Part shown: in pieces, positions 1 through 40,049 of the stretch | Layout: each line of letters opens with the position of its first letter | How positions within the stretch are numbered: position 1 is the first letter of the stretch | DNA from: a virus | Direction: 5' to 3' (one strand) | DNA: 40,049 nucleotides | Virus record (IMG/VR): IMGVR_UViG_3300042261_000601 | Location: 1-40,049 of that record | Program-made: the position numbers and the translations under genes | The notes under the pieces: model-generated | The model's database searches: none | What the model saw: only the letters and a program-made list of their open reading frames with translations | What the model was told of the DNA's origin: nothing

Positions 1-1287
1 TCGATCCCTTGCTCAGTATCCCGTCGATCTGCTCGATCTTGCTTTTCGGCTTCTCCTTTTTCTCCTTCGGTGTCTCAATTTCATCCGGTGCGGTAGGCGC
101 CTGGATCTGCTCCCAATAGATCCTGCCCTGGGAGTGCTTGAGCCAGACCGTGGACGTTGGCTCCCCAGATGGTTCAGTTGCGCCGGCCCGGCTGCCGCGC
201 TTGGTGAGCATGAGGCGGAATATGCCCTGCTCAGCCTGCTCCAGGATGGCTGTGGCCCTTGTCCAGTTGGTGAGCTCGGACGATCCTAGGCCCGCATAGC
301 TATAGTCAGAGGACCGCCAGTGGGCTTTGGCCTTGGGATCTGTGCTCGGCTTGCCCGTGTGGTGCACGCAGAGCCATGCCACCCCTGTCGCCTCGCTTAT
401 CGGCCCGATCCAGTTGCGAAGGAACTGGCTGCACACCTCCTGCCTGCTAATATCAGCACCGATGAATGATAGGAGCGGGTCGAGAACAACCAGATCGGGC
501 CTGTGCGCGTCGATCAGTCGGCGGATGGACTGGGTGAACGCGAACCCCGTGTGCGTGGTATTGCGGACCGTGAGCAGGTTGGCCCTGAACCTCTCGTGCT
601 CGGCCTCGTTGTTGAATGGGTCGATGCCGATGCCTGCGACAACCCCCTGGACCATCTCGGCCAGGTCACCGATATCGTTCTCGGCCTGCACGAGCAGTAC
701 CTTCAGCGGCCGGACTGGGGTGATGCCGAATGCTGGGCGGCCGATTGCCCAGCAGGCTGCCATCTGCATCGCTAGGCTCGATTTACCGACGCCGGACGGG
801 CCCACCAGCAGGCATGATCCGCCGCGGCAGAGCCACCGCTGGCCGATGAGAGTGTTGGGATCGGTCGACGGTACGAATGCCAGCAGATCGTCGATCGTGG
901 AGACGGTGCCAAAGCCCTCGGTCTCGATCTCGCCTTGCCATGCGGACCAGGATTCAGCCCCAGTGTTGAGCGCGAGCAACTCCTGCCGGCGGTCCCCGCG
1001 GACGCAGAACGGGAGCCGGGACAATCGGCCCGGGTTCTTGTTGGCCGGATCGTTGGCAAATCCAGCATCTGCTATGTACTGGTACAGAGTCTTGACTCGC
1101 TCGTCGTACTCAGCACGGTCTGACGCATCGACCTTGACCCATGCGTGGACGCTCTTGCCACCGCTGTAGATGATCGCGGCGCATGGGAGCCTCATGCGCT
1201 CGTAGAGCCTCAGCTGCTCAGCCGGAGAGATGCCATCGTCAAATTCGACCAGGGCATGCCGGTACGCTGTCACATCGGCATCTTTAG
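1..1287. repeat. Left copy of imperfect 1287-bp terminal repeat
   Basis: Bases 1-1287 align without visible gaps to 38763-40049. There are scattered substitutions, for example seven within about 30 bases near 271-297 against 39033-39059. I judge identity to be roughly 95-97 percent but did not count every position. Both copies lie inside the primase-helicase gene and keep the frame open. The simplest reading is an assembly that closes a circular or permuted genome with reads from two strains. A real duplication or concatemer junction is possible. Confidence 0.9.
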
Positions 1288-1930
1288 TCCCACCGACTCG
1301 GTAGGGGTTGAGGGCAATGTAGATGCCGGTCTTGTCGCGGCTGCTGAATATGCCATTGGGGTCGCCCCCTGTTGTCGACAGCTTGCGCAGCCACTCCTCG
1401 CGAGAGAGGCACGGGCCGGCGCCATCAGGCTCCTCGCCATCGCCGTCGGGCTTGAGCCGGGCAGGGGAGATGCGCACACCCTCGCCTGGACGAAACACCG
1501 TCTCGATCAGCAACCGTGCGCCATCGTGTATCGGCTCGGGCAACTCATCGGTGCCGCTGAGATCGTAGACCTTTCTCACGGGCTTGGGGGTAGGCGTGGC
1601 GTTGGATGGCTTGGTAGTGTGAGTGTAGCCGGCGGAGCTCTGGTGCTTTTCCTGGTGTCTTTTGGATAGCTTGTGGCCCCGCGGCTTCTGGTGCGGGGAT
1701 CGGATTGCGTCCTCGATTTTGTGCTGCAGTTCGCGATCGGACCAGGGAGGTTGGCAGGACTGATTCCAGCCTGCCAGAACGCGGGCGGCGTCATCGGCAT
1801 CGAGAGCAAATCCGTTGACCACCTCGCACACGATCCCGAACGCTGTGTCATGTCCGTGCTGTCCGCTGATTGCCGGCGGGCATTTGGCGACGTATCGGGC
1901 AGCCTGGTCAAGGTTGCTGGGATTGCTCAT
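1..1930 (-). CDS. Primase-helicase, N-terminal 643 codons (runs off window start)
   Basis: The frame is open from an ATG at 1930 to base 1. It continues in frame as the sequence at 38762-38563, giving a 709-aa protein once the two window ends are joined. Residues 1-85 look like a primase-associated helical (PriCT-like) module ending in a PPWSDRELQHKI segment. An archaeo-eukaryotic-type primase domain follows, with EFDD at 229-232, SGGKSVHAW at 256-264 and an arginine-rich PGRLSRLP motif near 300. A RepA-like hexameric ATPase comes next, with GPSGVGKSS at 377-385. The family primes and unwinds DNA at phage or plasmid origins. The start overlaps the end of the upstream small gene. The 1287 bp at the left edge are a diverged second copy of the right end of the window. 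Confidence 0.9.
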   Translation of the reverse strand, partial: MSNPSNLDQAARYVAKCPPAISGQHGHDTAFGIVCEVVNGFALDADDAARVLAGWNQSCQPPWSDRELQHKIEDAIRSPHQKPRGHKLSKRHQEKHQSSAGYTHTTKPSNATPTPKPVRKVYDLSGTDELPEPIHDGARLLIETVFRPGEGVRISPARLKPDGDGEEPDGAGPCLSREEWLRKLSTTGGDPNGIFSSRDKTGIYIALNPYRVGGTKDADVTAYRHALVEFDDGISPAEQLRLYERMRLPCAAIIYSGGKSVHAWVKVDASDRAEYDERVKTLYQYIADAGFANDPANKNPGRLSRLPFCVRGDRRQELLALNTGAESWSAWQGEIETEGFGTVSTIDDLLAFVPSTDPNTLIGQRWLCRGGSCLLVGPSGVGKSSLAMQMAACWAIGRPAFGITPVRPLKVLLVQAENDIGDLAEMVQGVVAGIGIDPFNNEAEHERFRANLLTVRNTTHTGFAFTQSIRRLIDAHRPDLVVLDPLLSFIGADISRQEVCSQFLRNWIGPISEATGVAWLCVHHTGKPSTDPKAKAHWRSSDYSYAGLGSSELTNWTRATAILEQAEQGIFRLMLTKRGSRAGATEPSGEPTSTVWLKHSQGRIYWEQIQAPTAPDEIETPKEKKEKPKSKIEQIDGILSKGS

Positions 1931-2105
1931 TGATCTGGTCTGAGAGTGCGACTATTGCTCTGGCGAGGCAGTATATCGCGTAGTGCATCGGATCAATTCC
2001 TTTGGGCGCCTTTCCGTCGAGCGCATCGCAGGCGATTTGCGCGTTGAGCTGGCATCGGTACGCTGCCCATTCAGCTTTGGTCTTTGGCTTCGGCTTCGAT
2101 TTCAT
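1908..2105 (-). CDS. Small hypothetical protein (65 aa)
   Basis: The start chosen is the ATG at 2105, which has a GGAGAGG ribosome-binding site about 7 nt upstream. An earlier in-frame codon at 2132 is less likely. The N terminus is lysine-rich (MKSKPKPKTKAEW), followed by a helical segment with two cysteines. The gene overlaps the MazG-like gene upstream and the primase-helicase start downstream, so it is translationally coupled. No family is recognised. Confidence 0.65.
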   Translation of the reverse strand: MKSKPKPKTKAEWAAYRCQLNAQIACDALDGKAPKGIDPMHYAIYCLARAIVALSDQINEQSQQP

Positions 2106-2271
2106 GGATGATCCTCTCCAGGTACACAGCAAGATCCATAGCCTCCTCCTGCGCGTGCTTGAGCCAGCCTGCTAGCGAAATGTCTCTCCGCTCCATCGTG
2201 GTCCCATACTTCTTGCGGCCCGCGGCACGGCGCTTCCTGATTTTCGCGATTACGCGGTCTTCGGTGGTCAT
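2071..2271 (-). CDS. MazG-like / nucleotide pyrophosphohydrolase-like small protein
   Basis: A 66-aa protein with a KYG-x7-RDISLAGWLKHAQEEAMDLAVYL segment. It resembles the short MazG-like helices that many phages encode, where an E-x3-D pattern (here EEAMD) binds metal in nucleotide pyrophosphatases. It is shorter than full MazG proteins, so catalytic activity is uncertain. It overlaps the upstream HTH gene by ATGA and its neighbour below by 35 bp. The family assignment rests on motif memory only. Confidence 0.6.
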   Translation of the reverse strand: MTTEDRVIAKIRKRRAAGRKKYGTTMERRDISLAGWLKHAQEEAMDLAVYLERIIHEIEAEAKDQS

Positions 2272-2438
2272 GTCAGTCCCATTTCCTTCGCGTGTTGTTT
2301 CATTCCGTCCCTGATGCGACGGAACGCTCTGCGCTCGGCCTGGTGTACCGCCTGGCGCGAGATGCCAAGGATCTTGCTGACCTGTGTGCTGGTGCGGATT
2401 TGGAGCAGGCCGAAGCGTTTGAAGCTGTCGGATCTCAT
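2268..2438 (-). CDS. Sigma-70 region-4-like HTH protein (56 aa)
   Basis: The start is the ATG at 2438, with a strong GGAGGAGGGG site directly upstream. It overlaps the preceding stop as ATGA. The sequence holds SKILGISRQAVHQAERRAFRRIR, the pattern of a sigma-70 region 4 helix-turn-helix without the rest of a sigma factor. It is probably a DNA-binding regulator or anti-sigma/sigma-appropriation factor. A longer frame to 2603 exists, but its extension is glycine/arginine-rich and looks non-coding. Confidence 0.75.
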   Translation of the reverse strand: MRSDSFKRFGLLQIRTSTQVSKILGISRQAVHQAERRAFRRIRDGMKQHAKEMGLT

Positions 2439-2566
2439 TTCCCCTCCTCCGCCTCCCGAGCCAACTCGAGGAGCCGCGCCGCGATCTCGCGAGCCTCGGC
2501 TGGTGTCAGCGTCACCCTGGCGTATTCGTCGCTTGGACTGGGGATTAACGATTTGAGTGTGAGCAA
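2435..2566 (-). CDS. Small hypothetical protein (43 aa, TTG start)
   Basis: The frame ends DEYARVTLTPAEAREIAARLLELAREAEEGK: a short strand followed by one long amphipathic helix, as seen in many tiny phage proteins of unknown role. I place the start at a TTG at 2566 because GGAG lies 8 nt upstream. GTG and ATG codons at 2644 and 2641 lack such a site. Its stop overlaps the HTH gene start (ATGA). Confidence 0.55.
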   Translation of the reverse strand: MLTLKSLIPSPSDEYARVTLTPAEAREIAARLLELAREAEEGK

Positions 2567-2656
2567 TACTAGTTCTCCGCTTAGTGATCGCTTTGCTCCC
2601 CATGCCTGGGCCTGGGGGTGAGTCGAGAGCATTCGTGTCATCACAGTGTCGTCAAT

Positions 2657-2992
2657 TCACGCACCCCGAGCCGCTGAATTCGAAACCGGCCCAGGGTGCG
2701 ATCCCGGGTCCAACCGGGAAAGCTGCTCATCAACCACAGCGTCAAATGCGTTGCCGTCAATCGTGCCCCACTTGATGTCCGCAAACTGAAGCGGCCGCAG
2801 TCTCTTGACGTGTGCGTATCGGGCACGGTCCATCTCCCACAGATGCCGCTCGTTGCGCGCCTCCCGCAACTCGACGTTGAGCCGCTGGATCTCGTTGAGT
2901 TGCTCTGTGCATCGGTGCCCAAGGCAGTTGAGGCAAAGTCCGTGCCGCAGATTGCTCGGAGATGCTGAGGTGTTACAGGTTGTGCAGTTCAT
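2657..2992 (-). CDS. Zinc-ribbon protein with MNCTTCNT N terminus (111 aa)
   Basis: The ATG at 2992 overlaps the preceding stop (ATGA). The N terminus has paired CxxC motifs (CTTC and CLNC about 16 residues apart), which could bind one zinc. A predicted coiled coil (LNEIQRLNVELREARNERHLWEMDRARY) follows, then a WGTIDGNAFDAVVDEQL segment. The N terminus is almost the same as that of the protein at 3156-3506, so the two share a zinc-ribbon cassette. Function unknown. Confidence 0.75.
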   Translation of the reverse strand: MNCTTCNTSASPSNLRHGLCLNCLGHRCTEQLNEIQRLNVELREARNERHLWEMDRARYAHVKRLRPLQFADIKWGTIDGNAFDAVVDEQLSRLDPGSHPGPVSNSAARGA

Positions 2993-3159
2993 GATCGTTT
3001 CCATTTCACGTTCGGAGTATGCCAGATGTGCCGACATTGCCATGCCCAGCACATCCACCGGGTTTCTCTCCCGCGATTTTCATTTCTGGAAATGACTACA
3101 CCATGGCATCCGCATACCGGACAGCGGGCGCTTGGTGGCTTAGTTCCATGCGGCTTCAC
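2989..3159 (-). CDS. Small zinc-finger protein (56 aa, GTG start)
   Basis: The GTG at 3159 overlaps the preceding stop as GTGA. The protein has CPVCGC near residues 13-18 and a second Cys/His cluster, CWAWQCRHIWH, near 37-47. This is reminiscent of short phage zinc-binding activators such as Ogr, but too divergent to name. A much longer frame upstream lies over the neighbouring gene and is rejected. Confidence 0.6.
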   Translation of the reverse strand: MKPHGTKPPSARCPVCGCHGVVISRNENRGRETRWMCWAWQCRHIWHTPNVKWKRS

Positions 3160-3506
3160 CTTTTCACCTCGATCTTGCGACCGCAGAACGGGCAGCAGAC
3201 CCACGATAAGATGTGACTCTCGCGACAAGAGAACACCCGACACCCGCATGCGTAAAAACCAAGGCCAATTGACTCGTTCCACACGCACCGTTCGCTCTCG
3301 CACTTCTCCGCCGCAGAGAGCAACTCGTCGTAGTGGTCTAGGGCCTTGGGACGCGCAATGGTCCCACGCAGGATGTTCACCCACACGGCTTCGGGGTCGG
3401 TGATTACAGCCCTGATCTCGTCCAACGCCTTGCCTACGCACCTCAGGCACTGGCCGTTGTGCAGTTCGTGGGCTGGGTACGGGGTGTTACAGGTTGTGCA
3501 GTTCAT
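3156..3506 (-). CDS. Zinc-ribbon protein, MNCTTCNT paralogue (116 aa)
   Basis: The start at 3506 overlaps the upstream stop (ATGA). An N-terminal zinc ribbon (CTTC...CLRC) matches the protein at 2657-2992. The C-terminal half differs and carries a second cysteine cluster: C-x-C, a single Cys, then CCPFCGRKI near the end. These may be two zinc sites. Function unknown. Confidence 0.75.
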   Translation of the reverse strand: MNCTTCNTPYPAHELHNGQCLRCVGKALDEIRAVITDPEAVWVNILRGTIARPKALDHYDELLSAAEKCESERCVWNESIGLGFYACGCRVFSCRESHILSWVCCPFCGRKIEVKR

Positions 3507-3910
3507 TGGTCGTTCGGCGTCCACATCTCGCACTTTCCATGATCGGACGCTTCATAAACGAAGCGGTGTTTCGCCGCCGTTGTTCCGTTTGGAGGAAGTT
3601 CAGTCGTTATAGGCGCTAGGCACACCGTCTGTCTTACAATGCCACGCACGCCTTTGAGTGCTCCAAAGTGGATGCAATATTTACAACACCGAACAGGATG
3701 ATCGACTGGAAGAATCTCGTTCACCGTTTTCACCTTGCCGCGTCCGCCGCATTGGCGACAACAGCCAGGCACGCAGAAGTCCACCCATTCCCATCCATCG
3801 CCCAGACAGTTCGGGCACTTGCGCCATGTCCATCGCGGTGGACGCCGAACCATGCGCTTAAGCGAACTACTCCCCGCAACGCTGGTGTTCGGTTTACCTG
3901 TTGTCTTCAT
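3503..3910 (-). CDS. Cysteine-rich protein with DnaJ-type zinc knuckle (135 aa)
   Basis: Residues around 30-60 read CPNCLGDGWEW...CRQCGGRGKV, two CxxCxGxG knuckles like the DnaJ zinc centre. A second cluster (CCKYC...C) lies in the middle and one Cys near the C terminus. The ATG at 3910 is used. A TTG at 3919 is an alternative, closer to a GGTGA. It lies third in a run of small zinc-binding genes. Role unknown, probably protein or nucleic-acid binding. Confidence 0.7.
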   Translation of the reverse strand: MKTTGKPNTSVAGSSSLKRMVRRPPRWTWRKCPNCLGDGWEWVDFCVPGCCRQCGGRGKVKTVNEILPVDHPVRCCKYCIHFGALKGVRGIVRQTVCLAPITTELPPNGTTAAKHRFVYEASDHGKCEMWTPNDQ

Positions 3911-4025
3911 GACAATCAATTTTCACCGGCATTTTGCCAATGATCTCAGCAAGCTTCTCCAGCAACTGCACAGCCTCGTCACGGTCCAGAAACAGCCATA
4001 TCTTGTTGGCGTTGCGGTCATTCAA
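3894..4025 (-). CDS. Very small protein (43 aa, TTG start)
   Basis: An open frame runs from a TTG at 4025 to a TAA at 3894 and overlaps both neighbours by a few bases, which fits this tightly coupled operon. The product begins MNDRNANKIWLFLDRDEAVQ and continues with an amphipathic helix. AGGGAG lies a few bases upstream of the TTG. Without it, the 107-bp gap between the flanking genes would be unusual for this operon. Confidence 0.55.
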   Translation of the reverse strand: MNDRNANKIWLFLDRDEAVQLLEKLAEIIGKMPVKIDCHEDNR

Positions 4026-4437
4026 ACATCTCCCTCGCCTGCTCCCGCGTTACCATCACCGTCTCACCAGTCGGATCGCACTGAAAAGCCTCGTACTCGG
4101 CGCAAACAGCGTCAGCAAACGCCTTCGCAGCCTTACGCATCGCTTCTGTTGGCTCGGTCACATCGCCTTCCGAGTCTCCGAATTCCGAGTCCAGATCGGA
4201 GACCATGTCATCCAGAGCATTGTCGGCGAGACGTTGGGCGTGACTGGTATGGTCCATGCGCCGGAAAACCAGCACCGTCATCGGCCACTCCATTCTGTCG
4301 GCAATCACGTCGAATTCCTCACCAGCATGGCAACAGTTTTCCTCCAACACTCGGTCCACAACATTTTCAACCTCATCTTCCAACCGATCCCACTCGCTCA
4401 ACCCGTAGTACCGTTCTGATTGCGTCGCGTCGATCAT
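4018..4437 (-). CDS. Acidic hypothetical protein (139 aa)
   Basis: The start overlaps the VRR-NUC stop (ATGA). The protein is strongly acidic, with a DLDSEFGDSEGDVTEPTE stretch in the middle and a helical C terminus. No motif is recognised. The charge suggests a partner-binding or DNA-mimic role, but that is inference from composition only. Confidence 0.7.
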   Translation of the reverse strand: MIDATQSERYYGLSEWDRLEDEVENVVDRVLEENCCHAGEEFDVIADRMEWPMTVLVFRRMDHTSHAQRLADNALDDMVSDLDSEFGDSEGDVTEPTEAMRKAAKAFADAVCAEYEAFQCDPTGETVMVTREQAREMFE

Positions 4438-4805
4438 ACAGCCTCCATAAACTCTCGCAGGCTGCGGACCACCACGTACGCATGCCCGAGCCTCTCCAGG
4501 CGCGCCTTGACGGCTTCCTGCTCGCTGGTGAGCTTGCCGGTGCGGGTCTTACACTCGACCCACAGCACCCGGCCCCCGTCCATCGCGATAACGAAGTCGG
4601 GGACGCCGAGTGCGGTGGTTGTGGGGCGATCCATGCGTGAGTGCACGACGTACCATCGGCGCTGGGTGCAGGCGTCCAGGATCTGGTCGTGCAGGTCACG
4701 CTCGCGCTCGGTCGATTTGCCGGCGGCCGGCGACGGGCTGAACAGGTGGGGGTTGAGCCTGAGAAACTCCGGGCTGCCGCCTATTATGTCTGATAGTGTT
4801 TTCAT
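4434..4805 (-). CDS. VRR-NUC domain nuclease
   Basis: A 123-aa protein with GVPDFVI near 67-73 and LWVECKTRTGKLT near 81-93. It has the PD-(D/E)xK core (Asp70, Glu84, Lys86) of stand-alone viral VRR-NUC nucleases, which cut branched or structured DNA. The family is common in phage replication operons as a Holliday-junction-type resolvase or processing nuclease. The 5' leader carries the first hairpin of the repeat array, and no clear Shine-Dalgarno is visible before the ATG. Confidence 0.88.
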   Translation of the reverse strand: MKTLSDIIGGSPEFLRLNPHLFSPSPAAGKSTERERDLHDQILDACTQRRWYVVHSRMDRPTTTALGVPDFVIAMDGGRVLWVECKTRTGKLTSEQEAVKARLERLGHAYVVVRSLREFMEAV

Positions 4806-4824
4806 TCTGTGCTATTCACGAAAG

Positions 4825-5542
4825 CTTCGGGCGGACTGCCGCCCGTGTTGTTGCCCCGCCCCGCCGCGCCAGGCCATGCCCTGCCTGGCCTTGCCGAAAT
4901 CTTCTCCCCCTTTCGGGGGAGTGTTGTTGCCAAGCCGCGCCATGCCTTGCCTTGCCCCAGCCCCGCCCCGCCGAAATCTTCTCCCCTCGAGGGGGAGTGT
5001 TGTTGCCACGCCCGGCCTGGCCTCGCCAGGCCATGCCTTGCCTCGCCAGGCCCCGCCGAAATCTTCTCCCCTCGAGGGGGAGTGTTGTTGCCGCGCCCAT
5101 GCCCCGCCTCGCCTCGCCTCGCCAAGCCCGGCCGAGCCGAAATCTTCTCCGGGGTTTGACCCCCGGAGTGTTGTTGCCAAGCCCCGCCATGCCCAGCCTC
5201 GCCTCGCCAAGCCCGGCCGAGCCGAAATCTTCTCCCCTCGAGGGGGAGTGTTGGTGCCAAGCCCATGCCCAGCCGCGCCGGGCCTCGCCTGGCCTGGCCT
5301 TGCCAAAATCTTCTCCCCTCGAGGGGGAGTGTTGTTGCCGCGCCCATGCCACGCCTCGCCTCGCCTCGCCTCGCCGAGCCGAAATCTTCTCCCCTCGAGG
5401 GGGAGTGTTGTTGCCAAGCCCCGCCATGCCCAGCCTAGCCCCGCCTGGCCGCGCCGAAATCTTCTCCCCTCGAGGGGGAGTGTTGGTGCCTCGCCCAGCC
5501 ACGCACCGCCACGCACCGCCTTGCCAAGCCCGGCCGAGCCAA
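4825..5542. repeat. Array of nine hairpins separated by (NNGCC)n pentamers
   Basis: Each unit has a left flank GAAATCTT (GAAAGCTT in the first), a stem-loop, a right flank TGTTG(T/G)TGCC, and about 8-11 copies of the degenerate pentamer NNGCC. Hairpins start at 4828, 4904, 4981, 5066, 5147, 5232, 5313, 5389 and 5464, roughly 76-86 bp apart. Most stems are CTCCCC-TCGAG-GGGGAG. Others are CTCCCCC-TTTC-GGGGGAG (4904), CTCCGGGG-TTTGAC-CCCCGGAG (5147) and CGGGCGG-ACTG-CCGCCCG (4828). Both arms change together, so structure rather than sequence is kept. The array fills the gap between two minus-strand genes and would be transcribed as (GGCNN)n RNA. Confidence 0.92.
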
Positions 5543-5545
5543 AAA

Positions 5546-6055
5546 TCACTTGAGCAGTTTGGGTGCATTTTTCTCGACCCACTTGCCGATTGACTGCTCA
5601 CGCCGCAGCAACACTAGACGCGTGCTGGCGATGCGGAGTGCAGATTCCATTTTGCTCTTGTCAGCGTCTGAGAGGTTGGCGTCTTTGTTGGCCAGCGTCA
5701 GAGCACGAATGTTGACCGATCGCCGGGCGTAACGGTTCATCTTGCCCTCGAACATTCTGGCGACACCCTCATGCTCGCTGGCGGCAGGAATGACCCACTG
5801 TTCGACCCTCTTTTTCTCGTTCTCCAGGTCGATGGTTTGCGCTCGCAGGTAGTATCCATCCTCGGCTTCCATCGCGGCGCGAAGATCCATCATGCCGAAG
5901 GCGAAGTCGGCGGTGTCGCGTTTTGCTGCGAGGAGCTTCTCGAAGAACGGGGTATCCCAGGTTGCTCCGTACCCGTACGTTTCCTGTGCGCGCATGGTTG
6001 CGATAGCGACGCGCCACGGTGTTTCCTTGGTTATCTCAGATATGTCGTTTGTCAT
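5546..6055 (-). CDS. Conserved phage protein of unknown function (169 aa)
   Basis: The ATG at 6055 follows GGGAAGGATC, a good ribosome-binding site. The upstream frame runs through the repeat array and is not coding. The protein is helical, rich in arginine/lysine toward the C terminus, and ends KNAPKLLK. From memory it resembles replication-region phage proteins without assigned function. It is flanked on both sides by hairpin/NNGCC repeats, one hairpin lying about 20 nt before its start codon and the array beginning right after its stop. Confidence 0.75.
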   Translation of the reverse strand: MTNDISEITKETPWRVAIATMRAQETYGYGATWDTPFFEKLLAAKRDTADFAFGMMDLRAAMEAEDGYYLRAQTIDLENEKKRVEQWVIPAASEHEGVARMFEGKMNRYARRSVNIRALTLANKDANLSDADKSKMESALRIASTRLVLLRREQSIGKWVEKNAPKLLK

Positions 6056-6065
6056 TTTGATCCTT

Positions 6066-6430
6066 CCCAAATCTTCTCCCCCTTTCGGGGGAGTGTTGTT
6101 GCCCCGCCAGGCCCAGCCGAGCCGAGCCAAGCCAAGCCAAGCCCCGCCCTGCCAAAATCTTCTCCCCTCGAGGGGGAGTGTTGTTGCCTTGCCCATGCCC
6201 GGCCGCGCCGGGACTTGCCGCGCCGTGCCCCTCCGCGAAAGCTAACTGCTGCGGACCCGAAGATCCGCAGTGTGTTAGATGTCGCCCAGACTTGCATCGC
6301 ATTGCCCCACCGCTGCCATTGCTTGCCATTCCAGACCCGACCTTGAAAGCTTCTCCCCCATCGCTGGGGGAGTGTTGTTGCCACGCCCCGCCTCGCCCGG
6401 CCATGCCTGGCCCAGCCAGGCCTCGCCGAA
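6066..6430. repeat. Second hairpin/(NNGCC)n array, three units
   Basis: Hairpins of the same family start at 6076 (CTCCCCC-TTTC-GGGGGAG), 6162 (CTCCCC-TCGAG-GGGGAG) and 6353 (CTCCCCCA-TCGC-TGGGGGAG). Each is followed by TGTTGTTGCC and NNGCC pentamers. A 110-bp stretch at 6235-6345 lacks the pentamers and holds an inverted repeat, CTGCGGA...TCCGCAG (6249-6270), with no convincing gene. The array ends immediately at the stop codon of the gene at 6433-7017. Confidence 0.9.
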
Positions 6431-6432
6431 AA

Positions 6433-7017
6433 TCACTCGCTCACAGTCTCGACCGTGAACCGCCCGAACTTGGGACGCCAGTCCCCGAGCCCGATCAGCG
6501 CCCCGGCATCGACCATCGCCTTCACAAGGTTCTTCTCGTTGATGATGCTCTCATCATATTCAAGAGTGAACGTGAGCAACCACCCGGTCGGAAACATCGG
6601 ACGAATCCGAATGATGCGCGATTGCTGCACCGCAACCCCCTTGCGCAGCGTGAATCGCGGGTCCTGCTGGAGCTTGCGCTTGTCCCGCGGGCCTTCGTAC
6701 TCCAGCCTGACTTGAGCATCCGAGCAGAACACCGCGGCCTGCACGTCCTTCCCGATGCGGGACTTCTGCGCTCCGAGTTGGATACACCGCTCGATGTTGT
6801 CGGAGGGAATCACAGGGCCGATAGCGTCGTCCCAGTACAGCCCAGCCTCCCACTCCAGCCTGTCACGCTCCTCATAGTCGGAGTCCGTGAGCTTCTTAGA
6901 GCCCTTGCTGGTGATCTCCTTGATCCGCCGCACCGTCGGGTTGGTGGGGTCTGCCATGAGCCCGTTGTGCATTACGATCGGCCTGATCCCGGTCCATGTG
7001 GTGGCGATGGTTTTCAT
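6433..7017 (-). CDS. Conserved phage protein, possible RAMP/Cas7-like fold (194 aa)
   Basis: The start is the ATG at 7017, two bases after the upstream stop (TGACATG). The sequence begins with a strand and GIRPIVMHNGLMADP. It has a central LEYEGPRDKRKL segment, then SRIIRIRPMF, and ends IGLGDWRPKFGRF. That layout resembles a phage family I recall as unannotated. The glycine-rich GLGDWRPKFGRF end is reminiscent of RAMP proteins, which is inference only. It lies next to the helicase and nuclease genes, so a nucleic-acid-binding role is plausible. Confidence 0.65.
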   Translation of the reverse strand: MKTIATTWTGIRPIVMHNGLMADPTNPTVRRIKEITSKGSKKLTDSDYEERDRLEWEAGLYWDDAIGPVIPSDNIERCIQLGAQKSRIGKDVQAAVFCSDAQVRLEYEGPRDKRKLQQDPRFTLRKGVAVQQSRIIRIRPMFPTGWLLTFTLEYDESIINEKNLVKAMVDAGALIGLGDWRPKFGRFTVETVSE

Positions 7018-7018
7018 G

Positions 7019-7294
7019 TCAGTACCCCACAGCACGCAACACGGCCTGATCCGCCCCGCACCCGGCCAGCGCCTCGGAGATAGCGGTATCCACCCGGTCG
7101 AGTTCGGTACGGATCCGTGTCCGTTCCGACAGCAACCGCTCGTACTCGCTCACCTCGCCGTCGAGGATAGCCTTGCCACGCTCCAGATCGTCGCTCTTGT
7201 CCCCCTCACCAGTGTTGATCCGGGCCAGGCGACCGATCAGTTCTTGCACGTCGCCCACGCTCGGATTGGCTGTAACTTCATGGTCTATGTTCAT
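7019..7294 (-). CDS. Coiled-coil hypothetical protein (91 aa)
   Basis: The ATG at 7294 follows a GAAAGAGACAGAG purine-rich site that is very similar to the one before two plus-strand genes (13197, 13576). The C-terminal half is predicted coiled coil (SEYERLLSERTRIRTELDRV). No family is recognised. It lies between the helicase and the 194-aa protein. Confidence 0.65.
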   Translation of the reverse strand: MNIDHEVTANPSVGDVQELIGRLARINTGEGDKSDDLERGKAILDGEVSEYERLLSERTRIRTELDRVDTAISEALAGCGADQAVLRAVGY

Positions 7295-7329
7295 CGCTCT
7301 GTCTCTTTCTGTTTGTTGTTTTCCCACTA

Positions 7330-8847
7330 CTACCGTTTCCGCAAATCTGCAAAGAACCTCCGCGCCTCGCCCTCGGTCGCGAGGTCGGGATTCGGGTGCC
7401 CTTTCTGCCGCATGAAGAACCTCTGGGCAGGCGTCGCCAGCTTGATCTCTTGCCCGCGGAATATGAGATCAATCAGCTTGGACGCGTGCCCGCGGCCGTG
7501 GACAGTTGACACGTCCACGTTGGCCCTCCGCAAAATCTTCTCCTGCTTAGGCGTGATTGACTGCGACTCCCAGGGCATGACTGGCTCGTACTCGACCAGG
7601 TTCGGCTGGTGCGCCGTCAACGCGAACTCATCTGCACTGATGTACCTGCCGCGCTTCTTGGAGTTGGCTGCTAGCTGCTTGGCCAGCACGTCCTCGCGCT
7701 TCTTGGCCGCGTCGGTGTCGAGGGTCTGGAGGTCGAGTTCGCCGTTGCTGTCTCCGCCGGCTGTTCGCTCTGCTGCCATCTCGGTGATGGCCTCGGCTTG
7801 CGCGTCCGTGCTGGCAATGAGGTTTGCCGGCCTCGAGATGCTGTGGCGTTCGTGGTGCCAGAGGAAATCGAGCAGCAGCAGGTTCTCCTTCGTCTCGTGC
7901 ACCCTGGTCCCACGCCCCACCATCTGCGCGTATAGCGGCCTGGATCGCGTCGGACGGAGGACAACGACGCAGTCAATTGCCGGGTCGTCGAACCCTTCTG
8001 TGAGCAACATGGCATTGCTCAGCACGTCGAACTCCCATCGGGCGAACCGGTCGAGGATCTCACGGCGGTCGGGTGACATTCCGTCAATGTGCTGTGCCGA
8101 CAGTCCGGCCCTGCGGCATGCCTCGACGAACTTCTGACTGGTGGCGATCAGGGGGAGGAAAGCCAGGACCCGGCGGAACGATGCGTGCTCGGCAATCGCA
8201 GCCGCGATGCGGTAGAGGTACGGCTCGAGCGCGTGGCCCAGTTCGTCCGCGTTGAAATCGCCGGCAACGCTCCCGACCTTTGACAGGTCGATCGGGAGGG
8301 GGACGCAGCGCACTGAGATGCGGGACAGATAGCCGTCGTTGATGAGATCGAAGAGCCCGATCTCGGTGGCGACGTTTTCGAAAAACTCTCCCAGGTTGCG
8401 CTTGTCCCCACGGTCTGGTGTTGCGGTCACGCCCAGCACTCGCGCGCTTGGGAAATGCCGCAACACCATCTGCCATGAGTCGCTAATAGCATGGTGAGCC
8501 TCATCGCAGACGATGAGGTTGAAGTGGTTCGCGGGCCACCGGGCCAGCCGCCTTGTCATGGTCTGGACTGACGCGACAACGACAGGCGCGGACAAGGACG
8601 CCGCGAACTCCGCCTTTTCCTTCTGCGCCGCGATCCCAGTGGCTCGACCAAGCTTGTGGATAGCCTGGTCAACCAACTCCTCGCGATGTGCGAGGATGAG
8701 TGTTCTCCCCGACTGCCGCGCAGCCAGATGCGCGAACACGATGGTTTTCCCGCCCCCGGTCGGGACTACGATCAGTTGGCGCCTGAACTCGGCCCAGCCG
8801 CGTTCGACCGCGTCCACGACATGCTGTTGATATTGACGAAGGTCCAT
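7330..8847 (-). CDS. SF2 DEAD/DEAH-type helicase
   Basis: A 505-aa protein with superfamily-2 motifs in order: Walker A PTGGGKT (29-35), motif Ia LILAHREELVDQ, DEAH (115-118), TATPDR (141-146), a FNADE region, and motif VI QMVGRGTR (308-315). The RAD25/XPB-like layout, with a C-terminal 'SAP-like' tail ending in FADLRKR, is common in phage-encoded UvsW/RadD-type helicases. The start at 8847 is two bases after the SSB-like stop. It probably unwinds recombination or replication intermediates with the adjacent annealing and exonuclease proteins. Confidence 0.92.
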   Translation of the reverse strand: MDLRQYQQHVVDAVERGWAEFRRQLIVVPTGGGKTIVFAHLAARQSGRTLILAHREELVDQAIHKLGRATGIAAQKEKAEFAASLSAPVVVASVQTMTRRLARWPANHFNLIVCDEAHHAISDSWQMVLRHFPSARVLGVTATPDRGDKRNLGEFFENVATEIGLFDLINDGYLSRISVRCVPLPIDLSKVGSVAGDFNADELGHALEPYLYRIAAAIAEHASFRRVLAFLPLIATSQKFVEACRRAGLSAQHIDGMSPDRREILDRFARWEFDVLSNAMLLTEGFDDPAIDCVVVLRPTRSRPLYAQMVGRGTRVHETKENLLLLDFLWHHERHSISRPANLIASTDAQAEAITEMAAERTAGGDSNGELDLQTLDTDAAKKREDVLAKQLAANSKKRGRYISADEFALTAHQPNLVEYEPVMPWESQSITPKQEKILRRANVDVSTVHGRGHASKLIDLIFRGQEIKLATPAQRFFMRQKGHPNPDLATEGEARRFFADLRKR

Positions 8848-8848
8848 G

Positions 8849-9325
8849 TCAGAACGGGGTGTCTTCTTCGGCCTGCTCAATGACCCGCGGCGGGAGCTTC
8901 TGCTTGTCCGTGTAGAAGATTGCGACCTTGTTCTTCTTCTTTTTCTCGCCCCCGGCCTTGGGGGTGTATTCCTCGGTTGTGATGTGGCACCACCCGCGCA
9001 GGCCGATGGGGTTGATCCATCGGACTCGCAGGTTGTCGGCGACGGATCGGCGGAAATCGAACTGCTCGCCCTTGACCAATCGGACGCCGCTCGACTTGAG
9101 GAACACGTCGAACTTCCACGCGCATGATGGGTGGTCAATCAGGTTCTCGTACACCGTCGCGCCTTGGCCTGGTACCTCAAGCGCGAGGTCGAGGCTGAAC
9201 TTGTCGGCACCGGCAGTTTTGCCGCCAGACGAAATGCTGGCGTCAAAGCCGGTGCAGCAGAACACATAGTCCCCGTCCGGGACGATGACGTTACTAATGT
9301 TGTCTGAGTCTTGGAATGTAGGCAT
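8849..9325 (-). CDS. DUF669-like protein, probable single-strand DNA-binding protein
   Basis: A 158-aa protein: VIVPDGDYVF, a YENLIDHPSCAWKFDVFL core, and a lysine tract, then an acidic C-terminal tail EQAEEDTPF. The core fits the DUF669 family of phage replication regions. The tail mimics the acidic D/E-x-PF tip with which bacterial SSB recruits partners. The gene sits between exonuclease and helicase, as in other phage recombination modules. The SSB role is inferred from tail and context. Confidence 0.8.
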   Translation of the reverse strand: MPTFQDSDNISNVIVPDGDYVFCCTGFDASISSGGKTAGADKFSLDLALEVPGQGATVYENLIDHPSCAWKFDVFLKSSGVRLVKGEQFDFRRSVADNLRVRWINPIGLRGWCHITTEEYTPKAGGEKKKKNKVAIFYTDKQKLPPRVIEQAEEDTPF

Positions 9326-9337
9326 TGCTGGTATGTG

Positions 9338-10372
9338 TTAGAACGGTTTCTCTGCTACGAGGCTAACGCTTGGTGACTTGCGCTGTAGCGCGTCGCCGAG
9401 TCGTCTTTCCATTTCACGTTCGGCTGGAGCTTTCTTCATGCCGTTGATCGCGGCGTGACGATCGACCAATGCGCTAAACTTCACGTCGCATGCCGCCAAG
9501 AACTCGTCCTGCGGCAGACCGGCGACTGCGAACGCGGCCTTGATGTCGGGGATGAACCTGTTGCCCTGGCGCGTCTGGATTTTGAATCCGACGGGCACCT
9601 TGCCATCTTTGATAGCCATCTCCTTGGCCCGATGCTCGACGGCCTCGCACCAGTCGGCGAGGTGGCGTGCCATGCGCAGGGCCTTGCCCATCTCCGCGGG
9701 ATCGTCGATCTGGCTTGAATGGTACTGCTCGAGGTGCCAGTCCTCGCGTCCGTTGGCCACGGCACCGGCCCGAGCGACAAGCGCGGGACATGTGATGCGC
9801 GCCCCGCACCAGCCGCAGTAGTCGCAGGGGGTGTAGCCCGCCTCTGGCGCTGTGACGGATTCCTGGATGCGCTGGACGATAGCCTCGGCTGCCTCGCGAT
9901 CGAACTCGAGAACCTGCACGCGCCGGCTCTCGGTGTACATCAGATGGACCGTGACAGACTCAGCACCGGGCAGACGCTCGAACCGCATGAGGCTGTAGGC
10001 TGCCATCTGGGCTGTGTAATCACGCTGCCGGCTTTTGAGGTCGAAGACGTGGTTGCCGCAAACCACGTCCGGCGTGCCCTCGATGCGGGTGAAGTCCGGC
10101 CCGACGAAGAAGTCCTTGCGCTCGCATTCGAGCGGATACTCCGACATCGGAGCCTTGAGCCTGACATAATCCGCCGCCCACTGGACGGATTCACGGTCGG
10201 AATCGTCCAGTGCTAGGTACTCGTTGGGCGGGTCTGACGTTGGCTCCTGCGTAAGGATGGCATGCAGCGCCGCGTGACGGTTGGTGCCGGCTGAGGTGGC
10301 GACGGTGTCGCCGTCGGTGATCCACTTGGGACAGGCGGCGAGCATGGGGAGTGCTGAGGGGCGGAGTTTCAT
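9338..10372 (-). CDS. PD-(D/E)XK exonuclease, DUF2800/Cas4-like
   Basis: A 344-aa protein opening with RPSALPMLAACPKW, then GTNRHAALHAIL, with a nuclease core GTPDVV...FDLKSRQRDYTAQMAAY (Asp102, Asp111, Lys113, Gln122, Tyr126). Cys14 plus a C-terminal CDYCGWCGARITC cluster resemble the four-cysteine iron-sulphur site of Cas4/AddB-type nucleases. It would resect duplex ends for the adjacent annealing protein. The start overlaps the upstream stop (ATGA). Confidence 0.88.
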   Translation of the reverse strand: MKLRPSALPMLAACPKWITDGDTVATSAGTNRHAALHAILTQEPTSDPPNEYLALDDSDRESVQWAADYVRLKAPMSEYPLECERKDFFVGPDFTRIEGTPDVVCGNHVFDLKSRQRDYTAQMAAYSLMRFERLPGAESVTVHLMYTESRRVQVLEFDREAAEAIVQRIQESVTAPEAGYTPCDYCGWCGARITCPALVARAGAVANGREDWHLEQYHSSQIDDPAEMGKALRMARHLADWCEAVEHRAKEMAIKDGKVPVGFKIQTRQGNRFIPDIKAAFAVAGLPQDEFLAACDVKFSALVDRHAAINGMKKAPAEREMERRLGDALQRKSPSVSLVAEKPF

Positions 10373-11328
10373 CGCGCACCCCCAGTGATAGCACGAATGA
10401 ACGAGTCACGCTGTTTGATAATCCTGGTCGCCCGTTGTGGCGTGAGTGCTGACATGTCCTGGCCGGCCGTCAACCACCCCTGCCTGACCATCCAATCCAT
10501 TGCGGCGGGGCCGTGCTCACCGATAGCGGACTCCAGTTCGCTGATCGTCTCTGGCGCCAGTCCGCTCGCGACAGACGGAGGACGAGCAGGCGAAGGAGAT
10601 GGTTGCGGTGGCGGTGGCGTGGGGACGGGGGGCGCCGACGGTGCGATTCCTTGCGCCGCCATCGCGGACTCCGTGTCCGGTGCGGACAGCGCCGCGTCGA
10701 TGACTGTTGCCGGCGGAGTCGTGGCGATCTGCCTGGGAGACTCGACCGATGGGGCAGGGGATGGGGCCAGCCGGATCTCGGTGGCTGAGACAGAGGGGCT
10801 GCCGTGGTCCTCGATCTCCTCTGGGGTGTAGATGCCGGCGACGATCTCGGGGGCCATCGTGCGGACCCCATCCGACACCACGCGAGCCCACAGCGTTTGC
10901 ATCCTCGCCCTTGGGGTAGCCCAGTTCTTCTTGGGCACGCGGCTGCCGTCAGGGTTGGTCTTGTTGCTCCACACAAACGGCTCCTTGCTGCACTCATCCC
11001 ACGTGAGGGAGAATGTCTGAGTTTCGCCGTCGATGGTGAGACTGATCTCGGCGCGGTCCGGTGTGCGGCTCACGATCTTGTGCTTGCCGCCACGGGCACG
11101 GTACTTGGCCAGCATGGCGTCGGCGCGGTCCGAAAGGCGCCCCTCGATGATGTGGTACTCGCGCAGGATCTCTACAGGTGACTTCTTCTCCGCGATGCAG
11201 ACCATCGCCAGGACCTTGCCCTGCTCGGTGCGGTCGCATCCGAACATGCCGGAGCGTGCGAACATCTCCCCTATCCGGTCGATAGCCTCGACCGGGTTGT
11301 TCAACTTGTCGTATAGTTGGATATCCAT
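10369..11328 (-). CDS. RecT-like single-strand annealing protein
   Basis: A 319-aa protein. The first 175 residues hold a GMFG...GKVLAMVCIAEKKSPVE start, an internal strand-rich region, and PRARMQTLWARVVSDGVRTMAPEIVAGIYTPEEIED, the typical end of RecT-type annealing cores. A long Pro/Ala/Ser linker (about 180-245) leads to a small C-terminal helical domain. The domain plan of core, linker and helical tail suits a recombinase with a protein-recruiting end. It lies directly upstream of the exonuclease, as expected for a two-component recombination system. Confidence 0.75.
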   Translation of the reverse strand: MDIQLYDKLNNPVEAIDRIGEMFARSGMFGCDRTEQGKVLAMVCIAEKKSPVEILREYHIIEGRLSDRADAMLAKYRARGGKHKIVSRTPDRAEISLTIDGETQTFSLTWDECSKEPFVWSNKTNPDGSRVPKKNWATPRARMQTLWARVVSDGVRTMAPEIVAGIYTPEEIEDHGSPSVSATEIRLAPSPAPSVESPRQIATTPPATVIDAALSAPDTESAMAAQGIAPSAPPVPTPPPPQPSPSPARPPSVASGLAPETISELESAIGEHGPAAMDWMVRQGWLTAGQDMSALTPQRATRIIKQRDSFIRAITGGAR

Positions 11329-11336
11329 ATCAGATC

Positions 11337-11780
11337 CTATTGCTCTGCGCGGAATTCCTTGTACGCGTGCTCAACGCGGATGGATGCCTTGGGCGTCGTG
11401 GGAAACGCCGCGGTGCGCTTGTAGGTTCTGATACCGTCGATCGTGCCCGCGGACTCAAGCTCGCCGTTGGCGAGCCACGTCGACAGCGCCGAACTCACGA
11501 ACTTTTTTTCTTTGCCGCTGGCAACGGCCACGGCGGGGGCGCTGAACGGCTCGGGCATGTCGGCGACGATCTGCCGAAGCGCGCCGCGTCCAGATCCCTC
11601 TGGGGACTTGCGCCTGGTCGGGGTGGCCTTGGCCACCGGCTCAAGTTCGACTGGTAGCGGTGCCGCTGGGACCGGCGGTGCAGACAGCCGGCAAATTAGG
11701 CTGTCGAGTAATGACGCCTGCGCGGTATATACCAGGTTCAGTTTTTCACGCTCACGCGTGAGCTCTTCGATGATGTTCAT
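11337..11780 (-). CDS. Hypothetical protein with coiled-coil N terminus and winged-helix-like C terminus (147 aa)
   Basis: The ATG at 11780 overlaps the upstream stop (ATGA). Residues 1-25 are a short coiled coil and a Pro/Ala-rich linker follows. The C-terminal part (LRQIVADMPEPFSAPAVAVASG...VSSALSTWLANGELESAG...YKR) has the helix-turn-helix-wing rhythm of a winged-helix DNA-binding domain. It may be a regulator or replication accessory protein. Confidence 0.6.
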   Translation of the reverse strand: MNIIEELTREREKLNLVYTAQASLLDSLICRLSAPPVPAAPLPVELEPVAKATPTRRKSPEGSGRGALRQIVADMPEPFSAPAVAVASGKEKKFVSSALSTWLANGELESAGTIDGIRTYKRTAAFPTTPKASIRVEHAYKEFRAEQ

Positions 11781-12037
11781 TTTGTTGGGGGTTGGTGGTT
11801 CATGGCCCGAATGAGATCGCGTTCTGCTTGCGCGCGCTCCCGCAGGCACTGGGGACAGGTAAAGGACTGGACAGCAGCAGAAGCGGGTGGGATTCCTGGG
11901 CACCCGAGCCAGTCCCAGGTTCTCCCGCACTCGCAGCACTCAGACCATGCTGCCGCGCGGTTGACGAGTGCAGCGCCGCAGCAGATAGCGCCAGCGGTGC
12001 CGATTACGATGAGGATCCAAGCAATAAGTAGGCTCAT
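11777..12037 (-). CDS. Membrane-anchored zinc-ribbon protein (86 aa)
   Basis: Residues 3-28 form one transmembrane helix (LLIAWILIVIGTAGAICCGAAL). A four-cysteine zinc ribbon follows (CCECGRTWDW...CPQC) and a charged tail ends the protein. No Shine-Dalgarno is visible before the ATG at 12037. The U-tract of a terminator lies just upstream (12046-12053), so the first gene of this block may be read through or need its own start. Function unknown. Confidence 0.65.
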   Translation of the reverse strand: MSLLIAWILIVIGTAGAICCGAALVNRAAAWSECCECGRTWDWLGCPGIPPASAAVQSFTCPQCLRERAQAERDLIRAMNHQPPTK

Positions 12038-12045
12038 ATATTGAT

Positions 12046-12084
12046 AAAGAAAACCCCGCCGCACTCACCGAGAACACGGCGGGG
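12046..12084 (-). terminator. Rho-independent terminator, minus strand
   Basis: Read on the minus strand, CCCCGCCG (12084-12077) and CGGCGGGG (12061-12054) form a perfect 8-bp stem with a 15-nt loop, followed by TTTTCTTT. It lies after the RHH genes (12205-12518) and before the replication operon. It could be a true end or an attenuator. The 120-bp gap at 12085-12204 shows only short inverted repeats, such as CGCCAG...CTGGCG near 12103-12125. Confidence 0.75.
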
Positions 12085-12204
12085 TGGTAACCAGTGTGTT
12101 GTCGCCAGGGTTCCCGTCTCTGGCGTTTTGTGGCCGAATGGCCAGATGAATTACCTCAGGTCCGCCTGTGGTGACGGGGACGGCCTGGGGCGGGGTGGGG
12201 AAAT

Positions 12205-12372
12205 TCACCGTCGCGCCCTCCGCTCATCGCGATGGAGATCGTGCAGAAGCCCCGCGGACGTGAGCCCGTGTTCATCGCGGTCGATCTGCTCGCGTACCCG
12301 CTGCGCAGCGAGCCGGCTGCGGACGCGCAGCATCTTGCCGCGGCTATCTGTTCTGGTAAGTTGGGGCTTCAT
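12205..12372 (-). CDS. Small basic protein downstream of RHH regulator (55 aa)
   Basis: The ATG overlaps the RHH stop (ATGA). The product is highly charged (MKPQLTRTDSRGKMLRVRSR...LLHDLHRDERRARR), mostly helical and arginine-rich. The coupling suggests it acts with the regulator, possibly as a DNA or RNA binder. No family recognised. Confidence 0.55.
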   Translation of the reverse strand: MKPQLTRTDSRGKMLRVRSRLAAQRVREQIDRDEHGLTSAGLLHDLHRDERRARR

Positions 12373-12518
12373 TTGGTGGAGATTAGTTGCCTCACCGCTT
12401 GCTCGATAACCCACGTTACGGGCTGCCGGTTGCGCTCGCAGTAGGAGCGTAGCGCGTCGAGCAAATCCGGGTTCATCCGCAGGTGCACCCGGCCTTTTGT
12501 GCGTTTCGTTTTGCGCAT
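12369..12518 (-). CDS. Ribbon-helix-helix regulator, leftward (49 aa)
   Basis: The frame from ATG 12518 reads KGRVHLRMNPDLLDALRSYCERNRQP-VTWVIEQAVRQLI: one beta strand (RVHLRM) followed by two helices. This is the classic Arc/CopG-type RHH dimer fold, and the strand inserts into the major groove. It is divergent to the RHH gene at 12605, with an operator-rich 86-bp region between them. A minus-strand promoter predicted at 12555-12527 would give a leaderless or nearly leaderless mRNA. Confidence 0.8.
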   Translation of the reverse strand: MRKTKRTKGRVHLRMNPDLLDALRSYCERNRQPVTWVIEQAVRQLISTK

Positions 12519-12604
12519 CTGTGCCGTGTGTACATGTACGGACAAGTACGCGCAAGAGATTTTTTGTTGCGCGTACGTACAAAACGGCTTAGTGTCCAGT
12601 GTTT
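12519..12604. promoter_or_regulatory. Divergent promoter/operator region of the RHH switch
   Basis: A perfect 10-bp inverted repeat, GTACGCGCAA (12546-12555) and TTGCGCGTAC (12567-12576), spans 11 bp. Each arm contains a TTGCGC that can serve as a -35 box. On the plus strand TTGCGC-N17-TAGTGT (12590-12595) precedes the ATG by 9 nt. On the minus strand TTGCGC-N17-TACACA (12532-12527) precedes the ATG by 8 nt. Further palindromes are GTACATGTAC (12530-12539) and GTACGTAC (12573-12580). RHH dimers typically bind such repeated GTAC-like half sites. The exact boxes are inferred. Confidence 0.7.
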
Positions 12605-12760
12605 ATGCGGGAAAATAAGCCAAAGAAAACGCGGCAGCAGTATCGGCTTGACCCTGTGCTGGTGGCGGACATGCGCAAGCACGCGCGCGCCACACGATTG
12701 ACACTGACGGCGATTGTCGAGATTGCGGTTGCGAAATATTTGCAGGACCGCGCCGCCTAG
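12605..12760 (+). CDS. Ribbon-helix-helix regulator, rightward (51 aa)
   Basis: The frame from ATG 12605 to TAG 12760 reads KTRQQYRLDPVLVADMRKHARATRL-TLTAIVEIAVAKYLQ: an RHH strand (RQQYRL) and two helices, with a basic N-terminal arm. It lies back to back with the leftward RHH gene. No Shine-Dalgarno is visible and the predicted +1 is within a few bases of the ATG. It is probably one half of a two-repressor switch, the role CI and Cro play in lambda but with a different fold. Confidence 0.82.
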   Translation: MRENKPKKTRQQYRLDPVLVADMRKHARATRLTLTAIVEIAVAKYLQDRAA

Positions 12761-12873
12761 TTTTTTCGAATCCTCATGGGGATTCGGCCCACTACTGCAC
12801 ACGATTACCTTCGCACAATGCTTGTTATATATTTAGTTAGTTACTGACTGAAACGCGGTAACACATATAAGCT
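12761..12873. other. Non-coding gap with hairpin, AT-rich
   Basis: This 113-bp stretch contains an inverted repeat, CGAATCC and GGATTCG, around a TCATGG loop just after the RHH stop, and a TTATATATTTAGTTAGTTAC AT-rich segment. The hairpin lacks a downstream T run, so it is not a standard terminator. The AT-rich part could hold a promoter for the next gene, but no convincing pair of boxes is seen. Confidence 0.35.
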
Positions 12874-13092
12874 ATGCAATACAGGATCAAAATCGCGGGC
12901 GGGGTGGCATCAATCGAGACGCGGGATGCACGCGGATTCTGGCGGTTCGCCGGGGAATCGCCGTGCCGGATAGTCATCGAGCCTGAATGGATCGCGCCAG
13001 AGGATCAGTCCACGATCGAGATCTGCCTATCCACGCGAGTCGATGGCGTGGCCATCCTCGATGCCGATTACAAACGGGGCGGGTTGGTGTAA
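12874..13092 (+). CDS. Small hypothetical protein (72 aa)
   Basis: MQYRIKIAGGVASIETRDARGFWRF begins an alternating, probably all-beta small protein. The gene has codon usage like its neighbours but no visible Shine-Dalgarno and, unlike three downstream genes, no pseudoknot leader. It is the first gene after the rightward RHH regulator. Function unknown. Confidence 0.6.
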   Translation: MQYRIKIAGGVASIETRDARGFWRFAGESPCRIVIEPEWIAPEDQSTIEICLSTRVDGVAILDADYKRGGLV

Positions 13093-13103
13093 CGAAAAAG
13101 TTC

Positions 13104-13133
13104 TTGCACAAACCCAACGATGGGTTATTGTGC
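13104..13133 (+). promoter_or_regulatory. Candidate promoter with operator-like dyad
   Basis: TTGCAC (13104-13109), 16 bp, then TATTGT (13126-13131) form a plausible sigma-70 promoter. The spacer carries a dyad, ACCCA-ACGA-TGGGT, extended outward by GCACAA...TTGTGC. A hairpin in the transcript is also possible. It would drive the leader and gene at 13197. Confidence 0.45.
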
Positions 13134-13139
13134 TCACGT

Positions 13140-13196
13140 CAGGCGGGGATATCCCCCGCAACCATACGGGGGGTGAATCCCGAGAAAGAGACAGCC
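13140..13196 (+). ncRNA. Structured leader, copy A (hairpin plus pseudoknot)
   Basis: CAGGCGGGGATATCCCCCGC forms an upstream hairpin. Next, ACC-ATACGGGG-GGT can form stem 1, and the CGGGG in its loop can pair with the downstream TCCCG, giving an H-type pseudoknot. CGAGAAAGAGACAG, the likely ribosome-binding segment, follows directly and the ATG is at 13197. The layout is shared with 13520-13575 and 15051-15106. Confidence 0.65.
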
Positions 13197-13475
13197 ATGA
13201 ACGCCAGCAACGCCAGCACCGCCACCACCTCCACCCGGCCGATACGGGTGGCAACCATTCGTTCGGGAAGGCCAGAAGACTCGGGCCGGCGTGCGCGGCT
13301 CGCGCTATATCCAGATGGGGACGGGTTCCGTTGGTTCGGGGCAACCCCTGGGGATACCCCCCGGCGGTGCCGGGAAATGGACACTGGTATCAGTGCCTCC
13401 GCGGTTGAGGCAGCCTGCGAGGCTGCCCGCCGGGCGTGGGCGGGGTCCGGTTGGGATTTTCGAGCCCGTTGGTAG
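13197..13475 (+). CDS. Hypothetical protein (92 aa) behind structured leader
   Basis: The ATG at 13197 is chosen because the leader with GAGAAAGAGACAG ends right before it. The frame's upstream extension overlaps the leader and the previous gene. The N terminus is Asn/Ala/Ser/Thr-rich. The middle has LALYPDGDGFRWFGATPGDTPRRC, and the C terminus an alanine-rich helix and RAWAGSGWDFRARW. No family recognised. Confidence 0.65.
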   Translation: MNASNASTATTSTRPIRVATIRSGRPEDSGRRARLALYPDGDGFRWFGATPGDTPRRCREMDTGISASAVEAACEAARRAWAGSGWDFRARW

Positions 13476-13492
13476 TCGGGGGGGGGCAGTCC

Positions 13493-13523
13493 CCTGATCA
13501 GTCCCCACTGGGGATTGATCAGG
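13493..13523 (+). promoter_or_regulatory. Strong hairpin before leader B
   Basis: CCTGATCA (13493-13500) pairs with TGATCAGG (13516-13523). An inner CCCC/GGGG stem lies around ACT, so the whole is a long near-perfect hairpin. Its 3' arm overlaps the CAGGCG that begins leader B, so the hairpin and the leader's first stem would exclude each other. Confidence 0.6.
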
Positions 13524-13575
13524 CGAATGTCACCAACCCCCACGGGAGGGTAAAATCCCGAGAAAGAGACAGAAC
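13520..13575 (+). ncRNA. Structured leader, copy B (pseudoknot)
   Basis: CAGGCGAATGTCACC opens the element. ACCC-CCACGGGA-GGGT forms stem 1, and CGGGA in the loop pairs with TCCCG four bases after it. CGAGAAAGAGACAG then leads to the ATG at 13576. Against copy C, stem 1 changes from GCCC/GGGC to ACCC/GGGT, a compensatory change. Confidence 0.7.
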
Positions 13576-14580
13576 ATGAAGACGCTGGAAGAAAGAAAAG
13601 CGGAGTCCGCGGCGCTAAGCGCCCGGATCTCCGACCTGTCCCGGGTGTCTTGCGACACCGCCTACCGGGAGGGGTTCCGGTCTCAGGCGCTCGCCCGGGC
13701 GATACGGGCCGAGGAAGATAACAAGATCTTCCTTAACGGGGAAGGCGTCCCTGGTGTCCTCGTTGTCGGACTTGGTGCGCTTCCCGAGAAAAAGCGGGAT
13801 GCGTTCTTCGCGGCTCTGGAAAACGCGAAGGCCAGCGGAAACGGGGCACTTTTGTGCCTCGACGGGTGCTTGGGCGAAATCCGGCCCAACGCCAAACATA
13901 CGGCGTGGGTGATTGACCTCGAGTCACCCCGCCGCCGGATCATGTTTGGCTGGTACGCCGGTCCCGGGGAACAGCGCTACTGCGGACCGCGGCTCCCAGT
14001 AACCAACGGAGGCGCCCATTGGGTTGGGCTGGCGTTCGTTGAGGTCGGACACGAAGCGGGCAAGGAAAAGACCGTTGCCTTCATTCAATCGGCCATGGAG
14101 TGCTTGGCCAAGCACGGCCGGACTCCTATGGCCCATCAAGCGTGGGAACGGGCTGAGCGGGAGGCACGCAACACAATGCGGGACTTCGCAGTCAAGGCAA
14201 TGAATCGGTGCGGCGTGCCATCCTACAACAACCGTTACGTTGGTGGTTGGTCTCCGGCATGCGACAGATGGACAGACCGAGCCGTAGCGCTCGGAAAGAG
14301 CGACGACTTGGTTGACCGGCTCACCGCCGAGATCATGGCCGAGCAGACCGCTGCCGATGAGGCGCGGATCATGGCCGAACTGGAAGCCGAGCAGACACGC
14401 CTCGCCGCCGAGAAGGCCGAGGCGGAAAAGGCGGCAGCCGCTGAAGCGAAACGCCAGTCGGATATCGCAGCAACATGCCGGGCTACTGGCTGCACCGCCG
14501 AGCAATGGGAGGCCATGACGCCCAAGCAGCAGGGCTTGGCTATGCACCGGGCCAGGCTGAATGGGAAACTCAAGCAATGA
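13576..14580 (+). CDS. Hypothetical protein with coiled-coil tail (334 aa)
   Basis: The start follows leader B. The N-terminal 150 residues include GVPGVLVVGLGALPEKKRDAFF and a compact region with WVIDLESPRRRIMFGWYAGPGEQRYCGP. Residues about 240-290 are an Ala/Glu/Lys coiled coil (MAELEAEQTRLAAEKAEAEK), and the end is a short helical CTAEQWEAM...KQQGLAMHRARL unit. I do not recognise the family. It heads a coupled trio with the next two genes (ATGA overlaps). Confidence 0.75.
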   Translation: MKTLEERKAESAALSARISDLSRVSCDTAYREGFRSQALARAIRAEEDNKIFLNGEGVPGVLVVGLGALPEKKRDAFFAALENAKASGNGALLCLDGCLGEIRPNAKHTAWVIDLESPRRRIMFGWYAGPGEQRYCGPRLPVTNGGAHWVGLAFVEVGHEAGKEKTVAFIQSAMECLAKHGRTPMAHQAWERAEREARNTMRDFAVKAMNRCGVPSYNNRYVGGWSPACDRWTDRAVALGKSDDLVDRLTAEIMAEQTAADEARIMAELEAEQTRLAAEKAEAEKAAAAEAKRQSDIAATCRATGCTAEQWEAMTPKQQGLAMHRARLNGKLKQ

Positions 14581-14741
14581 ACACCGCCCAGACCGCCGAG
14601 AACGAACGGCGCAAGAATTTAGTGCGCGATTTGGAAATCGCGCTGTACCCCGTGCTGATCCGCCAGCGCGGGTGTGGGAAAAAGACGGTGCGGAAATTCG
14701 CCGCCGTTGTGGCGGCAATGGTTGAGGAGGGAATGAGATGA
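14577..14741 (+). CDS. Small hypothetical protein (54 aa)
   Basis: The ATG overlaps the upstream stop. MNTAQTAENERRKNLVRDLEIALYPVLIRQRGCGKKTVRKFA suggests a short basic helical protein. A GAGGAGGGAATG segment near its end is the Shine-Dalgarno of the next gene. Unknown function. Confidence 0.65.
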   Translation: MNTAQTAENERRKNLVRDLEIALYPVLIRQRGCGKKTVRKFAAVVAAMVEEGMR

Positions 14742-15043
14742 ACATCATCAATATGACGCCGCATGTTGTGCGGCTAAACGACGGCCGGGAATTCGCGCCG
14801 TCCGGGGCCGTGGCCAGAGTCTCAGCGATGTACTCTGAGTTTGATGAGCGCGGAGTGTGCCGCGCTTCGTTCGGCACGGTCAACGGTTTGCCCAACCCTG
14901 TCGAGGGTACGCTCTACATCGTTTCGGGTCAGGTGTCGGCAGCGACCCCTGACCGTCAGGACGTCGTGGCGCCAGCAACCGGGCACCCCGGTTGTGTCCG
15001 TCGTGACGGACAGGTATGGAGCGTCCCCGGGTGGGTTAAGTAG
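14738..15043 (+). CDS. Conserved hypothetical phage/plasmid protein (101 aa)
   Basis: It begins MNIINMTPHVVRLNDGREFAPSG and continues FGTVNGLPNPVEGTLYIVSGQVSAATPDRQDVVAPATG...GQVWSVPGWVK. I recall this as a widespread small family (TPH...PxxGxxYIVS...RxDVxxPG) without assigned function, common in phage and plasmid accessory regions. It has a strong GAGGAGGG site and an ATGA overlap with the gene before. Confidence 0.8.
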   Translation: MNIINMTPHVVRLNDGREFAPSGAVARVSAMYSEFDERGVCRASFGTVNGLPNPVEGTLYIVSGQVSAATPDRQDVVAPATGHPGCVRRDGQVWSVPGWVK

Positions 15044-15050
15044 AGTTGAG

Positions 15051-15106
15051 CAGGCGAATGTCGCCTGGCCCTACGGGAGGGCGAAATCCCGAGGAAGAGC
15101 AAGACC
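15051..15106 (+). ncRNA. Structured leader, copy C (pseudoknot)
   Basis: CAGGCGAATGTCGCC can form a GGCG/CGCC hairpin. Then GCCC-TACGGGA-GGGC is stem 1, the loop CGGGA pairs with TCCCG after GAAA, and GAGGAAGAGCAAG leads to the ATG at 15107. It begins 7 bases after the stop of the 101-aa protein. Confidence 0.7.
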
Positions 15107-15232
15107 ATGAAGAATAGCCACGCCGCAGCCTCAGCCCTCGGCCGGATCAAGAGTCCGGCCAAAGCAGCAGCCGCCCGCGCCAACGGGAGGAAGGGCGGGA
15201 GACCGCGCAAGAGACCGACCCCCGCCAAATGA
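15107..15232 (+). CDS. Small AT-hook-like basic protein (41 aa)
   Basis: MKNSHAAASALGRIKSPAKAAAARANGRKGGRPRK is characteristic of a very small family with an A/S-rich start and a GRKGGRPRK end. The GRP core is that of an AT-hook minor-groove binder. It is the last gene of the rightward operon and sits between leader C and a terminator. Possibly a DNA-binding partner of another regulator. Confidence 0.75.
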   Translation: MKNSHAAASALGRIKSPAKAAAARANGRKGGRPRKRPTPAK

Positions 15233-15235
15233 CAC

Positions 15236-15263
15236 ACCCCGCTCCGGCGGGGTTCTTTTTTTT
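15236..15263 (+). terminator. Rho-independent terminator of rightward operon
   Basis: CCCCGC-TCCG-GCGGGG (15237-15252) followed by TTCTTTTTTTT is a strong intrinsic terminator four bases after the last plus-strand stop. The minus-strand late genes converge on the same point. On that strand there is no T run. Confidence 0.92.
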
Positions 15264-15490
15264 CACCACCGTTTGACGGGGCAAAACCGCAGCGTCCACG
15301 GCGGCACCCGCTGCCGTCGTGCGCACACCGGGCAGCCGGCGTGCTGGCATCTGGCATCCCAGTAGTAGGTACACCCCCGACAGATCTCCTCGCGTGGCGC
15401 CACGGCCCTGGGCGACGGCACCCTCGGCGGGGCAGGGGAGATGACACCATGCCCGGGCACCCAGTAGCCGGTGATGGGCCAGCTAGGCAA
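15263..15490 (-). CDS. Possible cysteine-rich small protein ending the late operon (75 aa)
   Basis: The frame opens with a TTG at 15490 overlapping the upstream stop. A GTG at 15460 is the alternative. The C-terminal half reads EEICRGCTYYWDARCQHAGCPVCARRQRVPPWTLRFCP, six cysteines with CxxC pairs, while the N-terminal half is proline-rich. The gap would otherwise be about 220 bp without a gene. The start is weak and the call tentative. Confidence 0.45.
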   Translation of the reverse strand: MPSWPITGYWVPGHGVISPAPPRVPSPRAVAPREEICRGCTYYWDARCQHAGCPVCARRQRVPPWTLRFCPVKRW

Positions 15491-17498
15491 GCGGCACCTC
15501 CAGCACCAGCGTCCGCCCTGGGACCGGCGTAAGCACCTCCGCGTACTCAGACCCGATCGCGCAGAACGGAGGCCAGGCCACAGCGAAGATCGAGCCCGGC
15601 GCATACTCCCCAGGGTCAAGCGTCCCCGCCGTGCGAAACACGCACGTGTACTGCTGCGCGGCCGGCGTCATCTGCTCCCTGATATCACACGAGAAGTTGA
15701 CGCTCCCGGACCCGTCGCAATCCCGCGTGCCCGCCCCGGCCATCACCTGCCGCTTGACGTAAGCCTGCCGGCAGAACATAGTGCCGATGTTGTAGCCTGT
15801 GAACGCGTCACGCCAGTCAGATGGGATCGCGTTGATGATGTCCGCCGAGCCGGTGAAGCGGAAGCTCGATGCCGTGCGAATCGATCCCAAATGGTAGTCG
15901 TCCACATCACATAGCCAGTCGTGGGCGCATCCGATAGTCCCCTCAATCGGTTCGCTAGGCGCCGCGGTGTACCAGCCTGAATCGCTGAACACCGTCGTTG
16001 CCGGCGGCCCCGAACCGGAGCAGACGTGATACCCCGACGGGGTGGAGCATGGGACCGCACCTCCGCCGCCGTCGCACAGCGTGGACTTGGGAACCGTCAT
16101 CCCACCGATCCACCGTTGCACCCTCATCTCGATCTCATAGGGCAGCATCACGCGAGTGGTCGTTAGCAGGTTGACAGCGTCAGAGTACAGGTTGAACACC
16201 TCGGCTGAGTACCGCGTTGCCGGAAGCGGTCCATGAGATTGCCATGGATCGGCAACGCACTCGTCCTCTGATATGTAGTCTGTCGCAGTCGTTGGCAGCG
16301 TAATGAACCCGGACACGGCACCGGCGCTGGCCTGCAAACACAGGCTCTCGAATGTGAAGTCCGCGATGTCGTATCCGGCGTCGTTGCAACCCGTGATGTC
16401 CGCCGTGCAACTATTGGTCGCGCTGAACTCCTTGTCGACAAAGCCCTCGCACATTGCCCGGATGTAAAGCTCTGCAAGTGCCATCGGATCATGCCAAGTC
16501 GATGAGCCGGCGGCCGGCGACGGCACCAACTTGACCAGCAGCATTGTCGGCATGATAGCCCCGAACACGGAGTCGACCAGAGTGTGCACGCCGCTGGTCA
16601 ACGCCTGATCGCCGGGGATCGGTGGCGGGTTGTAGCCTGTCCTCTCCCAAACTAGGTAAGACCGCAGAGCGTTTTCATCCGTGCGGAAAGGCTCCGAGGC
16701 AATGGTTGGGCCATCCCACGAATCCACATCATTTGCGATTGTGGTTGGGGCGCCGCCTGTTTCGCCGAGCGTGCTTTGCAGGCGCGTGGTGAGCGTGACT
16801 TTGACCAGGTTCTTTCCGTCTCGCGTAACGCTCTCAGCCTTGGATATGTCATATGGTTTGCGGTATATCTGCCTCGACTTGTAGAACGCCAGCTTCTCAG
16901 CCTCACACGATGGATCGCCAGAGCATGACTTGTCGTTGACGTGCCTGCCGCTGAGGAGCTTCGCGTAGTTGTACCCGCTCAGACTCTCTGACAGCATGTT
17001 GCCGAACGTTGCCATGCGTGCCCCATGCGAGATGTGCCAGAGCATCGGAGCGTCTGTGGCTACCTCTGGCGCCATCCATTGACCAGGCTCAAAGAAGTCG
17101 TACCAGTCCGCGAATCCAGGCTGCCCGAACGCGTTGGTGTCGTGCGGGGAGTACGGCCTGAAGAACGGGTAGAGCAGCCACTCGTTTGACTCGCTGCCGT
17201 CCCCCGGCTCACTGGCGATGGCGTCGGCGATGCCCGAGAACGACTCGCCACGCGGCTCGAAGTAGATTACAGAGCGTTGGTTCGCTCCGACTTCATAGCC
17301 AACTATCTGGAGCCTATCTATTATTCGGACAGCCTGTGACCATCGGCGGAACGAATCGAAGAACGCGGAGTCAGACAGGTTTTCGACGGCTGGGAACTCT
17401 GTGGCGGAGGACTCCGGCACCAGGCAGCATCGGGAAAACAGGTTGTCCGTGATAGTTCGGCCAAGGTCAGCGGCACCCGGTGTAGCGTCAATCGGCAT
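15483..17498 (-). CDS. Large cysteine-rich virion or host-interaction protein (671 aa)
   Basis: No family recognised. About twenty cysteines are spread through the protein, many in short pairs such as CSGDPSC, LCDGGGGAVPC and GCAHDWLC, which suggests disulphides or metal sites outside the cytoplasm. No signal peptide is visible. As one of the last late genes, behind the tail spike and membrane proteins, it is a candidate receptor-binding, tail-tip or infection-specific protein. The start overlaps the end of the 440-aa gene by 11 bp. Confidence 0.7.
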   Translation of the reverse strand: MPIDATPGAADLGRTITDNLFSRCCLVPESSATEFPAVENLSDSAFFDSFRRWSQAVRIIDRLQIVGYEVGANQRSVIYFEPRGESFSGIADAIASEPGDGSESNEWLLYPFFRPYSPHDTNAFGQPGFADWYDFFEPGQWMAPEVATDAPMLWHISHGARMATFGNMLSESLSGYNYAKLLSGRHVNDKSCSGDPSCEAEKLAFYKSRQIYRKPYDISKAESVTRDGKNLVKVTLTTRLQSTLGETGGAPTTIANDVDSWDGPTIASEPFRTDENALRSYLVWERTGYNPPPIPGDQALTSGVHTLVDSVFGAIMPTMLLVKLVPSPAAGSSTWHDPMALAELYIRAMCEGFVDKEFSATNSCTADITGCNDAGYDIADFTFESLCLQASAGAVSGFITLPTTATDYISEDECVADPWQSHGPLPATRYSAEVFNLYSDAVNLLTTTRVMLPYEIEMRVQRWIGGMTVPKSTLCDGGGGAVPCSTPSGYHVCSGSGPPATTVFSDSGWYTAAPSEPIEGTIGCAHDWLCDVDDYHLGSIRTASSFRFTGSADIINAIPSDWRDAFTGYNIGTMFCRQAYVKRQVMAGAGTRDCDGSGSVNFSCDIREQMTPAAQQYTCVFRTAGTLDPGEYAPGSIFAVAWPPFCAIGSEYAEVLTPVPGRTLVLEVPLA

Positions 17499-18810
17499 TG
17501 ACCATCCCTCCGATGCGTGAGACCAAGAGCCAGTCCCACGGCCCCGGCCGGTAGTCCATCAGTTCGGCAACCTCGACCGTGACCGCGCCCGCGTTGCGGT
17601 CCATCGAGAATGACAGGCTCGACGGCGTTGGATGCCATACCATCACAGCCGATGACTTATCATGGCTGATTGATGCGGTCGAGATGACGTGATCCCCGTC
17701 CAGGGCCTCGACCATCACAGTATCACGCACAGCACCAGAGACGAGACACGCAGCAAACACGCAGCCGGCATCCGGCGTGAGTACAGGGGAATACCGTGTC
17801 GATAGCGTCTGTGTTGGGTAGTGGTCAATGATGCTGTCGCCCATCGTGCTGCCGCGGGCTGGGGCGAGTAGGTACTGCGACGCAAGGAACCGCTGGAACT
17901 GCATCGCGTTGCGACACCACGCAGCAGAGGCTCCGGTGATGGTTCTGGCGTTGTGCGCGGCCCCGCGAAACTCGGCCGCGAAGTGCGACATGATCCGCTC
18001 GATCCCTCGAGCCCACGTCCGCCGCAACCTCGGCTCTCCGGTGTACGGCCCCTCGACATAGTGCGCCTTGCTGTACTCTGTCACGATGCCGTTGTTGAGT
18101 TGGACGATGTAGCTCCAGGGGGTGTCTCCCCACGCGTAGACGTGCGTATCGTACATCCCGGCAACGCTCACGTCCGGCCCATCCTGACATGTGCCGTCGA
18201 ACGCAATGTCAGGGTATCCATCACGGAGACTCGTGAGATATAGCGCGTAGTTGGGCGGGGCTGGGATATCGTCGGATGTGTCGGGGTCCTCGCACGATAT
18301 TCCGAGCAGGGGAGGGGATGGGAGGTAGCCACCCCACGCGGCACCCTGCGGTGACCACCAGCGCCAGCGGATTCCCGAGTACTCACGAGCCGCGGTGAAC
18401 GATGGGCTCGAGATTGCCCCGGATGATGGGTCCCACGCCCCACGCTGTGATTTACCCAGCGCCCAGTAATCACTCGCCGTAGAGCCTCCTGGCGCAATCG
18501 GCAGGCCGTTTAACCGCGTGGCCTCAGAGTCCAGCGTGCTGGTCCCAAACGTGTACCCGGGCAGGATCGATCCAGTTTCCGGCGGTGGTGACTCGGCCCC
18601 CCATTGCCGGTGAGTCCAGAACTGCGACTGGCTCGTGTCGCCCACGCCGGTCTGCAACGCGAGGTTGCGCCAGTAGTAGCCGATGCGCGGAACACAGTCT
18701 GCTATCCCAGATCGAAGCCTTGCATTGATCGCGTTAGAGAGCCCCCCCAGGTGGGAGGACTGGAGGGGCTCCCCGGGTGCGACACGTGGCGAGGTAGGGA
18801 AGGTGATCAA
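17488..18810 (-). CDS. Late-gene structural-type protein (440 aa)
   Basis: It starts MITFPTSPRVAPGEPLQSSHLGGLSNAINARLRSGIADCVPRIGYYWRNL, an N terminus like phage baseplate or tail-end proteins that begin with a short helical clamp. The rest is rich in Trp, Tyr, Ser and Pro, with six cysteines, and is probably beta-rich. It overlaps its upstream neighbour by ATGA. No family is named with confidence. Confidence 0.65.
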   Translation of the reverse strand: MITFPTSPRVAPGEPLQSSHLGGLSNAINARLRSGIADCVPRIGYYWRNLALQTGVGDTSQSQFWTHRQWGAESPPPETGSILPGYTFGTSTLDSEATRLNGLPIAPGGSTASDYWALGKSQRGAWDPSSGAISSPSFTAAREYSGIRWRWWSPQGAAWGGYLPSPPLLGISCEDPDTSDDIPAPPNYALYLTSLRDGYPDIAFDGTCQDGPDVSVAGMYDTHVYAWGDTPWSYIVQLNNGIVTEYSKAHYVEGPYTGEPRLRRTWARGIERIMSHFAAEFRGAAHNARTITGASAAWCRNAMQFQRFLASQYLLAPARGSTMGDSIIDHYPTQTLSTRYSPVLTPDAGCVFAACLVSGAVRDTVMVEALDGDHVISTASISHDKSSAVMVWHPTPSSLSFSMDRNAGAVTVEVAELMDYRPGPWDWLLVSRIGGMVNAD

Positions 18811-19217
18811 GCAGGGGTGCCAACGTCGGACGCGACAAGCTGGATACTGCCAGAAGCAGACGTGAACAGTGCCCCGATCTGCGGGTAACTCCCCGACTGG
18901 GCCGGCATCGGAAACACCATGCCCTCTCCAGGGTGTAGCGCGTGATCGACCCCGTATGTCGGGGACGACGAAAGCTTGGCCTTGACAGTGACAATGTCAG
19001 TGTCGCTCTTGTTGGTAACGCAGACGAAGTAGCGCTTGGAAACGTCAACGTCCCCCAGGTCGAGAGCTTCCCACGTCGTACCGATTGTCTGGAGCTTCAC
19101 CCCGGCCGTGTCGCTGCCAGCCTCAGGCGTGACGGTGCAGGTGCTTACCGTGTTCGCAAAAGTCTCAGACGAGAAGCTCGCCGAGAGTTTGAATGTGAGT
19201 GTTACAGCATCAGCCAT
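18807..19217 (-). CDS. Small beta-rich structural protein (136 aa)
   Basis: MADAVTLTFKLSASFSSETFANTVSTCTVT and later VSKRYFVCVTNKSDTDIVTVKAKLSSSPTYG...MVFPMPAQSGSYPQIGALFTSASGSIQLVASD. The alternating pattern and the closing GSIQLVASD strand resemble phage tail-decoration or tail-end beta sandwiches. It precedes the 440-aa protein and is coupled to it by ATGA. Confidence 0.65.
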   Translation of the reverse strand: MADAVTLTFKLSASFSSETFANTVSTCTVTPEAGSDTAGVKLQTIGTTWEALDLGDVDVSKRYFVCVTNKSDTDIVTVKAKLSSSPTYGVDHALHPGEGMVFPMPAQSGSYPQIGALFTSASGSIQLVASDVGTPA

Positions 19218-19218
19218 A

Positions 19219-19740
19219 TTATTTTCTCCGTGTCGCTACGGCCGCGGCTTCCAGCCTGGCCTTGGTTTCGGTTCGACTGTTGGGCGCGTTGGCGTCCAAA
19301 GCAAGATTGATCCCTTCGAGCATCCCCTCGACCACCGCACGCACGATCGTCGCCGACTCCGCCCGCTGCAAGATCCCGGTGAACATGTCCACGAACGCCA
19401 GCCCGCCCGAGATGGCCACTTGCCCTTCATCGCACACAACCTCCGAGATCCCGGCGCGTTCGAGGGCTTGCGCAACCGTCACGCCATCCCACTGGTTGGC
19501 GTCCACCATCACCTTCAACCCGCCGACCACCTGGAGCCACTTGCCCCGCTCAATCGGGCGCCCACGCACGTCCGCCGTGCAGGACTCGTAACCGGCCAGC
19601 GCCACAACGGCGCGCACCCTCTCCGGCGTCGCAACCTGCTGGAGGGTCGCGCACCCCACCAACAGCCCAAGACTCGCCACAGAGGCTGCCAGCCCCATCA
19701 GCGCCGCCGTCACCATCGGACTCAAAATGCTAGTTTTCAT
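19219..19740 (-). CDS. Putative lipoprotein (173 aa)
   Basis: The start is the ATG at 19740, overlapping the preceding stop (TGATG). A hydrophobic signal follows (ILSPMVTAALMGLAASVASLGLLVGC) and ends in a lipobox LVGC with Cys30, so the mature protein would be lipid-anchored. The rest is soluble and helical (QQVATPERVRAVVALAGYESC). Phage lipoproteins at this position can be outer-membrane spanins or superinfection-exclusion proteins, but no spanin signature is clear here. Confidence 0.7.
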   Translation of the reverse strand: MKTSILSPMVTAALMGLAASVASLGLLVGCATLQQVATPERVRAVVALAGYESCTADVRGRPIERGKWLQVVGGLKVMVDANQWDGVTVAQALERAGISEVVCDEGQVAISGGLAFVDMFTGILQRAESATIVRAVVEGMLEGINLALDANAPNSRTETKARLEAAAVATRRK

Positions 19741-20363
19741 CACTCCACCTCCTGCTTCGGGTATGCCGGCCGTACCGGATAGAACGGCCCCGCGGGCCAA
19801 ATGCCCTGAGTCCAAGCCCTCCACTCATTTAGATCCATCACATGCCGCCCCGGGCGCCCCAACTCCTCCCATGTTACAAGGCCCCAGTACCTGCTCACCA
19901 CCCGGTACGTCACCGTCGGATGAACACTCACGTCGGCAACCTCATCGCCGGCCTGCGGCTGAACTCTAGGGTCGCGCCAGAACTCCGTCGAGCCAATCGG
20001 GGGGACCGCGGGGGGCGACGCCACAGCGCACCACAGCAACGCGCCCAGGATCGCCATCAGAGCAACCGGGGGCACTGTTGGTGGACGCGCATCGCCGGCG
20101 CGCAGTGGCAGCTTCACGCTGGCCACGTAGTCGACCAGGAAGGCAAGCATCCGGTACGGAACGGAGTGCATCACACGATCCATCCATGACACCTCGCCCG
20201 GCCCCGCGACGCGGCAGAACTCAACAGCGGCCGCCACGAACCGCGCCACACCGGCACCGAACGGTTTCAGCGCCAACCGCAAGGCTCCGATCCATGCCAC
20301 TGCCGCAGCAACCCACCCGTGCTTAGCGCCCAGCAAATCCAGCAGAGGTTGAATCTCGCTCAT
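19740..20363 (-). CDS. Membrane protein in putative lysis region (207 aa)
   Basis: There is an N-terminal hydrophobic segment (WVAAAVAWIGALRLALKPF) and a second one near 100-120 (VALMAILGALLWCAVASPP). Between and after them the protein is soluble, with proline-rich and tryptophan-rich stretches. Two membrane segments beside a lipoprotein suggest a holin-like or envelope-associated role. The evidence is topology only. Confidence 0.55.
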   Translation of the reverse strand: MSEIQPLLDLLGAKHGWVAAAVAWIGALRLALKPFGAGVARFVAAAVEFCRVAGPGEVSWMDRVMHSVPYRMLAFLVDYVASVKLPLRAGDARPPTVPPVALMAILGALLWCAVASPPAVPPIGSTEFWRDPRVQPQAGDEVADVSVHPTVTYRVVSRYWGLVTWEELGRPGRHVMDLNEWRAWTQGIWPAGPFYPVRPAYPKQEVE

Positions 20364-20530
20364 CTCTTTGCCTTTCTCATCGCTCTCACTCTCTCTCTCA
20401 CCGCTTCATTGTAGCACGCCGGCAGGTTCATCTCCCCGCGGCGCGCCAGCGTCGGGCATCCGAATCGTTCAGGGCACAACTCGCACCCCAACGCGCACCA
20501 TTCCGACTGTCGTTTTCGTCGCCTTGCCAT
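20360..20530 (-). CDS. Small cysteine-cluster protein (56 aa)
   Basis: MARRRKRQSEWCALGCELCPERFGCPTLARRGEMNLPACYNEAVRERVRAMRKAKR: CxxxCxxC plus two further cysteines inside a very basic protein. It overlaps the neighbouring frame at 20469-20750 by 62 bp. Either start may be wrong, or the two genes genuinely overlap. Function unknown. Confidence 0.5.
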   Translation of the reverse strand: MARRRKRQSEWCALGCELCPERFGCPTLARRGEMNLPACYNEAVRERVRAMRKAKR

Positions 20531-20750
20531 ACCGATCCGAAAATCCGCGCAACAATTCCAGCGCACCAACGGCCGCAGTGATGTCATTCCGCAGCTGCGC
20601 GTTCTCGTTGCGCAACCGCGTCAACTCGTCACCGTCTCCGGCCACCCTGCACGTCCGGTCTATCGGCGGAGGAGTCGGCGGCCCGGGTATCTCTGCCGGT
20701 GTCTCTGGTGGCGTATCAATCGGTATCGTGTCAGGATCTGGTAGTTTCAT
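20469..20750 (-). CDS. Proline-rich, coiled-coil small protein (93 aa)
   Basis: The N terminus is a run of prolines and acidic residues (LPDPDTIPIDTPPETPAEIPGPPTPPP). Then comes a coiled coil, DELTRLRNENAQLRNDITAAVGALELL. The ATG at 20750 lies 3 bp after the stop of the upstream gene at 20754. Possible spanin-like or virion linker. Not recognised. Confidence 0.55.
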   Translation of the reverse strand: MKLPDPDTIPIDTPPETPAEIPGPPTPPPIDRTCRVAGDGDELTRLRNENAQLRNDITAAVGALELLRGFSDRYGKATKTTVGMVRVGVRVVP

Positions 20751-20753
20751 GCG

Positions 20754-21143
20754 TCACCAATTCGGAAACGATCCGCCGGCAGTCGGCTTCGATGCCGCGG
20801 TGTGATCGGGTGCGTCTGTCCCCTGTCTCTTAGCCCACAGTGACAACCATGTCTTGATCTCTCGGATGTCGGCCTGCATGGCAGCAATGGATGCGATTGA
20901 CTGCTCGACAGTTCCGATGCGCTTGTCCATCGCCGTCACCCTCACGTCATCCATCGCAACGTGAGCGAGAAACGGCGGCGAACCGAGCCGCTCCGTGTTG
21001 TTCAGCCTCTCGTGATCCGACATCACGATTTGCTTGAGGCTGCCAACCTGCACCAGCACGGCGCCGAGCGTGGCAAGGCACACGAGAAACGATGCCACGG
21101 CAGCCGCCAATGTTAGACCCTGTTTTCGACTTTCCGGCATCAT
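20754..21143 (-). CDS. Single-span membrane protein with coiled coil (129 aa)
   Basis: MMPESRKQGLTLAAAVASFLVCLATLGAVLVQVGSLKQIVMSDHERL: an N-terminal membrane anchor then a periplasmic or cytoplasmic helical coiled coil. This is the topology of i-spanins and some holins. With the lipoprotein at 19219 it could form a cryptic spanin pair. No sequence signature confirms it. Confidence 0.55.
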   Translation of the reverse strand: MMPESRKQGLTLAAAVASFLVCLATLGAVLVQVGSLKQIVMSDHERLNNTERLGSPPFLAHVAMDDVRVTAMDKRIGTVEQSIASIAAMQADIREIKTWLSLWAKRQGTDAPDHTAASKPTAGGSFPNW

Positions 21144-21153
21144 TGATCCCTTC

Positions 21154-21555
21154 TCAAGGTTGAATTTCCAACTGATTCGTGCTCACCATCCACTCGGGAT
21201 GAGCAATCGCGTTAGTGACCATCCCGCTGAATCCGTCCGCCATCGGCCAGAGTTGTTGGATCGCGACCGACACCTCATTTGTTGACCACGTTTCCGGGTC
21301 GCCGCGGTTGATGATCCACTCCTTCATTTTGTCGGTGAGCAACTCACCGTCTGATGGATCTGTGACGCGCTTCGAGTACTGCACGCAAACACGCGACAGT
21401 GTTCCGTCGGCAGCGTAGTCAAGCAAGATCCGTTTGACCCGGTATTCGACCGGCACGGCGTTGATCGTGGTGCGAAAAACCTGGTCGTCCGCTGGCAGAA
21501 CAAACAGTGCCGCCGTGATCCCGACCAGTGCGATGAGTGCTAGTTTTAATCTCAT
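21154..21555 (-). CDS. Signal-anchored hypothetical protein (133 aa)
   Basis: The ATG at 21555 is used. MRLKLALIALVGITAALFVLPADDQ is a signal peptide or anchor. The rest is soluble (EYRVKRILLDYAADGTLSRVCVQYSKRVTDPSDGELLTDKMKEWI), so it probably acts in the periplasm or on the surface. It directly follows the tail-spike gene. No family known. Confidence 0.6.
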   Translation of the reverse strand: MRLKLALIALVGITAALFVLPADDQVFRTTINAVPVEYRVKRILLDYAADGTLSRVCVQYSKRVTDPSDGELLTDKMKEWIINRGDPETWSTNEVSVAIQQLWPMADGFSGMVTNAIAHPEWMVSTNQLEIQP

Positions 21556-21565
21556 TTTGTGTGGT

Positions 21566-24500
21566 TTAGTTCGCTGAGTATGATATTTCTTTCCACGCCG
21601 TACCATCGTAAATGAGCTGCAACGTTGCAGCCCCAGTCACTGTACGTGTCGATGCACCAAGTTCCAGCCCGCTGCCGGTCAGCGTGCCGGCATCCTGCAA
21701 CACCACAGTCCCGGCGCTGTCGTACATCGTGAGGACAATGATCTGCCCCACGTTTCCGGCGGTGATCGTCGGCGTTGAATTGAGCGTATAGGACGATCCC
21801 GCGGCCAACCGGACAAGCCTCGCCGTCGGCGAAATAGTCGTGCTGTCGCTCGAAACCGCAGATGGATCGCAAAATGACTGGGCGTCCACAAATCTCCATC
21901 CAGTACTTGTTCCATCAGTATTTACCGCGAGCGCGCTGGACGCATTGCCGCCGGTGAACATGCTCAGACTACCAACCTCAGCGGCGGATGATGGAGATGT
22001 GCTCGATGTGTGGATTGTTGCCTGCCCGGCTACTTTTGCCGGTGCCGTCGAGTTGCGAACAACAATACCGCCGTTGTGGTACTCGCTCATGATCTCCCAG
22101 GCCGAGCCGTTGTAGCGCAGCCAGACCGTGTCACCGTCCGAGATGGCAACCGATCCCGGGAAATCCGTGGTCGATGTCGCCGGGATGACAACCGTGCCAG
22201 CCGATCCCGCCTCGTAGGCTAGGGCCATGATCTGATCTTTGTAGCAGCAGATGTTCGTAATGCTCCGCACCGTTACGGTCCCGCCGCCGCTTGCGATCAG
22301 TCGTTGCAATGGCGGGTAGGTCTCCAAGATCGTCGTGGCCGTCACAGTCACGGCGGCGTTCGTCAGAGACAGGTCGATGTGGCCGCCAAACCGAGTACGA
22401 GCAACCCTCTGGTCCGACTCTCGCGCCTTCGTCACGCCATCCGTTCCGTGCTGATACGTCATCCTGCCCATCGTGTCGTACATCGCCGTGATCCCGTTGT
22501 GTATCACTGTCACCGGGTAATCAGACTGGTCCAGGCCCAGGCTCCAGTACGGATAGGAGCTGGCCGAGTTTTCTGTCAACCGGGCACTGATGCACCCGCT
22601 AATATCGGTAGGCGAGTCAATGCCCCACTCGCCCCAGTGAATTGCGGTGTTGATCGTGTGCCCCAACTGCACCGGGATCGTCTGGAACACCGCTGTGCAG
22701 TTGGTACTCACTCCACCCAGCGGCTTGCTGTATGTCCAGAAATGGAAAGAGTTACTACTGACACGATCAACAACATAGAACTCATTGGTAATCCATGAGT
22801 CGGCAGCAGATGACACGCCGTTGATCTTGAACACGGCATTGCTGAACGCCGTCTGTCCGCTCGCAGCGAAGTTGGTGCAAATGGCCTTCATCTCGTACGC
22901 CAAACCAGTCGCGAGCCTGACATCAGAGTTTGTGGCCACCATCTGAAGATTCGTGATGTAGAGGGTGCCGGTAGTGGTCGGAGTGTTGAAGAAACAATTC
23001 TTGATCTCGTTCGGGTTGTACGAGTTGAATCCCGGAGTGTCAGCCACGATGATCGGTGCGGCGTACATCGTCTTGCATCCGAAATAACACGAGTCCATTA
23101 ACACCTGGCAGTTGTTCAGGACGACCTTCGGGTATGACCCAGAGTCCTCGAAATATATGTGATTCAGCGTGCTGTCAAACACGTAGTGCATTCTGATGAT
23201 CGGGCCTTGGCCGGTCATGACACCACCCCTCCACCGCACCGGCCCGCCTGCTCTGAAATTGCAGGCCCCGTAAGGAGAGTAGCACATGATGACGTCGACG
23301 TTGTTGAACTCCATCGTGCTGGCGAATGTCGCCAGCGGCGCCGCATCCGCGATGGTCCATCGAGGGTCCGTGTCGCTGGCAACGTCGACTGCCATGTGGC
23401 AGTACTGGATCTTCACGTTGTCCAACGTCATGCCGTAGGTGTAGTCGAATTTGAAGGCGCCAGCAGCGTTGGTCCAGACCCCATAGGGATTCGCCCCCCA
23501 CGTCGCGTTAGTCGCTGCCAGAAACCCGCGCACGAGCAGATTCTTGAATAGGGATTCTCCAGAACGGCCATGACGGTAAATCGCGCCAAAACGGTACTCG
23601 CCAAGATTCACGAACCACCTGTCAGCGTAGTTCGTGCTGGTCCAAGACGAGTACGTCGGAGATACGCAAGTGAAGTCCTGCACCGTCAGAACCGGGCGCC
23701 CCTCGTATGTGTATTCGACACCTCCGGAATAAGCCCGCACCCAGTGTTGCAGATTGATGATAGCCGGGCCGTCGGCGTAGGTACCGCCGTACGTTATCCG
23801 AGTCGTGTACATCCCGGCGCCCTGGAGCGTCCGGCCCTCCATGTACTCGAGCTCGTATGGATGGTCGATGACCAAAGGCCGCAAGATGAGATAATTGCCG
23901 CCGTCGATCTGAGCGATGGCCTTTTCTGCGGCAGCCCCTTCGCACATTGCTTGGAGCTTGTCCCACTCGTCATACGTCAATCGATCGGCATAGCTCGGAG
24001 TGGTCGGCGCTGTACCAGTCGCCCCAAACCATTTCGACTCAATCACGTTGAGCGCGCCATCCCGTCGCCACCACCATCCGGGATTCTGGCTCGCATGGTA
24101 CAGCCCGCCCTTGCCGCGCACGAAGCATGTCAGCTGCGGAGCCGATGTGTCGGAGAACACCGCGGTTGCGGTTGCGGCGTTAGTGCCCGCGGCGATTGTC
24201 GATATCGCGTAGGAAAAAGTCGTGGCATTGTTCGTGGCTGCAATCCCGTAAATCACCGTACTGATGTTGTATGCAGCGTTGTCTGCACCTGAGATCGTCA
24301 CTCTGTCACCGTTCTGGAAATAGTGCCCGTTCTGCGTGACTTTTGCGGTGGCAACTCCAGAGCCGTTGTTCGTCAAGGCAAGCAGCGTCACCGGCCCGTT
24401 CGTCAACGCCACAGTGGTCCGAAAATATCCAACATCAGTGCCGGGCTGCACACTGTAAACCCCATTGGTGATCATGCGGGCGGCCAGCACGGCGCCGTTC

Positions 24501-25810
24501 GTGACGTGCGTGATTGCCACGCGGGCCGGAGAACCAGTGCCGCCGCACACGTCGCGAAGCGTCTCACGGAACCAGTAGCAATACAGGGTCGCGTTGCTGC
24601 TGCTCCCAGTCTGATGGACGTAGTAGGCAATATTGGTAGCTGAATCCAAGAACTTGCCTCCGGTATACACGCCGCCTGCGTAGTTGGTCGACTTTACCGC
24701 GGTCACTACACCCGCCGACGCAACTACGTGTACGGGGTTGGTGGTGACGTATGTCGTCACGCCAATCAGGTTTGTGCAATAGATATACCCTGTCCCGGTC
24801 GTGTAGCCAGATGTTCCGCCGCTCGCCACAGCCCACGCAATCGGCTGCAATCCAATCAGTCCGCCACCGTCGGAGACATCGAAGATCGTGCCCAAACTCC
24901 ACGATGCCGGCTCGGGTACGAATAGCCCACCCTTACCAGACTCGACCACGAATGCAGGTGCGTTAGTCTGCGCTGTGTATAGGTCTGCAGTCACGTCGAG
25001 TTGTTGCGTTGCCAGCTCCAGCACATCGGCTTCGGTGGCGATTTGAGAAAATGTTCCCAGCCGAGATTTGGCCATCAACCTGGCGGCGCCGGCCGAGTTC
25101 GTCCCGGCGTACAGCGGTGCCTCGCCGAGGACTGGGGACGGAGCTGCCGGTGTCGGCTCAAATACCAGCACGTTCGTCTTGGATGCCTCTCTCCGAATAT
25201 AGTCACCCTCCGAAGTGTACGTGTCGCTGAGCCGGGACCGCATCCAGCCCGTTGTCCCGAGCACAGAGAACCCTCCTGCTCCATCCTCCGCCCAAATCGA
25301 GCCTTCGGAACCGTAGTCACCCGGAAATGTCCACGGCACCTGGGCTGCCAGGTTCGTGTACGAGCCTAGCGTCAAGGTCGCCCAATTGACAACCGCATTG
25401 ACAGAGTTGCTGTTAGCTAGCCAGAAGTTACTTGGGATCGTCACCACGCCGGAACCGTTGACACGGATTGCCCCGGTAATGTTCGTTCCCCAGTACGCAT
25501 TCGTGACGATCAGTTCTGTCAGCAGGTACAATAGCGCATCGTCGGGGACAGTGATCCTGAACTTCTTCGTCACGCCGGCCTGCACGTCGTAGTCGCCAGC
25601 GTTCAGGCTGTTGGTGAACCCGCCGTCCGCCGCGGTCGTCACGCGGTTGGTGAACGCGCCAACCACATCCTCGCCCACAACGATCGGGTGTGATAACGGG
25701 ATGAAGGCCACGCTCCCAACGTAAGCAGACCCGTCAGGCTGCTTGATCGTGCCTGTGATTGTGGCCCCGATCGCCGATGTGCAAAGCAGGAATGTCAGTA
25801 GGTATCTCAT
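21566..25810 (-). CDS. Giant tail-spike-like protein with signal peptide (1414 aa)
   Basis: The ATG at 25810 is chosen; the upstream frame overlaps the preceding small gene. MRYLLTFLLCTSAIGATITG looks like a Sec signal peptide, odd for a virion protein. A carboxypeptidase-regulatory-like beta domain follows (GTIKQPDGSAYVG...GGFTNSLNAGDYDVQ). Next are Asn/Thr-rich repeats with GDRVTISGADNAAYN, then a right-handed beta-helix stretch (LQGAGMYTTRITYGG, LDNVKIQYCH, MEFNNVDVIMC, VVLNNCQVLMDSCYF). C-terminal domains are rich in Ser/Thr (GSLSMFTGGNASSALAVNTDGTSTGWRFV). It probably binds or cleaves host surface polysaccharide. Confidence 0.8.
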   Translation of the reverse strand: MRYLLTFLLCTSAIGATITGTIKQPDGSAYVGSVAFIPLSHPIVVGEDVVGAFTNRVTTAADGGFTNSLNAGDYDVQAGVTKKFRITVPDDALLYLLTELIVTNAYWGTNITGAIRVNGSGVVTIPSNFWLANSNSVNAVVNWATLTLGSYTNLAAQVPWTFPGDYGSEGSIWAEDGAGGFSVLGTTGWMRSRLSDTYTSEGDYIRREASKTNVLVFEPTPAAPSPVLGEAPLYAGTNSAGAARLMAKSRLGTFSQIATEADVLELATQQLDVTADLYTAQTNAPAFVVESGKGGLFVPEPASWSLGTIFDVSDGGGLIGLQPIAWAVASGGTSGYTTGTGYIYCTNLIGVTTYVTTNPVHVVASAGVVTAVKSTNYAGGVYTGGKFLDSATNIAYYVHQTGSSSNATLYCYWFRETLRDVCGGTGSPARVAITHVTNGAVLAARMITNGVYSVQPGTDVGYFRTTVALTNGPVTLLALTNNGSGVATAKVTQNGHYFQNGDRVTISGADNAAYNISTVIYGIAATNNATTFSYAISTIAAGTNAATATAVFSDTSAPQLTCFVRGKGGLYHASQNPGWWWRRDGALNVIESKWFGATGTAPTTPSYADRLTYDEWDKLQAMCEGAAAEKAIAQIDGGNYLILRPLVIDHPYELEYMEGRTLQGAGMYTTRITYGGTYADGPAIINLQHWVRAYSGGVEYTYEGRPVLTVQDFTCVSPTYSSWTSTNYADRWFVNLGEYRFGAIYRHGRSGESLFKNLLVRGFLAATNATWGANPYGVWTNAAGAFKFDYTYGMTLDNVKIQYCHMAVDVASDTDPRWTIADAAPLATFASTMEFNNVDVIMCYSPYGACNFRAGGPVRWRGGVMTGQGPIIRMHYVFDSTLNHIYFEDSGSYPKVVLNNCQVLMDSCYFGCKTMYAAPIIVADTPGFNSYNPNEIKNCFFNTPTTTGTLYITNLQMVATNSDVRLATGLAYEMKAICTNFAASGQTAFSNAVFKINGVSSAADSWITNEFYVVDRVSSNSFHFWTYSKPLGGVSTNCTAVFQTIPVQLGHTINTAIHWGEWGIDSPTDISGCISARLTENSASSYPYWSLGLDQSDYPVTVIHNGITAMYDTMGRMTYQHGTDGVTKARESDQRVARTRFGGHIDLSLTNAAVTVTATTILETYPPLQRLIASGGGTVTVRSITNICCYKDQIMALAYEAGSAGTVVIPATSTTDFPGSVAISDGDTVWLRYNGSAWEIMSEYHNGGIVVRNSTAPAKVAGQATIHTSSTSPSSAAEVGSLSMFTGGNASSALAVNTDGTSTGWRFVDAQSFCDPSAVSSDSTTISPTARLVRLAAGSSYTLNSTPTITAGNVGQIIVLTMYDSAGTVVLQDAGTLTGSGLELGASTRTVTGAATLQLIYDGTAWKEISYSAN

Positions 25811-25811
25811 G

Positions 25812-26000
25812 CTATCCCCAAAGAGCTTTGGACCCGCCTTTGCTGGTCGCCGTCGCCTCGACCACTGTGCCGTTGACAGTGTGGGACACGCGCACGCCGG
25901 GCCCCGCGATGACGCGCAGTGACTTTGCGAAGCGCAACAGGTTGTTGAACCTGCGCTGTCCATGCGTCGCGCCCGGTGTCTCCTTTGGTGGCGTGATCAT
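25812..26000 (-). CDS. Small tail-associated protein (62 aa)
   Basis: MITPPKETPGATHGQRRFNNLLRFAKSLRVIAGPGVRVSHTVNGTVVEATATSKGGSKALWG. The GPGVRVxxxxNGTVVEAT motif is one I associate with the ends of phage tail-tip or fibre proteins. It ends one base before the tail-spike start and overlaps the previous stop. Possibly a split-off domain of the tail tip. Confidence 0.65.
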   Translation of the reverse strand: MITPPKETPGATHGQRRFNNLLRFAKSLRVIAGPGVRVSHTVNGTVVEATATSKGGSKALWG

Positions 26001-26779
26001 TTGACTTTGTAGATCAGATCCGTTTCCCAGAAATCAAGCACCCACTCTGTTTGCAGCCTAATCCTGAATTGCCCCATCTCGGATTCTGTTGTCGGAGACT
26101 TGAGCCAGCCCCACGTGTAACCATCCGCAAGAGCCGCGTTGCCACCAAAGATGATCTCTGGATTCGCGTTTTGCAATGCCGCAACCCGCCTGTATGTGCG
26201 AGTGTACATCGGAAACTGTGAATGCTCGGCAACGATGTCAGCCGCGGAATAGACTCGGCATGCACCGTCGTCCGCAATCTCCCCATCATACTCTGGCCCA
26301 ACCGTCTTCGTCAGCCGTAGCCTGTAGGTTGGCCAACGCCAACCTTCTGTACCGTGAAGCTTGAGAAAGTAGACGCGTAGGATATCGGGATCAGTGATTG
26401 CTGGGCTCGCGTTCGGTAGTGGGTTTTCGATTGCGTCCTTGCACACGCGCAGCTCTTCAAGACCGTCATCGCTCTGGGTGATAGCCACAATGCGAGGGTG
26501 CTCGTAGATGTCCTTTTGGTTGTCCTCTCCGACGATCTCCCATGACCACTGAGGATCAGATGCTTGGTCCAGGGTGTCTGGGGTGCGGACAGTGAGCCGA
26601 TACAGCGGCGCGTTGTTCGGGTCAATCGTGAACTCATCGTATCGCGACAGGTTCGCAATCACACCGTTGACACCGTCAGCGGTCCCCTCCCAGACACGCT
26701 CAGTTGTGTTACCGCTACGACTGCGCCAGATGACGGTCGAAATGAGGACTGGATCTGTGCCGGCGACGATAGCACTCAT
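25997..26779 (-). CDS. Tail-region protein (260 aa)
   Basis: It follows the tape measure with an ATGA overlap, which is the place of distal-tail proteins. It is beta-rich (PLYRLTVRTPDTLDQASDPQWSWEIVG, YRRVAALQNANPEIIFGGNAAL) and ends WETDLIYKVK. No motif identifies it. Distal-tail role inferred from order. Confidence 0.55.
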   Translation of the reverse strand: MSAIVAGTDPVLISTVIWRSRSGNTTERVWEGTADGVNGVIANLSRYDEFTIDPNNAPLYRLTVRTPDTLDQASDPQWSWEIVGEDNQKDIYEHPRIVAITQSDDGLEELRVCKDAIENPLPNASPAITDPDILRVYFLKLHGTEGWRWPTYRLRLTKTVGPEYDGEIADDGACRVYSAADIVAEHSQFPMYTRTYRRVAALQNANPEIIFGGNAALADGYTWGWLKSPTTESEMGQFRIRLQTEWVLDFWETDLIYKVK

Positions 26780-27846
26780 TCCCCGCCCTCCCTGTCAGAT
26801 GTGTTACGCTCGATGTTCTTGAGGATTCTGGTCTGCGTTCGCGCTTCGACCACCAGCAACGGAGTCGATCCTGAGAACGCACCAACCTGTTGCAGACTGT
26901 TTGCCTCGCCGAGCTTGCGCATGGTCCAGCTATAATCGGTGGACGTGACGGATTCTTGAGGCGATTTCGCCTTCAAATCCGCAGGCAGTTCAGGAATCGG
27001 AACGGCTGTTGGCTTGCCTCGCACAAACGTCTCATACTTGGCAGCCGCGGCTCTGGCGTCTGCAAGAAACGTCTGCTCGTAGGCGATCGCCTGCGCTCTC
27101 TTGTCCGCTTCCTCTGCCGTCATCTGCCCACCAATTACCGCACCAGCAAACCCTATGCGCGCACCAACCCCGGCCGCCATCTTTGCAACTGAAGAACGCG
27201 CAGCGTCAAGCGCGTCAACCAACCAAGTCCCGAACGTTGCTGCGGCATTGCCAAGCCCGCTGCGCGCCTTGACACCAAGCTGGTCCATCTTGTCACCGAA
27301 CTCGTCAAGCTTGCCTATCACATCCTTCTCGATTACGAGCCCGAGCTTCTTTGCTTCATCTCCCATTTCCGCCAGGCCGCTCTTAAACACCGGGATTAGC
27401 TCGGTGCCACTCTTGCCTAGCATGTGCGCAACGTACTGCAATTCATTACTGATAGTGCCGGACTTGACGGCGGCTGCCACACCATTGAACATGCGCAAGA
27501 TGTTGTCAGTTGTCTCACCAGGCATCTGCTTTGCCAGGTACTGGAAGGCGGCTACGAATGTCTCCAGGCTCGATCCGCTCATCTTTGCCGCATAGTCCCA
27601 CTCCTGGAGCGTATCGGTTGACACCTTGAGCCTTGCCGCCAGGTCGTTGATCGAGCCGGCATAGTCGATGACGCTCTTAGTTGCTGCGGCTATAGCGCCA
27701 ACACCAAACAGCGCAGCAAGCTGGCCCTTCATCTGCCCGGTCAGCGAGCTGCCAAACTTTGCCGAGACAGACTCTGCCCGCTTCAGCCCGCTCTGAAACT
27801 GGCTAGCATCCAGCCCTAGCCTGACCATTATGCTAGCTAGGCCCAT
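26776..27846 (-). CDS. Short tape measure protein
   Basis: A 356-aa protein starting MGLASIMVRLGLDASQFQSGLKRAESVSAKFG, the typical tape-measure N terminus. Helical segments and an alanine-rich hydrophobic patch (AAGVGARIGFAGAVIGGQM) follow. At about 0.15 nm per residue it would specify a tail of only about 50 nm. It overlaps the assembly-chaperone-like gene by 14 bp. Confidence 0.8.
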   Translation of the reverse strand: MGLASIMVRLGLDASQFQSGLKRAESVSAKFGSSLTGQMKGQLAALFGVGAIAAATKSVIDYAGSINDLAARLKVSTDTLQEWDYAAKMSGSSLETFVAAFQYLAKQMPGETTDNILRMFNGVAAAVKSGTISNELQYVAHMLGKSGTELIPVFKSGLAEMGDEAKKLGLVIEKDVIGKLDEFGDKMDQLGVKARSGLGNAAATFGTWLVDALDAARSSVAKMAAGVGARIGFAGAVIGGQMTAEEADKRAQAIAYEQTFLADARAAAAKYETFVRGKPTAVPIPELPADLKAKSPQESVTSTDYSWTMRKLGEANSLQQVGAFSGSTPLLVVEARTQTRILKNIERNTSDREGGE

Positions 27847-28402
27847 CGCGACCTTTCAGCCTATCGATCGAGGCGCTTAGGTTGGCATCCCAGGCCAGCG
27901 TAAACTTGCCCTGCCTCTCGCCCTCCACGCCCCACAACGCCCTGGCATACACAAGCCCTGTGTCGCGTGCCTCACGCTCTGTCATTCCGAAGTCAACCAT
28001 CAGCATGCAGAGCAAACGCCAGTGCTCGGGAGCGTTGAGCCTGCGGGTTTCACCGACCTGCGTCTGGATCTTCGGCGCAAGCGTCTGCCCGATGAGATAG
28101 TCTCGAAGCTTCGCCATCTCATCAGGCCACCGGCGCTTGCGATTGGCCAGGCCCCAGAGCCAGAAGAACCACCCAGCCCACCTCGAGCGTAGAGCCTTCC
28201 GCGCCTCGCGCTCATTCGGCTGCGCGGCTATGAACGCGAACAACAACAGATCCTCAGTCCGCGGTTCGATGTTGTCGGCGACGAAGTCAACACCATGCTC
28301 GATGCAGAGGAACACGTGCCCCAGCGTTAGCGGGTACAGCGGGAGCCCAAGGACCCTGTGATCCGTCAGGCTCTGACTGGTATGTCGGAAGGCTGGGTCC
28401 AC
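27833..28402 (-). CDS. Tail assembly chaperone-like protein (189 aa)
   Basis: A GTG start at 28402 overlaps the upstream TAG. The protein is entirely helical with SLTDHRVLGLPLYPLTLGHVFLCIEHGV at the start. It sits between the major tail protein and the tape measure, the place of gpG/gpT-type chaperones in lambda-like tails. No slippery-sequence frameshift site was found near its end. The call comes from position. Confidence 0.55.
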   Translation of the reverse strand: MDPAFRHTSQSLTDHRVLGLPLYPLTLGHVFLCIEHGVDFVADNIEPRTEDLLLFAFIAAQPNEREARKALRSRWAGWFFWLWGLANRKRRWPDEMAKLRDYLIGQTLAPKIQTQVGETRRLNAPEHWRLLCMLMVDFGMTEREARDTGLVYARALWGVEGERQGKFTLAWDANLSASIDRLKGRDGPS

Positions 28403-28827
28403 TATGCCAGCGTAATGCTCTTGTACTTAACGAAGGTGCATGTGCCAGTGCTGGCGTCGTCACTGACAGCCGTAATACTGCCGCCAGTGCACAGCCACTT
28501 GCCCCCGCCGGAGTTGAGCGCATCGGATTGTCCGCCCAAAGTCAGGTTCGGGAATCCTGTCAGCGTTGCCGTTGTACCAGCCGCCGCAATGCCGGCAGTA
28601 GCAGTGCCAAGGAACGTCACCTGGCATGACATCTCGATCTTCCAGTCAGGCGCAATCACCAGCGTTGAGACTGTGCCATCAACCTTGATCTCCTTCACCT
28701 CAGCGCCGGTAAACGTCGCAGTCCACTCGCGCACATCAGCGCCAGCGAACGTGCCCGCAAGCGTTACCTGCGCGCCACCGCCACCGGTGCCGTAGAGCCT
28801 TGCTGTCCCGAGTTGTGTCAAACCCAT
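28402..28827 (-). CDS. Major tail tube-like protein (141 aa)
   Basis: Small and beta-rich: QVTLAGTFAGADVREWTATFTGAEVKEIKVDGTVSTLVIAPDWKIEMSCQVTFLG. It contains the alternating strands and GGG loops of tail-tube subunits, and it is the gene directly before the tail chaperone. Position and strand pattern support the call. Confidence 0.65.
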   Translation of the reverse strand: MGLTQLGTARLYGTGGGGAQVTLAGTFAGADVREWTATFTGAEVKEIKVDGTVSTLVIAPDWKIEMSCQVTFLGTATAGIAAAGTTATLTGFPNLTLGGQSDALNSGGGKWLCTGGSITAVSDDASTGTCTFVKYKSITLA

Positions 28828-28831
28828 AGTA

Positions 28832-29272
28832 TCAGTCTCCTGTGATGTTGTTAACGAACAGCATGAGCGTCAGAGTTGACACCCAAGAGCGGTCTTGAAT
28901 CTGGTAGGACTGAGTCATCGGCCTGCACATGTTGACCGCTAGAACCCCAGCCGCAGCCGTTGTGATATCACTAGCAACGCTCTCGGCAACGAACGCATCG
29001 CAGACATCGCCGGCATGATCGAGATGGGCATCCTCGCTCGTGTCGTCCGCGTTCTCCCTGATCTGGATTTCAGCCGACGCAATCCAGTTGCCAGTCGCGA
29101 ATCCAACCTGCTCATGGTCCGCCGTGGCACACTGAACGATGACGGCAGGCAGGACCTTCGTGTCAGCCGTGGCCCCGCGCAGGATCGTCGGCGACCACGA
29201 GAACGACAGCCCGTCAAGGTAGGCTTTCAGCGCCTTCTGTGTGCGCAGTGTGATTGCGTTGTAACTGCTCAT
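28832..29272 (-). CDS. Tail terminator/completion-like protein (146 aa)
   Basis: MSSYNAITLRTQKALKAYLDGLSFSWSP, then PAVIVQCATADHEQVG...IQIRENADDTSEDAHLDHAGDVCDAFV, and a C-terminal strand LTLMLFVNN. It resembles the small alpha/beta tail-completion proteins that cap the tube. It lies between the gp10-like gene and the tail tube. Moderately confident. Confidence 0.6.
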   Translation of the reverse strand: MSSYNAITLRTQKALKAYLDGLSFSWSPTILRGATADTKVLPAVIVQCATADHEQVGFATGNWIASAEIQIRENADDTSEDAHLDHAGDVCDAFVAESVASDITTAAAGVLAVNMCRPMTQSYQIQDRSWVSTLTLMLFVNNITGD

Positions 29273-30078
29273 CTGACAGTGAATCCGGCGTCACCGGCCG
29301 TGTTGATTGCGGTGGCCTCGATGTGCTGCAACATCTCCTTCCGCTCGTCCTCGAATGCTTGAGTAAATGAAGCCTGCATGATAGCCTCAGCCTTAGCTGG
29401 ACCGCCGAGGTTCGGTAGATCTTTTGCGCCAAAGCTGGCAAATGATTCAGCAACTGGATTTATCCCTGGCACGGCCAGATGCGTGTCCACCTTAGCTCGC
29501 TTGTGTACTCCAACATTTGCCATCTCGTGCTGATACTGCCCTGCTAGAGCTACCAAAGCCGTGTTCACCGGAACATCCACCCGCTTGGTCTTGCTCTTGC
29601 CGTTGATGACGCCGCCGAACTGTGTGAACCTGCCACCGCTGATCCCGCGCAGCATTAGCACAATGACAGCCTTAAGATATCCGACACTACCAATCGCACC
29701 TCGCCGCACCTTGGCGGCCGCTTCGCTGAGTAGCTTAGGGATCTCACTCCGCGGCCTGCCGGCACCAATGCCGGGCTTGCCTTGCCTGACCGCTGCCACC
29801 ATGTTCGCATACCGGTACTGCCGCGAACGCCCCCAACGCTTCCACCCTGGGGACTTCGACCGCGTCACCATGCGCCCACGCTCTTCAATCACCCGGTTCA
29901 TCTGGTCGCGGACCTGGTTACGCCTGGTCTGCGGATTACGCGGAGGAGTGATGAGTAGCGCCCTCATCTGCACATACTTCATCCGCATGTTGAGAGCATT
30001 AGCCAACTCCCTCTTGCTGTTGACCATCCACAGCTTAAGGGCCTTCTGAAACTCAGTCGTGTCAACGCTAACACTCAT
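29269..30078 (-). CDS. Head-tail connector/tail-completion-like protein, HK97-gp10 type position (269 aa)
   Basis: Very basic N-terminal half with MRMKYVQMRALLITPPRNPQTRRNQVRDQMNRVIEERGRM and a Gly/Arg-rich middle. The C-terminal half is helical (GPAKAEAIMQASFTQAFEDERKEMLQHIEATA). The ending and the position match minor tail or gp10-like proteins. It is longer than usual, so the assignment is loose. Confidence 0.55.
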   Translation of the reverse strand: MSVSVDTTEFQKALKLWMVNSKRELANALNMRMKYVQMRALLITPPRNPQTRRNQVRDQMNRVIEERGRMVTRSKSPGWKRWGRSRQYRYANMVAAVRQGKPGIGAGRPRSEIPKLLSEAAAKVRRGAIGSVGYLKAVIVLMLRGISGGRFTQFGGVINGKSKTKRVDVPVNTALVALAGQYQHEMANVGVHKRAKVDTHLAVPGINPVAESFASFGAKDLPNLGGPAKAEAIMQASFTQAFEDERKEMLQHIEATAINTAGDAGFTVR

Positions 30079-30443
30079 CGGTTAACGCTCTGGCACTTGA
30101 GCCTGACAGATCCAGTATCGTCACCAGTCTGCATCAGGTCGCAGTCAACAACTCGGTAGGACATGGATCGGAATGTGACCTTGGCACCGACAACCAATGC
30201 AGAGCCGAACTTGAGTTGGCCATTGACGATGCTGACAGTGCTGTCGGTTGACATGATGTCGGCAAGCGACACGAGGAACACAACGTCAATCACTTCCTCA
30301 ATGCCGCCGACCATCAGCGTCCTGTCATTGCGGATCGATGACGCAGTGACAGCATAGTCATTGCCGGCAAGGGTGAGGGTGTCGCCGAGCATGCTCGACA
30401 GCACCCCCAACCCCTGGGCAAAGCATTGACCTGCGACGCTCAC
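30075..30443 (-). CDS. Head-tail joining-like protein (122 aa)
   Basis: Beta-rich (DTLTLAGNDYAVTASSIRNDRTLMVGGIEEVIDVVFLVSL) with a closing strand (KVTFRSMSYRVVDCD) typical of small head-closure proteins. It follows the two secreted proteins and precedes the connector gene, consistent with lambda FII-like position. Confidence 0.55.
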   Translation of the reverse strand: MSVAGQCFAQGLGVLSSMLGDTLTLAGNDYAVTASSIRNDRTLMVGGIEEVIDVVFLVSLADIMSTDSTVSIVNGQLKFGSALVVGAKVTFRSMSYRVVDCDLMQTGDDTGSVRLKCQSVNR

Positions 30444-30871
30444 GGAGCGTTGATTTTCAGCCCGTACTTCACGACTACGTTAGTAGTGTACCTTGAGGCG
30501 TCGGCATTCTGCCAGCTTGCCAGCCTGATATACCCAGCCCCCTTGCAGTCGATCTCATCGACCGTGACGCTTTCGGTCGCACCGGTTGCGGCGATTGTGA
30601 TCGTGTGCTTGTTAGCTGTCAGAGTTTCCCAGTTTGAGCCGTCGAGACTGCGCTCGAACGTCAGAACCTGGTTGCCGGTGCCGGATCCCGACAGCTTGAA
30701 CTGGACTTGCACGCCCACCTTCTTCTGCTTGCGGCAGTCGATGGTGGTTCCGATTGTTGCCGTGCTCGATGCGGTGATGTTGCTGGTGCCGCCGTAGATC
30801 GTTTGGGGCGAGTACGTCTGACCGAATGCCAGCAACGACAGGAACGGAATCAGTAGGATGAGTTTCTTCAT
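30440..30871 (-). CDS. Secreted beta protein, paralogue 1 (143 aa)
   Basis: MKKLILLIPFLSLLAFGQTYS is a clear Sec signal peptide. The mature part shares with the next upstream gene a FERSLDGSNWETL motif, a DEIDCKGAGYIRLASW segment and a KxNAP end. The fold looks like a beta sandwich. It lies inside the head genes, between capsid and connector, unusual for an exported protein. It may be a surface or periplasmic protein made late in infection. Confidence 0.75.
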   Translation of the reverse strand: MKKLILLIPFLSLLAFGQTYSPQTIYGGTSNITASSTATIGTTIDCRKQKKVGVQVQFKLSGSGTGNQVLTFERSLDGSNWETLTANKHTITIAATGATESVTVDEIDCKGAGYIRLASWQNADASRYTTNVVVKYGLKINAP

Positions 30872-31308
30872 GGTGCGTTTTGCTTGGTTTCGTATTTGAT
30901 TTGGATCGCTTGCATTGGCTCCTCGTCGTAGTTGTCGATGGAGACCAGCTTCACATAGCCCGCGCCTTTGGGGTCAACCTCGGCCACGGTGTACACTCCA
31001 GTCTTGCCTGTCGCAGTGTTGGTTACTGCTAGCATGCGACTAGCAAGACTCTCGAACGTTGAGCCGTCCACAGATCTCGCGAACGTGAAAACCACGGGCC
31101 CATTCGTGCCCGCGTTCTCGAGCTCGAAGTACATGTGGACAGCCCCGATCTTGCTCTTGCCGACGTACATGGTCGCATTCGTTGGCGACACGCTAGACTG
31201 AGCTGCAAGAGTCGTTGGCACGTTCGGCATCGTTACCAAAGCCATGCTCTGGGCTTGGCTGGTAACGGCCAGCAGTGCCAACACTGAGAACAGTAAGAGA
31301 TGCCTCAT
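30868..31308 (-). CDS. Secreted beta protein, paralogue 2 (146 aa)
   Basis: The start is the ATG at 31308, with GGAG 8 nt upstream; the long upstream frame overlaps the capsid gene. MRHLLLFSVLALLAVTSQAQS is a signal peptide. It shares FARSVDGSTFESL, VAEVDPKGAGYVKLVS and the terminal QNAP with its downstream neighbour. Tandem duplication of an exported protein is likely. Confidence 0.75.
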   Translation of the reverse strand: MRHLLLFSVLALLAVTSQAQSMALVTMPNVPTTLAAQSSVSPTNATMYVGKSKIGAVHMYFELENAGTNGPVVFTFARSVDGSTFESLASRMLAVTNTATGKTGVYTVAEVDPKGAGYVKLVSIDNYDEEPMQAIQIKYETKQNAP

Positions 31309-31336
31309 CGTGAGATCTCCTATTGCGTCAGCCGGC

Positions 31337-33292
31337 TTACGCCGACTTGATGACGAAGCCCGCAGTCGCGTCGGCCTTGCTCGCGCCGAACATGCACTCA
31401 TACGACTGCCAGAAGGTCCGAGTCGCGAGACTGAACCATTGATACTGGGCAATCGAGATGCCCACGCCAGGAACCGTGAACGTGGTTTGCGCGAGCGTGT
31501 TCCCGGGCACGTTCGGTGCCTCAAGCGGGAGCCCAGCCACCAGGGCAATCGCCTGCGGATTGCAGATGAACCCGCGGACGTTCGTCCCCGCAGAAGTCCA
31601 GAGCGTGCTCTCATAGATCGCGTCCCAGCCGAACGCGCTCCAACCGTTCGATCCTGACTCAGTCGGAGTCCGCTGGAAGTAAGACGGGGTGTTGGTAAGC
31701 CGTGCGAAGTATTCTCCGTCAAGGATCGCGTTCTTGATCGGAGACTTCTTGAGTTGGCCGCGGCCTGTCGTCATGTCCGCCCAGCCGAACGCCTCGGGAG
31801 CCGACACGATCGCGTCGCCAGTGAAGTTCGCCGTGGTGATCGGCGCGGTGGCGAGACCGATCAGAGTGTCTGCCATCACGGCCGCGTTGACCTCCAGCAG
31901 GTTCTCCATCCGCATGCCGGAGTTGAGTTCGCCGGTGGTGACGTGGAACCCAACAGACTTACGCGCCATCGTCACAGAGACGACATCGACAGTGCTGTCG
32001 CCACTCTCGAAGTTGGTGGCGTTCGTTTGAGCAGTGGCGCCGGCAGTGACGAGCCGCACGACGTGGGTCGCATTCGGCTTGTAGGGATCCATCGAGAAAT
32101 CCCGCATGAAGGCCGCCAGGGGCGCCCATCGATTCTGGAGCTTCACGACCATGCCGGGCGTCAGGAACGACGTGACCAGAGTGGGAGAGTAGGTGTTGTC
32201 GTTGCGCGGGGTGGCCAGGACGAGATCGTCATAGTCCAGCCTGATCGCGTTCCAGCGCTCGTTGACGTTCTGGATCGCGTTGATCTGCTCCAGCCGAGTG
32301 CCCAACACGCGGGCGCCGCTGGGTGCGATGGGGGCGTTGACATGCGCAGGATTCAACGCGAGCATGACCTTCATCGATGCCTCATCGTCGAGCCCGGCCT
32401 TGGTCCAAAACCCGACTTGGTCAGCAGTGATGCGAGTCTCAGTCAGCGCTTTGTCAACCGACTCTTTCACACGCGCCAACCGAAGCGCGTCGTTCTGTGC
32501 CGTGATAGCCGCAAGCTGGGCCTTCATGGCCTCAAGCTCGGCGTTCATTGGGGCGGCGGGAGCCGCCGGGGTAGCGGTTTGGGGGTCCATACTATTTTCG
32601 TCCTTTCGTTTTGTCATCCCGGCGGTGCCGGAAATCATATTGAGAATGTGAGTTGGTGCTCTGAGATTTTTGATGTCGACGGCCTGGAGGTTCTTGCTGA
32701 CATCATGCTCAGACATTTCTCCGAGCCCGAGCTTGCAAGCCTCCTCGCCGGTCAACCACGTCTCGTCCTTCATCGCCTTGCGCCAGTAGGACACGGGCTT
32801 TCCTGTCCTCTGCGCGTAGACCTGCGCAATCACATCGTCGTTCTTGCGCAGCATCTCAATCGTCTTCTCCATCGAATCCGCGTTGCCCTGGGCTAGCACC
32901 CAAGCCTCATGGATCATGACGATGGCAGCTTTCGGAATGACACACCGGGAGCCGGAAAGCATGAGCACGGAAGCGATCGAAGCCGCATACCCGGTAACAT
33001 AGCAGGTAACGTTTTCTCGCTCTCGCAAGGCATGATACATCCCGAGCCCGTCAACGATGCTGCCGCCCTGGGAGTTGATTCGGACGCTGATTGGTCTTCC
33101 GGCTGGGATTGCTTTGATAGCTTCGCGGAGTGCATTGCTGGTCGTGGTTGTGTCGGAAAAAAATCCATCCCCGATGACGCCATCGATAATTATTTCCGCC
33201 GCTGGCTCATCGGTCTCATTCCTGAGCGTGAAGCACAGTCGCGCCTTAGTGTCACAAGTCGTCACCGGGGAAGATGTCACAAAGGTGTTCAT
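31337..33292 (-). CDS. Fused ClpP-type prohead protease and major capsid protein
   Basis: A 651-aa protein. Residues 1-220 are a ClpP/S49-like protease: RINSQGGSIVDG at 71-82, GYAAS at 101-105 (probable nucleophile Ser105) and IHEA with His128. A linker with MDPQTATPAAPAAPMNAELEAMKAQLAAITAQ (about 235-265) resembles a scaffold or delta domain. The rest is the capsid, HK97-like in layout (LVLATPRNDNTYSPTLVTSFLTPGMVV...). An ATG at 32590 has AAAGGACG upstream, so a 417-aa scaffold-capsid product may also be translated on its own. Confidence 0.85.
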   Translation of the reverse strand: MNTFVTSSPVTTCDTKARLCFTLRNETDEPAAEIIIDGVIGDGFFSDTTTTSNALREAIKAIPAGRPISVRINSQGGSIVDGLGMYHALRERENVTCYVTGYAASIASVLMLSGSRCVIPKAAIVMIHEAWVLAQGNADSMEKTIEMLRKNDDVIAQVYAQRTGKPVSYWRKAMKDETWLTGEEACKLGLGEMSEHDVSKNLQAVDIKNLRAPTHILNMISGTAGMTKRKDENSMDPQTATPAAPAAPMNAELEAMKAQLAAITAQNDALRLARVKESVDKALTETRITADQVGFWTKAGLDDEASMKVMLALNPAHVNAPIAPSGARVLGTRLEQINAIQNVNERWNAIRLDYDDLVLATPRNDNTYSPTLVTSFLTPGMVVKLQNRWAPLAAFMRDFSMDPYKPNATHVVRLVTAGATAQTNATNFESGDSTVDVVSVTMARKSVGFHVTTGELNSGMRMENLLEVNAAVMADTLIGLATAPITTANFTGDAIVSAPEAFGWADMTTGRGQLKKSPIKNAILDGEYFARLTNTPSYFQRTPTESGSNGWSAFGWDAIYESTLWTSAGTNVRGFICNPQAIALVAGLPLEAPNVPGNTLAQTTFTVPGVGISIAQYQWFSLATRTFWQSYECMFGASKADATAGFVIKSA

Positions 33293-33378
33293 GCCTTAAT
33301 CAGATAGCGGGCTTTGTAGATCGATGTCGGGACGTTCACGAGGAACCACTGCAAACCTATGATATGGTCGAGCGTCAT
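33289..33378 (-). CDS. 29-aa coupled micro-ORF between portal and protease
   Basis: ATG (33378) overlaps the portal stop (ATGA), and its TGA overlaps the protease start (ATGA). Product: MTLDHIIGLQWFLVNVPTSI...KA, with a hydrophobic first half that could be a short membrane or helical peptide. Both overlaps follow the pattern of this genome, so it is probably translated. It may couple portal and protease translation or be a small structural peptide. Confidence 0.6.
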   Translation of the reverse strand: MTLDHIIGLQWFLVNVPTSIYKARYLIKA

Positions 33379-34904
33379 TCCTTCGGGTCCTTGGGCTTGG
33401 TGTCTGGGGGAACCACGTCCATCTCATCTTCCTTGCGCGCAGACTCCGCCGAAATCCGCTCCACCTTGTCAGCCTGCACGGTCGAGATCTCAGCCGGGTC
33501 GACTCCGTACTTGATTGCGAGATCCCGCACCAGCTTGGCCTCTCGGGCACGCTGCTCCAGGACCTTGCGGTAATCGTCGCCACCCTCGAGACACACACCC
33601 TCAAACGTTCGATAGCCGGCAGACAGTTCGTTGATAGTGGCCTGGCTGTTCCGGCCAACGTCCACGTTCACGCTCCTGGGCGGGCGGATGCTCACGCGCC
33701 ACCAGTCGTCAGGTGCCCCGGCAAGCGCCTTGTCGTAGCGACATGCCCACCCCATCACATACTCGAAGATCCTGATGAGATGAGAGCCTATAACCTCCGA
33801 CCGAGAGCGGAAGTAGGTGGCAGCTGTGTCAAGATCGGACCGCACAACCGTGCCCTGCATCGAGAACGGACGCACGAGCATCGGTGAGATGCCGACGCCG
33901 GCACATATCGCACCGGTCAGATAGTCCCAATATTGCTGAGATACTACACTGGGACGCGTCGGCTGAATCATCTGCAAATCCTCATCGGGCTTGAGATAGG
34001 CCGTTTCGCCGCCGAGGATCGAGCGGAAATAGTCATAGCGGTTTTGCGTGACCGCCTGGCCCGCCGTGTTCGTGGTGCTTGTCGCGAACGCCAAGCGCCG
34101 TGCAACGCCTGCATCCTGGGCCTCGCCGGCCGCGTTCTTGACAACCTTCGTGACGCTCGCCTGGTCCTTCGCTGCTCTCATTTCGAGCATCTGCAAGTCG
34201 TCGAGATCGTGTAACAGATTGAGGACCGGATAGAAGAACGTCAACCCTCTGAACTGCCCCGGACGGCTCGGCTCGTAGATGTGGACGAAGCTATCGGCGG
34301 GAATCCACTCCTTCGCAAACTTGGTGTCATCGAACGCGTCGCGGAGCCAATACCCAAGCGGCCTGCCACCAGCGGACATGTCAACCTGCACGCCGTCGAT
34401 GATTGTCTTCCCCTCCTCACGCTGCTTGTCCGGTGGGGTCTTGACTCTGTGAGACTCGATCAACTGGACGCGTGGGCGCCCACTGTCACCGACCGTCAGC
34501 CAAAACCAAGCCTCCCCGTCAACAAACCATGTCCGCGCAGCTAGACTCTGGAGCGTGCCGAAGTTCGCCCGGCTGGCCACGTCGGGGAACTTGCACCACT
34601 GGTCCCACCACTCTTGAGCCCTCTGGTTCCATTCCGCGTTGCTGGACGCGCAGACGAACTGCAAACCAGACGGCCCCACAGTGTACTGCTCGAAAAGGTC
34701 TGCGAGCCTATTGCATAGCCAGTTATTGGCCTCAAACGATCGAACCTTGCGCGTCAACTCCTCGCGAGTGAACTTGTCCGCGTCAAGCCGCGCATCCTGG
34801 ACGACATGGTTGATCCAGGACCTGTCACCCCAGCGGGTATAGGCCGCATCGTAGCGGTTCAGGATCTTCGCGATCCGGCTGAGGATTCGAGCTCGAATAC
34901 TCAT
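33375..34904 (-). CDS. Portal protein, lambda family
   Basis: A 509-aa protein with SIRARILSRIAKILNRYDAAYTRW and SFEANNWLCNRLADLFEQYTVGPSGLQFVC, then WWDQWCKFPDVASRANFGTLQSLAARTWFVDGEAWFW. This is the pattern of lambda-GpB-type portals. It forms the dodecameric DNA gate of the prohead. ATGA overlaps on both sides couple it to its neighbours. Confidence 0.9.
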   Translation of the reverse strand: MSIRARILSRIAKILNRYDAAYTRWGDRSWINHVVQDARLDADKFTREELTRKVRSFEANNWLCNRLADLFEQYTVGPSGLQFVCASSNAEWNQRAQEWWDQWCKFPDVASRANFGTLQSLAARTWFVDGEAWFWLTVGDSGRPRVQLIESHRVKTPPDKQREEGKTIIDGVQVDMSAGGRPLGYWLRDAFDDTKFAKEWIPADSFVHIYEPSRPGQFRGLTFFYPVLNLLHDLDDLQMLEMRAAKDQASVTKVVKNAAGEAQDAGVARRLAFATSTTNTAGQAVTQNRYDYFRSILGGETAYLKPDEDLQMIQPTRPSVVSQQYWDYLTGAICAGVGISPMLVRPFSMQGTVVRSDLDTAATYFRSRSEVIGSHLIRIFEYVMGWACRYDKALAGAPDDWWRVSIRPPRSVNVDVGRNSQATINELSAGYRTFEGVCLEGGDDYRKVLEQRAREAKLVRDLAIKYGVDPAEISTVQADKVERISAESARKEDEMDVVPPDTKPKDPKE

Positions 34905-35308
34905 CGGTAGCCCGTCCCGGTTGGCAGCCGAACCATAGTGAAGTCTGTCAGCGTGGTAGTCACACGCTGCATCTCATCATCTGCCAGCATCGCATCAAAG
35001 ATAGCGCTGTCAGCAGTGCTGAGTCCGGCAGAGAGGAGAGAAGCCTTAACCCGATCGTGTAGGTCGATCAGTTGGCTTGAGAGTTCAGCAAGGACCTGCG
35101 GCGTGATGTATTGGTCAGTTCCAGGGATCTGGAATGAATAGGACTGCCCGTTGGCGGAAGCCCCAACGACAACCCTGCCGTCCTTGGTCGCGTTGATGAC
35201 ATTGATCCCGAGAGAGAGGAGAACATCGGACAACGCAAGACCGCTATCGACAGCGCTCTTGTAGGCGCTTCGAAGAAAAAGCCGACGGTAGGCCGCGGTT
35301 GTCGCCAC
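34901..35308 (-). CDS. Head-tail joining-region protein, gpW position (135 aa)
   Basis: GTG start. LFLRSAYKSAVDSGLALSDVLLSLGINVINATKDG... then SYSFQIPGTDQYITPQVLAELSSQLIDLHDRVKASL. It is helical. The place between large terminase and portal is that of lambda gpW, but it is longer and I see no gpW signature. The gap at 35309-35367 holds nothing visible. Confidence 0.5.
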   Translation of the reverse strand: MATTAAYRRLFLRSAYKSAVDSGLALSDVLLSLGINVINATKDGRVVVGASANGQSYSFQIPGTDQYITPQVLAELSSQLIDLHDRVKASLLSAGLSTADSAIFDAMLADDEMQRVTTTLTDFTMVRLPTGTGYR

Positions 35309-35367
35309 GCGCCTACCGTCTACCTTATCTCACGAAAATGCTAGATGCCGTGTGTTGCCGTGTTTTG

Positions 35368-35580
35368 CTATCGCTTGCCACCAGATGCAACAGGAACTGT
35401 AAAGCGCTTCGACTGAACAACCTTCAACGGCATCGGGAACGACACCAGCGCTTGCCTGATCTCGTCCGGCGTCGCACGACCACCGAGGATATGCCCGTTT
35501 TTCATCGCCGCCCGTACCCACTTCTCGCTCCGCTGGAAGTAGTCAGCGAGATCTTTCACCGTCATCATGCGTTCTGTCAT
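35368..35580 (-). CDS. Small winged-helix/HTH DNA-binding protein (70 aa)
   Basis: MTERMMTVKDLADYFQRSEKWVRAAMKNGHILGGRATPDEIRQAL is a MerR/excisionase-like HTH opening, as in Nu1-type DNA-binding domains. The ATG overlaps the TerL stop and has GGAGGA upstream. It may help packaging-site recognition or regulate. Confidence 0.65.
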   Translation of the reverse strand: MTERMMTVKDLADYFQRSEKWVRAAMKNGHILGGRATPDEIRQALVSFPMPLKVVQSKRFTVPVASGGKR

Positions 35581-37445
35581 TTGTCCTCCATTGGTATTGA
35601 TAACAAGCCGAAAAACATAGCAGCCGCAACCTGCTGCACCTCGCAGTCAAACAGATGGTTCGGCCACCGATCGCTGCGCAAGTGCCACTCCCACACTGTG
35701 CGCCCGTTGCGCTTGTTCCTCACCTCAGTCTTCACCTCCCCATCCATGTGCCGCCAATACTCAGTGGTAGCCATCGCCTTCGATACCGACCACTCAACCC
35801 GCGTGTCCTTCGAACGGGCCGGGTCGCGCATCGCGGACAACACGTCCTTGAAGAAGTCGCCAGAGAACTCGAATAGCGACATGTCAACTTGCCCAGCATC
35901 CCCTGTCCCTGAGAATGGATCTATGTTCCTGAGATAGTATGGAAGGTGCTGGCCCTTCTCATCGCGCCACCGCCTCCGACTGGGCATGCCCTTGGCCGGC
36001 ATCCACCCCAGGCACAGCGGGCGCCTGTCCTTGCCCTGCGGGACAATCGCCCCAAATCTCGCGCAGGTGCGGTAAACCTCCGCGTCATCGCGGGCACCAT
36101 AGCCAGAGTCTACCACAACCCCAACGTCGTGGACACCGTTGGCAACCTGGATGTCCCGCAGATCCTCCCACGTCTCGCACGATCCAGCCACGATCCCGCA
36201 AGATGCCGCAGTGTCCCCAGGCTCCCATTGCCGCACCACATACCAGAAGTGCGGACTCTTCGCCTGGCAATCCACTGTCATTATCCGCCGGCTGCCGGCT
36301 CCAGCCTCGCGTGCCATCTCCGTGATGATTTCGACACGCTGCGTCAACGTGTCCTGATTCTCCCACGGCTCGGCAAGTTCGTTCGTGACGAACCCCTTGA
36401 GCCCTAGCAGGTTGGTCTTGGCCTGCAAGAACCGCACCGCGATTGCTCCCCATGATGTCTGAGGAGAACAAGAGTAGAGGCTTGGCAGGTGGTAGCTGCG
36501 ACACCCCGCGGCGCCTGATGCCGTCGGCCGCCACTCGCCAAACCTCACCATCCTCGTCTTCGAGCTGTCGTGGATCTGACTCTGACAGTGCGGGCACGTC
36601 GCCACAGTCTGCCTGCTCACCGCGTCCAGATCCCACGTCCCGTCCGGCCGCCGGCACGATGCAGGCCACGAGATGAACGCTGTGTCAGCCTCAGGGAAGA
36701 TGGTGAACTCCTTGGACCATGCGAGCACAAAGAACTCACCGCAGGCTGGGCATGGGAGGTAGTAACGCCGCTGGTCCCCATTGCGAAACGCCACCCAGAC
36801 CGCGCCGGACGATATCGTCGGCGTGCTGGTCTTGACCCTCAGCGGCATCGGCTGTGCCTTTGTCCTCGCCTCCAACTGCTCGACCGCCTGCGCTTCCCGC
36901 TCAGTCTCGTCCCCCAACTTGTCAACCTCGTCCATCACCACCTTTCTCGCTGGCCTCGAGGATGTATTCGCTGGACTGTGTGAGCCAACGAACGTGAGCA
37001 GGCTGCCGCCCAACGCCATCTGCATCGTCGTATAGGTACTGCGTTTGACGTTGCCAATCGGGACACGGCCCCGCAATGGCGCGCTCGCCTCGACCATCGG
37101 ACGAAACCGCGTGGTCGAGAACGACCGCGCCAACACCTCGTTCGGCATCGCCCAGAGGATTGTCGATGGGTCCTCACACAGCGACCACGCCACCCCCGCC
37201 ATCACCATCGTCGTCTTGCCTGTCTGAGAACCGAAGCACAGCGCAAGATCCGTCACGCCTGGCGTGTTGAACGCGTCCAGCGGCTCGCGCAGGTACTCGT
37301 ACCCGGCCCACCCCACCGGCCCCGGACCAGTCGGCGGCGGGATTACCAGATGCTCCGAACACCACTCATGCACCGGCCGGCGGTCCGGCGGCGTGAGCAA
37401 CTCGCGTTGCAGGATCAAGAGCCGGTTGCGCTGGTCGGGGGTCAC
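35577..37445 (-). CDS. Large terminase subunit, GpA family
   Basis: 622 aa from a GTG at 37445, with GGAGGAG right before it and GTGA overlap with the small subunit. Walker A GSQTGKTT at 72-79, Walker B KVVMDEVDKL with Asp172/Glu173, and two CxxC pairs (CPACGEFF, CPHCQSQ) as in lambda GpA-type terminases. It cuts concatemers and pumps DNA into the prohead. The nuclease domain is in the C-terminal third (VVVDSGYGARDDAEVYR). The upstream in-frame ATG at 37487 overlaps the small subunit and is less likely. Confidence 0.92.
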   Translation of the reverse strand: MTPDQRNRLLILQRELLTPPDRRPVHEWCSEHLVIPPPTGPGPVGWAGYEYLREPLDAFNTPGVTDLALCFGSQTGKTTMVMAGVAWSLCEDPSTILWAMPNEVLARSFSTTRFRPMVEASAPLRGRVPIGNVKRSTYTTMQMALGGSLLTFVGSHSPANTSSRPARKVVMDEVDKLGDETEREAQAVEQLEARTKAQPMPLRVKTSTPTISSGAVWVAFRNGDQRRYYLPCPACGEFFVLAWSKEFTIFPEADTAFISWPASCRRPDGTWDLDAVSRQTVATCPHCQSQIHDSSKTRMVRFGEWRPTASGAAGCRSYHLPSLYSCSPQTSWGAIAVRFLQAKTNLLGLKGFVTNELAEPWENQDTLTQRVEIITEMAREAGAGSRRIMTVDCQAKSPHFWYVVRQWEPGDTAASCGIVAGSCETWEDLRDIQVANGVHDVGVVVDSGYGARDDAEVYRTCARFGAIVPQGKDRRPLCLGWMPAKGMPSRRRWRDEKGQHLPYYLRNIDPFSGTGDAGQVDMSLFEFSGDFFKDVLSAMRDPARSKDTRVEWSVSKAMATTEYWRHMDGEVKTEVRNKRNGRTVWEWHLRSDRWPNHLFDCEVQQVAAAMFFGLLSIPMEDK

Positions 37446-37855
37446 TTGATCTCCTCCCTGATGGTCTTGAGTCCGTTGTCTACCCACGATTGAATCTGAG
37501 ATCTCGCGTGCTCCGGGTCTGTGGGGTTGACCCGGGCAGCGAGTACGGCCGGAGCCGACAACAGCAGATCCCGGACGGGGAGCAGCGTGGACCGGATCAT
37601 TGCCTCGGCCTCGCCCATCGGCACCAACTCGCGCCGCGCCTCAGCGTTCGCCAGCCGCAGCTTCTCCGCCCGCTCCTGGTCCACCGCTATCCGCGCAGCA
37701 GTCTCATCCCCATAGAGCGCATCTATTAGTTCCTTGAGAGTGAAGCCGTCAGTTCCGCCGTGCTTGATGTCAACCCCGTTGCGCAGCAGACCTGACCTCA
37801 CCGTGGCCGGAGACCTCCCTAGCTCGTTCGCGAATGCTGAGATGGTGAGCTTCAC
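37442..37855 (-). CDS. Small terminase subunit, Nu1-like
   Basis: 137 aa from a GTG at 37855 that overlaps the stop of the 53-aa gene (GTGA). A GTG at 37873 is the alternative. KLTISAFANELGRSPATVRSGLLRNGVDIKHGG is an N-terminal HTH, as in Nu1. A central coiled coil (IAVDQERAEKLRLANAEARRELV) is the subunit-assembly region. It binds the packaging start site for the large subunit. Confidence 0.82.
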   Translation of the reverse strand: MKLTISAFANELGRSPATVRSGLLRNGVDIKHGGTDGFTLKELIDALYGDETAARIAVDQERAEKLRLANAEARRELVPMGEAEAMIRSTLLPVRDLLLSAPAVLAARVNPTDPEHARSQIQSWVDNGLKTIREEIK

Positions 37856-38013
37856 TTGCAGAGCAACGACCACAGCTTGGCTATCAGAGTAAATATCTGT
37901 ATCGGCTCCTCAGCCGTCGCCTTACCGTCGTAGTCATAGTATATCACCTTGCGTTGTGATATGTCAAGAATTACGTACGCTGTTTTGGCCTGTGTCTGAT
38001 TTTTGGTGTCCAT
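37852..38013 (-). CDS. Small hypothetical protein before terminase (53 aa)
   Basis: The frame from ATG 38013 to TGA 37852 gives MDTKNQTQAKTAYVILDISQ, then QRKVIYYDYDGKATAEEPIQIFTLIAKLWSLL. The stop overlaps the terminase GTG as GTGA, matching other overlaps here. It has alternating hydrophobic strands and one helix. No Shine-Dalgarno is clear. It overlaps the promoter-like sequence at 37938-37967, and one of the two may be a false signal. Confidence 0.5.
   Translation of the reverse strand: MDTKNQTQAKTAYVILDISQRKVIYYDYDGKATAEEPIQIFTLIAKLWSLLCK
37938..37967 (-). promoter_or_regulatory. Near-consensus promoter with operator dyad, late genes
   Basis: On the minus strand TTGACA (37967-37962), 18 bp, TATACT (37943-37938). 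TATCAC-AACGCAAG-GTGATA (37961-37942), a perfect 6-bp inverted repeat, lies exactly in the spacer. A GCGTACGTA a few bases upstream (37980-37972) matches part of the RHH control region (12571-12579). It could be the regulated late promoter, but it also lies inside the 53-aa reading frame. Confidence 0.5.
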
Positions 38014-38135
38014 AAACTTTACTGTTAGACTATGTCATTTTGTGAATTTTTGACTCTCGGGTGCAAAGTGGGCGTTATCGTCACCCGTTCCCGTCGGCCG
38101 GTCCAAGGAGACTCCCTAGGCAAAATCTGCCGCTA

Positions 38136-38196
38136 GGAACTTTTTGCCGTCTCATAGTTTGACACTTTTCCGTCATTTGGGTGGGAACTTTTTGCC
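38136..38196. repeat. 13-bp direct repeat GGAACTTTTTGCC, two copies
   Basis: Identical copies at 38136-38148 and 38184-38196, 48 bp start to start, in an otherwise non-coding stretch between the late promoter and the iterons. A CCTAG...CTAGG inverted repeat lies at the left copy. They may be protein-binding sites of the origin or late promoter. Bases 38200-38385 show nothing further that I can interpret. Confidence 0.5.
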
Positions 38197-38389
38197 TACC
38201 GCGCAGAATGCTCCAGAATGCCCCAGGACGCGTCCTGCCTGCTTTCCGCTGTCCTGACACCTTTGAGGCGGTTGGAGGCTGCTGGCGTGGCGTATAGCGC
38301 AACGCTGGGGCATCGTTGGTTGGCGCTGTGTGTGCGCTTTGGTGCGCGGACCAGTGGGGGGTGGGGTGCTGGTGGTGCTGGCCATGCTG

Positions 38390-38551
38390 TGTGCAAGTGT
38401 GCAAGCCAGTGTGCAACATCGAAACTAGGGGGATAGGGGGTGTGCAAGCTGTGCAAACATACCACCCCCCCTTAAAGGGGGGTGGGTTTGCACATGCACG
38501 TTGCACAGTGTGCAAGGTATGTTTTGCACAGTCGATTTGCACACTTGCACA
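38390..38551. other. Putative replication origin: 11 TTGCACA/TGTGCAA iterons around a palindrome
   Basis: TGTGCAA at 38390, 38398, 38410, 38441, 38450 and 38509; its complement TTGCACA at 38488, 38501, 38524, 38537 and 38545. Between the two groups is CCACCCCCC-CTTAAA-GGGGGGTGG (38462-38485). All five copies to the left of the palindrome are in one orientation, and five of the six to the right are in the other. This iteron/palindrome layout, next to a primase-helicase gene, is that of plasmid or satellite-phage origins. Confidence 0.75.
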
Positions 38552-38562
38552 CTTGGCTTTTT

Positions 38563-40049
38563 TCACGCGTTTTCCCCCCGGATGTAGAGGCCATCACGCT
38601 TGGCCAGCCGCCCATCGTCGAAAAGATTTTCGACCACCTTGCAGCACGTTCGCCACTCGACGTCCACCTTGATTGGTGTGTCCTTGCCCGACAGCCAATT
38701 AACCATTCTCTCTGATATAGCGCGCTTACTCTCACCGTCAGGCAGGCAGCCGAAGAAGAAGCTCGATCCCTTGCTCAGTATCCCGTCGATCTGCTCGATC
38801 TTGCTTTTCGGCTTCTCCTTTTTCTCCTTCGGTGTCTCAATTTCATCCGGTGCGGTAGGCGCCTGGATCTGCTCCCAATAGATCCTGCCTTGGGAGTGAC
38901 GGAGCCAGACAGTGGACGTTGGCTCCCCAGATGGTTCAGTTGCGCCGGCCCTGCTGCCGCGCTTGGTGAGCATGAGGCGGAATATGCCCTGCTCAGCCTG
39001 CTCGAGGATGGCTGTGGCCCTCGTCCAGTTGGTCAACTCTGAAGATCCCAGACCAGCATAGCTATAGTCAGAGGACCGCCAGTGGGCTTTGGCCTTGGGA
39101 TCTGTGCTCGGCTTCCCCGTGTGATGCACGCAGAGCCATGCCACCCCTGTAGCCTCGCTGATCGGCCCGATCCAGTTGCGAAGGAACTGGCTGCACACCT
39201 CCTGCCGGCTAATATCAGCCCCGATGAACGATAGGAGCGGGTCGAGAACAACCAGATCGGGCCTGTGCGCGTCGATCAGTCGGCGGATGGACTGGGTGAA
39301 GGCAAACCCCGTGTGCGTCGTGTTGCGCACCGTGAGCAGGTTGGCCCGGAACCTCTCGTGCTCGGCCTCGTTGTTGAATGGGTCGATGCCGAGGCCTGCG
39401 ACAACCCCCTGGACCATCTCGGCCAGGTCGCCGATATCGTTCTCGGCCTGCACGAGCAGTACCTTCAGCGGGCGGACTGGGGTGATGCCGAATGCTGGGC
39501 GGCCGATTGCCCAGCAGGCTGCCATCTGCATTGCTAGGCTCGATTTACCGACGCCGGACGGGCCCACCAGCAGGCAGGATCCGCCGCGGCAGAGCCAACG
39601 CTGGCCGATGAGAGTGTTGGGATCGGTCGACGGTACGAACGCGAGGAGATCGTCGATCGTGGAGACCGTCCCGAAGCCCTCGGTCTCGATCTCGCCTTGC
39701 CATGCTGACCAGGATTCAGCCCCAGTGTTGAGCGCGAGCAACTCCTGGCGACGGTCGCCGCGGACGCAGAACGGGAGCCGTGACAATCGGCCAGGGTTCT
39801 TGTTGGCCGGATCGTTGGCAAATCCCGCGTCTGCTATGTACTGGTACAGAGTCTTGACTCGCTCGTCGTACTCGGCACGGTCTGACGCCTCGACCTTGAC
39901 CCAGGCGTGGACGCTCTTGCCACCGCTGTAAATGATCGCGGCGCATGGGAGCCTCATGCGCTCGTAGAGCCTCAGCTGCTCAGCCGGAGAGATGCCATCG
40001 TCAAATTCGACCAGGGCATGCCGGTACGCTGTCACATCGGCATCTTTAG
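38563..40049 (-). CDS. Primase-helicase, C-terminal part (continues beyond window end)
   Basis: Open from the window end to TGA at 38563. The in-frame GTG at 40035 is internal, because the frame continues upstream in the left copy to an ATG. This copy covers residues from about 215 on: EFDD, SGGKSVHAW, PGRLSRLP, GPSGVGKSS (Walker A), LVVLDPLLSF (Walker B, Asp484) and VHHTGK (523-527). A linker rich in Lys and Glu and a C-terminal winged-helix-like segment (KRAISERMVNWLSGKD) end the protein. It lies directly beside the iteron array. Confidence 0.92.
   Translation of the reverse strand, partial: KDADVTAYRHALVEFDDGISPAEQLRLYERMRLPCAAIIYSGGKSVHAWVKVEASDRAEYDERVKTLYQYIADAGFANDPANKNPGRLSRLPFCVRGDRRQELLALNTGAESWSAWQGEIETEGFGTVSTIDDLLAFVPSTDPNTLIGQRWLCRGGSCLLVGPSGVGKSSLAMQMAACWAIGRPAFGITPVRPLKVLLVQAENDIGDLAEMVQGVVAGLGIDPFNNEAEHERFRANLLTVRNTTHTGFAFTQSIRRLIDAHRPDLVVLDPLLSFIGADISRQEVCSQFLRNWIGPISEATGVAWLCVHHTGKPSTDPKAKAHWRSSDYSYAGLGSSELTNWTRATAILEQAEQGIFRLMLTKRGSRAGATEPSGEPTSTVWLRHSQGRIYWEQIQAPTAPDEIETPKEKKEKPKSKIEQIDGILSKGSSFFFGCLPDGESKRAISERMVNWLSGKDTPIKVDVEWRTCCKVVENLFDDGRLAKRDGLYIRGENA
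38763..40049. repeat. Right copy of imperfect 1287-bp terminal repeat
   Basis: Aligns to 1-1287 with scattered substitutions and no gap seen. It defines a genome period of 38762 bp. It differs from the left copy by more than sequencing error would explain. Confidence 0.9.

Follow-up and report, generated by a model that had tools for sequence, protein, structure and literature searches.

A phage locus of pentamer guide arrays with covarying hairpin tails beside a Vipr gene, read as a VIPR system

Tandem hairpins that keep their flanks while changing their stems raise the question of which molecule they serve, and how. Such hairpins fill two gene gaps in the window, the whole 40,049-base virus record analysed here, which carries tailed-phage genes (terminase, portal, head protease, exonuclease, RecT-like protein, helicase and primase). 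A search for its host gave no match, and terminase and portal are at most 30% identical to those of known phages. The initial annotation counted 12 hairpin copies with common flanks and five stem types. All are present, in gaps at approximately 4820-5542 and 6068-6429, and the flank TGTTGKTGCC occurs 12 times on the forward and 0 times on the reverse strand of the 40 kb record. The bordering stop codons (5546 and 6433) and start codons (4805 and 6055) are also where they had been placed, in genes that all lie on the minus strand.

Five-base repeats and hairpin tails of the two arrays

The spacers between the hairpins are built of strict five-base repeats, GCCNN, which read GGCNN on the coding strand. 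Four such repeats running, GCCNNGCCNNGCCNNGCC, are matched 61 times against 0.06 expected, and all of these matches fall in the arrays and on the coding strand only. GGC is constant, while the NN positions range over all 16 dinucleotides; NN is rarely TA, because of which the array is open in all three frames. Each unit consists of a guide of 9-11 repeats followed by a 3′ tail, giving 12 clear units and a divergent 13th (Table 1). In the longer array the tails recur every 75-86 nt, each after a guide and on the same strand. Since the genes lie on the minus strand, the RNA would read GGC-AACAACAC-TCCCC-loop-GGGGA-GAAGATTT-CGGC. A six-base unit, ATGGGC, stands in place of a pentamer right before the last repeat in the guides of units 3, 7, 8 and 10, and a simple code leaves it unexplained.

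Table 1. Genes and vrRNA units of the locus, in window coordinates
Feature	Position	Strand	Details
vipr gene (RAMP protein, 194 aa)	6433..7017	-	phmmer, profile, AlphaFold/Foldseek
vrRNA unit 1	6345..6429	-	guide 6380-6429, tail 6345-6379 (CTCCCCCA/TGGGGGAG)
Unit 2, divergent 13th tail	6241..6278	-	CTAAC-ACA-CTGCGGA..TCCGCAG-CA-GTTAG; decayed guide upstream
vrRNA unit 3	6154..6231	-	guide 6186-6231, tail 6154-6185
vrRNA unit 4, directly upstream of vap-like gene	6068..6155	-	guide 6101-6155, tail 6068-6100 (CTCCCCC/GGGGGAG)
vap-like accessory gene (169 aa), between the two arrays	5546..6055	-	iterated profile, hhalign
vrRNA unit 5	5456..5542	-	guide 5488-5542, tail 5456-5487
vrRNA unit 6	5381..5457	-	guide 5413-5457, tail 5381-5412
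vrRNA unit 7	5305..5382	-	guide 5337-5382, tail 5305-5336
vrRNA unit 8	5224..5306	-	guide 5256-5306, tail 5224-5255
vrRNA unit 9	5139..5225	-	guide 5176-5225, tail 5139-5175 (CTCCGGGG/CCCCGGAG)
vrRNA unit 10	5058..5140	-	guide 5090-5140, tail 5058-5089
vrRNA unit 11	4973..5059	-	guide 5005-5059, tail 4973-5004
vrRNA unit 12	4896..4974	-	guide 4929-4974, tail 4896-4928
vrRNA unit 13, upstream of VRR-NUC gene	4820..4897	-	guide 4853-4897, tail 4820-4852 (CGGGCGG/CCGCCCG)

The tails fall into two subtypes. The window type has one hairpin between AAC.ACA. and AAG.TTT, and the second adds an outer helix, with an internal loop that is almost always ACA/(A,C)A. The window tail folds as a simple hairpin under a folding method that excludes pseudoknots by design. 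The 13th tail follows the stem plan seen in related phages (fold z = -5.9), and both subtypes are thus present in the window. The proposal that both arms change together was upheld once the tails of related phages were added. In 14 window-type tails (alignment A4), 98.8% of cells are paired and covariation reaches 0.853 against 0.198 in shuffled alignments; in 16 outer-helix tails (A3), the corresponding values are 98.2% and 0.710 against 0.211, and in both sets 0 of 500 shuffles equalled the observed value. Sliding the pairing partner by 1-3 columns abolishes the signal. Because the tails were hand-picked as recognised hairpins, the paired-cell percentages favour structure, and it is the slide and shuffle controls that back the covariation. 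Independent contigs carry homologous arrays with other stems and guides, which rules out an assembly artefact. The hairpin is conserved as a structure on the coding strand of a minus-strand operon, and probably acts as RNA. Rfam gave no family at gathering score, hammerhead included, in the window and 18 related loci.

Both arrays open right after a stop codon with GATTTTY-GGC, the same as the GATTTCGGC junction within the arrays; a cut in GAUUU is therefore a reasonable inference. GAUUU fits the RNase E consensus RN/WUU. What is kept in the tail is its shape (stem, ACA/AA internal loop and 3′ GAUUU) and not its sequence, probably because the tail defines the 3′ end and gives processing, or the first protein, its anchor point. 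With the stem sequence free and the shape fixed, the tails provide a natural mutational scan of the features read by Vipr or by a processing enzyme.

The vipr gene, its neighbours and their distribution

VIPR (Viral Interference Programmable Repeat) was first described in a preprint of April 2026 (PMC13142463). In that account, Vipr is a RAMP protein held to predate CRISPR. A vrRNA has 9-16 GGY/NN repeats and ends in a structured 3′ tail; its NN bases recognise double-stranded DNA, one base being skipped between successive pairs; and vap genes accompany vipr. The natural targets given there are rival phages and satellites. The SUSP1 system was demonstrated to target DNA, and the guide code derives largely from work on two systems; seven VIPR types are distinguished (PMC13142463).

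The product of the gene upstream of the first array matches PDB 36pp, "SUSP1 Vipr protein", by phmmer (E=7.4e-32) and more strongly as a profile (E=1.5e-55). Its AlphaFold model has a pLDDT of 96.8, and Foldseek returned Csm3/Cas7 chains as the best of 58 matches at E<=0.001. The protein has no Pfam match and belongs to phrog_4652, listed by PHROGs as of function unknown. By homology and modelling, the gene encodes a Vipr protein with a predicted Cas7/Csm3-like (RAMP) fold. That a RAMP protein reads the pentamers had been set down as a hypothesis ahead of the comparison with the VIPR preprint. In the Vipr tree the window protein groups with those of seven metagenomic phages (L262, L263, L265, L267, L269, L270 and L307; support 0.998), and this clade of eight is separate from Felixounavirus Vipr.

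Exact patterns from the arrays retrieved two more phages of the same design, L055 and L261; in L261 the upstream gene is 73% identical to that of the window and is accompanied by eight hairpins with other stems. A search with the vipr gene itself yielded 32 phage loci, the nine closest of which have pentamer arrays on the coding strand, with hairpins of the same plan in those displayed. Scanning for eight GGCNN running gave at least 120 viral contigs. A profile search found a vipr homologue in 82 of the 120 array contigs listed and in 0 of 119 controls matched for total length, these controls being the viral matches of a long variable-gap pattern scan of viral and genome contigs, which gave mostly chance hits. 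On 80 of the 82 contigs the gene lies on the array strand, at a median distance of 20 bp from the array. The array is therefore tied to vipr. This survey of at least 120 further contigs shows that such arrays are common, and it provides a rule for finding them: a coding-strand GGYNN run beside phrog_4652.

The only blastn match of the window against plasmids and phages was Mycobacterium phage Mattes (NC_051681), found afterwards to carry vipr. In this cultured M. smegmatis phage (L294), vipr is gp52 (36965-37711, E=4e-33). The gap before gp51 holds about 40 GGCNN repeats in an array without annotation, its runs often parted by a single A (GGCAGGC). Mattes offers a tractable laboratory model. 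In L055, two vrRNA units and a vap-like gene (1494-2200) occur without vipr in a 29 kb contig; either vipr was lost to the contig end, or the element is a satellite that borrows Vipr.

Separators other than the window's hairpins are also found. In Actinobacteria phages and similar contigs, units are parted by elements resembling miniature tRNAs (T-arm GTTCGANTC plus an acceptor-like stem), as in Mycobacterium phage LittleE (L416, 3600-4020), L285 (6600-6850), L387 (1450-1830) and Gordonia phage Trine (L417, 3040-3100). ARAGORN called one of the L387 separators tRNA-Pro. This likeness points to RNase P or RNase Z as possible vrRNA-processing enzymes, and the elements are absent from the main text of the VIPR preprint (PMC13142463). 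Six further contigs (L383, L302, L325, L409, L396 and L388) have hairpin-free arrays with guide runs parted by fixed short words (TACCTCAG, GTTCAG, ACCGCA, GAGGAAC or a single A), the class of separator varying with the phage group.

The gene between the two arrays was named vap-like on its position and remote similarity. Its iterated profile reaches L415 3081-3531 (E=1e-8; hhalign probability 97.5, E=7e-12), the gene that follows vipr directly in Escherichia phage bumzen, a Felixounavirus related to SUSP1; from its position, this gene is inferred to stand where vap1 stands in SUSP1. The window protein is a distant relative: the likeness is seen with profiles only, and single-sequence BLASTP was not significant. 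Its model is mostly helical, and a fold search returned only insignificant matches, some of them to winged-helix regulators. After the second array, the gene at 4434-4805 encodes a VRR-NUC nuclease (PF08774, E=5e-6), which could be a second accessory protein or an ordinary phage resolvase.

Function of the arrays: a VIPR model and its rivals

At the sequence level, the locus has a Vipr RAMP protein, 9-11 repeats per guide (9-16 published), a 3′ tail and a remote vap match. Taken together, Vipr homology, the pentamer arrays and the vap-like gene point to a phage VIPR system, a reading we hold with high confidence. Sequence anatomy, tail covariation, the identity and predicted fold of Vipr and the link between vipr and the arrays are shown directly, while transcription, processing, formation of the ribonucleoprotein, target binding and silencing are extrapolated from the preprint's account. 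On this model, a single minus-strand transcript would span vipr, array 1, the vap-like gene and array 2, and cutting of the arrays would release 12-13 vrRNAs, in each of which 9-11 GGC/NN repeats form the guide and the fixed hairpin forms the tail behind it. One Vipr subunit would sit on every five bases of the guide, gripping GGC and leaving the NN pairs free. Under the published one-base-skip rule, these pairs would together recognise double-stranded DNA (NNxNNxNN...) in competing phages or satellites, whose transcription would then be blocked.

Guide targets were sought in IMG/VR with patterns that follow the one-base-skip rule and fix 18 bases each; unit 11 gave 3 matches, unit 1 gave 2 and unit 9 gave 1. 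These numbers are about chance level and the contigs are unrelated, so that no natural target of these three units stands above chance in IMG/VR. For unit 11, the L418 match falls within an open frame whose wobble positions coincide with the skips, but the following NN is mismatched; for unit 1, the L422 match has the same frame open, and the opposite one as well; neither is evidence of targeting. Across 315 guide runs from all loci, allowing at most one mismatch, about 12 one-base-skip matches were found against 5 with shuffled guides, leaving out the hits fetched by the three guide scans. Skips of 0, 2 or 3 bases gave no excess over shuffled runs. The one-base-skip excess is weak, and it agrees in direction with the published rule.

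Could the arrays instead act in cis? They lie directly before start codons, and triplets set a constant two bases apart recall TRAP sites, as would suit pentamers that bind a ring- or filament-forming TRAP-like protein and control the translation or stability of the operon mRNA, with no DNA targeting. We regard this as improbable: NN is free to vary, and phages differ in how many units they carry and in what order, as would be expected of guides. Moreover, the partner is a RAMP protein homologous to Vipr, and for SUSP1, whose system is homologous, DNA targeting has been demonstrated (PMC13142463). Still less probable is an expansion in gene gaps of a mobile, REP-like repeat or of mRNA-stabilising 3′ structures, as the near-identical intergenic hairpins of the window might suggest. 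In the longer array the copies come regularly every 75-86 nt, each behind a guide and all on the same strand, which speaks against it, as do the stems that vary while the flanks stay and the tight link to vipr. Tandem structured repeats with spacers also recall a Type III toxin-antitoxin or CRISPR array, which can practically be dismissed, the spacers being low-complexity GGCNN and the repeat unit different; general scans of the neighbouring proteins matched no Cas family and showed no ToxN-like gene, and Rfam gave no match. Array translation, G-quadruplexes, pentamers like those of SV40 T antigen and Rho or pausing signals were also considered, and were dropped after the identification of Vipr.

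Three readings had been offered for the hairpins. The processed RNA spacer comes nearest to the VIPR reading, while a translation or termination element and a mobile repeat are not needed. What had been overlooked is the GGCNN repeats, the adjoining Vipr gene and the divergent tail at 6241-6278; the five-base repeats carry the array's information, and the neighbouring Vipr gene explains the array. The locus was recognised from the raw sequence of an uncultivated phage, and it brings to VIPR a separate clade in which each phage has 12-13 guides. This clade, with predicted hairpin tails where SUSP1 is reported to have a pseudoknot, is probably new. We also entertain, as a tentative and rather doubtful extension, that the clade forms a VIPR subtype with a tail class peculiar to it (stem conserved in shape alone, ACA/AA internal loop, 3′ GAUUU cut) and a large swappable guide set around vap; since tails of the two subtypes are mixed in one array, whole vrRNA cassettes would then be exchanged between phages.

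Comparison with SUSP1 VIPR, class 1 CRISPR and TRAP

The window shares with SUSP1 VIPR the Vipr RAMP protein, GGY/NN vrRNAs with a structured 3′ tail, an array beside vipr and a vap gene. However, window Vipr is about 35% identical to the Felixounavirus homologues. The SUSP1 clade tail is reported as a pseudoknot, whereas tails in the window are predicted to be plain hairpins, or hairpins with an outer helix and an ACA/AA internal loop. Y is almost always C in the window, while GGT is common in the Felixounavirus locus. The guides, 12-13 in number, form two arrays around the vap-like gene, in contrast to one vrRNA upstream and three downstream in SUSP1.

With the Cas7/Csm3 backbone of class 1 CRISPR systems, Vipr shares the predicted RAMP fold and a glycine-rich C-terminal loop (G-L-G-D-W-R-P-x-F-G-R-F), and oligomeric binding of guide RNA would be expected of it. 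Unlike those systems, the window has no CRISPR repeats and no cas gene among the neighbours examined, and its guide is discontinuous, with a five-base register. The ((G/U)AGNN)11 sites of TRAP are likewise RNA triplets at a fixed short spacing, but both the triplet and the protein are different, and in the window it is the variable bases that carry information.
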